49,687 bases of DNA from Terriglobia bacterium (GTDB taxonomy: Bacteria; Acidobacteriota; Terriglobia; Bryobacterales; Bryobacteraceae): assembly GCA_025350105.1 (NCBI GenBank), contig JANXYJ010000066.1, forward strand, positions 1 through 49,687. Direction: 5' to 3'. The notes under the pieces are model-generated. The model searched no databases. It was not told where the DNA came from and saw only the letters and a program-made list of their open reading frames with translations. The stretch's first letter is position 1. Each line of letters starts with the position of its first letter. Positions 1 through 49,687 of the stretch are shown in pieces. The translations under genes and the position numbers were made by a program.

Positions 1-48
1 GCTACGGCCGGCACCACCGAAAACCCTGGCGGGCTAAGAACATACGAA

Positions 49-88
49 GGGACACTTCTAATGCACCAGGATAGGGGACATTTCTAAA
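49..88. repeat. Two short direct repeats, IS-end-like
   Basis: GGGACACTTCTAAT (49-62) is followed 26 bp later by GGGACATTTCTAAA (75-88), 12 of 14 bases identical. Closely spaced GGGACAYTTCTA repeats resemble the terminal repeats of some transposase-bearing insertion sequences. One frame from position 2 reads LRPAPPKTLAG and stops at 34-36, which could be the 3' end of a truncated upstream gene. No transposase can be recognised in the 206 bases available, so an IS end is an inference from pattern only. Confidence 0.35.
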
Positions 89-115
89 AACCGTTGACAT
101 ATTCATCAGAACGCA

Positions 116-145
116 TTGACTCCACCTTTCCGGCACGAGTATGCT
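116..145 (+). promoter_or_regulatory. Possible promoter for fdhA
   Basis: TTGACT (116-121) and TATGCT (140-145) are separated by 18 bp and lie about 60 bp before the fdhA start at 207. A second TTGACA at 94-99 has no acceptable -10 at 16-18 bp. Sigma-70-like by eye only. Confidence 0.3.
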
Positions 146-206
146 GTTACCTGCGTTTTCAATTGAACTGACAAATTCAACAGCGGAAATTCAGAGGAGA
201 ATCAGC

Positions 207-1427
207 ATGGCAACCAATCGAGGCGTCGCCTACGTAGGCCCTGGCAAAGTGGAAGTTAAATCCATCGACTTCCCGAAACTGCGGATGCCCAAGAGCGAGA
301 CCAACCCCTTCGGAGGAAAAGACGCGCCGCACGGGGTGATCCTCAAGGTGGTCACCACCAACATCTGTGGGTCGGACCAGCACATGGTGCGCGGCCGCAC
401 CACCGCGCCCAAGGGCCTGATCCTGGGCCACGAAATCACTGGCGAAATTATCGAGAAGGGCAAGGATGTTGAGATGCTGAGCATCGGTGACATTGTCACT
501 GTGCCCTTCAACATCGCGTGTGGCCGTTGCCGTAATTGCCGCGAAGGTAAAACTGGAATTTGTTTGACGGTGAATCCGGCGCGCCCCGGCGCGGCGTACG
601 GCTACGTCGACATGGGCGGCTGGGTGGGCGGACAGGCCGAATACGTGATGGTTCCCTATGCGGATTTCAACCTGATCAAGTTCCCCAACAAGGAACGTGC
701 CATGGCGAAGATCAAGGATTTGACCTTGCTCTCCGATATTTTCCCCACCGGCTATCACGGGGCGATTCAAGCCGGCGTGACCAGCGGATCCATCGTTTAC
801 GTGGCCGGCGCCGGGCCAGTGGGATTGGCTTGCGCGGCGTCGTGCCACCTGTTGGGCGCGGCTGTTGTCATCGTCGGAGATATGATTCCGGCGCGCTTGA
901 AACAGGCCAAAAGCTTCGGCTGTGAGACCATCGATCTGCGGCAGGAGGGTTCTCTGGCCGATCACATCGCCGCCATTACCGGCGAGCCGTTGGTTGATTC
1001 CGCCATTGACTGCGTGGGCTTTGAAGCACATGGAACCGGCGGCGAAGCCAGCGTCGAACGCCCGGCCACGGTGCTGAATTCCATCATGGAGATCACCCGC
1101 GCGGGTGGCTCGCTGGGCATTCCGGGTTTATATGTAACCGGCGATCCGGGTGGTGTGGATGCTGCGGCGAAAATCGGTTCGCTCAGCATTCGCATTGGCC
1201 TGGGCTGGGCCAAATCGCACTCGCTACACACCGGCCAGTGCCCGGTGCTGCGCTACAACCGCCAGTTGATGCAGGCGATTCTCTACGACAAAATTCAGAT
1301 CGCCAAGGCCTGCAACGTCGGTATCATTTCGCTGGACGACGCGCCCAAGGGCTACATGGACTTCGACAAAGGCGCGGCGAAAAAGTTCGTGATCGATCCG
1401 CACGGCAGTACCAAAAAGGCGGCGTAG
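207..1427 (+). CDS. fdhA: Glutathione-independent formaldehyde dehydrogenase (zinc MDR)
   Basis: This 406-residue protein is predicted to oxidise formaldehyde to formate with NAD+, without added glutathione, in the cytoplasm. It belongs to the zinc medium-chain dehydrogenases and matches the Pseudomonas putida-type enzyme in length (about 400 residues) and in the long insert before the Rossmann fold. Visible features: catalytic zinc Cys54 (NICGSDQHM) with His75-Glu76 (GHE), the structural-zinc set Cys105/108/111/119, and the nucleotide-binding GAGPVGLACAA motif. The ATG at 207 was chosen over an in-frame ATG at 141 because GAGGAGA lies just upstream and homologues begin here. It is a single gene, convergent with the next one, 6 bp apart. 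A related aldehyde dismutase activity cannot be excluded. Confidence 0.88.
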   Translation: MATNRGVAYVGPGKVEVKSIDFPKLRMPKSETNPFGGKDAPHGVILKVVTTNICGSDQHMVRGRTTAPKGLILGHEITGEIIEKGKDVEMLSIGDIVTVPFNIACGRCRNCREGKTGICLTVNPARPGAAYGYVDMGGWVGGQAEYVMVPYADFNLIKFPNKERAMAKIKDLTLLSDIFPTGYHGAIQAGVTSGSIVYVAGAGPVGLACAASCHLLGAAVVIVGDMIPARLKQAKSFGCETIDLRQEGSLADHIAAITGEPLVDSAIDCVGFEAHGTGGEASVERPATVLNSIMEITRAGGSLGIPGLYVTGDPGGVDAAAKIGSLSIRIGLGWAKSHSLHTGQCPVLRYNRQLMQAILYDKIQIAKACNVGIISLDDAPKGYMDFDKGAAKKFVIDPHGSTKKAA

Positions 1428-1433
1428 TTCTTC

Positions 1434-3071
1434 TTAAACCACATATCGCCCGGCGTCCAAAACGCGCCGGGCGATTTTGCGTCTCAGCCCAATCACGTCG
1501 ACAGGCCCTAAAACAATTTGCGGCGCTTGTATTTGCCCGCAGGCATTGAAAATTTCGCCCGCCGCCAGATTGATTTTCGCCGCCGCATCGCGGATCAAAA
1601 CGGCGGACATCTCCTGTGCCGCCTTCGTGCCGCGTTTCTGCGCACGCCCGGCAACCGAGTCCATCGCAAACGTCTGCAGGATGATATCGGCAATGGCCAT
1701 CACCACTTCCTGCTGTTGGTCCAAGCCCGCTGAAAACGTTTCATGCGCCAAGCGCAAGCAGGTGAGTGCAATGTTTTTTGCCTGCGCCAGCACATTGCTT
1801 CCAGTGAGTGGCGCCGTCATCTCCAAGCGCCCGCGCGCAATCCGCTTCAGCAACATGGTAACGATCAACTGCCGGTTGATTTCGTTGCTGCCTTCAAAGA
1901 TGCGGAAAATGCGCGCATCGCGATAGTGGCGCTCCACCGCATAGTCGTGGTGATAGCCGTAGCCACCGTGAATCTGCACGCCTTCGTCGACAACATAGCC
2001 CACGGCTTCCGAAGCGAACACTTTTACGATGGAGCACTCAATGGCAAATTCCTCCAGCGCCTGCATCTCGTCAGCGCCCGCTTGCCTGGCCGCCTCCGCC
2101 ATTCCCACAACGCGCCATGCCATGCTCTCCACCGCAAAAATGCGCACGGCCATTTCGGCCAGCTTATGCTGAATCGCCCCAAACTCCGCGATGGACGAAC
2201 CAAACGCCTTACGCTCCTGGGCGTACCTGGCGCTGATTTTCAACACTTCTTTCGACGCACCCACCGCGTAAGAACCAATCTTCAATCGTCCAAAATTGAG
2301 GATATTGAACGCGACAATGTGGCCGCGGCCCACCTCGCCCAAGACATTTTCCGCCGGCACCGCGACGTTGTCGAAATACAGCGCCGTGGTGGAACTGCCA
2401 TGCAAGCCCATCTTGTTTTCTTCCGCGCCAATGCTCACACCGGCGAAATTGCGCTCCACCAAAAACGCCGTGAAATGTTCGCCGTTCACTTTCGCGAAAA
2501 CCGTGAACACATCCGCCATGCCGGCGTTGGTGATCCACATCTTCTGGCCATTCAGAATGTAGTTCGTACCATCTGCGCTTAACTCTGCCCGCGTGCGAAC
2601 GTTCAAGGCATCCGAGCCCGCCTGGGGTTCGGTCAAAGCATAGGCCGCAATCAACTCAGCCGAAGCCAGCTTCGGCAAATACTTTTCCTGTTGCCGCGGA
2701 GTCCCCCAATGCACCAGGGCCAGCGCGCCAATGCCCGCCTGCCCGCCATGCGAAACCATATAGGATGCGTCCCGCGCAAAGCATTCCTCAACGATCATGG
2801 CCGAGGCTAAATCCAGTTCCATGCCGCCGAAACGCTCCGGAATGGAGACGCCCGTAAAACCCAACTCGGCCGACTTGCGCAGAGCCGCGCGCAATACGCC
2901 CGGCTGCTTTTCGCGAATGGCCTGCAGATTGGGCGCTACTTCCTGCACCCAAAATTCCTCGGCCGAACGCGCAATCGCGCGGTGTTCCTCGCTGAAGTCT
3001 TCGGGCGTAAATTGTTGCTGGATTTGCGCGGTGGCAAAAAGAAAGCTTCCGCCTTGTGTAGGTTTCGTCAC
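1434..3071 (-). CDS. Long acyl-CoA dehydrogenase (VLCAD/ACAD9-like)
   Basis: Predicted FAD flavoprotein of 545 residues that introduces the alpha-beta double bond in acyl-CoA during fatty acid oxidation. The N-terminal and middle acyl-CoA dehydrogenase domains are clear (ALTEPQAGSD, KMWITNAGMADVFTVFAK). The C-terminal domain holds VQIHGGYGYHHDYAVERHYRD and FEGSNEINR, whose Glu is the expected catalytic base. About 150 further residues follow, as in very-long-chain and ACAD9-type enzymes, which are longer than the usual 380-400. The start is GTG at 3071; no strong ribosome site is visible. No electron-transfer flavoprotein or other beta-oxidation gene is adjacent, so the chain length used is not known. 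Confidence 0.85.
   Translation of the reverse strand: MTKPTQGGSFLFATAQIQQQFTPEDFSEEHRAIARSAEEFWVQEVAPNLQAIREKQPGVLRAALRKSAELGFTGVSIPERFGGMELDLASAMIVEECFARDASYMVSHGGQAGIGALALVHWGTPRQQEKYLPKLASAELIAAYALTEPQAGSDALNVRTRAELSADGTNYILNGQKMWITNAGMADVFTVFAKVNGEHFTAFLVERNFAGVSIGAEENKMGLHGSSTTALYFDNVAVPAENVLGEVGRGHIVAFNILNFGRLKIGSYAVGASKEVLKISARYAQERKAFGSSIAEFGAIQHKLAEMAVRIFAVESMAWRVVGMAEAARQAGADEMQALEEFAIECSIVKVFASEAVGYVVDEGVQIHGGYGYHHDYAVERHYRDARIFRIFEGSNEINRQLIVTMLLKRIARGRLEMTAPLTGSNVLAQAKNIALTCLRLAHETFSAGLDQQQEVVMAIADIILQTFAMDSVAGRAQKRGTKAAQEMSAVLIRDAAAKINLAAGEIFNACGQIQAPQIVLGPVDVIGLRRKIARRVLDAGRYVV
1447..1478 (+). terminator. Hairpin terminator for fdhA inside the opposite gene
   Basis: CGCCCGGCG (1447-1455) and CGCCGGGCG (1465-1473) form a perfect 9-bp GC stem with a 9-nt loop, followed by ATTTT. 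It lies 20 bp past the fdhA stop and within the last codons of the convergent acyl-CoA dehydrogenase gene, so the same bases serve as coding sequence on the other strand. The T-run is short, so strength is uncertain. Confidence 0.5.
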
Positions 3072-3140
3072 GTAAATGCCACTATATCAGCACCCTCAAA
3101 GGCCCTTGTTTTTAAAACATTTTGGAGTATTCTTGATGCT

Positions 3141-3848
3141 ATGAGTTCACCCTACGGCAACCAGCCCGGCTTCATGGATAAGTTGTTCGGCACCACGCAG
3201 CTGAACCCGGCGCGCGCCGATATCATTCATAAAACTTACCTGCTTCTTGCCCTCAGCGGTCTGGCCGCGTTTTGCGGTGGCTATTTGGGCATTCAATCGG
3301 AAATGCTGGCCAACTTGTTTACGGGTTGGCTGGGTTGGATTCTGGCGATGGTGCTATTGAACGCCATTCCGCGCGTGGCCATCGCAGCCCGCAACAATCC
3401 GGTGCTGGGCGTTTCGGCGCTGGTCGCCGATGGGTTCGTTTCCGGCCTGGTGCTGGCCCCCATACTGCGCTACGCCAGCCGCTTTGCGCCGGGGATCATC
3501 GAAACGGCCGTGGTGATGACGCTGGCCGTCTTCGCCGCCGTCACCATTTTTGTGATGCTGTCGCATAAAACATTTTCCGCGCCGCGCGGTTTGATGTTCG
3601 GCCTGTTCATCAGCATCATCGCCGCCATGCTGCTCAACTCGTTTTTGAACATCGGAATGATCGGCATTGTGATCGCGGTGGGCATCGGCATCATGGGCGT
3701 GTGCACGCTGGTCTACGCCACCAGCGACGTGCTGAACAATTCTCAGGCCGATAGCCCCATTCCCAGCGCTCTGATGCTGTTCGCTGGCCTGTTCAACGTT
3801 TTTATGGCGATTCTGAATATTTTGCTAAGAATGGACCGTCGGCGCTAG
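3141..3848 (+). CDS. Bax inhibitor-1/YccA family membrane protein
   Basis: A 235-residue, very hydrophobic protein with about seven predicted membrane segments, matching the bacterial BI-1/YccA family (UPF0005). Members are inner-membrane proteins; some are proposed calcium leak channels, and E. coli YccA modulates the FtsH protease. Family traits visible are the short soluble N-terminus, the evenly spaced helices and the acidic VYATSDVLNN segment before the last helix. The ATG at 3141 follows a possible TTGTTT/TATTCT promoter (3106-3133), which would leave almost no leader. The longer in-frame opening from 2982 overlaps the divergent gene and is not supported. Its role in this organism cannot be told from context. 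Confidence 0.8.
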   Translation: MSSPYGNQPGFMDKLFGTTQLNPARADIIHKTYLLLALSGLAAFCGGYLGIQSEMLANLFTGWLGWILAMVLLNAIPRVAIAARNNPVLGVSALVADGFVSGLVLAPILRYASRFAPGIIETAVVMTLAVFAAVTIFVMLSHKTFSAPRGLMFGLFISIIAAMLLNSFLNIGMIGIVIAVGIGIMGVCTLVYATSDVLNNSQADSPIPSALMLFAGLFNVFMAILNILLRMDRRR

Positions 3849-3887
3849 ATCGCCGGCCGAATATAACGGGACCGCCGGCGCTAAGCA

Positions 3888-4181
3888 CTACTTCTTAGCC
3901 TCGTTCGTCTTTGCGTTCTTGTCTTTCGATGAAGCCGGTTCCTTCGGCTTATACCCAGCCAATGACCGCTTGTGCGCCGCATAGTATTCGCCCGCTTCAT
4001 TCAGTGCCCGCGAATTCGGCGGATGGCAATACTCGCATGTCTGCCCCGTACGGCGCGTGTAATCGGGCTTGGCTCCGCTTGCTTTCGGGAACATCAAGGC
4101 GCCTGCAAGCAACACCACAGCGGGCACGATCCATTTGATCTTCAGCATTTCAATGAGCATTTTCCCCCAAAAAACCGTCAT
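3888..4181 (-). CDS. Small membrane-anchored c-type cytochrome-like protein
   Basis: A 97-residue protein with an N-terminal hydrophobic segment (WIVPAVVLLAGALMF) followed by one haem c-binding motif, CEYCH, in the sequence QTCEYCHPPNS. The tail is rich in Lys, Ser and Ala. It is probably exported or membrane-tethered, with the haem site outside the cytoplasm. I see only one CxxCH and no clear distal Met ligand. The ATG at 4181 has AGGAGAG just upstream, overlapping the stop of the preceding gene, so the two are likely co-transcribed. Whether it is an electron carrier or a sensor is unknown. Confidence 0.65.
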   Translation of the reverse strand: MTVFWGKMLIEMLKIKWIVPAVVLLAGALMFPKASGAKPDYTRRTGQTCEYCHPPNSRALNEAGEYYAAHKRSLAGYKPKEPASSKDKNAKTNEAKK

Positions 4182-4190
4182 GAAACTCTC

Positions 4191-4796
4191 CTAGACCTCC
4201 AGCACACACCCGCGCTTGCCCACGTTCATCGCCCGCGTCCGGCCCATTTGGTGCACCACGCCCTCCGCTTCGTGAATGTGTCCGCAGAAAAAATACGCCG
4301 GTTGATGCTCTTCGATGAATTCGCGCACCGCGCGGCTGCCTGCATGCAGCCCCTCGTGAATCTGGTCCAACGGAGTGTCCAGCGGCGGCGAATGGCAAAT
4401 CAAGACATCAGGCTTGTAGGTGCTGAATGGAATCAGCGCCGCGGCCATCTGGTCTTCGCTCATTTCGCCCGGGGTATCAAAAGGAGTCGGTGTCGAATAT
4501 CCCAATCCCGCAAAACGTACGCCGCCCAATTCCGCCGTCACGCCGTGAAAATTCAAAAAACCAAACTGCGTGCAAAATGTTTCAATGTCGCGGGCCGATT
4601 CATGATTGCCCGGCATAACGTACAGCGGCTTTCCGTTGGCCAGCCGCACCATGGTTTCCCCCACCGCCTCCAGCCCGCGCCCCCAGTTCACCAGATCGCC
4701 TGCCGCGAAGTAGGCATCGGCAGGCTGCGCCATCAGCTTGGCCAACGCGCCCAGTTGCCCGTGAATATCGGAGAATATAACGGCCTTCATGCTCAT
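4191..4796 (-). CDS. Calcineurin-like metallophosphoesterase
   Basis: A 201-residue single-domain phosphoesterase with the full set of dinuclear-metal motifs in order: SDIHGQ near residue 9, AAGDLVNWG near 33, GNHES near 64, ICHSPP in the second half and GHIHEAEG near 170. The family includes phosphodiesterases (YfcE/MJ0936-like) that act on nucleotides or phosphoesters; the substrate here is unknown. It ends 9 bp before the mini-cytochrome gene and is divergent from kgd, with only 38 bp between the two starts. Start codons at 4796 and 4790 are both possible. Confidence 0.82.
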   Translation of the reverse strand: MSMKAVIFSDIHGQLGALAKLMAQPADAYFAAGDLVNWGRGLEAVGETMVRLANGKPLYVMPGNHESARDIETFCTQFGFLNFHGVTAELGGVRFAGLGYSTPTPFDTPGEMSEDQMAAALIPFSTYKPDVLICHSPPLDTPLDQIHEGLHAGSRAVREFIEEHQPAYFFCGHIHEAEGVVHQMGRTRAMNVGKRGCVLEV

Positions 4797-4834
4797 CAGC
4801 TATCATAAAACTGTCCGCCCCTATACGTAAATCC

Positions 4835-7800
4835 ATGTCTGAAACACGCCTTTCTGACCCCAGCATGTCTGATCCGTCGCAACCTGATCTATCTGGGACG
4901 CCGAACACTACCGCACCTGCGCCCAACGTTAACAGCTGGCTGGCGGATGAACTCTACAGCCAGTATCTGCACGATCGCCAGGCGGTCGACCCCAGCTGGA
5001 AGCAAATGTTCGAGGGCAATGGAAAAACGGCCCCCTACGCGGCCGAGCCCAAGGGAAATGGCTCGACATCTATGGCCGCGGCGACAGCGAGAATCAGCGT
5101 CGAGCAGCCGACCATGTCTCAGCCCGGCATGAAAGCCTTGCCCGCCGCGCCGGCGTCACCCGTAGCGACAGCGCCAGCCGCCCCGGTAGTCCCCGTCGGT
5201 GCGGATGACCAAGCCATAGCCTTGCGGGGACCCGCTTTGAAGTTGGCCGAAAATATGTCGGCCAGCCTGACGGTGCCCACCGCCACCAGCCAGCGCGTGA
5301 TGCCCATCAAAGTGATGGACGAAAACCGCAGGGCCATCAATCAGTATCGCTCCACGCGCGGCCTCAGCAAGATTTCCTACACGCATCTGGTGGCTTGGGC
5401 CATTGTGCGCTCCATCGAAAAAGCGCCCGCGCTGAACGATGCCTTTTCCGATAACGGCGGCGAAGCTTCGCGGATCAAGCGGGGTCACGTCAACCTTGGT
5501 CTGGCGGTTGACGTCGCAGGTAAGGATGGGTCGCGGACGCTCCGCGTGCCGTCGATCAAGCAATGCGAAACCTTGAACTTCGCCCAATTTTTAACGGCCT
5601 ATGACGACATCGTGGTTCGTGCCCGCGGCAACAAGCTCACCATCGCCGACTACGATGGCACGACGATTTCGCTTACCAATCCGGGAACGGTAGGGACCGT
5701 TGGCTCCATTCCGCGGTTGATGCCTGGGCAAGGCGCGATCATCGCCACCGGCGCCATCGACTATCCGCCCGAATATCGCGGCGTTCCGGAAGAAACGCGC
5801 ACATCCATGGGCCTAAGCAAGGTGATGACCGTCACCTGCACCTACGATCATCGCGTGATTCAGGGCGCGGAGTCCGGGGCGTTTTTGGCGCACTTGCAGT
5901 CATTGCTGGAAGGCGAAAATAACTTCTACGGCCAGATTTACCAAGACCTGGCGATTCCCTTGCGGCCGATTCTTTGGGAAGCCGATCAGGCAGCGCCGCT
6001 GCAACGGAACGCCGATCCATTAAAGCAAGCCGCCGTCGCCCGCCTGATCCAAGCGTGGCGCGAACGCGGACACCTGGTTGCCGATATTGACCCGCTGGGC
6101 ATGCCCCGCAAACCGCATTCGGACCTGGACCCTTCCACCCACGGCCTGACTATTTGGGACCTGGACCGCAGCTTTCAGGTGAGTGCCACCGAAACCACCA
6201 CGCTGCGCGATCTGCTCGACCGTTTGCGGCTTACCTATGCCGGCAGCCTGGGCGTGGAGTTCATGCATTGCGACGATCCAGCGGAGCGCCAATGGTTCAT
6301 CCACGCCATGGAGCCCACTTCCAATCAATGGTCCTTGGATCCGGCCACGCAGAAGCGCGCGCTGAAATCCGTCGTCGAAGTGGAAGGCTTCGAAAACTTC
6401 CTGGAAAACCGCTTCAAAGGCAACAAGCGTTTTTCGATTGAAGGCGGCGAGACCTGCATCGCCATGATCGATGAACTGCTGGCGCGTGCGGCCAGCGACA
6501 AAATCAACGTGGAGGAATGCGTCATCGGCATGGCGCACCGTGGCCGCCTGGCGGTGCTGGCCAACGTCATCGGTAAAGGCGTTGCCCAAGTATTTTCGGA
6601 ATTCGAAGGCGAAATTTCCGAAGACGATTTCGAAGGTAGCGGCGACGTGAAGTATCACCTGGGCGCCAGCAATACGCGGCATTTTTCCGGAGACAAGAAA
6701 ATTACCGTCTCGGTTGCGCCCAATCCCAGCCATCTGGAGGCGGTGAACCCAGTCGTCGAAGGCATCGTGCGACCCAAGCAGGATCAACTGGGCGACGAAA
6801 AACGCGAACGCGTGATTCCTCTGCTGATCCACGGTGACGCCGCGATGGCAGGCCAAGGCATCGTCGCGGAGACCTTTAACCTTTCGCAGATCGATGGCTA
6901 CAACACCGGCGGGACCATTCACCTGGTCATCAACAATCAGATTGGCTTCACCACCAACCCAAGCGCGTCGCGCTCCACGACATATTGTTCGGATATCGCG
7001 CTGATGGTGAAGGCTCCGGTGCTGCACGTGAACGGTGACGATCCTGACGCTTGCATCCGCGCCATGCAACTTGCCTACGATTTTCGCCAGCGCTTCCATC
7101 GCGACGTGGTCCTCGACATGTTGTGCTGGCGCAAGCATGGGCACAACGAAGGCGACGACGCCAGCTACACCCAGCCGGTTCTGTACCGCAAGTTAAAGGA
7201 CCAAAAGCCGGTGACGCAGATTTACGCTGAACGCCTGCAGCGGGCCGGCGTCATTGCGGCCGGGGAAGTCACCGCCTGGCAGGAAGATCAGAAAAAGCGT
7301 CTGTACGAAATCTACGACCAGACGCAGAAAAACAAAGAAGATTGGGAACTGCTGGAAGTGAGCCCCGCGCCGCCGCTGGCCGTATTGCAGGACCTGCCGC
7401 CCACCGGCGTCAGTCCCGAGCAGTTGGCGCACGTATTGAAAGTGATGACGGCTTTCCCGGCTGACTTTCATGTGCATCCCAAACTCAGCAAGGTGGTGGA
7501 GAAGCGCGCCAGCGCCCTGCGCGACAACTCCATCGATTGGGCTTTGGCGGAGCAGTTGGCCTTCGGCAGCCTGGTGCTGGAAGGGACTTCGGTTCGCTTA
7601 AGCGGGCAGGACGCCGGCCGCGGCACTTTCAGTCACCGCCACGCCGAATTTCACGATTACGAAAACGATCGCGTGTATACACCGCTGGCACATATCGCTC
7701 CTAGCCGGGCGAAGTTCGAAGTCTATAACAGCCCGTTGAGCGAATACGGCGTGATGGGGTTTGAGTTTGGCTACAGCTTGGCCGATCCGCTGAGCCTGGT

Positions 7801-8668
7801 GGTCTGGGAAGCGCAGTACGGTGATTTTTCCAATGGCGCGCAAACCATCATTGATCAGTTCCTGGCCTCGGCCGAATCCAAGTGGGGCCAGCCCAGCGGG
7901 CTGACTTTGCTGCTGCCGCACGGGCAGGAAGGCGGCGGACCCGAACATTCCAGCGCACGCCTGGAACGCTATTTGCAACTGTGCGGCGAAAACAATATGC
8001 AGGTGGTGAACTGCACCACTCCGGCGCAATATTTCCACTTGCTGCGCCGCCAGATGCGCGGCGGCGTGGACCGCCGCGGTTTGCGCAAACCCTTAATCGT
8101 GATGGCGCCGAAAAGTCTTCTGCGCCACCCGAAAGTGGTCTCCACCATTTCCGATTTGACCGAAGGCTCTTTCTATCCGGTCCTCGAAGACCAAACCGTC
8201 ACCGATCCCGCGCCCATTCGGAAGATTCTGCTGTGCAACGGCAAAATTTATTACGAACTGCTGGCCGCCCGCGAAGCCCGCAAGGCTTTTGACCAAACCG
8301 CCGCCACCACGGCCATCGTCCGCATGGAGCAACTGTATCCGCTCCCCGAAGCCGAAATCCGCGCCATCATCGGGCACTACAAAAACGCCAGCGGCGTGGT
8401 TTGGGTGCAGGAAGAACCGCGCAACATGGGTGCGTGGATCTACATGCGCACGCGCCTGCAGCGCATCATGGCGAACGAAGCGCGCTCGCTGGGCTATGCC
8501 GGCCGGCCCGAAAGTTCCTCCACCGCTCCCGGTTCACCCAAGGTTCACATGCGAGAGCAAGGGGAGTTAATCGAACAGGCTTTCGCGCCGCCGACGCTGA
8601 ACCGCCGCTGGCGGAAACGTTTAGTGAAGCGCCGCAAGGCCAAGCCGGTGGAGACGCAGCCGGCCTAA
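4835..8668 (+). CDS. kgd: Multifunctional 2-oxoglutarate dehydrogenase E1 with E2-like domain (Kgd type)
   Basis: A 1277-residue TCA-cycle enzyme that decarboxylates 2-oxoglutarate with thiamine diphosphate and hands on the succinyl group. Domains in order: an OGDH N-terminal segment (ADELYSQYLHDR, residues 36-47), an Ala/Pro-rich linker, an E2-type succinyltransferase domain (about 130-375) with active-site region YDHRVIQGAESG (His339), then the E1 part with the thiamine motif GDAAMAGQG starting near 667 and INNQIGFTT. There is no lipoyl domain. This is the architecture of mycobacterial KGD rather than the ordinary 900-950-residue SucA. It stands alone: sucB and lpd are not adjacent. No clear Shine-Dalgarno precedes ATG 4835; Met11 (4865) is an alternative start. 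Confidence 0.92.
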   Translation: MSETRLSDPSMSDPSQPDLSGTPNTTAPAPNVNSWLADELYSQYLHDRQAVDPSWKQMFEGNGKTAPYAAEPKGNGSTSMAAATARISVEQPTMSQPGMKALPAAPASPVATAPAAPVVPVGADDQAIALRGPALKLAENMSASLTVPTATSQRVMPIKVMDENRRAINQYRSTRGLSKISYTHLVAWAIVRSIEKAPALNDAFSDNGGEASRIKRGHVNLGLAVDVAGKDGSRTLRVPSIKQCETLNFAQFLTAYDDIVVRARGNKLTIADYDGTTISLTNPGTVGTVGSIPRLMPGQGAIIATGAIDYPPEYRGVPEETRTSMGLSKVMTVTCTYDHRVIQGAESGAFLAHLQSLLEGENNFYGQIYQDLAIPLRPILWEADQAAPLQRNADPLKQAAVARLIQAWRERGHLVADIDPLGMPRKPHSDLDPSTHGLTIWDLDRSFQVSATETTTLRDLLDRLRLTYAGSLGVEFMHCDDPAERQWFIHAMEPTSNQWSLDPATQKRALKSVVEVEGFENFLENRFKGNKRFSIEGGETCIAMIDELLARAASDKINVEECVIGMAHRGRLAVLANVIGKGVAQVFSEFEGEISEDDFEGSGDVKYHLGASNTRHFSGDKKITVSVAPNPSHLEAVNPVVEGIVRPKQDQLGDEKRERVIPLLIHGDAAMAGQGIVAETFNLSQIDGYNTGGTIHLVINNQIGFTTNPSASRSTTYCSDIALMVKAPVLHVNGDDPDACIRAMQLAYDFRQRFHRDVVLDMLCWRKHGHNEGDDASYTQPVLYRKLKDQKPVTQIYAERLQRAGVIAAGEVTAWQEDQKKRLYEIYDQTQKNKEDWELLEVSPAPPLAVLQDLPPTGVSPEQLAHVLKVMTAFPADFHVHPKLSKVVEKRASALRDNSIDWALAEQLAFGSLVLEGTSVRLSGQDAGRGTFSHRHAEFHDYENDRVYTPLAHIAPSRAKFEVYNSPLSEYGVMGFEFGYSLADPLSLVVWEAQYGDFSNGAQTIIDQFLASAESKWGQPSGLTLLLPHGQEGGGPEHSSARLERYLQLCGENNMQVVNCTTPAQYFHLLRRQMRGGVDRRGLRKPLIVMAPKSLLRHPKVVSTISDLTEGSFYPVLEDQTVTDPAPIRKILLCNGKIYYELLAAREARKAFDQTAATTAIVRMEQLYPLPEAEIRAIIGHYKNASGVVWVQEEPRNMGAWIYMRTRLQRIMANEARSLGYAGRPESSSTAPGSPKVHMREQGELIEQAFAPPTLNRRWRKRLVKRRKAKPVETQPA

Positions 8669-8686
8669 CCATTCATTCGATAGTCC

Positions 8687-9427
8687 TTATTCAAGGGTCC
8701 CCGCCGGGCGCCATAAATTCGCCCGGTGCGCGGCCAAATAATCCTGCTTTACAAACAGCTTTGTACCGATCAGCCCGGCGACAAAACCGCCCACGTGCGC
8801 CCAGAAAGCCGTTCCCCCTTCGGTTCCCACTTGCGTCAGTCCGCCGGCCAACTGCAGCAGCATCCAATAACCCAGCATGGCCCATGCCGGCAAACTGATG
8901 CTGAAAATGATCACGAAACAATGCACGCGCACCTTCGGGAACAGCAGCATGTACGCGCCCATCACGCCGCTGATTGCGCCCGACGCTCCCACCATCGGCA
9001 CCACGGAATTGGGTTGCCAGACTACCTGCGCCAGCGCCGCCGCTAGTCCACATAACAGATAGAACGCCGCAAACCGCGGCCGCGTCATGCTGTCCTCCAC
9101 GTTATTGCCGAAAATCCATAGAAACCACATGTTGCCCAGCAGGTGCATCCAGGACCCATGCAGGAACATCGACGTCAAAATGTTTAAGACATGCGGTCCC
9201 GCTTCTGATTCGCATACCAATCCGTTCCCCATGGGGAAACGCGACCCCGCCGGTAGCAATCCCGTCAGCTCTCCGGGGATCAACCCCCGGTCGCAAACCG
9301 TCTCCGCCAACGGACGTTCCGCCCCCGCACCCTGGAAAACCAGCCACGTCAAAGTGCATAACACGATGATCGCGATGGTCACATACGGCGTTCGAACACA
9401 TACATTCTCGTCACGATAGGGAAACAC
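8687..9427 (-). CDS. Rhomboid family intramembrane serine protease
   Basis: A 246-residue polytopic membrane protein. It has the rhomboid signature HGSWMHLLGNMWFLWIFG, the catalytic serine in GASGAISG, and the catalytic histidine in AHVGGFVAG. An additional loop with two cysteines (VCDRG, LVCESEAG) lies between the first and second membrane segments. It is predicted to cleave transmembrane proteins within the inner membrane; its substrate is unknown. The start is GTG at 9427 with AGGAG upstream, and it is divergent from the next gene by 53 bp. It converges on kgd with 18 bp between the stops. Confidence 0.88.
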   Translation of the reverse strand: MFPYRDENVCVRTPYVTIAIIVLCTLTWLVFQGAGAERPLAETVCDRGLIPGELTGLLPAGSRFPMGNGLVCESEAGPHVLNILTSMFLHGSWMHLLGNMWFLWIFGNNVEDSMTRPRFAAFYLLCGLAAALAQVVWQPNSVVPMVGASGAISGVMGAYMLLFPKVRVHCFVIIFSISLPAWAMLGYWMLLQLAGGLTQVGTEGGTAFWAHVGGFVAGLIGTKLFVKQDYLAAHRANLWRPAGTLE

Positions 9428-9480
9428 AATGGCTCCTGTTTGTTTTTTAGTTTAACAACACGGGCTATCCTATAAGGACA

Positions 9481-10713
9481 ATGCCGCAAGAAGTCGTCGA
9501 GGCCGAAGGCCACCTAATCGATTCCCACATGATGGAGCGCATTTTCGACACCGTGGTCGAATTTAACGGGCGCTTTGAGGTGGAGAATTTTTCCATCGGT
9601 CGCACCAATTCCGATGCGTCCCGCTTGCGTCTGAAAATCGAAACCGAAAAAACCACCGACATGGAGCAATTGCTCAGCCAGCTTTTGGACCTGGGCTGCA
9701 CGCCCGCCGACTCGGGCTCCGCCGAACTCGCCACCGTCGAACGCGATTGTTGCGCTCCGGAAGATTTCTATTCCACCACCAACCACAAAACGCTGGTTCG
9801 CAGCGGCAGCGATTGGCTGGAGGTAGAAAACCAGCGTATGGATGCAATGGTGGTGGTGTCCAGCGACGGGAAAACCAAACACGCCGTGTGCCGCCGCTTG
9901 CGTGATTTGAAGCAGGGCGATCAGGTGGTGGTCGGCATGCGCGGCATCCGCGTCGTTCCCGAATCGAAGGAGCGCGATCGTCTAGCCTTCGCCTTCATGA
10001 GCAACGGCGTGTCCTCGGAAAGGCAAGTGGAAACCGCCGTTCGCCAGGTGGCCGCGCTCATGCGGCAAAGCCGCGAAGCTGGCCAGAAAATCGTCTTCGT
10101 CGCCGGGCCCGTCACCGTGCACACGGGCGGCGCGCGCTCCATGGCGAAACTCATTCAAGGCGGCTGGGTGCAATCGCTGCTGGCCGGCAACGCGCTGGGC
10201 GTTCACGATATCGAATCGGCGCTGCTGGGCACCTCGCTCGGCGTGCGGCAAAGTGACGGACGCCAGGAAGAACACGGCCATCGCAATCACATGCGGGCCA
10301 TCAACGCCATCTATCACGCAGGCAGCATTCAGCAGGCCGTCGAAACCGGCAAGCTCACCAGCGGCGTCATGTACGAATGCGTCAAGGCGGGCGTACCGTT
10401 TGTGTTGGCGGGGAGTCTGCGTGACGATGGCCCCCTGCCCGACACCATCACCGACATGAATCGCGCACAGGACGCCTATGCCGAACAGATCAAGGGTGCC
10501 GGCGTAGTGGTATGCCTGGGATCGATGTTGCATTCCATCGCCACGGGAAACATGCTGCCCAGTTGGGTGAAAGTGGTGTGCGTGGATATTAACCCCGCCG
10601 TCGCCACCAAAGTTAGCGATCGCGGCACCGGCCAAGCCGTTGGCGTGGTCACCGACGTCGGCTTGTTTCTGGATCTGCTGGCCCGCAATTTAGAGGAAGG
10701 AACGAAGTCGTGA
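9481..10713 (+). CDS. LOR/SDH-domain protein, archaeal-type ornithine cyclodeaminase (TIGR00300)
   Basis: A 410-residue protein of the TIGR00300 / AgrE-ArgZ-like family. The N-terminal 100 residues (VVEAEGHLIDSHMMERIFD and RTNSDASRLRLKIE) are the LOR/SDH-associated domain. The rest is a nucleotide-binding domain with VVCLGSMLHSIATGNMLP and VVCVDINPAVATKVSDRG. Members in methanogens convert ornithine to proline and ammonia with NAD+. That activity fits this gene's position next to the arginine operon, but it has not been shown for bacterial members of this length. AAGGA precedes the ATG closely. It overlaps queF by 4 nt (GTGA), so the two are co-translated. The annotation 'saccharopine dehydrogenase-like' is the older alternative. 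Confidence 0.75.
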   Translation: MPQEVVEAEGHLIDSHMMERIFDTVVEFNGRFEVENFSIGRTNSDASRLRLKIETEKTTDMEQLLSQLLDLGCTPADSGSAELATVERDCCAPEDFYSTTNHKTLVRSGSDWLEVENQRMDAMVVVSSDGKTKHAVCRRLRDLKQGDQVVVGMRGIRVVPESKERDRLAFAFMSNGVSSERQVETAVRQVAALMRQSREAGQKIVFVAGPVTVHTGGARSMAKLIQGGWVQSLLAGNALGVHDIESALLGTSLGVRQSDGRQEEHGHRNHMRAINAIYHAGSIQQAVETGKLTSGVMYECVKAGVPFVLAGSLRDDGPLPDTITDMNRAQDAYAEQIKGAGVVVCLGSMLHSIATGNMLPSWVKVVCVDINPAVATKVSDRGTGQAVGVVTDVGLFLDLLARNLEEGTKS

Positions 10714-11132
10714 AACGGCAATATACCGATCAACATGCCTCTGCCGGCATGGACGCTGCTTTACCAGAAATCGAAGTCTGGCCCAATCAATATCAAACCA
10801 GCTATGAAATCGAAATCGCAATGCCGGAGTTCACTTCCATTTGCCCCAAAACCGGCCTGCCCGACCACGGCACGCTGATCCTGCGCTACATTCCCGACAA
10901 GTACTGTTTGGAGCTGAAATCGCTAAAAATGTATACGCTGGCCTACCGCAATCTGGGTATTTTTCAGGAGAACGTGGTGAACCGCATGCTAGCCGACGTG
11001 GTTCGTTTCGCCAAACCCGTGCGCGCTGAACTGGTGGGCGATTTCTTGCCGCGCGGCGGCGTCCACACCAAAGTCACCGCTGCGTATCAACGTTCAAATC
11101 CGCAGCGTCCCAATCCCCGTCCTAAACGTTAA
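10710..11132 (+). CDS. queF: NADPH-dependent 7-cyano-7-deazaguanine reductase
   Basis: A 140-residue type I (unimodular) QueF, which reduces preQ0 to preQ1 in queuosine tRNA modification. The catalytic Cys lies in SICPKTGLPDHG, and the QueF substrate-binding signature ELKSLKMY is followed by the conserved YRN. The start is GTG at 10710, overlapping the preceding stop, with AGGAAGG upstream. No other queuosine gene is nearby. The Arg/Pro-rich tail is not part of the core fold. Confidence 0.93.
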   Translation: MKRQYTDQHASAGMDAALPEIEVWPNQYQTSYEIEIAMPEFTSICPKTGLPDHGTLILRYIPDKYCLELKSLKMYTLAYRNLGIFQENVVNRMLADVVRFAKPVRAELVGDFLPRGGVHTKVTAAYQRSNPQRPNPRPKR

Positions 11133-11135
11133 TTT

Positions 11136-12278
11136 GTGCAAGACCCCGAACTGCAAGCCGCCATCGAGGAAGTCCGCCAGCGCGTGAAGAGCCGGCGCAA
11201 CGCGCCGCTTCCGTTGCCGGATCTGATGCCGCTGATTCACGCCCGCGACGCGGCCGAAGCCAAAGTCGCTGCCATCGGCACGGTGAACCCGCGCAGGCCC
11301 GGCGCGCTCAGCTCCATTATTCAAACCTGGAAGCATTTTCTGGCCCGCGTTCTCGATTGGCACGTGCGCGAACAGGTGGAATTCAATCGCGCTTCCATGG
11401 CCGCTATCCATGCCACTATCGAAGCTTTGAATGAAACCAATCGCGCGCTTGGCGTCTTATCCAATCAGTTGCAGGATTACGCCCGTCAGGTGAACGACCA
11501 TCGTACCGATCACGAAATCTACACCCTCCGCGCCATCGCCGAACTACAAGGGTCGTTCAATGTGAAATTGTCGGAGATTCAACAAACCCTCGACAACGCC
11601 CGTGCTGAAAATGAAAAGCTGATCCACTGGGAACTTCGCACCATCCGCCAACGCAGCGCGTTGCTCGTATCCGAACCACCACCAGCCACAGCAGCAGTGA
11701 CACCCAGCATCGACTGGCTCCGTTTCGCCGAACGCTTTCGTGGGCCCGAATCCATCGTTCTGGAACATCAGCGCCGCTACCTCGAACGCTTCGCAAATAC
11801 ACCCAACATTCTTGACCTCGGCTGTGGCCGTGGCGAGTTCTTGCAAGCCGCGCGCGAGGCCGGGCTCACCGCCATCGGCGTCGAAGCCCATCCTGAATTA
11901 GTCGCCCTCTGTCAAGCCAAGGGGCTCCATGCGCACTGCGCCGACATGTTCGCCTACCTTACCGATCAGCCCGTCCAATCCGTAGGCGGCGTCTTCTGTT
12001 CACACGTCGTCGAACATCTGGAAGCGGCGCAGCTACCGGCGCTGATTCAATTGTTGGGCCGCAAACTGAAATCGGGTGCGCCGGCGATTTTCGAAACGCC
12101 TAACGCAGAATCACCGGCGATCTTAACCACGCATTTCTACTTGGATCCCACCCATGTCCGTCCCGTGCCCGCCGCGTTGCTGAAGTTCTATTTGGAGGAA
12201 GCCGGATTCGGCGGCGTGGAGATAGAACATCTTCCTCCAGAGATGTTGGATTGCGCCGTCTATGCGCGCAAGCTTTAG
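11136..12278 (+). CDS. Class I SAM methyltransferase with coiled-coil N-terminus
   Basis: A 380-residue protein. Residues 1-190 are charged and helical (a likely coiled coil around SMAAIHATIEALNETNRAL) and carry no enzymatic motif. Residues 210-380 form a Rossmann methyltransferase: SAM motif ILDLGCGRGEFLQ, then EAHPE, SHVVEHLE and FYLDPTHVRPVP. The last motif is typical of WbdD-like methyltransferases that cap polysaccharide chains, with the coiled coil acting as a length ruler, so a cell-surface polysaccharide substrate is plausible but inferred. The start is GTG, 3 bp after the queF stop. Its stop abuts the argR stop with no base between them. Confidence 0.75.
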   Translation: MQDPELQAAIEEVRQRVKSRRNAPLPLPDLMPLIHARDAAEAKVAAIGTVNPRRPGALSSIIQTWKHFLARVLDWHVREQVEFNRASMAAIHATIEALNETNRALGVLSNQLQDYARQVNDHRTDHEIYTLRAIAELQGSFNVKLSEIQQTLDNARAENEKLIHWELRTIRQRSALLVSEPPPATAAVTPSIDWLRFAERFRGPESIVLEHQRRYLERFANTPNILDLGCGRGEFLQAAREAGLTAIGVEAHPELVALCQAKGLHAHCADMFAYLTDQPVQSVGGVFCSHVVEHLEAAQLPALIQLLGRKLKSGAPAIFETPNAESPAILTTHFYLDPTHVRPVPAALLKFYLEEAGFGGVEIEHLPPEMLDCAVYARKL

Positions 12279-12722
12279 TTAGCGCAACAATTCCATGAAC
12301 CGGGCGCGCAACACCTGCGCCGTCTTGTGATCGGGAGCCACCACCAGCACCGTGTCATCCCCTGCAATCGTACCGGTAACCTCCGGCCAGTCCGCCCGAT
12401 CCAGCGCCGCCGCCAGTGCATTCGCATTCGCCGGAGGGGTCTTCAGCACCAGCATATTCTGCGCGATGCGCACCTCCAACAGCACCTCGCGCGCCAGCGT
12501 TTCCACTTCCGGACCTGCCGGCGACGCGGCCATGTCCGTACCCACTTGGGCGTACCCGGCTGGCGTTTTTATCAAACCTAAATCACGCATATCGCGCGAA
12601 AGCGTTACTTGCGTGGCCGGAACCTTACGCGACTTCAACGCACGTACAAGTTCGTCCTGCGTGTGAATCGCCTGCGCGCGAATCACTTTCAAGATTTGAT
12701 TTTGCCGATAGGACTTATTCAC
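12279..12722 (-). CDS. argR: Arginine repressor
   Basis: A 147-residue ArgR. The N-terminal winged helix contains QVTLSRDMRDLGL, close to the family's SRDIREL recognition helix. The C-terminal domain carries GTIAGDDTVLVV, the arginine-binding and hexamer motif. It would bind ARG boxes with arginine as co-repressor. It is the last gene of the argF-argG-argH-argR operon, 23 bp after argH, and two ARG boxes lie before argF, so the repressor should control its own synthesis. The start is GTG; no strong ribosome site is visible. It ends directly against the convergent methyltransferase stop. Confidence 0.95.
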   Translation of the reverse strand: MNKSYRQNQILKVIRAQAIHTQDELVRALKSRKVPATQVTLSRDMRDLGLIKTPAGYAQVGTDMAASPAGPEVETLAREVLLEVRIAQNMLVLKTPPANANALAAALDRADWPEVTGTIAGDDTVLVVAPDHKTAQVLRARFMELLR

Positions 12723-12745
12723 GTTTCAAATCTGGCTTAGATGTT

Positions 12746-14131
12746 TCAAACGCTTCTCAGCGTCTTTAAACGGTTTTCAGCGTCGGTGAGCGCCGCCGCA
12801 ACGTGCTGCGGCCCCGTCCCGCCGCGGATTTCCCGCGTCTTCATGCCTTCCGACGGCTTCAGCACTGCTGCACAGGCCGGGGTGAATTCCGGCGCGAACC
12901 GGATCAATTCAGCGAGAGTCCAGTCCGACGGCTTCTTGCCGGAACGAACGCTTTCCAACACCAGCCGCCCGGCGATCTTGTGCGCCTGATGAAACGGCGT
13001 TCCGCTGCGTGCCAATGCTTCCGCCAAATCCGTGGCAACCGTCCAGCTTTCTTCCGCTGCTTGCAGCGGCCGCGCCGGATTCAACTTTGCGGTTTCCACT
13101 ACCGCTACAGCCATCTCCAGTGATCCGCACAACTGATCCGCCGCGTCGAACAAAGGTTCTTTGTCTTCCTGCATGTCACGGTTATAGGTCATCGGCAGGC
13201 CCTTCATGGTCATGAACAGCGCGTTCATATCGCCGAACACCCGGCCAAATTTCCCGCGAATTAACTCGAGCGAATCCGGATTCTTTTTCTGCGGCATCAG
13301 ACTTGATCCGCTGGTCACGCCGTCGCTCAACTCCAACCAGCCAAATTCCTCGCTGGAGTAGAGAATCCAGTCTTCCGCCAACCGGCTCAGGTGCAGCATC
13401 GTCGTCGACGCCGCGTACAGAAAATCTAGCGCAAAGTCGCGATCTCCCGAAACATCCATGCTATTAAACGTTGTGGACGCGAAACCCAAGTCCTTCGCGA
13501 TCGCATCCCGGTCAAACGGAAATCCGCTGCCGGCAAGCGCTCCGCTTCCCAACGGCAGCACATTTACCCGCGCGCGCGCTTGCGTTAACCGCTCATGATC
13601 CCGCGCGAACATTTCGAAATACGCCAGCAAATAGTGGGCCCACAGCACCGGCTGCGCCCGCCGCAAATGGGTGTAGCCAGGAACGATGGCATCGGGGTCA
13701 CGCTTGGCACAATCGATCAGCGCCTGCATCAACCCGCTCACCAGTGCCAAGGCCCGGTCCATTTCGCCGCGCAACCACAATCGCGTGTCCAGCGAGACTT
13801 GTTCGTTCCGGCTGCGGCCCGTGTGGATCTTCTCCGCCAGCGCGCCCACCTTTTCGCCCAGCTTGCGGATCACCAGAGTGTGCACGTCCTCGTCCGTCGC
13901 ACCAGAGAAGAAATTGTTACCGGCCGATTCCACCGCCAATTCATGGAACGCACTCACCAACTCCGCCCGTTCCGAAGACGTGAGAATCCCCACGCCTTCC
14001 AGCGCCCGCGCGAACGCCTGCGATCCGCGAATATCCGCCTCCAGCATACGCCGGTCAAAGTGCAGCGAGCCCGAAAAACGCTCGAACACTTCCGAAGGTC
14101 CCTGCTCGAAACGTCCGCCCCACAACTTCAT
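12746..14131 (-). CDS. argH: Argininosuccinate lyase
   Basis: A 461-residue enzyme that cleaves argininosuccinate to arginine and fumarate, the last step of arginine synthesis. It has the fumarase/aspartase superfamily signature GSSLMPQKKNPDSLELIRGK with the catalytic Ser in its flexible loop, and the usual N-terminus MKLWGGRFEQGPS. Its length is normal for the family. The ATG overlaps the argG stop by 4 nt (ATGA), so translation is coupled. Confidence 0.97.
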   Translation of the reverse strand: MKLWGGRFEQGPSEVFERFSGSLHFDRRMLEADIRGSQAFARALEGVGILTSSERAELVSAFHELAVESAGNNFFSGATDEDVHTLVIRKLGEKVGALAEKIHTGRSRNEQVSLDTRLWLRGEMDRALALVSGLMQALIDCAKRDPDAIVPGYTHLRRAQPVLWAHYLLAYFEMFARDHERLTQARARVNVLPLGSGALAGSGFPFDRDAIAKDLGFASTTFNSMDVSGDRDFALDFLYAASTTMLHLSRLAEDWILYSSEEFGWLELSDGVTSGSSLMPQKKNPDSLELIRGKFGRVFGDMNALFMTMKGLPMTYNRDMQEDKEPLFDAADQLCGSLEMAVAVVETAKLNPARPLQAAEESWTVATDLAEALARSGTPFHQAHKIAGRLVLESVRSGKKPSDWTLAELIRFAPEFTPACAAVLKPSEGMKTREIRGGTGPQHVAAALTDAENRLKTLRSV

Positions 14132-15366
14132 TTCTTTTTGGCTTTCTTTTTAACAGCCGTTTTGTGTTTCTTCAAAGACGCTCGCACCTGAATCGGTAAC
14201 CCGATCAGATTAATGAATCCGCGCGCATCTTTCTGATCATATTCCGCACCCATCGTGAAACTGGCGATGTTCAACGAGTACAGCGAATTCGGCGAAACAC
14301 GGCTCACCGGCTGGAAACCGCCCTTGTACAAACGCAACGTTACCGATCCCGTGTTGTCCTGGGTGGCCACGTCGAAGAACGCGTCCAGCGACTCGCGCAA
14401 GGGCGTGAACCACAAGCCGGCGTACACCAAGTCCGCATAATCCAGCGCCAGTTTCTGTTTGTAGTGCGCCAGGCTGCGATCCAAAGTCAGCGCTTCAATT
14501 TCCCGATGCGCAGCCATGATCAGCGTTCCGCCTGGCGTCTCGTAGCAGCCGCGCGACTTCATGCCGACGTAACGGTTCTCCACCAGATCCACGCGGCCTA
14601 CGCCGTGCTTGGCGCCAATACGGTTCAACTCTTCCAACAGTTCCACCGCGCCCATGCGCTTCCCGTTCACTGAAACCGGCCGCCCGGCGTTAAAACCTAT
14701 CGTCACGTCTTCCGCGCGATCCGGCGCGTCTTTCGGACTGCGCGTCAGCATCCAGATTTCTTCCGGCGCCGCGTTCTTGGGATCTTCCAGCTCGCCGCCT
14801 TCGTGCGAAATGTGCCAGATGTTGCGGTCACGGCTGTAAATCTTCTTGGTGGTTTGCGCGATCGGCACCTTGTGTTGCGCTGCGTATTCGATGCAATCCT
14901 CGCGCGAAATCAAATCCCACTCGCGCCACGGCGCAATCACCGGCAGATGCGGAGCCAGCGCCTTATATGTCAACTCAAAGCGCACTTGATCGTTGCCCTT
15001 ACCCGTGCACCCGTGCGCCAAGGCATCGCAGCCGGTTGCCAGCGCCACTTCCACCTGACGTTTGGCCAACAACGGACGCGCAATGGATGTGCCCAGCAAA
15101 TATTTGTGTTCGTACTCCGCGCCCGCGCGCACCATGCGCCACAAATATTCAGACACGAATTCCTCGCGCATATCGGCCACATAAACTTCCGACGCGCCGG
15201 TCTTCAGAGCCTTATTTTCCAGGCCCTTCAGTTCCCCGCCCCCTTGCCCGATATCTCCGCAGACGGCCACAACTTCGCAGCCGTAATTTTCCTTCAACCA
15301 CGGAATGATGATGGAGGTGTCCAAGCCGCCTGAGTAGGCGAGTGCTACTTTTTTAGGATTTGCCAT
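14128..15366 (-). CDS. argG: Argininosuccinate synthase
   Basis: A 412-residue ATP-dependent ligase that joins citrulline and aspartate. It has the PP-loop VALAYSGGLDTSIIIPWL at residues 7-24 and the citrulline/aspartate-binding segment GCTGKGNDQVRFE near residue 120. The end is unusually basic (KKHKTAVKKKAKKK), a tail beyond the catalytic core. It begins 21 bp after argF and overlaps argH by 4 nt. Confidence 0.97.
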   Translation of the reverse strand: MANPKKVALAYSGGLDTSIIIPWLKENYGCEVVAVCGDIGQGGGELKGLENKALKTGASEVYVADMREEFVSEYLWRMVRAGAEYEHKYLLGTSIARPLLAKRQVEVALATGCDALAHGCTGKGNDQVRFELTYKALAPHLPVIAPWREWDLISREDCIEYAAQHKVPIAQTTKKIYSRDRNIWHISHEGGELEDPKNAAPEEIWMLTRSPKDAPDRAEDVTIGFNAGRPVSVNGKRMGAVELLEELNRIGAKHGVGRVDLVENRYVGMKSRGCYETPGGTLIMAAHREIEALTLDRSLAHYKQKLALDYADLVYAGLWFTPLRESLDAFFDVATQDNTGSVTLRLYKGGFQPVSRVSPNSLYSLNIASFTMGAEYDQKDARGFINLIGLPIQVRASLKKHKTAVKKKAKKK

Positions 15367-15387
15367 AAGAGTTTGATCAGTCTTTGA

Positions 15388-16335
15388 TTATTTGAGCAGC
15401 AAGGCCAGCAGCGCCTTCTGCGCATGCAGCCGGTTTTCCGCTTGATCGAACGCCACCGATTGCGCGCATTCCATCACTTCATCGGTGACTTCCTGGCCGC
15501 GCTTGGCCGGCAGGCAATGCATGAAAACCGCTTTGGGCTTGGCTTGCGCCAACAACTGAGCGTTCACCTGATAGGGAGCAAACAACTGCGTGCGCTGCTC
15601 TGCTTCAGCTTCCTGTCCCATGCTGGTCCACACGTCGGTATACACGGCATCTGCGTTTTCCAGCGCCTCGCGCGGGTCCGGCGTCACCGTGATCGCGCCT
15701 GTTTCTCGCGCTTTTTCCACCATTGCCGCATCCGGCTGATAGCTTTCCGGCGTGGCCACCGCAACATGCACGCCCAGGCGCCCCGCAGTCAGCATCAGCG
15801 AATTCGCCACATTATTGCCGTCGCCCACAAACGCCAGTTTCAACCCGCCCAGCCGCCCAAAATGTTCTTTCAATGTCAGTACGTCCGCCAAAATCTGGCA
15901 CGGATGATACAAATCGCTCAGCGCGTTGATCACCGGCACCTTGGCCCACTGCGCCAGCTCCTCAACCGTAGACTGCGCGAACACTCGCGCCACAATCCCG
16001 TGCACCCAGCGCTCTAAGTTGCGCGCCACATCCTTCACCGGCTCGCGATCGCCAATCGGCCCGGCATAATTCACCGAATCGCCGCCCAACTGCTGAATCG
16101 CCAGCTCAAAAGTGAGCCGCGTCCGCAGCGAAGGCTTTTCGAAAAGAAGCGCCAGATAGCGTCCTTCCAGAACCTTCGCGAAGCGTTTGGGTGCGCGCTT
16201 CATGGCCTGCGCCGTATGCAGAATCGCTTCCAGATTCTCGACAGAAAGATCCAGATCGGAAAGCACGTCCTTGCCAGACAGGCTGCTCCCTCCGCCCGTT
16301 TGCGGCTTGTCCATCGGCCTTAGCGCAGTCGCCAT
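15388..16335 (-). CDS. argF: Ornithine carbamoyltransferase
   Basis: A 315-residue transcarbamoylase that makes citrulline from ornithine and carbamoyl phosphate. The carbamoyl-phosphate loop reads FEKPSLRTRLTFE, followed by HPCQILAD, and the ornithine-binding motif is FMHCLPAKRGQEVTDEV. The latter supports ornithine rather than acetyl- or succinyl-ornithine. The ATG at 16335 is preferred because AAGGAG lies 6 nt upstream; the in-frame start at 16407 would place coding sequence across the ARG boxes. It is the first gene of the arg operon. Confidence 0.95.
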   Translation of the reverse strand: MATALRPMDKPQTGGGSSLSGKDVLSDLDLSVENLEAILHTAQAMKRAPKRFAKVLEGRYLALLFEKPSLRTRLTFELAIQQLGGDSVNYAGPIGDREPVKDVARNLERWVHGIVARVFAQSTVEELAQWAKVPVINALSDLYHPCQILADVLTLKEHFGRLGGLKLAFVGDGNNVANSLMLTAGRLGVHVAVATPESYQPDAAMVEKARETGAITVTPDPREALENADAVYTDVWTSMGQEAEAEQRTQLFAPYQVNAQLLAQAKPKAVFMHCLPAKRGQEVTDEVMECAQSVAFDQAENRLHAQKALLALLLK

Positions 16336-16390
16336 CGGCATCTCCTTTTTAGGGCCCGCTCGTTTCGAAATGGATGTGGCCCGCGACGTA

Positions 16391-16428
16391 ATTGAATTTT
16401 TATTCAACGCTATGAATAATAATACACT
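16391..16428 (-). promoter_or_regulatory. Two tandem ARG boxes (ArgR operator)
   Basis: TGAATTTTTATTCA (16393-16406) is a perfect core match to the ARG-box consensus TGAATwwwwATTCA. TGAATAATAATACA (16413-16426) matches with one change. As 18-bp boxes (16391-16408 and 16411-16428) they are 2 bp apart, on the same helical face, as at known ArgR operators. The second box covers the -10 element of the argF promoter. ArgR itself is encoded by the operon's last gene. Confidence 0.85.
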
Positions 16429-16444
16429 ACGCCGGGCGAAGCAA
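16416..16444 (-). promoter_or_regulatory. argF operon promoter
   Basis: On the minus strand TTGCTT (16444-16439) is followed after exactly 17 bp by TATTAT (16421-16416). The predicted start is near 16409, giving a leader of about 75 nt before the ATG at 16335. The -10 lies inside an ARG box, so bound ArgR would block polymerase. Confidence 0.7.
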
Positions 16445-16483
16445 GGGAGTGCGGCAAGTTTTCTTTATTCGGGCAACGCGAAA

Positions 16484-16729
16484 TTAAGAATGCAGTTGCA
16501 CGCGCACCAGTTTCAGCGCCGCACTGTGCCCGCTGATTACCTCTACCGCCGCAAGCGCCACTCCAAAGTGCCCCGCCAGAAACACGCACAGCGCTTCATT
16601 CGCTTTGCCCTTTTCCGGAGGGGCCGCCACTTTCACCTTCAGGGTTCCGTCGGCCATCTGGCCCACCAGCTCCGTCTTGGCGCTGCGCGGGATTACTTTC
16701 ACGCGAACGGTTTTTGAGCTGCCGCTCAC
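16484..16729 (-). CDS. YggU/DUF167 family protein
   Basis: An 81-residue protein of the small YggU family (DUF167): VRVKVIPRSAKTELVG, then LKVKVAAPPEKGKANEAL and the late IISGHSAA-type motif, here VEVISGHSAALKLV. Structures of relatives are known but the function is not. The start is GTG, overlapping the preceding stop by 4 nt (GTGA), so it is translated together with the anchored protein upstream. Confidence 0.88.
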   Translation of the reverse strand: MSGSSKTVRVKVIPRSAKTELVGQMADGTLKVKVAAPPEKGKANEALCVFLAGHFGVALAAVEVISGHSAALKLVRVQLHS

Positions 16730-17250
16730 TTCTTTGCAGCCGGGGTCTCAAGACCCGGCCGCTCGGCAATCTCCGCCACCGTGCCATCCACGTCTTCCAA
16801 ACGAACCACCAGATTCTTTCGCGACGCAATCGCGGCATCGCTCAGGTCGAACTTCACGCCCATCATACGGTCCAGGCTGGCATGTGGATCTACGCGATCC
16901 TGCAGGCTCAAGACGTCGTTGTATTTGGGCCCCAGCAGTTTTTGATATTGGAATAGCGTGTTCACTTCCGGCTTGCTGATCGTCGTCCCCTCAACCGCAG
17001 CGCCCGTCGCCGGTGTCAGCAGAACCTTGGCCGATCCAATCACAAAACGAACATCGGAAGGATTTGCCACGCGGAAATCCACCATCAGCAAACTCGACTC
17101 GTCGCTCCCAGGTAAGGGCGCCACCCGCACCTTCAAAATTTTCCCGTCCAGGCGCAAATGCGCCCCTTCGGTTGCCGTGAAAACGAAAAATAGCGCGGCT
17201 GTGACAATCGCCAGCCCCAGAATCAAGAATGTGAAGTAACGTGTCTTCAT
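16726..17250 (-). CDS. Unrecognised membrane-anchored protein
   Basis: A 174-residue protein with an N-terminal hydrophobic helix (YFTFLILGLAIVTAALFFVF) and a soluble part probably outside the cytoplasm. The pattern LLMVDFRVANPSDVRFVIG with regular beta-strand spacing resembles immunoglobulin-like or LEA/WHy-type folds, but I do not recognise the family. ATG 17250 is preferred because the hydrophobic segment follows at once; GTG 17298 is an alternative. It is coupled to yggU by a 4-nt overlap. Confidence 0.6.
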   Translation of the reverse strand: MKTRYFTFLILGLAIVTAALFFVFTATEGAHLRLDGKILKVRVAPLPGSDESSLLMVDFRVANPSDVRFVIGSAKVLLTPATGAAVEGTTISKPEVNTLFQYQKLLGPKYNDVLSLQDRVDPHASLDRMMGVKFDLSDAAIASRKNLVVRLEDVDGTVAEIAERPGLETPAAKK

Positions 17251-17350
17251 CGCGTGGGGTCTGAGTTTTGCGTTGGTGCCGTTCATGCAGTGTAACACCC
17301 GCCTACGGCCACACCAAATGCGTGGATGCGTCTGGAAGAACGGCGTCAGC

Positions 17351-18706
17351 TCAGTCGCCCAGCAGCCGCCCGTAGGGTCGCAGGCTTTCCACGTGATCGC
17401 ACAGCGCCTTGATCGCTGCGGTCAAGGGAATCGCCAGCAACAATCCCAACGCACCCCACAAAACGCCCCAGAACATCAGCGCAACCGTGGCTACGATCGG
17501 GTTCAGATGCACCCGCGCACCCACCAGCTTGGGGTACAGCAAATTCAGCGCCAGCAGATGCAGCACCGCCACCGTCACCATCAGGAACAGGTACAGTGCG
17601 GGCTCCTTCGATACGGGCAAAGCCGCCACCACCGGAGGAATCATCGCCATCGGCAATCCGATATAAGGCACCAGACTCAAAAACCCGCTCAGCGGAGCCA
17701 CCATCAGCCAATACGGCAGCTTCACCGCCGCAAACAGCAGCGCGCTCGAAACACTCAGCACCAGGCCCAGCATGAAATTTCCCACCACATAGGCACGCAC
17801 CATGTCGCCAATGCCACCCCACGCGTTGGCCGCCGCCGGCCGGTTCTCACTCTGAAACAACATCAGGTAGCGAGACCGCAAATGGTCCCGCCAACTCAAC
17901 AAAAAGTAGACCAGGAATGGCACGAACGATGCCATCAGCAGGCCGTTATAGAACTGCCGGATATATCCATAGATGTAGGCAAACGGCGAGGTCGGCTCAG
18001 TCTGAATGTGCACTTCCTGTACTGCGGGCGCCAGGGGCGGCTCCACTGACTTTTTCTTTTTGCCTCGCGTGGCCGCGTTGTCCGCTTCCACCGCCGCATT
18101 AGCCGGCGCTTCAAACCGCCGCGGCACCAGCGCGCGGTACATGTTGTCCTCAAACCGCTGCATGCGCGCACCCAGCGAAACCACCACTTCATTCACGCGC
18201 GCGCCGTAGGCCGGCAACTCATCCGAAATTTCCTGCACTTGCAAATAGATTCCCAGCCCAGCCAGATAAATCAGCGCCAGCGCGATGCTGCACACCACCA
18301 AACTCGCCAATCCGCGCGGCAGCCGCAGGCGCATAAAAAACAGCACAATCGGCTCCAGTAGAAACGCAATCATCGCCGCAATCACAATCGTGATCAGAAA
18401 CACCTGCCCAAAGTACAGCAGCGCCACCGCGGCGCCCGCCGCCAGCACATTTAAACCAAAGCGCAGGGATCTCTCCGCTTTATTTGCCGCAGTCACAGCA
18501 GTTGTGGGCATTACAGGACCAGGCAGCGGCTTCCCCGCTGAAATTTCAGAGGATGAAGCTTCAGCCGACGAAACTTCAGACGCAGTGACTTCACTCGCAG
18601 AAGCCGGACCTTGAGCGGTCACCGCAGGCGTGCGTTCAAACTCTTCAGCGCCGGCATCGCCGCTGGTACGCCCATCTGTAAGTACTGGCGAGCTGGAATC
18701 TTTCAT
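17351..18706 (-). CDS. AI-2E/PerM family permease
   Basis: A 451-residue membrane protein of the AI-2 exporter/PerM family (UPF0118), predicted to move a small substrate or ions across the inner membrane. The conserved second half is clear: FLSLVPYIGLPMAMIPPVV, LNLLYPKLVGARVHLNP and WGVLWGALGLLLAIPLTA. The first 75 residues are a low-complexity Ser/Glu/Ala/Thr tail, and a Lys-rich patch (RGKKKKSVE) lies in the periplasmic or cytosolic loop near residue 215. ATG 18706 has AAGGGGATGGA upstream and is preferred over a start at 18826. The real substrate is unknown. Confidence 0.82.
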   Translation of the reverse strand: MKDSSSPVLTDGRTSGDAGAEEFERTPAVTAQGPASASEVTASEVSSAEASSSEISAGKPLPGPVMPTTAVTAANKAERSLRFGLNVLAAGAAVALLYFGQVFLITIVIAAMIAFLLEPIVLFFMRLRLPRGLASLVVCSIALALIYLAGLGIYLQVQEISDELPAYGARVNEVVVSLGARMQRFEDNMYRALVPRRFEAPANAAVEADNAATRGKKKKSVEPPLAPAVQEVHIQTEPTSPFAYIYGYIRQFYNGLLMASFVPFLVYFLLSWRDHLRSRYLMLFQSENRPAAANAWGGIGDMVRAYVVGNFMLGLVLSVSSALLFAAVKLPYWLMVAPLSGFLSLVPYIGLPMAMIPPVVAALPVSKEPALYLFLMVTVAVLHLLALNLLYPKLVGARVHLNPIVATVALMFWGVLWGALGLLLAIPLTAAIKALCDHVESLRPYGRLLGD

Positions 18707-18883
18707 TCCATCCCCTTCTCTTTTCACTGGACGGGCTTGCCACTGGAACCGGCTTGGGTTCCCCTTCCGTTGCCCGTGTTGCACTTGCCCGATATCCCAA
18801 GGTTGCCCCGTATCGAAAAGGCGCACCGGCGCTCTGCACCGGCAACCGGTACGCTCTTAATACCAATATAATTTGAAGAGGCC

Positions 18884-19384
18884 TTGGAATTCCACAACTA
18901 TTTACGCAGCGGTCGCATTTTGGCCTTGGACTTGGGGAAAAAGCGCATCGGATTGGCCTTGAGTGACGCTCTCGGCATCACCGCCCAGGGTCTCCCTACC
19001 CTCCACCGCACCACCATCCGCGAAGACATCGCCGCGCTCGATCTTCTCGCCCGCTCTCATGAAGTCGACTTCGTCCTCATGGGCCATCCCATAAATATGA
19101 ATGGCACCGAGGGACGCCAGGCAACTTACACCCAGGATTTCGCCCGGCGCCTTACGGAGCGTACCGGCATCCGTGTAGAGTATTGGGACGAACGCCTGAC
19201 CAGCCGCGAAGCCGAACGCGTCCTGAAACAAAGCGGTATCAGCATCGAAAAACGTGCGCGTGCGGTCGACCGCCTCTCCGCCGTCATCCTGCTCGAAAGC
19301 TTTTTGGAGGCGAGCGCGCTCAGTAAGGAATCCAGCCAATCTTTGGACCAATCGCTCAACGAAACAGGAGACCATCAGGCGTGA
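18884..19384 (+). CDS. ruvX: Putative pre-16S rRNA nuclease / Holliday junction resolvase RuvX
   Basis: A 166-residue YqgF-fold nuclease. The RNase H-like signature is ILALDLGKKRIGLALSD near residues 12-28, followed by LMGHPINMNGTEG, DERLTSREAE and VDRLSAVILLESFL. The family matures 16S rRNA ends and/or resolves junctions. The start is TTG at 18884 with GAAGAGG just before it. A TATAAT at 18867-18872 lies so close that a transcript from it would be nearly leaderless. It overlaps mltG by 4 nt (GTGA), a common pairing. Confidence 0.92.
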   Translation: MEFHNYLRSGRILALDLGKKRIGLALSDALGITAQGLPTLHRTTIREDIAALDLLARSHEVDFVLMGHPINMNGTEGRQATYTQDFARRLTERTGIRVEYWDERLTSREAERVLKQSGISIEKRARAVDRLSAVILLESFLEASALSKESSQSLDQSLNETGDHQA

Positions 19385-20397
19385 CCAAACTGCGCATCGC
19401 GCTTCTGTCCCTCTTCGCCATTATCATCGTGATCGGCGCCTTCACCGCCTGGTCGGTCTCCTCCGCCTACCGCGGATTTGGAGCCGAAACCACCGTCGTC
19501 ATTAAACGTGGCACCGGCACGATGACCCTGGGCCGCGAACTCGCCCAGGCCGGCGTGGTTCGCTCCCCTTGGCAGTTTTGGATGGCTAAGGTGTTCCACC
19601 CGGGCGCCAAACTGCAAGCGGGCGAATACCGCTTCACCGCCTCTGCCTCCGCCAGCGAAGTTTTCGCGCGCATCGCCCACGGCGATATTTTCTATTTCGA
19701 ACTTACCGTCCCGGAAGGCAGCAATATGTTCGACATTGCCCATCTCCTGGAAACCCGCGGCATCATGAAGGGCGACGCCTTCCTGCACGCGGCATCCGAC
19801 GCGTCATTGATAAGAGATTCGATAAAGGACCTATCGCCCCAAGCCAATTCGCTCGAAGGCTTTCTGTTTCCTTCCACCTACCGGCTTAGCCGCAGCACCA
19901 CGCCCGCCCAGCTGTGCCGTTTGATGACCGGCGAATTCCGCAAAGAGTGGAATAAACTCGGGGCGAAAAATACCGATCCCAACGCCGTCGTTAACCGCGT
20001 GGTCACTCTGGCCTCGCTGGTGGAAAAAGAAACCGGTGTTGCCGAGGAGCGCCCACTCATCGCCAGCGTGTTCGCCAACCGGCTAAGTAAAAAGATGCGG
20101 CTGCAGTGCGACCCGACCACCATCTACGCCGCGCTGCTCGAACACCGCTATCGCGGCAAGATCTACGCCTCCGACCTGGCCAATCCGAATCCCTACAATA
20201 CCTATCAGAACGAAGGCCTGCCGCCGGGCCCCATCGCCAACCCGGGAGCCGAATCCCTGGCCGCGGCCCTACACCCGGCCACCGGCAACTATCTTTACTT
20301 TGTCGCCAAACCCGAAGGCGGCAGCCACAACTTCTCCGCCACCCTGGCGCAACACGGCCAGGCCGTCGCCCAGTATAGGAATGCCACCAAGCACTAA
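19381..20397 (+). CDS. mltG: Endolytic murein transglycosylase
   Basis: A 338-residue YceG-like protein that cuts nascent glycan strands in the periplasm and so sets peptidoglycan chain length. There is one N-terminal membrane anchor (LLSLFAIIIVIGAFTAW), a LysM-like region, then the catalytic domain with LEGFLFPSTYRLS, the active-site Glu in ASLVEKETGV, and PYNTYQNEGLPPGPIANPG. The start is GTG inside the ruvX stop. The small gene downstream overlaps its last 17 bases. Confidence 0.95.
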   Translation: MTKLRIALLSLFAIIIVIGAFTAWSVSSAYRGFGAETTVVIKRGTGTMTLGRELAQAGVVRSPWQFWMAKVFHPGAKLQAGEYRFTASASASEVFARIAHGDIFYFELTVPEGSNMFDIAHLLETRGIMKGDAFLHAASDASLIRDSIKDLSPQANSLEGFLFPSTYRLSRSTTPAQLCRLMTGEFRKEWNKLGAKNTDPNAVVNRVVTLASLVEKETGVAEERPLIASVFANRLSKKMRLQCDPTTIYAALLEHRYRGKIYASDLANPNPYNTYQNEGLPPGPIANPGAESLAAALHPATGNYLYFVAKPEGGSHNFSATLAQHGQAVAQYRNATKH

Positions 20398-20806
20398 AAC
20401 GAAGAAACACGCGCTCTCGCGCTGGTTGGCGGAGCACGATCCCCCCCGCATCGGCGTTCCCGAACTCGTCGAAATGCAGCAGGCCCTCGCGCCCATCTCT
20501 GAAGCCTACCTGCGCTCTCTGCTTCTCGAATGTGGCGTCCCGCTCACGCCCATGGTGGAAGGTGTTCGGCAAGGCACTCTGGATGAACTGGAGGCCAGCC
20601 TGCTCGCGCTGCTTCAGGAGTACCAACGTTGTGACCGCATTCGTCAGGTCATCACCGCCAAGGAGCACGCCCACTTGGCCATCTCCAAAAAATCAGCCCC
20701 GGTGAGAGATGCCTCGCACAAAACCGAAGCCATCCTATGGATGGCCACCTGGCTGGAAAATCCGCCGCTGTTTCCCGATTGGATTAAGCTCCGCCGCGCC
20801 GTGTGA
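20381..20806 (+). CDS. Unrecognised small protein downstream of mltG
   Basis: A 141-residue soluble protein, mostly alpha-helical by composition, with no signal peptide or membrane segment and no family I recognise. Notable stretches are RIGVPELVEMQQALAPISE, LLLECGVPLTPMVEGVRQ and AILWMATWLENPPLFPDW. ATG 20381 has AGGA directly upstream and overlaps mltG by 17 nt, which implies coupled translation. A longer in-frame start at 20300 lies wholly inside mltG and gives low-complexity sequence, so it was not used. Its linkage suggests a role with mltG or ruvX; this is inference only. Confidence 0.6.
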   Translation: MPPSTKTKKHALSRWLAEHDPPRIGVPELVEMQQALAPISEAYLRSLLLECGVPLTPMVEGVRQGTLDELEASLLALLQEYQRCDRIRQVITAKEHAHLAISKKSAPVRDASHKTEAILWMATWLENPPLFPDWIKLRRAV

Positions 20807-20840
20807 CGCTAAGTTCGTGGCGCTAAGTTCGTGTCACGAA
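20807..20840. repeat. 13-bp tandem repeat ending in a palindrome
   Basis: CGCTAAGTTCGTG occurs at 20807-20819 and again at 20821-20833, one base apart. The second copy runs into TTCGTG-T-CACGAA (20828-20840), a perfect 6-bp inverted repeat. It fills the gap between two convergent genes and has no T-run, so it is not a standard terminator. Confidence 0.6.
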
Positions 20841-20874
20841 GACCAAGCGACGCCCTAAGCGTCCAGTAACCACA

Positions 20875-22461
20875 TCAGTGTTCGCGTCCGTGCTGCAACA
20901 CGCTGTGATGCCGGCTGTACATAAAATAGATCACCAGCCCGATCACCAGCCATACGATTAACCGCGCCCAGTTCAGCCACCCCAGCTTATACATCATGTA
21001 GCCGTTAAACAGGATGCCCAGAATCGGCACCAGCGGCATCAACGGTGTGCGGAACGGCCGCGCCTGCTCTGGGTTCGTTTGGCGCAATACGATAACAGCA
21101 ATACACACAATCACAAACGCCAGCAGCGTTCCAATATTCACCATCTTGCCAATATCGTCAATCGGCGTAATGCTGCCTACAATCGCAGCCAGCAGCCCCA
21201 CCAGAATGGTATTCTTCCAGGGCGTGCGGAACTTAGGATGAATCGCGGCGAAGAAGCCTTTCGGCAGCAGCCCGTCGTTGGCCATCGAATACAGCACTCG
21301 CGATTGCCCCAGCAACATCACCAGCATGACGCTGGTCAATCCCGCCAGTGCACCTACCGTAATCACATTCGACGCGACCGTCAATCCACGATCCAAAAAC
21401 GCCCGCGCAATGGGCGCCTCTATGTTCACCTGTTGATACGGCACCATTCCGGTTAATACGCCCGCCACCATCACATACAGCAGAGTGCATAAAATCAGCG
21501 ACGCGATAATTCCAATCGGCAAGTCCCTCTGCGGATTCTTGGCTTCCTGCGCCGTCGTGGAAACCGCATCGAATCCAATATAGGCAAAGAAAATATAGGC
21601 AGCTCCCGCGCCTATGCCCGAAAACCCAAACGGCGCAAAACTCGCCCAATCGTGTCCCCAGTTTGAGAAATTCACATACTTCATTCCCAACCCGATTACA
21701 AACAACACCACCGCCACTTTCACCACCACGATCACCGCATTGAACCGGGCGCTCTCCCGAATGCCTATCACCAGAATCGCTGTGATCACCAGCGCAATCA
21801 CAAAGGCCGGCAGGTTAAAACCAATGTCCACTCCGAAAACATGCGGTGCATTCAGCAACTCCGTCGCCCGCCGCAGCAATTCAGGCGACTGTGCCGTAGT
21901 GATCGCCATCACCTTATCGACAAAGGCCTGCGTACCGGGCGCCAGACTCGCATCGGAGGCCTGCGCCATCTGCCGCGCCACCACTCCCTCCGCGGTCCGC
22001 AATCCCGTCCAATGGTCATACGCCAGCCACAACGGAATCTTGATATGCACAACATTCATCAGTTCAACAAAGTTATTAGACCAGCCCGACGACACCGTGC
22101 TGGCGCCCATCGCGTACTCTAACGTCAAATCCCAACCGATAATCCACGCAAACAATTCGCCCAGCGTCGCGTAGGCATACGTGTACGCGCTGCCCGCTAG
22201 CGGAATCATCGCCGCGAATTCCGCGTAGCATAAACCCGCGAACGCGCAACCCAAACCCGATAGCACGAAGGAAAGCATCAGCCCAGGCCCGGCGTAGTGC
22301 GCGCCCAAACCGGCCAGCACGAAAATTCCGGCGCCAATTACCGCGCCAACGCCCAATGCCGTCAATTGCACCGGACCCAACGTCCGCTTCAAGCTGTGTT
22401 CGCCCGATTCTTCTGCTTCTTTCAGCAACATCGATAGCGGCTTGGTAGCGAATATGTTCAC
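20875..22461 (-). CDS. APC family amino acid permease
   Basis: A 528-residue transporter with about 12 membrane helices. The APC hallmarks are VGAVIGAGIFVLAGLGA in helix 1 and FIAYIGFDAVSTTAQEAKNP-type sequence in helix 6 (here FFAYIGFDAVSTTAQEAKN). A large loop near residues 150-200 is typical of the cationic-amino-acid-transporter-like (YfnA/CAT) branch. The substrate is probably an amino acid, unspecified. The start is GTG at 22461 with GGGGAGG upstream. No ARG box was seen before it. Confidence 0.88.
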   Translation of the reverse strand: MNIFATKPLSMLLKEAEESGEHSLKRTLGPVQLTALGVGAVIGAGIFVLAGLGAHYAGPGLMLSFVLSGLGCAFAGLCYAEFAAMIPLAGSAYTYAYATLGELFAWIIGWDLTLEYAMGASTVSSGWSNNFVELMNVVHIKIPLWLAYDHWTGLRTAEGVVARQMAQASDASLAPGTQAFVDKVMAITTAQSPELLRRATELLNAPHVFGVDIGFNLPAFVIALVITAILVIGIRESARFNAVIVVVKVAVVLFVIGLGMKYVNFSNWGHDWASFAPFGFSGIGAGAAYIFFAYIGFDAVSTTAQEAKNPQRDLPIGIIASLILCTLLYVMVAGVLTGMVPYQQVNIEAPIARAFLDRGLTVASNVITVGALAGLTSVMLVMLLGQSRVLYSMANDGLLPKGFFAAIHPKFRTPWKNTILVGLLAAIVGSITPIDDIGKMVNIGTLLAFVIVCIAVIVLRQTNPEQARPFRTPLMPLVPILGILFNGYMMYKLGWLNWARLIVWLVIGLVIYFMYSRHHSVLQHGREH

Positions 22462-22681
22462 AGGACCTCCCCAGTAAGCGAAACAATAACTGCACTTTTT
22501 GTTTTAAATGATCGTACGAGCAATGGCGGGCCCAGCACGCCGTTAATGCACGAGTCTAGCAGACTGCCGCGTCTATACGGGCTCGCTCCGACACTCACGA
22601 GGACATACTCGCCACAGCAGACCTGCTGCAAGGAAGGTCAAAATCAAATTCGGTACTCCAAAATCACGCGTTCAACTCGCT
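22462..22681. other. Intergenic gap, nothing recognised
   Basis: 220 bp between the permease start and the end of the next minus-strand gene. It should hold the permease promoter, but no convincing -35/-10 pair, RNA gene or repeat was found. Confidence 0.5.
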
Positions 22682-23968
22682 TCAATTCACCGCTTGCCCA
22701 TTCGAAACCCGCCCCGCCCCCATCTTCTCCATCAGCTTGCGATCCACCGCCAGATCAATCCAGCCAATCATCATTTCATCCCAACTCTGCGGACCCCAGG
22801 TTACGGTGGCCGCCGGATCCGGATTGAACTTATTGTTGGCGCTGTTATCAAAGTGCGCGGTCACCTCCAGCCGCGTTCCCGCCGGCAGTTCCTTCGGCGT
22901 TTCCAGGTAGTAATACGGTTGCCAGTTGAAATCGTACTGGGGAACATTCAGCAGCGTTTCCGTTTCCCCCGTCGGATACACCGCGCGAATCTCCATCGAT
23001 TTTCCCCGTACATGCATGTGCGCCCGCATCGCCACCAGCTTCACCGGAGCCCCAAAACTCCCGCTCGCATCCACCCGGAAATCCGCCACCCCCGGCGGAA
23101 TATTCAAACCCTGCGGCATCACCTGCGTGCCAATCACCTGCTCCACCACCGCTTGCTTGGCAAACACCAGCCCGATTCGCGTGCGATCCTGCGCCGGCTT
23201 GCCATTGCTGGCATAGTGCATCTGAAACTCCAGCACCGCGCCCGCTTTGATTAACCGCGCCTGCCCCGGCTTCCACACCTGAGCCATCATCCCCGGAGCA
23301 TATCCACCCAAATACTCTTCGCGTTGCCGACCCCCATTAGAAAATGGGCCGCGCATAACCACAATCGCGTGATGCAGCGCCGCCGGCGCACTGGGCCGCA
23401 CTTCCACCATCTGCACCCACTTGTCTTCCGTAAAATTCGTCGGCACCCGGATGTATTGATAGTCAATCGTGCCCTTCGCCGGCACATCGAAAGGCGCAGG
23501 CATTTCGAAAATGGCGTCCGGCTTTGGAATACGCCAACCGTCATTTATAGACGACCCGAATACCCGCGGCTTGGGAGCCTCCGCCAACTTCCCTTCTGGC
23601 GCGCCCGCATCAATCCAAGCCAGAATGGTTTCTTTCTCGCCCGCCGCCAACGAAAGATCGTTCGAAAACTTCCCGTATTTCGGATCCGCGGACCACGGAG
23701 GCATCTTCCCGCTCAGCAGCGCCGCCCGCATCGCCTTCGCCCAAGGCCGCGTCTCCGCATAGGTCAACAAAGACATCGGAGCCACCTCCCCCGCCCGATG
23801 ACACTCCTGACACCGCCGCTGCAAAATCGGCTCAATGTCTTTGTGAAAGGTAGGATGAAGAGGCAGCTGACCAGTAGGTCCGGCGGCCAAGCCGGACACA
23901 GCTACCGTGAACAGGATGATGATCTGTCGAATACTCCGCACGTCTTTATGATAAACGGCAGTGGCCAC
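22682..23968 (-). CDS. Secreted haem c protein with copper type II monooxygenase-like domain
   Basis: A 428-residue protein that starts with a hydrophobic export signal (QIIILFTVAVSGLAAG). A short cytochrome segment follows, with RRCQECHRAG (Cys53, Cys56, His57). The remainder resembles the PHM/DBM copper type II ascorbate-dependent monooxygenase fold: an HH pair in ALHHAIVVM, FQMHYASNG, HMHVRGKSME and DEMMIGW. These line up in order with the His-His, His, His-x-His and Met copper ligands of peptidylglycine monooxygenase. The reaction is unknown. GTG 23968 is used; GTG 23941 would give a shorter signal peptide. A toxin remnant ends 3 bp upstream. Confidence 0.72.
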   Translation of the reverse strand: MATAVYHKDVRSIRQIIILFTVAVSGLAAGPTGQLPLHPTFHKDIEPILQRRCQECHRAGEVAPMSLLTYAETRPWAKAMRAALLSGKMPPWSADPKYGKFSNDLSLAAGEKETILAWIDAGAPEGKLAEAPKPRVFGSSINDGWRIPKPDAIFEMPAPFDVPAKGTIDYQYIRVPTNFTEDKWVQMVEVRPSAPAALHHAIVVMRGPFSNGGRQREEYLGGYAPGMMAQVWKPGQARLIKAGAVLEFQMHYASNGKPAQDRTRIGLVFAKQAVVEQVIGTQVMPQGLNIPPGVADFRVDASGSFGAPVKLVAMRAHMHVRGKSMEIRAVYPTGETETLLNVPQYDFNWQPYYYLETPKELPAGTRLEVTAHFDNSANNKFNPDPAATVTWGPQSWDEMMIGWIDLAVDRKLMEKMGAGRVSNGQAVN

Positions 23969-23970
23969 CG

Positions 23971-24102
23971 CTACCGATAGGCGTCCTTGCGGTTCCTGAC
24001 GGTATGGACGCGAAGTGTGTCAGGATGCTCTTCGGTGAATCGGACGCGATCGTCGCCTACGCGAAGGCGCTTTTCGCCATCTTCATCACCCCCACCCAAA
24101 AC
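23971..24102 (-). pseudogene. 3' remnant of a RelE/ParE-type toxin gene
   Basis: On the minus strand one frame reads GEKRLRVGDDRVRFTEE then LRVHTVRNRKDAYR and stops at 23973-23971. This matches the C-terminal half of RelE-superfamily toxins (the LRVGDyRV...VLRVgHRkdaYR pattern). A TGA at 24105-24103 cuts the frame before any full N-terminus, and no antitoxin is visible on either side. It is therefore read as a decayed fragment, about 43 codons long. Confidence 0.6.
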
Positions 24103-24105
24103 TCA

Positions 24106-24466
24106 ATCTCCCGCCCTCCCAACCACTTGTCACATTGACTCACACCGGCCACCCAAGCGATCCCTTACATTGTGGGCAAGGAGTTCGAGCGCTCACCTGT
24201 CAGAGGGCTTGGATCCGCCAAGAGGAGCAATTCTAGAACAAGCTTCGAGGGCGTGCGAGTGATGGGCGTCAAATCGGAATGTGATCCGGTCCCTATGCTG
24301 CTGCGGGTTAGATGTAGCCGCCCGATGTTCGCCGGCGTTAAACAAGCGAGCCCGCCTTGGATGCGAAAGTGTTCGAAGCGGAAGGGCGCCCTGGAAAATT
24401 TGAACGGAGCGATTTAAAAAGAGCGGCTGAAAAAGGAAGAACACGGCCGAAAACGAGGGCACAATT
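24106..24466. other. Gene-poor scar region
   Basis: About 360 bp without a convincing gene. A short + strand frame runs into the end of the following gene with VFEAEGRPGKFERSDLKR, ending in QFYL at 24475, but it has no start, no ribosome site and no recognised family. Two longer openings of about 80-90 codons have unnatural composition. With the toxin remnant beside it, this looks like remains of a lost element. Confidence 0.4.
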
Positions 24467-25636
24467 CTACTTATAAGCCGCCACGCCTGTCACGCGTTCG
24501 CCAATCACCAGCGCATGCACGTGATCCGTGCCTTCATACGTCTTCACCGTTTCCAGATTGCACATGTGCCGCATGATCGGATAGTCGTCAACAATCCCGT
24601 TCGCTCCCAATAAATCACGCGAAGTCCGCGCGCAATCGAGCGCCATCGCCACATTGTTGCGCTTCAACATCGACACATGCGCCGGGTCCAATTTACCTTG
24701 GTCTTTCAGTCGGCCGGCATGCAGCGCCAACAGCTGCGCTTTCGTAATCTCCGTAATCATCGCCGCCAATTTTTCCTGTACCAGTTGATGCGATGCAATC
24801 GGCCGGTCGTCAAACTGTTTGCGCGCGACGCTATACGCCCGCGCGGTTTCATAGCAGTCCATCGCCGCGCCAATCACGCCCCAGCCAATCCCGAACCGCG
24901 CCTGCGTCAAACACGAAAGTGGAGCCTTCAAACCATTCGCCTCCGGCAGCCTCGCGCTCTCCGGCACCCGGCAATTGTTAAATGCAAGACTCGAGGTCAC
25001 CGACGCGCGCATGGACAACTTGCCATGAATGTCCGACGTCGTAAATCCCGGGGTATTTTTCTCCACTAAGAATCCGCGTACACCATCGTCCGTTCGCGCC
25101 CACACCACCGCTACATCCGCAATGCTTCCGTTGGTGATCCACGTTTTCTCGCCGTTCAAAATCCAATCGCTTCCATCGCGGCGCGCCCGCGTCAACATCC
25201 CCGCTGGATTTGAACCAAAGCCCGGCTCAGTCAAACCAAAACAACCAATCGCCTCGCCCGCTTGCAGCTTCGGCAGCCAGCGTTGCTTTTGTTCGTCACT
25301 TCCATACTTATAGATGGGATACATCACCAGCGCACCCATCACGCTCACGAAACTGCGCAAACCGGAATCCGCGCGTTCAATCTCCTGCATCACCAGACCA
25401 TACTCGACGTTGCTCATGCCCGCGCAGCCGTAGCCTTCCAAATTGGCGCCCAAAAATCCCAGCTCGGCAATCTCCCGGATCAACTCATTCGGAAACCTCC
25501 CTTCTCGAAAGCAATCGCGCATTAAGGGCACCGCGCGCTGGTCCACAAACCGCCGCGCGGTCTGCCGCACCAGCAACTCTTGCTCGCTAAGCTGCGAATC
25601 GATCAGCATATAGTCCACGCCCGGAAATCGAGTCAT
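24467..25636 (-). CDS. gcdH: Glutaryl-CoA dehydrogenase
   Basis: A 389-residue FAD acyl-CoA dehydrogenase of the decarboxylating glutaryl-CoA type, converting glutaryl-CoA to crotonyl-CoA in lysine/tryptophan or aromatic degradation. Distinguishing features are EGYGCAGMSNVEYGLVMQE, the substrate-binding Arg in ERADSGLRSFVSV, FGLTEPGFGSNP, LKRNNVAMALD and the catalytic Glu in KTYEGTDHVHAL. These follow the GCDH pattern rather than that of straight-chain dehydrogenases. ATG 25636 has GGGGAGG upstream. It lies 59 bp after a glycosyltransferase gene, so it may be in the same transcript, though the functions are unrelated. Confidence 0.88.
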   Translation of the reverse strand: MTRFPGVDYMLIDSQLSEQELLVRQTARRFVDQRAVPLMRDCFREGRFPNELIREIAELGFLGANLEGYGCAGMSNVEYGLVMQEIERADSGLRSFVSVMGALVMYPIYKYGSDEQKQRWLPKLQAGEAIGCFGLTEPGFGSNPAGMLTRARRDGSDWILNGEKTWITNGSIADVAVVWARTDDGVRGFLVEKNTPGFTTSDIHGKLSMRASVTSSLAFNNCRVPESARLPEANGLKAPLSCLTQARFGIGWGVIGAAMDCYETARAYSVARKQFDDRPIASHQLVQEKLAAMITEITKAQLLALHAGRLKDQGKLDPAHVSMLKRNNVAMALDCARTSRDLLGANGIVDDYPIMRHMCNLETVKTYEGTDHVHALVIGERVTGVAAYK

Positions 25637-25695
25637 AACCCTCCCCTTCAGTACCGACGCTCGCTAACGCCCGTTAGGCAGCGAATAAAATGGAT

Positions 25696-26772
25696 TCAAC
25701 CGACCACCAATTCCCGATAGAGCTCCGCCCACTTCTGCGCAATCTCCGGCGCACTATAACCTTCGCATGCGGCCAAACCCGCTCGTGTCAACGCCAACGC
25801 CAAACCTGGTTCCTCGATCAACCGAAGCGCTTCCCGCGCCATGGCTTCATGATCGTCCAACGGCACCAGCAGGCCTGTCCGTCCGTGATCCACGATGAAC
25901 GGAACACCGCCCGCTGCCGTCGATACAAACGGCAGCCCGCTTGCATAACACTCTAAAATAGAGCCCGGCATGTTATCGATATTCGGGCTCATCAAATATA
26001 TTTCCGCCTCGCTATATAACTGCCGCATCCGCGCTTGATCCACGAAACCCAGAAACTGCACGTTGCGCAAATTCATCTCGCGCACCAGGGCTTCCATCCG
26101 CGGACGAAGCGGGCCATCGTGCGCCAACACCAAAGACGCCTCCGGATACTTTCGTTGGACCAACGCAAATGCCTTCAGCGTGCACGGAATGTTGTACAAC
26201 TCCTCCATGCCGCGGTTGGAAAAGAAGCGCGGCCCCGGCCGTTCCCGTTCCCGAAAAAGAAACGTCGAGGTATCGATGATGTTGGAAATGAATTGCGCGC
26301 GCAAACCAAACTTGGCAAACACCTGCACCAGATAGCCGCTGGGCGGCACAATACGGTCCACCTTACCCAACAGACGCACCGCGCTGGGCCAATCCCGCAA
26401 ATGTTCTTCCGCCCGCCCATCGCGATAATTCACCAGGCATTTCTTGCAGAATAGTTTTGCGATGCGAATGGCCGGCGCCGTGGAAATGACAAACGACGTG
26501 GTGCCCGCGCTGAATATGTGAAGCACGTCATAATGCCACACCCGGGCCATCAGCGACGCCACGTAAACCATTTCCGTCACCAGCGTGCGCACGTATTTGA
26601 TGCGCTGCAGCCATCCTAGCAGACCTGGAAGCGCCGGATTCACCGCTTGAAATTCCACCTCCAGCTCCGGCTGCGCGCGCAGCGCTTTCAGCAGGCGATC
26701 AAGCTGCACCGCTTGTCCGCCAGTGATGCGCAGCGAAGGACCCACCAGAAGAATGCGCAACGGCTTAGGCAT
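25696..26772 (-). CDS. GT4-type glycosyltransferase
   Basis: A 358-residue GT-B-fold glycosyltransferase, group 1. The N-terminal part reads LLVGPSLRITGGQAVQLDRL, and the donor-binding half contains FLGFVDQARMRQLYSEAEIY, SILECYASGLPFVSTAAGGVP and DHGRTGLLVPLDD. The E-x7-E-like acidic site falls in that segment. It probably adds a sugar from a nucleotide donor to a lipid-linked or surface glycan. It follows asnB by 13 bp, so the pair is likely an operon for making or decorating a polysaccharide. Confidence 0.85.
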   Translation of the reverse strand: MPKPLRILLVGPSLRITGGQAVQLDRLLKALRAQPELEVEFQAVNPALPGLLGWLQRIKYVRTLVTEMVYVASLMARVWHYDVLHIFSAGTTSFVISTAPAIRIAKLFCKKCLVNYRDGRAEEHLRDWPSAVRLLGKVDRIVPPSGYLVQVFAKFGLRAQFISNIIDTSTFLFRERERPGPRFFSNRGMEELYNIPCTLKAFALVQRKYPEASLVLAHDGPLRPRMEALVREMNLRNVQFLGFVDQARMRQLYSEAEIYLMSPNIDNMPGSILECYASGLPFVSTAAGGVPFIVDHGRTGLLVPLDDHEAMAREALRLIEEPGLALALTRAGLAACEGYSAPEIAQKWAELYRELVVG

Positions 26773-26785
26773 GAAGAAAACCGAA

Positions 26786-28702
26786 CTAAGCCCCGCTCAA
26801 TTGCACCTGCGGTTGAGGTGCAGCAGCGGCGCGGTTTTCCTGCTTAAGCCACGCCTCCAGCACAAACAGATACCACAGTTGATTGGGAACTTCGCCCGTG
26901 GCCGCGCTGGCCTTCCAAAAATCCAAAACTTTGTCCGCTTGAATAATGCCGGCTTTTTCCAAACGCGAATCCATCATTGCCTGTTGAAAATCCGCGCCCC
27001 ACTTTCCCGCCAACCACCGCCGTACAGGAATACCAAAACCCTTTTTTGCGCCCGTCGCCACACGTTCGCCAATTTTGCGCCGAGCGAGTTCACGCAATAC
27101 CGCTTTCAGGGTTCCGTTGTGCAGTCGCAAACCGAATGGCAGTTGGCCCGCAAACTCCCATAGTTGATGATCCAGAAACGGCGACCGCGCTTCCACCGCA
27201 TAACGCATCGTGCCGCCATCCACCTTGGTCATGTACTCGCCAGTGAAGCGCGTCTTGCGGTCGTATTGCAAAAATTCCCCCAGCAGATTTTTCGCCGATG
27301 CATGCGACCATGCGATCGCGCGTTGCCTTACGCTGCGATCCTTCATCCGATCGCCCAATAAGTCGTTTCGCCAATACAACGGCAGCCCATCATGGATATT
27401 CGCCAACGCCCCAATGCCGCCGGTTGAATAATCCAGAAAATGTTTGGCGCGCTTGACGTTTCCTGAATTCGGCAACAGCTTGCGCGCCTGTTGCCACACA
27501 GGCGTCGCCGCGCCCGGCAGCCGGTTGGCCAACTGCTGCGCCATCCAAAAATGTTTGTGTTCGGGATAGCCCAGAAAAATGTCATCGCCGCCGTCGCCGG
27601 TCAACAAAACGGTGGCTTCGTGCTTTACGGCTTTTGACACCCGCAACATCCCCAACGCGGACGCGCACGCGAACGGCTCACCGTAGGCGGAGACCAACTG
27701 GTCCACGTTTGGAGAATCCTCGGGCGCAACAGAAATTACCTGATGCGGTATGCCCAGCGCCTTCGCAGTCAAGGCCGCATCGGCGGATTCATCCATCGGG
27801 TCGTTCGGTGTGCCAATGGTGAAGGCCCCGATGTTGCCGCCCAACTTGGCAATGGCCCAACACACCAGGCTTGAATCCACACCACCGCTGAGCAGCGCAC
27901 CCACTTTCACGTCGGCTTCTAAACGCAATTTTACGGATTCCAGAAAGATGGACTCCGTGCGCTCCACGGCCTCCTCAAAAGAAATTCGCGAGTGTGCATC
28001 TGCCACTGGCAGACTCCAATAAGCCGACTCACGAAGCTGGCCATCACTCCATTCAATCAAGCCGCCCGCTGGCACCTTGCGGACATCCTTATATATGCAG
28101 CAATCGTCGGTAACGTAGCCGAACTCCAGAAACTCGGCCACGCCGTCTTCATCGATAGCAGGAGCAAAGCCCGCATCATGCAGCGCCCGCGCAGTGGAAG
28201 CGAAAGCCAGTTGCCGGCCTTTCACCGTATACAGCAACGGCTTCACACCCAACCGGTCACGCACCAAAAAACATTTCCTTGCCTTTGCGTCCCATAGGCC
28301 AATGGCAAACATGCCGCGCAATTTCGCCAGCATTTTCTGCATGCCCCAATGCCGGTAGCCATGCACCAGCACTTCGGTATCGCTGCGGCTGCGAAACTGG
28401 TACCCGGCGCTCTCCAGTTCACGGCGTAGTTCCAGGAAGTTATAGATCGCCCCGTTGAAGACCAGCCCCACCTGCCGGTCTTCGGAAAGCATGGGCTGAT
28501 GGCCCAGCGGACTCAGATCGAAAATGGAAAGCCGCCGGTGCCCCAGCACCGCGGTCGATCCCATCAAACCCGCCGCAGGCGCCCACGTCTCCAACCCCTC
28601 GGCGTCGGGACCGCGCAGTGCCAGCGATTCCGTCATGCGCCGGACGGCTCGCTGTGCCAAGTCCGTATTACCATCGCCGATCCAGCCGGCTATTCCGCAC
28701 AT
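26786..28702 (-). CDS. asnB: Asparagine synthase-type amidotransferase
   Basis: A 638-residue glutamine-hydrolysing enzyme. Cys2 of MCGIAGWIG is the glutaminase nucleophile. RGPDAEG, GHRRLSIFDLSPLGHQPM and NGAIYNFLELR complete the N-terminal domain. The synthetase domain has the ATP PP-loop LLSGGVDSSLV and VLLTGDGGDDIFLGYPEH. It could make asparagine, but AsnB-like proteins next to glycosyltransferases often amidate sugars or exopolysaccharide precursors, and this neighbour suggests that option. It diverges from the next gene by about 90 bp. Confidence 0.87.
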   Translation of the reverse strand: MCGIAGWIGDGNTDLAQRAVRRMTESLALRGPDAEGLETWAPAAGLMGSTAVLGHRRLSIFDLSPLGHQPMLSEDRQVGLVFNGAIYNFLELRRELESAGYQFRSRSDTEVLVHGYRHWGMQKMLAKLRGMFAIGLWDAKARKCFLVRDRLGVKPLLYTVKGRQLAFASTARALHDAGFAPAIDEDGVAEFLEFGYVTDDCCIYKDVRKVPAGGLIEWSDGQLRESAYWSLPVADAHSRISFEEAVERTESIFLESVKLRLEADVKVGALLSGGVDSSLVCWAIAKLGGNIGAFTIGTPNDPMDESADAALTAKALGIPHQVISVAPEDSPNVDQLVSAYGEPFACASALGMLRVSKAVKHEATVLLTGDGGDDIFLGYPEHKHFWMAQQLANRLPGAATPVWQQARKLLPNSGNVKRAKHFLDYSTGGIGALANIHDGLPLYWRNDLLGDRMKDRSVRQRAIAWSHASAKNLLGEFLQYDRKTRFTGEYMTKVDGGTMRYAVEARSPFLDHQLWEFAGQLPFGLRLHNGTLKAVLRELARRKIGERVATGAKKGFGIPVRRWLAGKWGADFQQAMMDSRLEKAGIIQADKVLDFWKASAATGEVPNQLWYLFVLEAWLKQENRAAAAPQPQVQLSGA

Positions 28703-28793
28703 CGCTCGGGAATTTCCCCTCTCTGGTTCAGTCTATCGCAACCGATCCCAAACCCACCTCAACCCCCACGCGGTTGAGCCGATAAGACTTCAC

Positions 28794-29096
28794 ATGCCGG
28801 ACGTTTTCGCAACCCGGGCCAGCCAGATTCTGGAAGCAGCCGAGTCGGCTTCCTCCCAGGGTCAGTCCTGTTCGGATGTCACCATCGTCCTGGGACACGA
28901 CGGCTCCTTGCGGATGTTGGCCGAAAACGATTGGCCGCTGGATTCCCTGGTCGGGCACCTTGGTGCGAAATCGGCCTACAGGGTCAGTCAAATAGAAGGA
29001 AAAATTCAGGTGGAAGGGCGCGACGGGTCCCGCCATTGCATGCTCCAAGCCGTCTCCCCCGCCGAAACCGCCCGCAGGATGCTCGCCGCTCGTTAA
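28794..29096 (+). CDS. Unrecognised 100-residue protein
   Basis: A 100-residue soluble protein with the stretch DVTIVLGHDGSLRMLAENDW, then a short repeat-free C-terminal half ending RRMLAAR. It has no signal peptide and no known motif. ATG 28794 was chosen because codons before it, although open back to 28524, give Pro/Arg-rich sequence overlapping asnB. It lies 196 bp before ispH on the same strand. A role linked to the hopanoid operon is not supported by anything beyond position. Confidence 0.5.
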   Translation: MPDVFATRASQILEAAESASSQGQSCSDVTIVLGHDGSLRMLAENDWPLDSLVGHLGAKSAYRVSQIEGKIQVEGRDGSRHCMLQAVSPAETARRMLAAR

Positions 29097-29292
29097 AAGA
29101 ACCGCTCGCTAAGAAGAAACGGAGAACCCCAAGCCCCGATTTCCTAATAAGCAGTATTCCATTCGGCAGGGAGGTTGCTTGCCGGGCGAGTCGCGAAAGT
29201 GGGAGCCGCGCTCATTTTTTGGGCGGGAATGTTTTGGCCGAAAGAGCCCTCGGGCCCCTCCGCCGAAGTTGATATACTGGAGTATCAATCGT

Positions 29293-30330
29293 ATGTCGAC
29301 TCCCGAACTCACCCTTCCGTTCCATGGTTCGCAATCCAACCCGAAAAGTGATCAGGGCAAGCGCATTATCCTCTTGAGGCCACGCGGGTTCTGCGCCGGA
29401 GTGGTGCGTGCGATCGACGTCGTGAAAATTGCTTTGAACATGTACGGCGCGCCGATTTACGTGCGCAAGGAAATTGTCCACAATAAGCATGTCGTTGATG
29501 AGTTACGCGCAGCCGGTGCGATCTTCGTTGAGGAGCTTACCGAAGTCCCCAAAGGCGCGCGAGCCATTTTCAGCGCCCACGGCGTAGCCCCTTCGGTGCG
29601 TACCGAAGCCCAGCAACGGGAGCTGCAAGTGATTGACGCTACTTGCCCGTTGGTCACCAAGGTGCACATTGAGGCGGTCAAGTTCGCGCGGCAGAACTAT
29701 ACCATCGTTCTGATTGGTCATAAGGATCACGACGAAGTCACCGGAACCCTGGGCGAAGCTCCCGAATGCACGGTACTCGTTTCCACCGTTACCGACGTCG
29801 ATCAACTTGTGGTGAAAGATCCCGAACGTGTATCGTTTATCACGCAAACTACTTTGAGCTTGGACGAAACCCGCGACATCGTCGGCCGGCTGCGGGAACG
29901 GTTCCCCAAAATCAAAGGCCCGGCCGCCCAGGACATTTGTTACGCCACTGAAAATAGGCAGCTTGCGGTAAAAGCTGTGGCGCCGCTGTGCCACTTGTTA
30001 TTAGTAGTGGGTTCGCAAAACAGTTCCAATTCGCGGCGCCTGGTTGAGGTTTGCGAAAAAGAAGGCGTTCCTTCGCACCTGGTGGACGACGCCAGCGAAG
30101 TGCGCCCGGAGTGGTTGGAAGGAAAAGACATTGTCGCGGTGACGGCGGGTGCGTCGGCTCCGGAAAATCTGGTACAGGAATTGATCGATGCGCTCCGCGC
30201 CCGTGGCTACGGGACCTTGGAAGAAGTTGAAATTAAAGAAGAGGATGTCCGTTTCAATTTGCCATCGGAACTCACCCGCAGCGCTCAGCTGCACACAATT
30301 TCCACGGCAACCAACACAGCGAGGGTATGA
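29293..30330 (+). CDS. ispH: 4-hydroxy-3-methylbut-2-enyl diphosphate reductase
   Basis: A 345-residue IspH, the last enzyme of the MEP pathway, making isopentenyl and dimethylallyl diphosphate. The three iron-sulphur ligands are visible: Cys34 in RGFCAGVVRAID, Cys118 in DATCPLVTK and Cys216 in DICYATENRQ. GHKDHDEVTGT and the C-terminal TAGASAPENLV also match. ATG 29293 has GGAG about 10 nt upstream. An extended -10-like TGATATACT (29270-29278) lies just before it. Its ATGA overlap with shc places precursor supply at the head of the hopanoid operon. Confidence 0.95.
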   Translation: MSTPELTLPFHGSQSNPKSDQGKRIILLRPRGFCAGVVRAIDVVKIALNMYGAPIYVRKEIVHNKHVVDELRAAGAIFVEELTEVPKGARAIFSAHGVAPSVRTEAQQRELQVIDATCPLVTKVHIEAVKFARQNYTIVLIGHKDHDEVTGTLGEAPECTVLVSTVTDVDQLVVKDPERVSFITQTTLSLDETRDIVGRLRERFPKIKGPAAQDICYATENRQLAVKAVAPLCHLLLVVGSQNSSNSRRLVEVCEKEGVPSHLVDDASEVRPEWLEGKDIVAVTAGASAPENLVQELIDALRARGYGTLEEVEIKEEDVRFNLPSELTRSAQLHTISTATNTARV

Positions 30331-32267
30331 GTCCCAGTCTCCAAATTATTGATTCGTTCGTGGCGACTTGCTCCCAGGCTCTGAAACGAGGGGCGGGGTT
30401 TCTACTCGACCAACAGCACCGCGACGGGTACTGGTGGGCCGATCTGACCGCCGATTCCACCTTGGAATCGGATTTCATTCTGGTCGAACTCTGGCGCCAT
30501 TCGCCGGTGAACGGCGTGTGGAATCCTCCCACACGCGACCTGGTGGAGAAGGCCAAGCAGGCGATCTTGGCACGGCAGTTGCCGGATGGCGGGTTTAATA
30601 TCTACGCCGAAGGGCCTTCGGAGGTCAATGCGACTATTAAGGCTTACACCGCATTGAAGCTGGCGGGACTGAGCCAGGATCATCCAGCAATGGCGAAGGC
30701 CCGCGAACGGGTGCATACGCTGGGGGGGCTGCAGGCGGCCAACAGCTACGTCAAAATCAACCTGAGCATCTTCGGTTTGTTTCCGCGCGAGCACACGCCA
30801 TCGGTTCCGCCGGAGCTGATGTTTTTCGGCAAGTGGATTTACGAAATGTCCTCCTGGACCCGCGCCATCGTGATTCCGTTGTCGATTGTCCACGCCATGA
30901 ACCCCATGCGGCCGGTGCCGGCGGGCTTCACGGTGAACGAATTGTTTGTGCCGGGCGTGCGGCCCAATCTGGATTACCCCGATAACGAAGGCTTCTTCAG
31001 TTGGCGGCACTTCTTTTTGAAGCTGGACAAAGCGCTGAAGTTTTGGGAGCGCCATCCGATTGACTGGGTTCGCGAAAAGGCGATCCGCAAAGCCGAACAG
31101 TGGATGCTGGAACGCACGGTGAATTCGGACGGCGTCGGTGCCATCTATCCGCCCATGATGTACGTCATCATGGCGCTGGATCTATTGGGCTATCCGAGCG
31201 ATCATCCGCACGTGGTCGAAGCCCAAAAGCAGTTTCTGAATCTGCTGGTCAATGACGAACGCGGGTTCTATTTTCAGCCTTGCTTCTCGGTGGTCTGGGA
31301 TACGGGCATTGCCGCTTACGCTTTGGGTGAATCGGGCATCGTTCCGCAATCGGTGTTGACAAAAGCGGTGGATTGGCTGTTGACCAAGGAAGTGCGGCGC
31401 AAAGGCGACTGGAGCATCAAACGGCCCCATCTTGAGCCTTCCGGCTGGTACTTCGAATTCGCTAACGAATTCTATCCCGATATCGACGATACGGCGCAAG
31501 TGCTGTTGGCGCTGGCCCGCGGCAAAGGATCCGACAAAGCCAAGCAGGACGCCTGCATGAAGCGAGCCGTGGAGTGGCTGCTTTCGATGCAATCGAAAGA
31601 CGGCGGCTGGGCTGCGTTTGACGTCGACAACAACTGGGATTTCTTGAGCTACGTTCCGTTTGCCGATCACAACGCGATGCTCGATCCCACCTGCCCGGAT
31701 ATCACGGGCCGGGTGCTGGAAGCCTTGTCAGCCTGCGGCGTGCCGCATCACTATCCATCGGTCCGGCGCGGCGTGGATTGTTTGATCCGCACCCAGGAAG
31801 CCGATGGCAGCTGGTACGGCCGCTGGGGCGTGAACTATATTTACGGAACGTTTTTGGCTTTGCGCGGTTTGCAAGCCGCCGGCGAAAGCGACCGGGAAGC
31901 GCATATTCTGCGCGCCGGGGAATGGCTGCGGTCGATTCAAAATGGCGATGGCGGCTGGGGCGAAAGCTGCGCCAGCTATGACAAGAACACCTATGTAGCG
32001 GCCGCCAGCACGCCTTCGCAAACGGCGTGGGCGGTTTTAGGCTTGCTGGCCAGCGGGGACCACATCAGCAGCAGCGTGCAAAAGGGTATTGAATTTTTGA
32101 TCGAAACGCAAAGGCCCGACGGCGGTTGGGACGAAAAGCTGTCCACCGGCACCGGGTTCCCGCGCGTGTTCTACTTGCAGTATCACTACTATCGACATTC
32201 GTTTCCGGTGCTGGCCTTTTCGGCGTATCTGGCGGCGAGAAACGCGAATGGAGTCAAGCACACATGA
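30327..32267 (+). CDS. shc: Squalene-hopene cyclase
   Basis: A 646-residue membrane-associated triterpene cyclase that converts squalene to hopene. The protonating DxDD motif is D385-I-D-D388 in YPDIDDTAQVL. Several QW motifs are present (QQHRDGYWWADL, QSKDGGWAAFD, QEADGSWYGRWG, QNGDGGWGES, QRPDGGWDEKL). The length is normal. The ATG overlaps the ispH stop (ATGA), and its own stop overlaps the hpnH start in the same way. Confidence 0.97.
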   Translation: MSPSLQIIDSFVATCSQALKRGAGFLLDQQHRDGYWWADLTADSTLESDFILVELWRHSPVNGVWNPPTRDLVEKAKQAILARQLPDGGFNIYAEGPSEVNATIKAYTALKLAGLSQDHPAMAKARERVHTLGGLQAANSYVKINLSIFGLFPREHTPSVPPELMFFGKWIYEMSSWTRAIVIPLSIVHAMNPMRPVPAGFTVNELFVPGVRPNLDYPDNEGFFSWRHFFLKLDKALKFWERHPIDWVREKAIRKAEQWMLERTVNSDGVGAIYPPMMYVIMALDLLGYPSDHPHVVEAQKQFLNLLVNDERGFYFQPCFSVVWDTGIAAYALGESGIVPQSVLTKAVDWLLTKEVRRKGDWSIKRPHLEPSGWYFEFANEFYPDIDDTAQVLLALARGKGSDKAKQDACMKRAVEWLLSMQSKDGGWAAFDVDNNWDFLSYVPFADHNAMLDPTCPDITGRVLEALSACGVPHHYPSVRRGVDCLIRTQEADGSWYGRWGVNYIYGTFLALRGLQAAGESDREAHILRAGEWLRSIQNGDGGWGESCASYDKNTYVAAASTPSQTAWAVLGLLASGDHISSSVQKGIEFLIETQRPDGGWDEKLSTGTGFPRVFYLQYHYYRHSFPVLAFSAYLAARNANGVKHT

Positions 32268-33379
32268 GAGTTCCCCTGTCCCAGGTGGCCGACATGGCCA
32301 CCTACATTGCCAAGAACAAGCTGCGACCGAAAGCGGAATGGCAGCAGAATCTTGCCGGCAAGGAGGATTCGGCGAACCCGTTCAAGATTGTCCATACGCA
32401 AATTCCCTCCATGCGAGCCGAACGCAAGCCGCATCCGATGATCAACAAGCGTTTCCCGCTGGTGATGATGCTGGAGCCCTTGCATGCCTGCAACCTGACC
32501 TGCACCGGCTGTGGACGCATTCGCGAGTACGAGGACAGCATCCGCGACCGGGTATCGCTGGAGGATTGCCTGAAGGCGGTGGACGAATGCGGCGCGCCGA
32601 TGGTTTCCATCTGTGGCGGCGAGCCTCTCTTGCTGCCCGATATCGGCCAGATGTGCGCCGAAATCCTGAAGCGGGGCCGGTACATTCAGCTGTGCACCAA
32701 CGGCATGTTTCTGCGCAAGCGTTTGAAGGATTTTACGCCTCATCCCAACCTGGTGTTCAACGTCCATTTGGACGGCATGGAAAAGAACCACGATATCGCG
32801 GTGGAACGCCCAGGCGTTTTCAAGGAAGCCATCGATGGCATCCGGGCCGCCAAGGCAGCGGGCTATAAGGTGTTTAGCAACACCACGGTCTATAAAGAGA
32901 CCGATATGAACGAGATCTGGCAGCTGTTCGAATTTCTGGAAACCATGAAGGTGGACGGGCATTCGATTTCGCCGGGCTATGGCTACTCCGCCGTAAACGA
33001 CCGCGAGATGTTTTTGACGGTGGACGACACCCACGAAAAATTCGCACGCATAAAGGAAATGGCCAAGCGCTTCCCGCTGGTTTCCTCGCCCATCTACATG
33101 GATTTCCTGAAAGGCGAACGGGATTTGCCCTGCACCGCCTGGGGCATGCCCACTTATAATGTGAAGGGCTGGAAGGGCCCGTGTTATTTGATCACCGACG
33201 GGCACTACAAAACGTTCGAGGATCTGATGACCAAAACGCCGTGGGAAAACTACGGGACCGGTAACGATCCGCGCTGCCAGGATTGCATGGTGCATTGCGG
33301 CTACGAACCTTCGGCGGCTTATGGGGTGAATTCCAAGCTGTCGGATCCGTTTAAGCAGTTGGGCTGGCTGTTGAGTTAA
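32264..33379 (+). CDS. hpnH: Adenosyl-hopene transferase, radical SAM
   Basis: A 371-residue radical-SAM enzyme that joins the 5'-deoxyadenosyl group to hopene, giving adenosylhopane, the first step to C35 hopanoids. The cluster motif is Cys76-x3-Cys80-x2-Cys83 (CNLTCTGC), and SICGGEPLLLPDI follows. The C-terminal part carries CYLITDGHYKTFEDL and CQDCMVHCGYE, typical of HpnH. The start is ATG 32264, overlapping the shc stop; an in-frame start at 32126 lies inside shc and was rejected. Confidence 0.96.
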   Translation: MRVPLSQVADMATYIAKNKLRPKAEWQQNLAGKEDSANPFKIVHTQIPSMRAERKPHPMINKRFPLVMMLEPLHACNLTCTGCGRIREYEDSIRDRVSLEDCLKAVDECGAPMVSICGGEPLLLPDIGQMCAEILKRGRYIQLCTNGMFLRKRLKDFTPHPNLVFNVHLDGMEKNHDIAVERPGVFKEAIDGIRAAKAAGYKVFSNTTVYKETDMNEIWQLFEFLETMKVDGHSISPGYGYSAVNDREMFLTVDDTHEKFARIKEMAKRFPLVSSPIYMDFLKGERDLPCTAWGMPTYNVKGWKGPCYLITDGHYKTFEDLMTKTPWENYGTGNDPRCQDCMVHCGYEPSAAYGVNSKLSDPFKQLGWLLS

Positions 33380-33404
33380 TTGGTTTTTCTATACGAGTGA
33401 CGGA

Positions 33405-34442
33405 ATGAAGCCGGTATTGGTGACGGGTGCGACGGGGTTTGTGGGCTGGCACGTCGCCCGTAATTTACTGGAACGCGCAGTGCCGGTACGGGTGATGGCG
33501 CGGAATCCGCAGGCTAGCGCGCAGGCGCTGCGACAGTTGCCGGGCGCCGAGGTTGTGCAGGGGGATTTGCGCGACGCCGATTCGGTGGGGCGCGCCGTTG
33601 CGGGATGCGGCGTGGTGTATCACGTTGCCGCCGACTATCGGTTATGGGTGCCGAAGCCGGAGGAGATGTACCGTTCAAACGTGGACGGGACGCGGAATTT
33701 GCTGCAGGCGGCACGGATTCATGGAGTAGAGAAGGTGGTTTATACCAGTACGGTGGGGTGCATTGGATTTCCAGACGGCGGAGTGGGCAATGAAGAGACT
33801 CCGGTGAGTTTGGAGTTGATGAAGGGTCCGTATAAGCGCAGCAAGTTCATGGCGGAGCAGGTGGCGCTGGAGTTTGCCGGGCTGGAGTTTACCGGGAAAA
33901 GCCTGCCGGTGACCGTTGTGAATCCGACGACGCCGGTAGGGGATCATGATTTTCGTCCCACGCCCACCGGCAAGATGATTGTGGATTTTTTGCGTGGGGC
34001 GATGCCGGCGTTTCTGGATACTGGCCTGAACATTGTGGATGTGGACGATGTGGCCAAGGGACATTTGGCGGCGTGCGAACGCGGGCGGGTAGGCGAACGG
34101 TACATTTTAGGCGGCGAGAATTTGACCTTGCAGCAGATTCTAGGCAAGCTGGCTGCGGCCAGCGGCAGGAAAGCCCCGGGAATACGGGTGCCCTACGCGG
34201 TGGCATACGCGGCCGGTGCGGTCTCCACGGCCTGGGCGGGCGTGACCGGCAAGGAACCGCTGGCACCACTGGACGCGGTGCGGATGGCGCGGCAGAAGAT
34301 GTGGGCGAGCAGCGATAAAGCGGCCCGGGAATTAGGATACACGGCACGGCCGGCGGCGGAAGCACTGGCCAGGGCGGCGGAATGGTTTCAGGCAAACGGA
34401 TATCGTGAAAACATGGCTGCTGGTCGCCGCCGAACGGCGTGA
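33405..34442 (+). CDS. hpnA: Hopanoid-associated sugar epimerase
   Basis: A 345-residue short-chain dehydrogenase/epimerase of the extended type. It has VLVTGATGFVGWHVARNL at the N-terminus and the YxxxK active site in GPYKRSKFMAEQ. It is the HpnA seen in most hopanoid clusters; its reaction is unproven, though a role in modifying the sugar-derived side chain has been proposed. It starts 25 bp after hpnH and its 3' end overlaps hpnG by 38 bp. Confidence 0.9.
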   Translation: MKPVLVTGATGFVGWHVARNLLERAVPVRVMARNPQASAQALRQLPGAEVVQGDLRDADSVGRAVAGCGVVYHVAADYRLWVPKPEEMYRSNVDGTRNLLQAARIHGVEKVVYTSTVGCIGFPDGGVGNEETPVSLELMKGPYKRSKFMAEQVALEFAGLEFTGKSLPVTVVNPTTPVGDHDFRPTPTGKMIVDFLRGAMPAFLDTGLNIVDVDDVAKGHLAACERGRVGERYILGGENLTLQQILGKLAAASGRKAPGIRVPYAVAYAAGAVSTAWAGVTGKEPLAPLDAVRMARQKMWASSDKAARELGYTARPAAEALARAAEWFQANGYRENMAAGRRRTA

Positions 34443-35115
34443 ATTTGACGGAATCCGGAAACGGATGGGAAACGTAACTGGTTTGAGTTGGGCAAGTTTG
34501 AGCGGGCGCGGCACGAAACTTGCGGGTGTGAAGTTTGCAATGCAGGCCCAGCACCAAGGTGCGCGTTGGTGGATGATCGCCAACGGACCGGGTCGGGAAT
34601 TGGTGGAACAGGCAATGCCGGAAACGGCTAAAGATTGGGTGAAAAAGAACGTGAGCGGCATCGTCAGCACCGGGTTGTGCGGGGCACTGGACCCGGCATT
34701 GCGCACGGGCGATATCGTGGTTGCGGGTGATGGTCTGGTGAGCACGCGTCGTTTTGTAAAAGGTGCCATGCATTCGCTCGACCGCGTGGCTGTGACCTCG
34801 AAGGAAAAGCGGATTTTGCGCAATCAGACGGGAGCGATTGCCGTTGATATGGAAACGGCAGCAGTGCGGGAACGCGCCGAAGCCTGGGGCATTCCTTTTC
34901 ATTGCGTGCGAGTGGTTTCCGACAACGCGGGCGAGGATTTGGCGTTGGACTTCAACCGGTTCCGCGACGAGAGAGGCGATTTTTCACGCATCAAGATTGC
35001 GATGGCTGCGCTGTCCAGCCCCCTAAAAGTGCTGCCGCGCCTGATGGAATTTGACAAGAACTGCCGACAAGCGGCGGATACCCTAGGAGAGTTTCTTGCC
35101 GACTGCCAATTCTAG
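34405..35115 (+). CDS. hpnG: Hopanoid-associated phosphorylase/nucleosidase
   Basis: A 236-residue member of the nucleoside phosphorylase/MTA-SAH nucleosidase superfamily. It removes adenine from adenosylhopane to give ribosylhopane or its phosphate. Motifs: VSTGLCGALDPALRTGDIVV and IAVDMETAAVRERAEAWG, the latter carrying the ribose-binding Glu. The start is GTG at 34405 inside hpnA. Its last 20 bases overlap the following dehydrogenase gene. Confidence 0.93.
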   Translation: MKTWLLVAAERREFDGIRKRMGNVTGLSWASLSGRGTKLAGVKFAMQAQHQGARWWMIANGPGRELVEQAMPETAKDWVKKNVSGIVSTGLCGALDPALRTGDIVVAGDGLVSTRRFVKGAMHSLDRVAVTSKEKRILRNQTGAIAVDMETAAVRERAEAWGIPFHCVRVVSDNAGEDLALDFNRFRDERGDFSRIKIAMAALSSPLKVLPRLMEFDKNCRQAADTLGEFLADCQF

Positions 35116-36238
35116 TGTCCTGCCGTCCATCGACTCAGCCTCGACGGCGCTCGCCGTGGTGTCGTCCCCAGCAGCGGTGCCTGAAAAAATGTCGGCAGCC
35201 GTTTATAAGGGTGCGGGCCGGGTGGAGGTGGATTCCATTCCGGTGCCAGCGGTTGGGCGCGGCGAAGTCCTGATTCGCGTGGAGAGCTGCGGAATTTGTC
35301 CGACGGATCTGAAAAAGATTTCCTACGACCTGCTGCCCGCTCCGCGCATCTTCGGCCATGAAACGGCGGGCGTAATTGCAGCGGTGGGCGCGGGCGTCGG
35401 CAAATACACCATCGGCGACCGCGTGATTGTGTTCCATCACATTCCCTGCGGCGATTGTTTTTATTGCACACGCAAGTTGTACGCCCAGTGTCCGGTTTAC
35501 AAGAAAGTCGGCGTGACGGCGGGCTATGAGCCGGCGGGTGGCGGATTTTCTCAATATGTCCGCGTGATGGATTGGATCGTGGAGGGCGGGATTGAAAAGA
35601 TTCCCGATGGCGTTTCCTTCGACGCGGCATCGTTTGTGGAACCGGTGAACACCTGCGTGAAGGCGGTGGAGCAGATCGCACCGATGGCGGGCGACGTGGT
35701 GGCGATTCTGGGGCAGGGTCCCATTGGTTTGATCTTCACCATGATTCTGGCGCGCGAAAACGTAACAATTCTTGCTACCGATACGTTTGAATCCCGGCGC
35801 CAGTTGGCGCGCGAGCTAGGAGCACAGGAAAGCTTCGATCCGCGGGACGAGGCTTTGAACCAGAGCATCCGTAAAATGACGGACGGGCGCGGAGCCGATA
35901 TCGTGATCGTTGCGGCTTCCGCCAAAGGGATTGTGGAGCAAGCTGTGGCGATTTCCCGGCCCGGCGCCAAGGTCCTGCTATTTGCGCAAACTTCGCATCA
36001 GGAGCGAGTCGAAGTATCGGGCGCCGACATCTGTGTAGGAGAGCGGATCTTGTGCGGCTCCTATAGCGCGTCTGTCGATTGGCAGAAAAAGTCCGCGGAG
36101 CTGGTATTTTCCGGGGCTTTGCCGGTAGAAAAGCTGATTTCGCACCGCGTGGCGTTGCGCGACATCCGGGAAGGGCTGGAGCAGGCGTTGCATCCTGGCC
36201 CAGAATCGTTGAAGATCGTAGTACAGCCTCAGAGGTGA
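35096..36238 (+). CDS. Zinc polyol-dehydrogenase-like MDR protein 1 in hopanoid operon
   Basis: A 380-residue zinc-dependent medium-chain dehydrogenase, closest in style to sorbitol/threonine dehydrogenases. From the TTG start: catalytic-zinc Cys68 in GICPTDLKK, His88-Glu89 in FGHETAG, the structural-zinc loop CGDCFYCTRKLYAQC, and NAD motif LGQGPIGL. TTG 35096 has AGGAG 6 nt upstream; ATG at 35189 (MSAAVYKG) is where most relatives would begin. It overlaps hpnG by 20 nt and the next gene by 1 nt. No published role in hopanoid synthesis is known to me. By position it could reduce the ribosylhopane aldehyde to bacteriohopanetetrol (inference). Confidence 0.85.
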   Translation: MPTANSSVLPSIDSASTALAVVSSPAAVPEKMSAAVYKGAGRVEVDSIPVPAVGRGEVLIRVESCGICPTDLKKISYDLLPAPRIFGHETAGVIAAVGAGVGKYTIGDRVIVFHHIPCGDCFYCTRKLYAQCPVYKKVGVTAGYEPAGGGFSQYVRVMDWIVEGGIEKIPDGVSFDAASFVEPVNTCVKAVEQIAPMAGDVVAILGQGPIGLIFTMILARENVTILATDTFESRRQLARELGAQESFDPRDEALNQSIRKMTDGRGADIVIVAASAKGIVEQAVAISRPGAKVLLFAQTSHQERVEVSGADICVGERILCGSYSASVDWQKKSAELVFSGALPVEKLISHRVALRDIREGLEQALHPGPESLKIVVQPQR

Positions 36239-37308
36239 TGCTAAGAGTGACTGAGCAGATGACAGCCGCCGTCTTGTACGGCAAAGAGGACCTGCAGATT
36301 GAAACTGTAGATGTCCCGACCATTGGTGCCGGCGATGTATTGGTGCGCGTGCGCGCCGCGCTCACCTGTGGAACGGACGTGAAGGTATTCAAGCGGGGAT
36401 ATCATGCGCGGATGATTGTGCCGCCCGCGCTGTTCGGCCATGAACTGGCCGGCGACATCGTAGCCCTTGGCAAAAATGTAACGCTGGGCAAGAACGCCCG
36501 GGGCTTCAAAATTGGCGACCGCGTGATGGCGGCCAATTCGGCTCCCTGCGGCGTGTGTTTCTATTGCCAGCGCCATCAGGAAAATTTGTGCCAGGATCTG
36601 TTGTTCAACAACGGAGCCTACGCCGAATACATTCGCATCCCGGAAAGAATCGTGCAGCGCAATTTGCACATTCTGGACGATCATATTGGCTACCAGGACG
36701 CGGCGCTGGCCGAACCACTCGCCTGCGTGCTGCGCGGGCTGGAAGAAAGCAACCTGCGGCCGGGCGATACCATCGCCATTATCGGGCTGGGTCCGATTGG
36801 CATGATGTTTGTGCGTTTGGCCAAAGCCATGTACGGCGCGCGCGTGATTGCGTTGGGCCGGCGCAAAGCGCAACTGGAACGGGCCACCCGCATGGGCGCG
36901 GACGAAGTGATCCTGAATTCCGATAAGGCCGACGTGGTCTCTGAAGTAAAACGCTTGACCGGCGGACGGGGCGCGGATGTGGTGGTGGAAGCGGTGGGTC
37001 TGCCGGAGTTGTGGCAGTTGGCCACGCACATCATCCGGCGCGGCGGCGTGGTGAACTTCTTCGGCGGCTGCGCCACGGGCACCGAAGTTCGCCTGGATAC
37101 GCAACTGCTGCACTATTCTGAAATCACCTGCAAAGCCAGTTTCCATCACACACCGGAATTGATTAAGAAAGCGCTGGAAGCAGTGGGCCGCGGCTATGTC
37201 ACCGCCAAGGATTTCGTCAATGGCGTGGAGCCGTTGACCAATCTGCTGGAAGTGATGCAGCACCTGATGAGTCACAATGGCCATTTGAAGACAGCCATTA
37301 TTCCGTAA
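36238..37308 (+). CDS. Zinc polyol-dehydrogenase-like MDR protein 2 in hopanoid operon
   Basis: A 356-residue zinc medium-chain dehydrogenase, a distant relative of its upstream neighbour rather than a recent copy. Cys44 (TCGTDVKVFKRG), His68-Glu69 (FGHELAG), the structural-zinc loop CGVCFYCQRHQENLC and NAD motif GLGPIGMMF are all intact. ATG 36238 shares a base with the preceding stop (TGATG); ATG 36259 (MTAAVLYG) is equally plausible. hpnC follows 16 bp later. Together with MDR1 it could form a hetero-oligomer or catalyse two successive redox steps on the hopanoid side chain; this is inferred from position alone. Confidence 0.85.
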   Translation: MLRVTEQMTAAVLYGKEDLQIETVDVPTIGAGDVLVRVRAALTCGTDVKVFKRGYHARMIVPPALFGHELAGDIVALGKNVTLGKNARGFKIGDRVMAANSAPCGVCFYCQRHQENLCQDLLFNNGAYAEYIRIPERIVQRNLHILDDHIGYQDAALAEPLACVLRGLEESNLRPGDTIAIIGLGPIGMMFVRLAKAMYGARVIALGRRKAQLERATRMGADEVILNSDKADVVSEVKRLTGGRGADVVVEAVGLPELWQLATHIIRRGGVVNFFGGCATGTEVRLDTQLLHYSEITCKASFHHTPELIKKALEAVGRGYVTAKDFVNGVEPLTNLLEVMQHLMSHNGHLKTAIIP

Positions 37309-37324
37309 GAGCGTTTTCAACCTT

Positions 37325-38239
37325 GTGTATTTAGCGCCTGCTGAATTCGTCGCCTCCCCGGATGCGCTGAATCGCGCGTGGGCGCTGGACGAATCTATCG
37401 CCTACACCAAGTGGCTGGCCACGCATCACTACGAAAACTTTCATGTGGTGAGCTTTCTGCTGCCCAAGCATCTGCATCAGGATTTCTATAACGTGTATGC
37501 GTTCTGCCGTTGGGCCGACGATTTGGGCGATGAGATCGGCAATGTCTCCGAGAGCCTGCCTTTGCTCGACTGGTGGCGCGCGGAGTTGCATGCCATGTAT
37601 GCGGGCCAAGCGAAACACCCGGTGTTGGTTGCGTTGCAAGGCACGGCCGCAAAACGGCAACTGCCGATAGAACCGTTTGACCACTTGATCACGGCGTTCA
37701 TTCAGGATCAGACCATCACCCGCTATCAAACGTTCGAGGATGTGTTTCACTACTGCCGTTATTCGGCGAATCCGGTGGGGCGGTTGGTGCTGGGGTTGTG
37801 CGGCTATCACGATGCAGCGCAGCAGGAACTTTCAGACGCCACCTGCACGGCGCTGCAGTTGGCCAATTTCTGGCAGGATGTGACCGTCGATCTGAAGAAA
37901 GATCGCATTTATTTGCCGCTGGATTTACTACACAAACACGGCTATTCGGAAGCGGAACTTTTTGCGCGTCACTTTGACCAACGATTCCGTGGAGCGATGA
38001 CTGAAGCCGTGGAGGTTGCGCAGGCGTTGTTTCTAAAAGGCCTGCCGCTGGCCGATCAGGTGGACAAGCGCCTGGCCATCGATCTGGATTTGTTCAGCAG
38101 AGGCGGTATGCGGGTGCTCGAAAAGATCCGCCAGCAGGGTTACGATGTGCTGCGGGCACGGCCGTCGATTTCCAAAACCGAGCGCGTGGGGATGCTGTTG
38201 GCGTCCGTAACCAAGAGAGTTTTTTCGCGGGCCGCATGA
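37325..38239 (+). CDS. hpnC: Hydroxysqualene synthase
   Basis: A 304-residue class I prenyl-condensing enzyme, converting presqualene diphosphate to hydroxysqualene. The first acidic motif is CRWADDLGDE and the second is FWQDVTVDLKKDRIYLP, whose QDVxVD form separates HpnC from HpnD. HYENFHVVSFLLPKHL near the start is also characteristic. The start is GTG at 37325. It overlaps hpnD by 4 nt (ATGA). Confidence 0.94.
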   Translation: MYLAPAEFVASPDALNRAWALDESIAYTKWLATHHYENFHVVSFLLPKHLHQDFYNVYAFCRWADDLGDEIGNVSESLPLLDWWRAELHAMYAGQAKHPVLVALQGTAAKRQLPIEPFDHLITAFIQDQTITRYQTFEDVFHYCRYSANPVGRLVLGLCGYHDAAQQELSDATCTALQLANFWQDVTVDLKKDRIYLPLDLLHKHGYSEAELFARHFDQRFRGAMTEAVEVAQALFLKGLPLADQVDKRLAIDLDLFSRGGMRVLEKIRQQGYDVLRARPSISKTERVGMLLASVTKRVFSRAA

Positions 38240-39063
38240 CTGTCGCCGAGTCGTACCGATGGTGTGAAGACGTAGCGCGGCAGCAGGCCAAGAACTTCTA
38301 TTACTCATTTCTATTGCTGCCTGCCGGGCAACGCCACGCCATGTGCGCGGTGTATGCGTTCATGCGCTATTGCGATGACCTGAGCGATGACGAAGGAATC
38401 CCCGACCGTGCAGCGGCCATAGCGCGATGGCGCGGGGATCTGGAAATGTCGTTATCGGGCAAGCTAGCCGATCACGCCGTGTGGCCTGCGTTTGCCGACA
38501 CCGTGACGCGCTACAAAATTCCGCACCGATATTTTTTCGACATGATCGACGGCGTGAGTTCCGACCTGGAGCCGCGCGCGCTGCAAACCTTCGACGAGTT
38601 ATACGATTACTGCTATCACGTGGCCAGCGTGGTGGGTTTGGTGATTATTCATATTTTTGGATTCGATTCTGATCAAGCCCCGCTGCTAGCTGAAAAATGC
38701 GGCATTGCGTTTCAGTTGACCAACATCATCCGTGATGTGAAGGAAGACCGCGAGAAGAACCGTGTGTATCTTCCGGCGGAAGATTTTCGGCGGTTTGGTG
38801 TTTCTCCGTCCACGTTTGAGCCGCGCGAGAGTTTCCGCAGCATGCTGGAGTTCGAAGCCAAACGCGCACGCGATTATTACGATCAGGCCAGGCCGCTGAT
38901 CGCCATGGTGCATGCGCGCAGCAGACCGTCATTGCGGGCACTGATTGGGATTTACTCGACGCTGCTGGATCGGATCGTGGCAGCAAACCACGATGTCCTG
39001 AACCAGCGGGTGCGGCTGTCGACCGGGCACAAGCTGTGGATTCTGGTGCGGAGTTGGGTGTAA
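38236..39063 (+). CDS. hpnD: Presqualene diphosphate synthase
   Basis: A 275-residue squalene/phytoene synthase-family enzyme that condenses two farnesyl diphosphates into presqualene diphosphate. The metal-binding motifs are YCDDLSDDE and NIIRDVKEDREKNRVYLP, and NFYYSFLLLP is at the substrate entrance. It is the last gene of the ispH-hpnD operon. The usual next partner, hpnE, does not follow; the next gene is an unrelated small membrane protein 45 bp on. Confidence 0.95.
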   Translation: MTVAESYRWCEDVARQQAKNFYYSFLLLPAGQRHAMCAVYAFMRYCDDLSDDEGIPDRAAAIARWRGDLEMSLSGKLADHAVWPAFADTVTRYKIPHRYFFDMIDGVSSDLEPRALQTFDELYDYCYHVASVVGLVIIHIFGFDSDQAPLLAEKCGIAFQLTNIIRDVKEDREKNRVYLPAEDFRRFGVSPSTFEPRESFRSMLEFEAKRARDYYDQARPLIAMVHARSRPSLRALIGIYSTLLDRIVAANHDVLNQRVRLSTGHKLWILVRSWV

Positions 39064-39108
39064 CGTCGTCCGGTCTGGCGAGGGGACCTACCAGAGTAGA
39101 GTAGAAGT

Positions 39109-39495
39109 ATGAACTGGAGCTCCATCGGCGCGCTGGTGTTGGCGGTGGCGGTGATGATTGGCGCGTTCGGCGCTCACGCGCTGCAGGGTAGGCTGGACGA
39201 ATACTCGCGCGGCGTTTACGAAACCGGCGTGCTGTATCATTTTTTTCACGCGTTGGGATTGCTGATCGTTTCGTTCCTACCGCGCATCGGGGCTCTTGCA
39301 GCCAAACAAGCCAACTGGATTTGCGCTTTGCTGCTGGTAGGCATTGTGCTGTTTTCGGGAAGCTTGTACGCGCTGGCGATCAGCGGCGTGCGGATGCTGG
39401 GAGCCGTAACGCCATTGGGCGGCGTGGCGTTCATCGCAGCCTGGGTGCTCTTGGGATTCTGTCTCCTGAAGGGAGACCCCGTTAGCCATGAATAA
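39109..39495 (+). CDS. DUF423/YgdD family membrane protein
   Basis: A 128-residue protein with four predicted membrane helices and the DUF423 pattern: GAFGAHALQGRLDEY, a YHFFHALGLL segment, FSGSLYALAISGVRMLGAVTPLGG and FIAAWVLL. The family is widespread and of unknown function. It lies 45 bp after hpnD on the same strand and may be read through from the operon, but DUF423 genes occur in many contexts, so a hopanoid role should not be assumed. Confidence 0.88.
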   Translation: MNWSSIGALVLAVAVMIGAFGAHALQGRLDEYSRGVYETGVLYHFFHALGLLIVSFLPRIGALAAKQANWICALLLVGIVLFSGSLYALAISGVRMLGAVTPLGGVAFIAAWVLLGFCLLKGDPVSHE

Positions 39496-39585
39496 TGCGG
39501 TTTCACTTGAGATCAGACCGCAACTACGGCAGGCCGTCGCGGATTCAAATCCGTATGGTATTCCAGGGCTTTTACCTTCTTCCGG

Positions 39586-40830
39586 CTACTCATATCGCAA
39601 AGCTTCGACCGGATCCAATCCCGCGGCTTTGCTCGCGGGCCAAATCCCAAAGAAGAGGCCAATGCCCACCGAAACGCCAATGCCCAACACCACTGCCCAC
39701 ACTGGCACAAGAGTCGGCAGGCTGGGAAATGCCAGACGGCTGACCAGCGAAATGATGTAGCCCAACAACATGCCCAGCGCGCCTCCGGTGCTGGTGAGCA
39801 CGACGGCCTCCGTCAAAAACTGACGGACGATATCGCGGCGGCGGGCTCCTAGTGCTTTGCGGACGCCGATTTCGCGGGTCCGCTCCGTCACCGACACCAA
39901 CATAATGTTCATCACGCCGATGCCGCCCACCAGCAGGCCGATGGAACTGAGCACCACCATCACGATACCCGTTGCCGCGGTGAGTTGGCGAAACTGTTCG
40001 ATGATCTGGTCGGCTGTCGAAACCGCAAAATTATCCGGTGCTGTATATGCCACGTGGCGGCGCTGGCGCAGCACGGCGGTCAATTCATCAATCGCGGCGG
40101 GAAGCAGGCCTTCTTTGGGCGTAACGAACAGCAGATTTTCTTTGGCCTGAGGAAATAATTTGGCCATGGTGAAGTACGGCATGATCACGCGATTATCGCT
40201 TTGGCCGGGAACCGAGCTGGCCGGGCGCTTCATCAGCCCCACCACTTCCAGTTCTTTGCCATCCACCATGATTTTCTTGCCAATGGGATCTTCCAGTCCG
40301 AACAGCGAGCCGTACACGTCTTCGCCGATCACCACCACCGGCAGCTTGTGTTCGTTCTCGGTCGGGCTGAAGAAGCGGCCGGATTTCATCTCAGCCTGGC
40401 CGCTGGCGATGTAGTATTCGTCGGTGCCGGACAGACTCAGTTGATAGGCATCGTTGCTCTTGTAGCGGGCATGGTCCTGGCTCGGACCGCGAAGACTCAG
40501 ATTCAGCAGGTAGGGGCTGACGTGGTCCACCGAAGGGCAGCGTTCAGCAATCGCCAAGCCATCTTCGTAGGTGAGCGGCTTGCGGTTGAGTTCTTCCGGC
40601 GTGCGTCCGCCCGCCGTAGGACCCAGGCGCATTTTGAAAACGATGGCGGTGTTGGCTCCAAAGCTGCGGACGACGCCGGCGATGGAGCCGTCGAGTCCAG
40701 CCAAAATCGAGCCAATGCCGATGATGGTTCCGGTGCCGATGATGACGCCCAGCACGGTGAGGAACGAACGCAGTTTATTTTCGCGTAACGCGGAAAAGGC
40801 CAGGCCGGCGATGGTGAGCAGAAGACGCAT
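39586..40830 (-). CDS. MacB/FtsX-type ABC permease (distal)
   Basis: A 414-residue permease. The N-terminal helix and MacB-like periplasmic core (residues about 45-260) are followed by three C-terminal helices of the FtsX domain: GGIGVMNIMLVSVTERTREIGVRKALGARRRDIVRQFL. The end, LDPVEALRYE, is the usual MacB-family tail. Such proteins couple cytoplasmic ATP hydrolysis to work in the periplasm. No ATPase gene is next to it. It follows a paralogous permease across an 82-bp gap composed of 20-bp repeats. Confidence 0.9.
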   Translation of the reverse strand: MRLLLTIAGLAFSALRENKLRSFLTVLGVIIGTGTIIGIGSILAGLDGSIAGVVRSFGANTAIVFKMRLGPTAGGRTPEELNRKPLTYEDGLAIAERCPSVDHVSPYLLNLSLRGPSQDHARYKSNDAYQLSLSGTDEYYIASGQAEMKSGRFFSPTENEHKLPVVVIGEDVYGSLFGLEDPIGKKIMVDGKELEVVGLMKRPASSVPGQSDNRVIMPYFTMAKLFPQAKENLLFVTPKEGLLPAAIDELTAVLRQRRHVAYTAPDNFAVSTADQIIEQFRQLTAATGIVMVVLSSIGLLVGGIGVMNIMLVSVTERTREIGVRKALGARRRDIVRQFLTEAVVLTSTGGALGMLLGYIISLVSRLAFPSLPTLVPVWAVVLGIGVSVGIGLFFGIWPASKAAGLDPVEALRYE

Positions 40831-40840
40831 GCTTAACTCT

Positions 40841-40939
40841 CTGATCTTAACGCTACGATTCTGATCTAAGTGCTACGATTCTGATCTAAGTGCTACGATT
40901 CTGATCTAAGTGCTACGATTCTGATCTAAGTGCTACGAT
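40841..40939. repeat. 20-bp tandem repeat, five copies
   Basis: The unit CTGATCTAAGTGCTACGATT is present perfectly at 40861-40880, 40881-40900 and 40901-40920, nearly perfectly at 40921-40939, and with three changes at 40841-40860. On the minus strand the first copy encodes the last residues of the upstream permease (IVALRSES and its TAG stop). The array is thus a tandem amplification of that gene's 3' end and fills nearly the whole spacer to the next permease. Confidence 0.95.
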
Positions 40940-42148
40940 GGGGTCCAGCCGCGCGGCTTGCCGCGCAGGATAAATGCCAAAAAACACGCCCACGGCCGTG
41001 GACAGACTCAGCCCGGTGATCACCGCGTAAAGCGGCACCTCCATGGGTACAGGCGTGAAGGTGCGCACCATGAAAGCGGTGGCGGTGGCCAGGATCACGC
41101 CGATGATTCCTCCAGCGCCAGAAAGCATGGCGGATTCGATCAGGAACTGGCTCATGATGTCACTGCGGCGTGCGCCCAAGCTTTTGCGCACGCCAATTTC
41201 GCGGGTGCGTTCAGAGACCACGGCCAGCATGATGTTCATCACCACGACGCCGCCCACCACCATAAACACGCTGACCACGCCAACGGCCACGGCGGCAATG
41301 GCGCCAGTGAGTTGATCCCACAAGGCAACCAAAGAGTCCGAAGACACGACGCTGAAGGTATCCTCCTGGCCGGGGCGCAGGTGGCGATAGGCGCGCATGG
41401 CCACGCGGACTTCATCCTGTGCTTGTTCCAGTTGGTCGCGGGTCTGCGCCTGGAAGTTGTAGCCGACGCCACCGCGATCGCCATAAATTTTGAAGTAGGT
41501 TTCGGCGGGGATGGACACGTAATTATCCTGCGACTGGCCAAACAGGCTGCCTTTGGGTTGACCGGTGCCGATCACTTCGAAGGGGCGGCCGTCGATGGCG
41601 ATCATTTTGCCGATGGCGTCCTGGCCGGGGAAAAAGCGCTCTTTCAGATCTGCACCCATAAATGCGACGGCTATTTTGCGATCGTTCTCGGTCTCGGTGA
41701 GAAAACGGCCGGTGGCAATCTGGGTATTGCTCATCTCAGCGGCATTGGCGGTATTGCCTTGCAACGCGACGCCGCTGACCACGTCCATCTCCGCCGTAAC
41801 GTTCACCAGGCGCGTGCCAGAGATGCCGGATTCGCGCACGTGGGTGAGGCGCGGCTGGATGAAACTGAACTCTTCGCGGGTTAATAGTGGGTTGCGCTGC
41901 TGAGCTTCGTAAAACTTCTTGGCGTCCATGATGCCGCTGACGAAGATGACACGCACCACACGAAAGCCGTCATTCCCCATGGTGGAGGCGCTGTTGGCGA
42001 TATAGACGTCCATGCCGCGGATCACGCCCATGACGGCGATCAGGGTCATGGTGGAAAGGATAATGCCAACCAGCGTCAACACGCTGCGCAATACGCTGCC
42101 GCGAAGTGAATCGAACGCCAATCGCGCGGCCTCAAGCAAAGCTGTCAT
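40913..42148 (-). CDS. MacB/FtsX-type ABC permease (proximal)
   Basis: A 411-residue permease paralogous to the next gene: N-terminal helix LTLVGIILSTMTLIAVMGVI, MacB-like periplasmic core, and FtsX domain VVVMNIMLAVVSERTREIGVRKSLGARRSDIMSQFL, ending LDPIVALRSES. ATG 42148 lies 5 bp after the YheT stop and matches paralogue starts; TTG 42190 would overlap that gene. Its last codons form the first unit of the 20-bp repeat array. The partner ATPase must lie elsewhere, or the pair may be an orphan exporter subunit set. Confidence 0.9.
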   Translation of the reverse strand: MTALLEAARLAFDSLRGSVLRSVLTLVGIILSTMTLIAVMGVIRGMDVYIANSASTMGNDGFRVVRVIFVSGIMDAKKFYEAQQRNPLLTREEFSFIQPRLTHVRESGISGTRLVNVTAEMDVVSGVALQGNTANAAEMSNTQIATGRFLTETENDRKIAVAFMGADLKERFFPGQDAIGKMIAIDGRPFEVIGTGQPKGSLFGQSQDNYVSIPAETYFKIYGDRGGVGYNFQAQTRDQLEQAQDEVRVAMRAYRHLRPGQEDTFSVVSSDSLVALWDQLTGAIAAVAVGVVSVFMVVGGVVVMNIMLAVVSERTREIGVRKSLGARRSDIMSQFLIESAMLSGAGGIIGVILATATAFMVRTFTPVPMEVPLYAVITGLSLSTAVGVFFGIYPARQAARLDPIVALRSES

Positions 42149-42153
42149 CTTTA

Positions 42154-43167
42154 CTAGGATACGCTTGGCGCGGAACTTCCGTTCCCACAAATGTGGCCCA
42201 GCCAGTCTTCCAACACCTGATCCAACCAGAAGCGGCGAGGGCCGCGGGCGAGGAAGCCCAGATGGCCGCCGTGGTCTACTTTCAAACGCTGCAGGTGAGG
42301 GTTGGACTGAAACGCGGAATGGTCATAAATGGTTGCCGGAATCATGGGATCGTCCTGCGCGTAGATGGTCAGCGCGGGCACGCGAATGGCTTGCAGAAAC
42401 TGGTTGGAGGATTGGGTTTGATAATAATTCGCCGCGGTGCCGAAGCCGAAGATGCGGGCGGTATAGTAGTCGTCAAAATCCCAAATGCTGTGGACGTGGG
42501 GGAGATGCTCTAGAGGAAACAGGTCAGGGGCTACGGGATGGCGCAGGCGCACGCGGGCTTTCAGGCGCGAGACAAAGCGGTTTTGGTAGAGAACATTTTG
42601 GGGCTCGGCTGTTTTGCGCACACTGGCGGCCAAATCAATCGGCGCGCACACGGAGCACACCCCGGCCAGCAGTTCCCCGCCCTGCTGGCCCTGTTCGCCC
42701 GCCAGTTTCAGAACTACGTTACCGCCCAGCGAAAAGCCGATCAAGAAAACGGGCAGACCCGAAGTGCGCTTTCGCTGTTCGGCAAATAACCGGAGATCGC
42801 CGGTTTGTCCGGAGTGATAGTTCGACAAGCGATGCCAAACCGGCTTTAGCGCGGACGTTTCAGGTCCGCAGCCGCGCATATTGTAGCGATGAACCACGAA
42901 ACCCGCCTGCACCAGCGTATCCGCCATGCTGCGCATATAGCCTGATTCGCTGGACCCTTCCAGACCATGTGCCATGATCACCTCGGCCTTGACTTGAGCT
43001 GGCCGCTGGGTTTGCAGCAAGACGCTGACTCCGCTTTCCACGGAAAACAGGGCGTCCTCCGTTGGGTATTCCGGGTCCGGTTGCGGACGGGGCCAAAAGT
43101 TGCCCATCACGGTGGCCAGGTGCCCGCTGTGAAATAAGGGATGAAACGGCGGAGGTTGAAAAGGCAT
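42154..43167 (-). CDS. YheT-like alpha/beta hydrolase
   Basis: A 337-residue alpha/beta hydrolase of the YheT/ABHD family. It has the N-terminal FHPLFHSGHLATVMGNFWPR, an oxyanion-region AHGLEGSSESGYMRSMA, the nucleophile elbow IGFSLGGNVVLKLAGE with the catalytic Ser, acidic YAQDDPMIPA and a late His in VDHGGHLGFL. Substrates of this family are probably esters or lipids, not defined here. ATG 43167 begins 5 bp after the preceding stop, so it is co-transcribed with the TIGR03790 gene. Confidence 0.87.
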   Translation of the reverse strand: MPFQPPPFHPLFHSGHLATVMGNFWPRPQPDPEYPTEDALFSVESGVSVLLQTQRPAQVKAEVIMAHGLEGSSESGYMRSMADTLVQAGFVVHRYNMRGCGPETSALKPVWHRLSNYHSGQTGDLRLFAEQRKRTSGLPVFLIGFSLGGNVVLKLAGEQGQQGGELLAGVCSVCAPIDLAASVRKTAEPQNVLYQNRFVSRLKARVRLRHPVAPDLFPLEHLPHVHSIWDFDDYYTARIFGFGTAANYYQTQSSNQFLQAIRVPALTIYAQDDPMIPATIYDHSAFQSNPHLQRLKVDHGGHLGFLARGPRRFWLDQVLEDWLGHICGNGSSAPSVS

Positions 43168-43172
43168 GCCGG

Positions 43173-44333
43173 TTAGGGGGCAGGCGGGCCCAAGGTGCAC
43201 AGCGGATCTCCCAGGACGACGTTCTGCCAACTGAGCATGGGCAGGCCCAGGTAGTAACTTTCGGCCAGATTGCGGCCGGAAAAATAGGCGGGGAAAATCA
43301 GGTCGGGGCGCGGGTTCCCATTCAGGTAGGGTTCATACACATGACCGGAGGCCCCGGTGGCGCCCTCGGCGATGTAATCGGCGCTCATCGATTGGGGGCT
43401 GCCGGCGAACGATTTGCGGCTGTCTTTCCAATCATGGCCGGCAATCCAATCCTGTGGGGGCCGGGTCATGGTGCGTGCGTCGCTGGATACATATTCCGTC
43501 ATGATGGCGCCGGGCAACCAGCGAAAACCCGGCACGCGGCGTTCGTGTTGCTTGTCGTTGGAGCCCCAGCTGGCGTAGCCGATCACGTCTTTTTGATCAT
43601 AGATGGGCTTGGCGGTTTCCTCCAGAATCACCCGATTGGCGGGGAGCAAAATGGCGGCGGTCCGCAGCCAATCGTCACCCGGCTCGTCGCCGGGGCCGCG
43701 CAGATCGAAGATAAATTTTCCGCGATTGGCCGCTTGCAACGAACGGTCGATCATGGCTTTCACGTCAGCCGGATCGTACCCCGCCAAACGGGTGACCAGG
43801 TAGATGGGGAATTCTTGGTGGGTGAAAGGCCGGTCGCGTTTACCGAAAAACGGATTCGGGAAGCCGCCTTTTAACTCATGCGATCCGCCGTTCTTCAGGT
43901 CGCTGTAAAGCAAAGCCAGCTCGCTGTCGACGGATGCGTAGTCGGCGGTCAAGCCGTTGAAGATGTTGCCGTCAATCTTCAGTGGCACGTCCATCGTGGT
44001 GACGATGTAGTAGACGCTTTCCACCAGGTTCTGCTTTTGCAGGCAAGTAAGAATGGGAGCAGAGACTTCGCGATTGTAAACACCGCGGTTGATTTCCTCA
44101 CGCACGGGGGTTTGAATGTGGCAAATGTTTTTGGCGGGAATGTTGCGGCGCTGGCCGTAGTATTGGCCGATGATGCGCGAGACCGGTGAGGCGTCGTTCA
44201 CCACCACCAGAACCCGCGCGGCCTGATTCGGCGCAGCAGGGGCAGGCGGCTGAGCATTGGCGCGTGCCAGGACAAGATACACCACGGCAGGGCCCGCGAC
44301 AGCGAAAGCAATTTCACGAAAACTGATTTTCAT
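43173..44333 (-). CDS. TIGR03790 family secreted protein
   Basis: A 386-residue exported protein with a signal peptide ending near ANAQPPAP. The family pattern is visible throughout: RVLVVVNDASPVSRIIGQYY, RRNIPAKNICHI, YYIVTTMDVPLKI, VIGYASWGSNDK, EGATGASGHVYEPYLNG and SWQNVVLGDPLC. TIGR03790 has no assigned function and occurs in scattered soil and aquatic bacteria, Acidobacteria among them. It heads a four-gene minus-strand operon with YheT and two FtsX permeases, and is divergent from the PQQ dehydrogenase gene. Confidence 0.85.
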   Translation of the reverse strand: MKISFREIAFAVAGPAVVYLVLARANAQPPAPAAPNQAARVLVVVNDASPVSRIIGQYYGQRRNIPAKNICHIQTPVREEINRGVYNREVSAPILTCLQKQNLVESVYYIVTTMDVPLKIDGNIFNGLTADYASVDSELALLYSDLKNGGSHELKGGFPNPFFGKRDRPFTHQEFPIYLVTRLAGYDPADVKAMIDRSLQAANRGKFIFDLRGPGDEPGDDWLRTAAILLPANRVILEETAKPIYDQKDVIGYASWGSNDKQHERRVPGFRWLPGAIMTEYVSSDARTMTRPPQDWIAGHDWKDSRKSFAGSPQSMSADYIAEGATGASGHVYEPYLNGNPRPDLIFPAYFSGRNLAESYYLGLPMLSWQNVVLGDPLCTLGPPAP

Positions 44334-44364
44334 TCGATCGTAACTGGATTGTCCGCTTCCATTG

Positions 44365-44370
44365 TATAAT
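44365..44370 (+). promoter_or_regulatory. Perfect -10 element before the PQQ dehydrogenase
   Basis: TATAAT about 70 bp before the ATG at 44439. No good -35 lies at 16-18 bp. ATTGTCCGC (44348-44356) precedes it and matches the repeat motif found at 49525-49593. Confidence 0.35.
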
Positions 44371-44438
44371 TCATCGCACGCGCTGGTGGTTCAGAAAACG
44401 GTTCGCAGGAAACGCAGTTGTGCGGGGAGGCTAAAGGC

Positions 44439-46175
44439 ATGTTGTGGACGAAATGGTTCATGGGTTTGGGCGCGGTAAGCGCTGGTGTGCTGTGGGCACA
44501 GAATGGCGCGGCACCCTTGCCTCAGATTTTGCAAAACTACACGCCGGTGACCGAAAGCCGGTTGAAGCAACCAGAAGATAGCGACTGGCTTTCGGTGCGG
44601 CGCACGCGCGACGGTTGGGGCTATAGTCCGCTGGCGCAAGTGAACACGCAAAACGTCCAGCAATTGCAGCCCGTCTGGGTTTTTTCAACGGGCTCAAACA
44701 ATGGGCACGAGGCTACGCCGATGGTGAACAACGGCGTGATGTTTGTGTCCACGCCCGGTAATCAAGTAATGGCGATTGAGGCGAAGACCGGTACGCTGTT
44801 GTGGCGCTACCGGCGGGCACTGCCGGAAGGCTCAATTGTTCTGCATCCCACCAGCCGCGGCGTGGCGCTGTTTGGCGACAAAGTCTATTTCGCTTGTGGT
44901 GATGCGGTGTTGGTAGCCATCGATGCACGAACAGGCAAGGAAGTTTGGAACACGAAAGTGGCGGATAACAAAGCCGGCTACTACATGAGCCTGGCGCCAC
45001 TTGTCGCGGGTGGAAAAGTTCTTGTCGGCGCATCCGGGGGCGAGTTGGGCATTCGAGGTTTCGTAGCCGCGTTCAATCTGGAAACCGGCAAAGAAGAATG
45101 GCGGACCTATACGGTGCCGGCACCCGGCGAACCGGGCAGCCAGACGTGGCCGAAAGGCGACCAATGGAAAACCGGCGGCGGATCGGTTTGGGTGACCGGC
45201 AATTATGACGCAGCCACCAACATCGCGTATTGGGGAGTGGGCAACGGCGGGCCCTGGATGGGCGATCAGCGGCCCGGCGATAATCTATACGTTTCCTCGA
45301 CTATCGCGATTGACGTAGCCAGCGGCAAGATCGTGGGGCATCATCAATACGATCCGAATGAAAGCTGGGATTGGGACGAGGTTTCGCCGCCCATTCTGGT
45401 GGATTACCAACGCAACGGGCGGACGGTGAAGGGCTTGATTGACGTTGGCCGCGATGGGTATCTGTGGTTTCTGGATAGAAACGCCGACGGCATTGGCTTC
45501 GTGGACGGGAAACCGTTCGTCAAACAGAACGCGTATAGAGGCGTAGATCCTAAGACCGGACGTCCGGATGTGGACCCGGCGCATAAACCGCGAAGCGGCG
45601 CCACCGTGGATTTCTGCCCGTCACTTTGGGGAGGAAAAAATTGGCCGCCGATTGCGTTCAGCCCGCAGACGCGGATGATTTACATTCCGGCCAACGAAAA
45701 TTTGTGCGGGCTGACCACGGCGGCCAAGGACCCGATTGATTACAAACCGGGGAGTCCGTTCACCGGAGCGTCATCGAAAATGACGATTGCGCCGGGGGCG
45801 GATCACATTGGAGAGGTGCAGGCCTGGAACGTCGACACGGGGCAGCGCGTGTGGACCCACAACTATGCCAATTCGGAAAACTGGGGCCCGATGCTGGCTA
45901 CCGGCGGCGGGTTGGTTTTCAGCGGTGGAACCAACGACCGCATGTTTCACGCCTTCGACGCGTCCACTGGCAAACTGCTCTGGGAGTTTCCGACGAACTC
46001 GGGCATCATCGGCCAGCCGTCGTCGTTCTCGGTGGATGGGAAGCAGTACATTGCAGTGCAAGCGGGCTGGGGAATCGACTCGCGAGCCATGCAGGGCGGG
46101 TTAAATGCGCTGCTGCCGGGCAAGTTTCCGGAAGTGCCGGAGGGCGGGGCGATTTGGGTGTTTGCGGTGAAATAG
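44439..46175 (+). CDS. PQQ-dependent alcohol dehydrogenase, lanthanide-type site
   Basis: A 578-residue periplasmic quinoprotein with an eight-bladed propeller, predicted to oxidise a primary alcohol. It has a short signal peptide (FMGLGAVSAGVLWAQ). Active-site residues follow the methanol-dehydrogenase order: Glu202 in GGELGIRGF, Asn269 in GVGNGGPW, catalytic Asp311 in SWDWDEV, and a second Asp313 two residues on. That Asp pair is the mark of lanthanide-using enzymes (XoxF/PedH type); calcium enzymes have Ala or Ser there. The vicinal Cys-Cys pair usual in methanol and ethanol dehydrogenases is missing, and there is no fused haem domain. ATG 44439 has GGGGAGG 8 nt upstream. No xoxG/J partner is adjacent. 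Confidence 0.85.
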   Translation: MLWTKWFMGLGAVSAGVLWAQNGAAPLPQILQNYTPVTESRLKQPEDSDWLSVRRTRDGWGYSPLAQVNTQNVQQLQPVWVFSTGSNNGHEATPMVNNGVMFVSTPGNQVMAIEAKTGTLLWRYRRALPEGSIVLHPTSRGVALFGDKVYFACGDAVLVAIDARTGKEVWNTKVADNKAGYYMSLAPLVAGGKVLVGASGGELGIRGFVAAFNLETGKEEWRTYTVPAPGEPGSQTWPKGDQWKTGGGSVWVTGNYDAATNIAYWGVGNGGPWMGDQRPGDNLYVSSTIAIDVASGKIVGHHQYDPNESWDWDEVSPPILVDYQRNGRTVKGLIDVGRDGYLWFLDRNADGIGFVDGKPFVKQNAYRGVDPKTGRPDVDPAHKPRSGATVDFCPSLWGGKNWPPIAFSPQTRMIYIPANENLCGLTTAAKDPIDYKPGSPFTGASSKMTIAPGADHIGEVQAWNVDTGQRVWTHNYANSENWGPMLATGGGLVFSGGTNDRMFHAFDASTGKLLWEFPTNSGIIGQPSSFSVDGKQYIAVQAGWGIDSRAMQGGLNALLPGKFPEVPEGGAIWVFAVK

Positions 46176-46205
46176 GAGCAGTCGAATAGAAAAGCCGAAA
46201 TAGAA

Positions 46206-46250
46206 AAGCGCCGGAGCAGCCTGTTGGCTATTCCGGCGCTTCGCGTTTTA
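46206..46250. terminator. Strong bidirectional terminator
   Basis: AAGCGCCGGA (46206-46215) pairs perfectly with TCCGGCGCTT (46232-46241), and an inner AGCC/GGCT stem (46218-46221 with 46226-46229) closes a TGTT loop. TTTT follows after CGCG on the + side, and TTTT directly follows on the minus side. It sits between two convergent genes and can serve both. Confidence 0.8.
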
Positions 46251-46257
46251 GTGCTAC

Positions 46258-48516
46258 CTAATTCGCCAGCGGGTTTGGCCGCACCTGGAACTTCACGATC
46301 TTTCCCTTGGTTCCCTTGCCGCCTTCAATGTGCCAGACGAAGTGCGTTCCGTAGTTGGAATACAACGCGCGGCCCTTCCATCCGCCGTTAGGATCGTCAA
46401 TGCGGCCGTCCATGCCTCGCGCATAGAAGCCCAACGGATAGGGAATGCGGAAGTTGGTCCACTGCTTGGTTTGCGGATTCAGCGCCAGCAGGGAATCAGA
46501 ATTTGATCCGGTGGCAAACGGAATGTCCTTGCCCAGACCTATAATGTTGTGCTGGTCGACCCAGTTGTAATAGTGGAAGTCGGCGGGAACGTCGGTGCCT
46601 TTCAGTTTGGGCCCGGTGGTTTGATAAAGACTCCAGCCTTCAGGGCACTGGCTGCCGTCAATCTTGCTGGGGCCGTTCAGGTCCTTGCACTTCCGCACAT
46701 CGAAGCTGGCCAGGTGGCTGGTGGCCGCCAGTGCGGTCCAAACCACGCCGTTGCTATCTATATCCACTCCGCGCGGATCGTAACCGGGCGACGGAACCTT
46801 GAACACCTGTGTCTTGCAGCTTTCAGGAGGATTATTGCCACGCTGCATCCGGATCAGATAGCCGGGAAACACCTCCGATACGCCCCAAATCGAGTCATCC
46901 ACCGGACTGGGGATGATGGCGTAGAGGCTGTAGCTGATCTGCGTGTCCAGCTTCGGATCAAAAGGAGCCGCCGCAGGCGCCTGTTTGCCCCGCTGCACCG
47001 GTCCGGTTGCCGTATCGGAAGCGTAGAGAACCGAAACCTCGCCACCCACGCGGGGTTGCACTACGTTCCAGGGACGGGTGATTTTACCGTCGCCATTGGT
47101 ATCCACCACCTGCCCGCACCAACCTACGGCCTTCTGTTCGTCATGGGTTTGGTCGAACACTTTGGTATCGACCCAGCCGACCATGGGTCCCACCAGTTCA
47201 TTGAAATACAACGTCTCGTTGGCATCGTTGTCAAACTGCAGGTGATGGGTGGCGAAACAGGTGTCGATCAAGCTGAACTGCTTGGTTTTGGGATCGTAGA
47301 CCGCCGCCTGGCGGCCGCTGTTCTGCAACGGGTACCATTCGGAGTATTTGGTCTTGCCGTCATTGCAGGTTACCGGGTTGCGATTTCCTCGAATCTTTGA
47401 GGTCAACCATACGCGCCCTTTACTGTCGAGCATGGGATTGTGCGGGTCAGCCGGATCATAGGGAGGATTGGCCCAAAGATGCTCGTTGCCCCAGAACATG
47501 GAGGGACGGTTCGGCGCAGGGAAACGCGAAGGCACTGTGTCCTTGGGGTCGCGGGTGGGAATATCGATCGCGAAGGTCCGGTTCTCTTTCTGATCCAGAA
47601 CCACCAGTTGGCCATGACCCGCATTCACAGCATAGTTGGGACCACCGCCGTTCACTTCCGGATGGTTCTTGTCGGTTGATACCTGATCGTGCATGAAGGA
47701 GTGGTCGTCGCCCACATCCCAAAGCGTGGCAACGATATTGCGCTCCACCCCACTGGGGCGAGCCGGCGCGGGAGGAACCTGGCCGCTTTCGATCGCGCGG
47801 GTCCAGTCAGAAAACGCCTTCAGAGACGGTTCCTTGCCTTGATTGGTGAGCACGGTGTACATATTGGTGCCGCGCACGCCCACACCCAAGCGCCATTCCC
47901 AGGCTTCTTCATCGGTCTTCAACTCCGGTTTTGCCGCCAGCACGTGCTTGGTATCGCGGGTCAGCGCATTGCCTAGCTGATGGCAGAAATTGCAATCGGA
48001 CTTCAGCGAATTAATCCACAAATCCTGCGACTGCATGCGTGTGCCCATTCCGTTCCCCTGGGGTCCGGTACCGGGGAAAAGATTCTTAGGCGGCGGCGCC
48101 AGCAGCGAAAGCCAGTAGTTGCCCGGGTAAACCTTAGCGGCTTCCTGCGGCGTTTTGGCCGAGGCCACCTTTAGGGTCACCTGCGTTGCGGAGGGCTTCG
48201 CATCCACCGGCGATGAGTCCACCAGTCCGTAGCCGCGAACCCAGACCTTGTAGTTGAAAACCGGTAGTTCCGGAAGTACGAAACGGCCACGATCGTCGGT
48301 GACCACGATCTTGATGAAATTCGTAGACATTTCCTTGGTCTCGGCGATCACCCAAACGCCAGCTTCGGGGCCTTTTTCACTCTGGACGACGCCGGTGATG
48401 TAGCCCGGAGGGCTGATGTAGTTCGATTTGGGTTGCGGAGCGGCCAGGGGGGCCATGCAGGCGAGAATACCCGCGGCCAGCGACACGTACTTTGCCTTGT
48501 ATAGAATGGTCTTCAT
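46258..48516 (-). CDS. Secreted haem c/beta-propeller protein with carboxypeptidase-regulatory-like domain
   Basis: A 752-residue exported protein. After a signal peptide (VSLAAGILACMAPLAA) comes a carboxypeptidase-regulatory-like beta domain (ITGVVQSEKGPEAGVWVIAE, DDRGRFVLPELP). One haem c site, C175-NF-C178-H179, follows. The long C-terminal part has propeller-like repeats (DSKGRVWLTSKI, YDPRGVDIDSNGVVWTAL, SLLALNPQTKQWTNFRIP) like streptogramin-lyase-type propellers. ATG 48516 has AAAGGAA upstream; the longer start at 48615 would cross the promoter. The reaction is unknown. Similar proteins are frequent in Acidobacteria and Verrucomicrobia, often beside PQQ enzymes, so a role as oxidase or electron partner is possible. 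Confidence 0.72.
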   Translation of the reverse strand: MKTILYKAKYVSLAAGILACMAPLAAPQPKSNYISPPGYITGVVQSEKGPEAGVWVIAETKEMSTNFIKIVVTDDRGRFVLPELPVFNYKVWVRGYGLVDSSPVDAKPSATQVTLKVASAKTPQEAAKVYPGNYWLSLLAPPPKNLFPGTGPQGNGMGTRMQSQDLWINSLKSDCNFCHQLGNALTRDTKHVLAAKPELKTDEEAWEWRLGVGVRGTNMYTVLTNQGKEPSLKAFSDWTRAIESGQVPPAPARPSGVERNIVATLWDVGDDHSFMHDQVSTDKNHPEVNGGGPNYAVNAGHGQLVVLDQKENRTFAIDIPTRDPKDTVPSRFPAPNRPSMFWGNEHLWANPPYDPADPHNPMLDSKGRVWLTSKIRGNRNPVTCNDGKTKYSEWYPLQNSGRQAAVYDPKTKQFSLIDTCFATHHLQFDNDANETLYFNELVGPMVGWVDTKVFDQTHDEQKAVGWCGQVVDTNGDGKITRPWNVVQPRVGGEVSVLYASDTATGPVQRGKQAPAAAPFDPKLDTQISYSLYAIIPSPVDDSIWGVSEVFPGYLIRMQRGNNPPESCKTQVFKVPSPGYDPRGVDIDSNGVVWTALAATSHLASFDVRKCKDLNGPSKIDGSQCPEGWSLYQTTGPKLKGTDVPADFHYYNWVDQHNIIGLGKDIPFATGSNSDSLLALNPQTKQWTNFRIPYPLGFYARGMDGRIDDPNGGWKGRALYSNYGTHFVWHIEGGKGTKGKIVKFQVRPNPLAN

Positions 48517-48600
48517 CAAATTCCTTTCGGCGGCCGCATCAGAACCAGGGCCGCGAACCAGAAACGCCTCACGCCGGGCATGGTTTCGGGTACAGGACCA

Positions 48601-48629
48601 AGTATAGAAACGCATTCTGATCTATGCAA
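48601..48629 (-). promoter_or_regulatory. Promoter for the haem/propeller gene
   Basis: On the minus strand TTGCAT (48629-48624) and TATACT (48606-48601) are separated by exactly 17 bp. The start would be near 48594, giving a leader of about 78 nt before ATG 48516. Confidence 0.65.
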
Positions 48630-48716
48630 CTTTGTTTGGCTGGCGTGGATATTTCTTTGCGCGGAGCAAAACCAGTATACTGCAACAGAGGACATTTGCA
48701 GGAGGTGGATGGCTGA

Positions 48717-49475
48717 ATGTGGCGCACGGCTGGCAGCGGTTTGTTGGTTTTCGTTTTCATGATGTTCGCGGTCCGGTTGGGAGCGTTTCAGGCACCTGGT
48801 GCGGCTCCCAAAAAAAGCGATTCGAAAATCAATCCAAAGGACGGCCTGCGCTACTTCTGGATTCCGGCGGGCACTTATGTTGAGGGCTGTTCGCCCGGCG
48901 ACAAACAGTGTTACGAGGACGAAAAGCCCAACCGGAAAATCACTCTCACCAAGGGATTCTGGCTGGGCGAGACCGAGGTACCGCAGGCGGCCTTCGAAAA
49001 AATCACCGGCCAGAACCCGAGCAACTTCAAGGGACCCACTCTCCCGGCGGAAGAGATCACCTTCGAACTGGCGGACCGGTACTGCAAGGGGATTGGCGGA
49101 CGCCTGCCTACCGAAGCCGAATGGGAATACGCGGCGCGGGCCGGGTCCACCAGTAGCCGCTATGGCCAGTTGGACAAGGTTGCCTGGTACATTAAAAACA
49201 GCAACGACACCACGCATCCGGTGGGCGAAAAACTGCCCAACGCGTTTGGGCTGAAGGACATGCTGGGCAACGTGATCGAATGGACCAGCACGTTTTTCAC
49301 GGTGCAGCTGAATCAGGAAAACGTTGATCCCCAGGGGCCAAAGCTGGCCGAGTACCGCACGCTGCGGGGTGGCGGCTGGTTCGATGACCCGGAACTGGTG
49401 CGCGTCTCTAACCGGAGTTGGTTCGAGGATGGCGACACCGATTACAACGTGGGCTTCCGCTGCGTTTCGCCATAG
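48717..49475 (+). CDS. Secreted SUMF1/FGE-domain protein
   Basis: A 252-residue protein with a signal peptide (LLVFVFMMFAVRLGAF) and one formylglycine-generating-enzyme-like (SUMF1) domain: FWIPAGTYVEGC, KGFWLGETEVPQAAF, GRLPTEAEWEYAARAG, AFGLKDMLGNVIEWTS, TLRGGGWFDD and YNVGFRCVSP. The two cysteines that make real FGE catalytic, just after the RGGSW segment, are absent here (GGGWFDDPELVRVSNRSWF). It is therefore probably a structural or binding protein rather than a sulphatase activator. GGAGGTGG precedes ATG 48717. No sulphatase gene is nearby. A TATACT at 48676-48681 is a possible -10. Confidence 0.82.
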   Translation: MWRTAGSGLLVFVFMMFAVRLGAFQAPGAAPKKSDSKINPKDGLRYFWIPAGTYVEGCSPGDKQCYEDEKPNRKITLTKGFWLGETEVPQAAFEKITGQNPSNFKGPTLPAEEITFELADRYCKGIGGRLPTEAEWEYAARAGSTSSRYGQLDKVAWYIKNSNDTTHPVGEKLPNAFGLKDMLGNVIEWTSTFFTVQLNQENVDPQGPKLAEYRTLRGGGWFDDPELVRVSNRSWFEDGDTDYNVGFRCVSP

Positions 49476-49520
49476 AACCTAACGCCTCAGCCGGTGTGTA
49501 CGAGCGGCCGCGTGACTGAG

Positions 49521-49526
49521 TATAAT
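49521..49526 (+). promoter_or_regulatory. Perfect -10 element overlapping 15-bp repeats
   Basis: TATAAT whose last two bases are the first two of the 15-bp repeat array. No clear -35 is visible. Transcription from it would put the repeats in the 5' leader of the last gene. Confidence 0.4.
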
Positions 49527-49599
49527 TGTCCACGCGGTTATTGACCAAGCAATCATTGTCCGCTCGACCATTGTCCACTCAATCATTGTCCACACAACC
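49525..49599 (+). repeat. 15-bp tandem repeat, five copies, before the last gene
   Basis: Units begin at 49525, 49540, 49555, 49570 and 49585, exactly 15 bp apart: ATTGTCCACGCGGTT, ATTGACCAAGCAATC, ATTGTCCGCTCGACC, ATTGTCCACTCAATC, ATTGTCCACACAACC. The consensus is ATTGTCCACnCAAyC. The ATTGTCC half is more conserved than the rest. The array ends directly against the AAGGAGG ribosome site of the next gene. Confidence 0.9.
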
Positions 49600-49612
49600 A
49601 AGGAGGCCGGCC

Positions 49613-49687
49613 GTGTTTCTGAAAACATTCGTAGCGTTGAAAAGATTTTTGGGCTTGTTGCTGGTTTTCGCTCTGGCGAATTATGCG
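49613..49687 (+). CDS. 5' end of an exported protein gene (cut by window end)
   Basis: Twenty-five codons from GTG 49613 to the window edge. AAGGAGG (49600-49606) lies 6 nt upstream, an ideal ribosome site. The visible residues, a short basic start then RFLGLLLVFALANYA, form a typical signal peptide or membrane anchor. The function cannot be told from this fragment. Confidence 0.6.
   Translation, partial: MFLKTFVALKRFLGLLLVFALANYA

Follow-up and report, generated by a model that had tools for sequence, protein, structure and literature searches.

The two dehydrogenase genes MDR1 and MDR2, embedded in an acidobacterial hopanoid operon, are best explained as a paired set for C35 hopanoids that most likely acts on the ribose-derived side chain, a reading to which we give a probability of about 0.5. 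The genes lie within the operon, are linked to and co-occur with hopanoid genes, and encode proteins with intact zinc and cofactor motifs. Dedication of both proteins to hopanoids is very probable, and action on the side chain rather than on the C30 part is reasonably probable. Opposite predicted cofactor types together with the hopanoid linkage make the pair a candidate for a step on the hopanoid side chain. Hopanoids of the bacteriohopanetetrol (BHT) type are used as biomarkers, and MDR1 and MDR2 provide a two-gene candidate, with predicted cofactors, for redox reactions on the hopanoid side chain in a phylum of soil bacteria.

Gene order and reading frames of the locus

The analysed window is a 49,687-nucleotide stretch of DNA from Terriglobia bacterium, a soil acidobacterium (GCA_025350105.1, contig JANXYJ010000066.1, positions 1 to 49,687, forward strand). 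Nine genes run along its + strand in the order ispH-shc-hpnH-hpnA-hpnG-MDR1-MDR2-hpnC-hpnD. The run begins with ispH (29179..30330; NF002189, 458 bits, cut-off 444), given as the longest ORF with an unrefined start. It is followed by three genes that score above their cut-offs: shc/hpnF for squalene-hopene cyclase (30327..32267; TIGR01507, 665.4 bits), hpnH for adenosylhopane synthase (32264..33379; TIGR03470, 428.2 bits), which starts at an ATG within a longer ORF, and hpnA for a hopanoid-associated SDR ('sugar epimerase'; 33405..34442; TIGR03466, 457.5 bits). The next gene encodes an HpnG-like nucleosidase/phosphorylase (34405..35115) with 124.6 bits against TIGR03468, under the cut-off of 187.1, which was reached in none of the 199 phylum genomes. 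MDR1 (35096..36238; 380 aa) starts with a TTG within the end of hpnG and is predicted to be an NAD-type zinc MDR dehydrogenase, and MDR2 (36238..37308; 356 aa), predicted to be of the NADP type, starts with an ATG. The hpnC ORF (37325..38239; TIGR03464, 346.4 bits, above cut-off) begins 16 nt past MDR2, and the hpnD-like gene (38236..39063; TIGR03465, 257.2 bits, under the cut-off of 278.6) completes the run. The coordinates and neighbour families agree with the sequence-only reading, which had placed the two genes between hpnG and hpnC, in overlap with their neighbours (MDR1 shares 20 nt with hpnG and 1 nt with MDR2) and within a nine-gene coupled operon. Elsewhere in the source genome, hpnE and hpnJ are found on other contigs (C159 and C82, respectively).

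The unusual TTG start of MDR1 is supported by its conservation in the 79 relatives with an hpnG match. The MDR1 frame is in phase with the end of hpnG in 77 of them, although the length of the spacer varies; a TTG is located exactly 20 nt ahead of the hpnG end in 56, and GGAG or GGGG immediately precedes the start in 68. MDR1 is probably translationally coupled to HpnG. Both MDR frames are open and, given also the family matches and the conservation of the start frame, chance or wrong-frame ORFs were rejected.

Zinc and cofactor motifs

ADH_N and ADH_zinc_N domains were detected above the gathering score in both proteins, which share the fold of solved MDR enzymes; sequence searches of solved structures returned general MDR relatives only. 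MDR1 and MDR2 each contain the catalytic Cys, His and Glu, the Glu of the EP motif and four structural-zinc Cys residues, which we take to be the defining set of polyol-dehydrogenase-type MDR proteins. All eight zinc-related positions are conserved in MDR1 from 80 of 80 named loci and in the best MDR2 matches from the same number; true MDR2 is present in only 72 of these loci, and the remaining eight matches are probably the MDR1 gene. At the cofactor site, MDR1 has Asp in 79 of the 80 named loci and Glu in one, and MDR2 has [GA]R[RKT] in 72/72. Judged from these residues, the two signatures are opposite and conserved, with an acidic, NAD-type site in MDR1 and an Arg-rich, NADP-type site in MDR2. 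They go beyond the earlier description of all zinc and NAD motifs as intact, of which the zinc part holds for both proteins and the NAD part for MDR1, the motif of MDR2 being of the NADP type. In the phylum sample, MDR2 of one genome (G037) is an exception, with Asp at the cofactor site.

Neither protein reached the cut-off of any NCBIfam equivalog. The best NCBIfam neighbour of both is scyllo-inosose 3-dehydrogenase IolM (NF041097; 150.5 bits for MDR1 and 164.1 bits for MDR2, curated score 450); this assignment was rejected, as was L-threonine 3-dehydrogenase (TDH; TIGR00692; 148.1 and 154.6 bits, curated score 458.35). In alignments, TDH, IolM, sorbitol dehydrogenase and the ketose reductase 1e3j are ∼20–30% identical to MDR1 and MDR2, which differ from polyol/threonine-type MDR dehydrogenases in being part of a lipid operon.

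By analogy with inosose dehydrogenases, the pair might instead edit a sugar-like head group in the cyclitol ether route with HpnJ. The IolM neighbourhood, although far under cut-off, points in this direction, but the distribution of HpnJ across genomes weakens the link and makes this reading very improbable. HpnJ is not needed for retention of the pair, since no convincing HpnJ was found in eight pair-bearing genomes (seven of family f28, among them G113 with one 185-bit match, and G066). In pair-bearing G103, HpnJ is in two pieces and under cut-off, and HpnJ scores above cut-off in five genomes of family f32 that lack MDR orthologs. To see whether the amine route takes over in pair-less genomes, 10 of 42 aminotransferase matches from 8 genomes were scanned for HpnO, and none of the models listed for these 10 at E <= 1e-90 bears that name.

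Linkage and co-occurrence with hopanoid genes

Among the 80 named loci from Acidobacteriota, MDR1 is preceded by hpnG in 74 of the 75 with room for it and by hpnA in 69/71, and is followed by MDR2 in 71/71 and by hpnC in 70/70. Across the phylum sample of 199 genomes, in which lacking a gene means having no match at ortholog score, MDR1 orthologs are present in 29 (at least 343 bits, next match 206) and MDR2 orthologs in 30 (at least 371 bits, next match 290), namely the same 29 and G132. The genomes with an MDR1 ortholog have hpnA above cut-off in 29/29 cases and hpnH in 28/29. MDR2 orthologs are accompanied by hpnA in 29/30 genomes; the exception is G132, from which both hpnH and hpnA are absent. 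The trees of MDR1 and MDR2 broadly mirror each other. The co-occurrence probabilities (2e-19, 5e-34 and 6e-15) take no account of how the genomes are related, and we do not count them as evidence. Linkage to and co-occurrence with hpnG/hpnH in relatives, set beforehand as a check on the proposal, thus proved strong, and the lack of conserved linkage that was to count against it was not seen.

MDR1 adjoins hpnA and/or hpnG in 28 of the 29 genomes (G163 being judged from coordinates only), with the exception of G066. MDR1 and MDR2 are split apart in 12/29, and in all 12 MDR1 is still located by hpnG. MDR2 of these genomes lies beside squalene genes and not hpnG: it is found by hpnC/hpnD in 11, and in the twelfth (G163) hpnE is ∼2 kb away. 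This retention of the split pair in hopanoid loci, with MDR1 by hpnG and MDR2 by hpnC, is a new observation. It bears on the alternative that general polyol or sugar dehydrogenases are hitch-hiking in the operon. The MDR family is versatile, and related tandem pairs occur beside unrelated genes in other genomes; NAD/NADP-type tandems of this kind are also present in hpnH-negative G078, G132 and G176. However, the split pair is kept in two separate hopanoid loci, and none of the hpnA-negative genomes among the 199 has an MDR1 ortholog, which together argue against chance linkage and render hitch-hiking improbable.

The position of MDR2 ahead of hpnC could also point to a role in making squalene or C30 hopanoids, either for both proteins or for MDR2 by itself. 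MDR2 adjoins hpnC and/or hpnD in 27 of 29 pair-bearing genomes (26 and the window; G163 has hpnE nearby and G066 nothing). We know of no step in squalene synthesis that requires a zinc MDR enzyme. The distribution of HpnE does not support a link to it, as HpnE is absent from six of the seven pair-bearing f28 genomes and was found in five pair-less f32 genomes. In addition, MDR1 tracks hpnA/hpnG and some shc-bearing genomes lack MDR orthologs, and we consider a squalene or C30 role to have a low probability.

In an order-level sample of 250 genomes (matches at E <= 1e-70), MDR1 and MDR2 were each found in 242, with a few weak matches. Those weaker than 1e-100 (MDR2 of G201, G319, G324, G356, G392 and G404; MDR1 of G375, G381, G414 and G442) may be fragments or, in the case of MDR2, paralogs. 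An HpnH match was absent from 22/250 genomes (two of them, G228 and G232, identified by elimination), of which 20 have both MDR genes (not G378 and G440). The regions of 11 of these 20 contain hpnA, hpnG, MDR1 and MDR2 in every case, and in two of them HpnH is cut at the contig edge; many of the HpnH gaps are therefore likely to be assembly gaps or unlinked hpnH. Outside these 11 regions, three genomes of genus g200 (93–99% complete) have both MDR genes and no HpnH match.

Proposed side-chain reactions and previously described genes

The pair would act, most likely, on the ribose-derived side chain left on hopane by HpnH and HpnG, as a nearly always paired set for making C35 hopanoids across much of the Acidobacteriota. 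MDR1 would serve as an NAD(H)-type zinc dehydrogenase and MDR2 as an NADP(H)-type zinc reductase, and an NAD+/NADPH pair would fit one-directional oxidation of a hydroxyl or hemiacetal together with reduction of a carbonyl. Judged by cofactor type, MDR2 rather than MDR1 is the favoured candidate for the reduction that yields BHT, with MDR1 performing a companion oxidation; cofactor use, substrate, direction and order of steps are what we infer from the data above. The cell-free reduction described by Bodlenner and colleagues in 2015 reportedly used NADPH. The suggestion of the sequence-only reading that the proteins form a two-step side-chain redox pair is strengthened by their constant pairing and opposite cofactor signatures. 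As a tentative extension, an NAD+-dependent and an NADPH-dependent MDR enzyme that are inherited together could rearrange the side chain of ribosylhopane or BHT by redox steps running in one direction only. They would then provide the BHT-forming step of these Acidobacteriota, or else yield a stereoisomer or an oxidised form of BHT that is specific to the lineage. A distinctive BHT isomer would matter for the interpretation of acidobacterial hopanoids in sediments.

That one of the two proteins reduces ribosylhopane directly, the other suggestion of that reading, is plausible but less likely than not: no equivalog was matched, the usual substrates of sorbitol-dehydrogenase-type enzymes are secondary alcohols, HpnA is more widespread, and 22 of the 50 hpnH-positive phylum genomes lack MDR1/MDR2 orthologs. 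Some hopanoid producers of the phylum thus do without the pair, and other enzymes could substitute. The 22 include three f32 genomes (G096, G123 and G165) that look like Chloracidobacterium, a genus reported as a BHT maker in passages of PMC5462960, and therefore probably include a known BHT producer. Several pair-less genomes carry tandem MDR genes or less closely related MDR2-like genes, located away from hpn genes, that could do the job of MDR1/MDR2. Among ORFs near hpnG in five pair-less loci (L107, L111, L112, L253 and L254), no replacement reductase was evident by eye. In one of the 22 genomes, G007, only 2.4 kb separate hpnH from the end of its contig, so that the missing orthologs may reflect a gap.

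Another possibility, less favoured than the main reading, is that HpnA reduces ribosylhopane to BHT and that the MDR pair then modifies this product, for example by inverting a side-chain hydroxyl through oxidation and re-reduction. HpnA resembles the pair in being a hopanoid-linked NAD(P)-binding enzyme without proven function (TIGR03466), and differs in being of the SDR type and more widespread: hpnA is present in 48/50 hpnH-positive genomes, whether or not they have the pair, and adjoins MDR1 in 7/7 f28 genomes in which hpnG is elsewhere. HpnA is also proposed for this step in passages of PMC5462960, which nevertheless cite hpnA as dispensable for BHT in Burkholderia cenocepacia and mention BHT producers without it. 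Furthermore, hpnA is missing from 6 of 48 alphaproteobacterial hpnH genomes according to a section of PMC12583986, and hpnH-positive G007 and G059 have no HpnA. Sections of the same 2025 paper describe the enzyme for ribosylhopane to BHT as not established and cite Bodlenner et al. 2015 for this activity in a Methylobacterium cell-free system, which is the same chemistry as predicted for the candidate step here.

In the openly licensed literature covered (CC0/CC BY/CC BY-SA, a scope outside which most subscription papers fall), no function was found proposed for the two genes. Passages of a 2017 paper by Sinninghe Damste et al. (PMC5462960) describe linked genes of no stated function in acidobacterial hopanoid clusters, ug1 after hpnA-hpnG and ug2 ahead of hpnC, the latter of ∼350 aa and, according to these passages, frequently given in annotations as a Zn-binding alcohol dehydrogenase. 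These passages do not call ug1 a dehydrogenase or mention pairing and cofactor types, which are added here, and they are inconsistent on ug2 in SD3 (present in all SD1 and SD3 vs absent from cluster A in SD3). The two genes occupy the same places as MDR1 and MDR2; from its position ug1 would correspond to MDR1, and the 356 aa of MDR2 fit ug2.

Gene layout and protein family of MDR1 and MDR2

The genes MDR1 (35096–36238, plus strand) and MDR2 (36238–37308, plus strand) lie in a close-packed plus-strand series of ispH, shc, hpnH, hpnA, hpnG-like, MDR1, MDR2, hpnC and hpnD-like genes, in agreement with the sequence-only reading, and the overlaps that it claimed (20 nt between MDR1 and hpnG, one base between MDR2 and the MDR1 stop codon) were confirmed. 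A domain scan identified ADH_N and ADH_zinc_N domains in both proteins, and their predicted fold is that of solved MDR dehydrogenases. The zinc motifs are indeed intact, with the catalytic Cys/His/Glu, EP glutamate and four structural cysteines all kept. Both proteins score far under every NCBIfam equivalog cut-off, the nearest models being IolM and threonine dehydrogenase.

The start codon of MDR1 is a TTG within the 3′ end of hpnG. This start was re-examined because residues 1–24 were modelled at very low confidence, and the comparison used 79 of 80 related loci, namely those with an hpnG match in range. A TTG is located at exactly −20 from the hpnG end in 56 of the 79 loci, and GGAG or GGGG precedes the MDR1 TTG in 68. 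The spacing between the hpnG end and the conserved MDR1 body is variable, yet the MDR1 frame is still in phase in 77 of 79. The conserved HpnG C-terminus may be a partial cause of the TTG signal but does not account for the phase. Directly 3′ of hpnD is a DUF423 gene (39109–39495, plus strand); by homology, it follows hpnD in only one of the 80 loci, many of which end early.

Co-occurrence and linkage with hopanoid genes

That the MDR1/MDR2 pair belongs to hopanoid synthesis in Acidobacteriota carrying these orthologs is well supported. Excerpts of PMC5462960 place ug1 after hpnA-hpnG and ug2, a protein of ∼350 residues frequently annotated as a Zn-binding alcohol dehydrogenase, before hpnC, so the hpn linkage of MDR1 and MDR2 was already known; these excerpts give no function for ug1 or ug2. 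In a search of openly licensed papers, the MDR pairing, cofactor split, conservation breadth and an explicit candidate role were not found.

Of 199 evenly drawn phylum genomes, 50 had hpnH, 29 an MDR1 ortholog and 30 an MDR2 ortholog. The MDR1 orthologs are clearly set off by score from the next matches (343.6 versus 206.2 bits); for MDR2 the step is from 371.2 to 289.7 bits. All 29 MDR1-bearing genomes contain MDR2 and an hpnA match over the cut-off, and 28 contain hpnH; in G113, the one without it, the MDR1 locus includes shc, hpnA and hpnD. Conserved hpn linkage, which the sequence-only reading had proposed as a check, was observed: MDR1 adjoins hpnA and/or hpnG in 28 of 29 genomes, the exception being G066, with the pair on a different contig from the hpn genes. 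In family f28, hpnA adjoins MDR1 and hpnG does not intervene; seven loci (L075–L078, L082, L084 and L087) form an hpnA-MDR1-MDR2 cluster with no space for hpnG between the first two genes, and the HpnG-like matches of these genomes are weak and located on other contigs. In G130, hpnG is kept by MDR1 and hpnA is located elsewhere. MDR1 and MDR2 are separated in 12 phylum genomes, either on different contigs or by ∼11 kb to ∼860 kb, and in 11 of these MDR2 is found in front of hpnC; in the twelfth, G163, coordinates place hpnE near MDR2. The curated HpnG cut-off was reached in none of the 199 genomes, and automatic annotation may therefore miss HpnG in Acidobacteriota.

In 250 genomes of the order (E ≤ 1e-70), hpnH was counted in 228 and MDR1 and MDR2 in 242 each, a few MDR matches being weak. 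The 163 genomes that are ≥90% complete and ≤5% contaminated gave 152, 162 and 163, respectively. The HpnH matches listed fall mostly into two groups, one at ∼1e-125 aligned from approximately model position 23, like HpnH of the window, and one at ∼1e-160 aligned over the full length. The 80 named loci are the top-ranking ones among at least 562 relatives and represent near kin only; all but one, which has an odd label, are labelled Bryobacterales, Bryobacteraceae, Solibacter, Terriglobia, Acidobacteria or similar. Where these loci leave room, hpnG (74/75) and hpnA (69/71) are upstream of MDR1, and MDR2 (71/71) and hpnC (70/70) are downstream. L139 (CALQCC020000014.1), labelled Bordetella parapertussis (isolate HRS-HS12-bin-180), carries this acidobacterial hopanoid operon and is most likely a mislabelled MAG.

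Cofactor signatures and candidate function

In MDR enzymes, an acidic residue at the end of the second Rossmann strand denotes NAD, and arginines denote NADP. The claim of intact NAD motifs held for MDR1, which is acidic at this position, but not for MDR2, which bears Arg. In the 80 named loci MDR1 has Asp in 79 and Glu in one, and [GA]R[RKT] occurs in all 72 loci from which MDR2 was recovered. Phylum-wide, all 28 fetched MDR1 orthologs are acidic (27 Asp, 1 Glu) and 28 of 29 fetched MDR2 orthologs are non-acidic (exception, G037), with more diverse residues outside the order (VKR, GNR, GKR and similar). By this general residue rule, MDR1 is predicted to be of the NAD type and MDR2 of the NADP type.

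The most economical reading is that MDR1 and MDR2 form an NAD/NADPH redox pair acting on the hopanoid side chain. The sequence-only reading had proposed a ribosylhopane reductase or a two-step side-chain redox pair; the latter part is favored by the 29/29 co-occurrence and differing cofactor residues. The former is weakened, as orthologs are absent from 22 of the 50 hpnH-positive phylum genomes. MDR1 or MDR2 is a plausible but tentative candidate for the missing reductase, alongside others. Excerpts of PMC5462960 put HpnA forward for the ribosylhopane step, and hpnA is present in 48 of the 50 hpnH-positive genomes; excerpts of PMC5358736 and PMC8537080 contain nothing further on this enzyme.

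Genomes without the orthologs and distant MDR pairs

The hpnH-positive genomes without orthologs include nine of family f47, five of family f32, and G007, in which the absence may reflect a gap in the assembly. In family f32, G096, G123 and G165 each consist of two contigs totalling ∼3.7 Mb (for G123, 2.68 and 1.01 Mb), a genome structure that presumably resembles that of Chloracidobacterium. BHT is reported for that genus in an excerpt of PMC5462960. All five f32 genomes contain an MDR2-like gene (272–290 bits). More distant tandem MDR pairs, away from hpn genes, occur in G051, G063, G192 and five inspected f47 genomes (G089, G108, G117, G160 and G184); the pair therefore has an older history outside the hopanoid locus, and one such pair could substitute for MDR1/MDR2 in other genomes. 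The branching of the MDR1 clade in the tree broadly mirrors that of the MDR2 clade, as would be consistent with joint inheritance, although some placements depend on long branches. Distant tandem pairs are also present in three genomes without a match to hpnH (G078, G132 and G176). In G176 (L246, contig C46), the pair directly follows ORFs that by eye resemble polyprenyl synthase and dxs, and an ORF that by eye is NAD-kinase-like lies shortly downstream.
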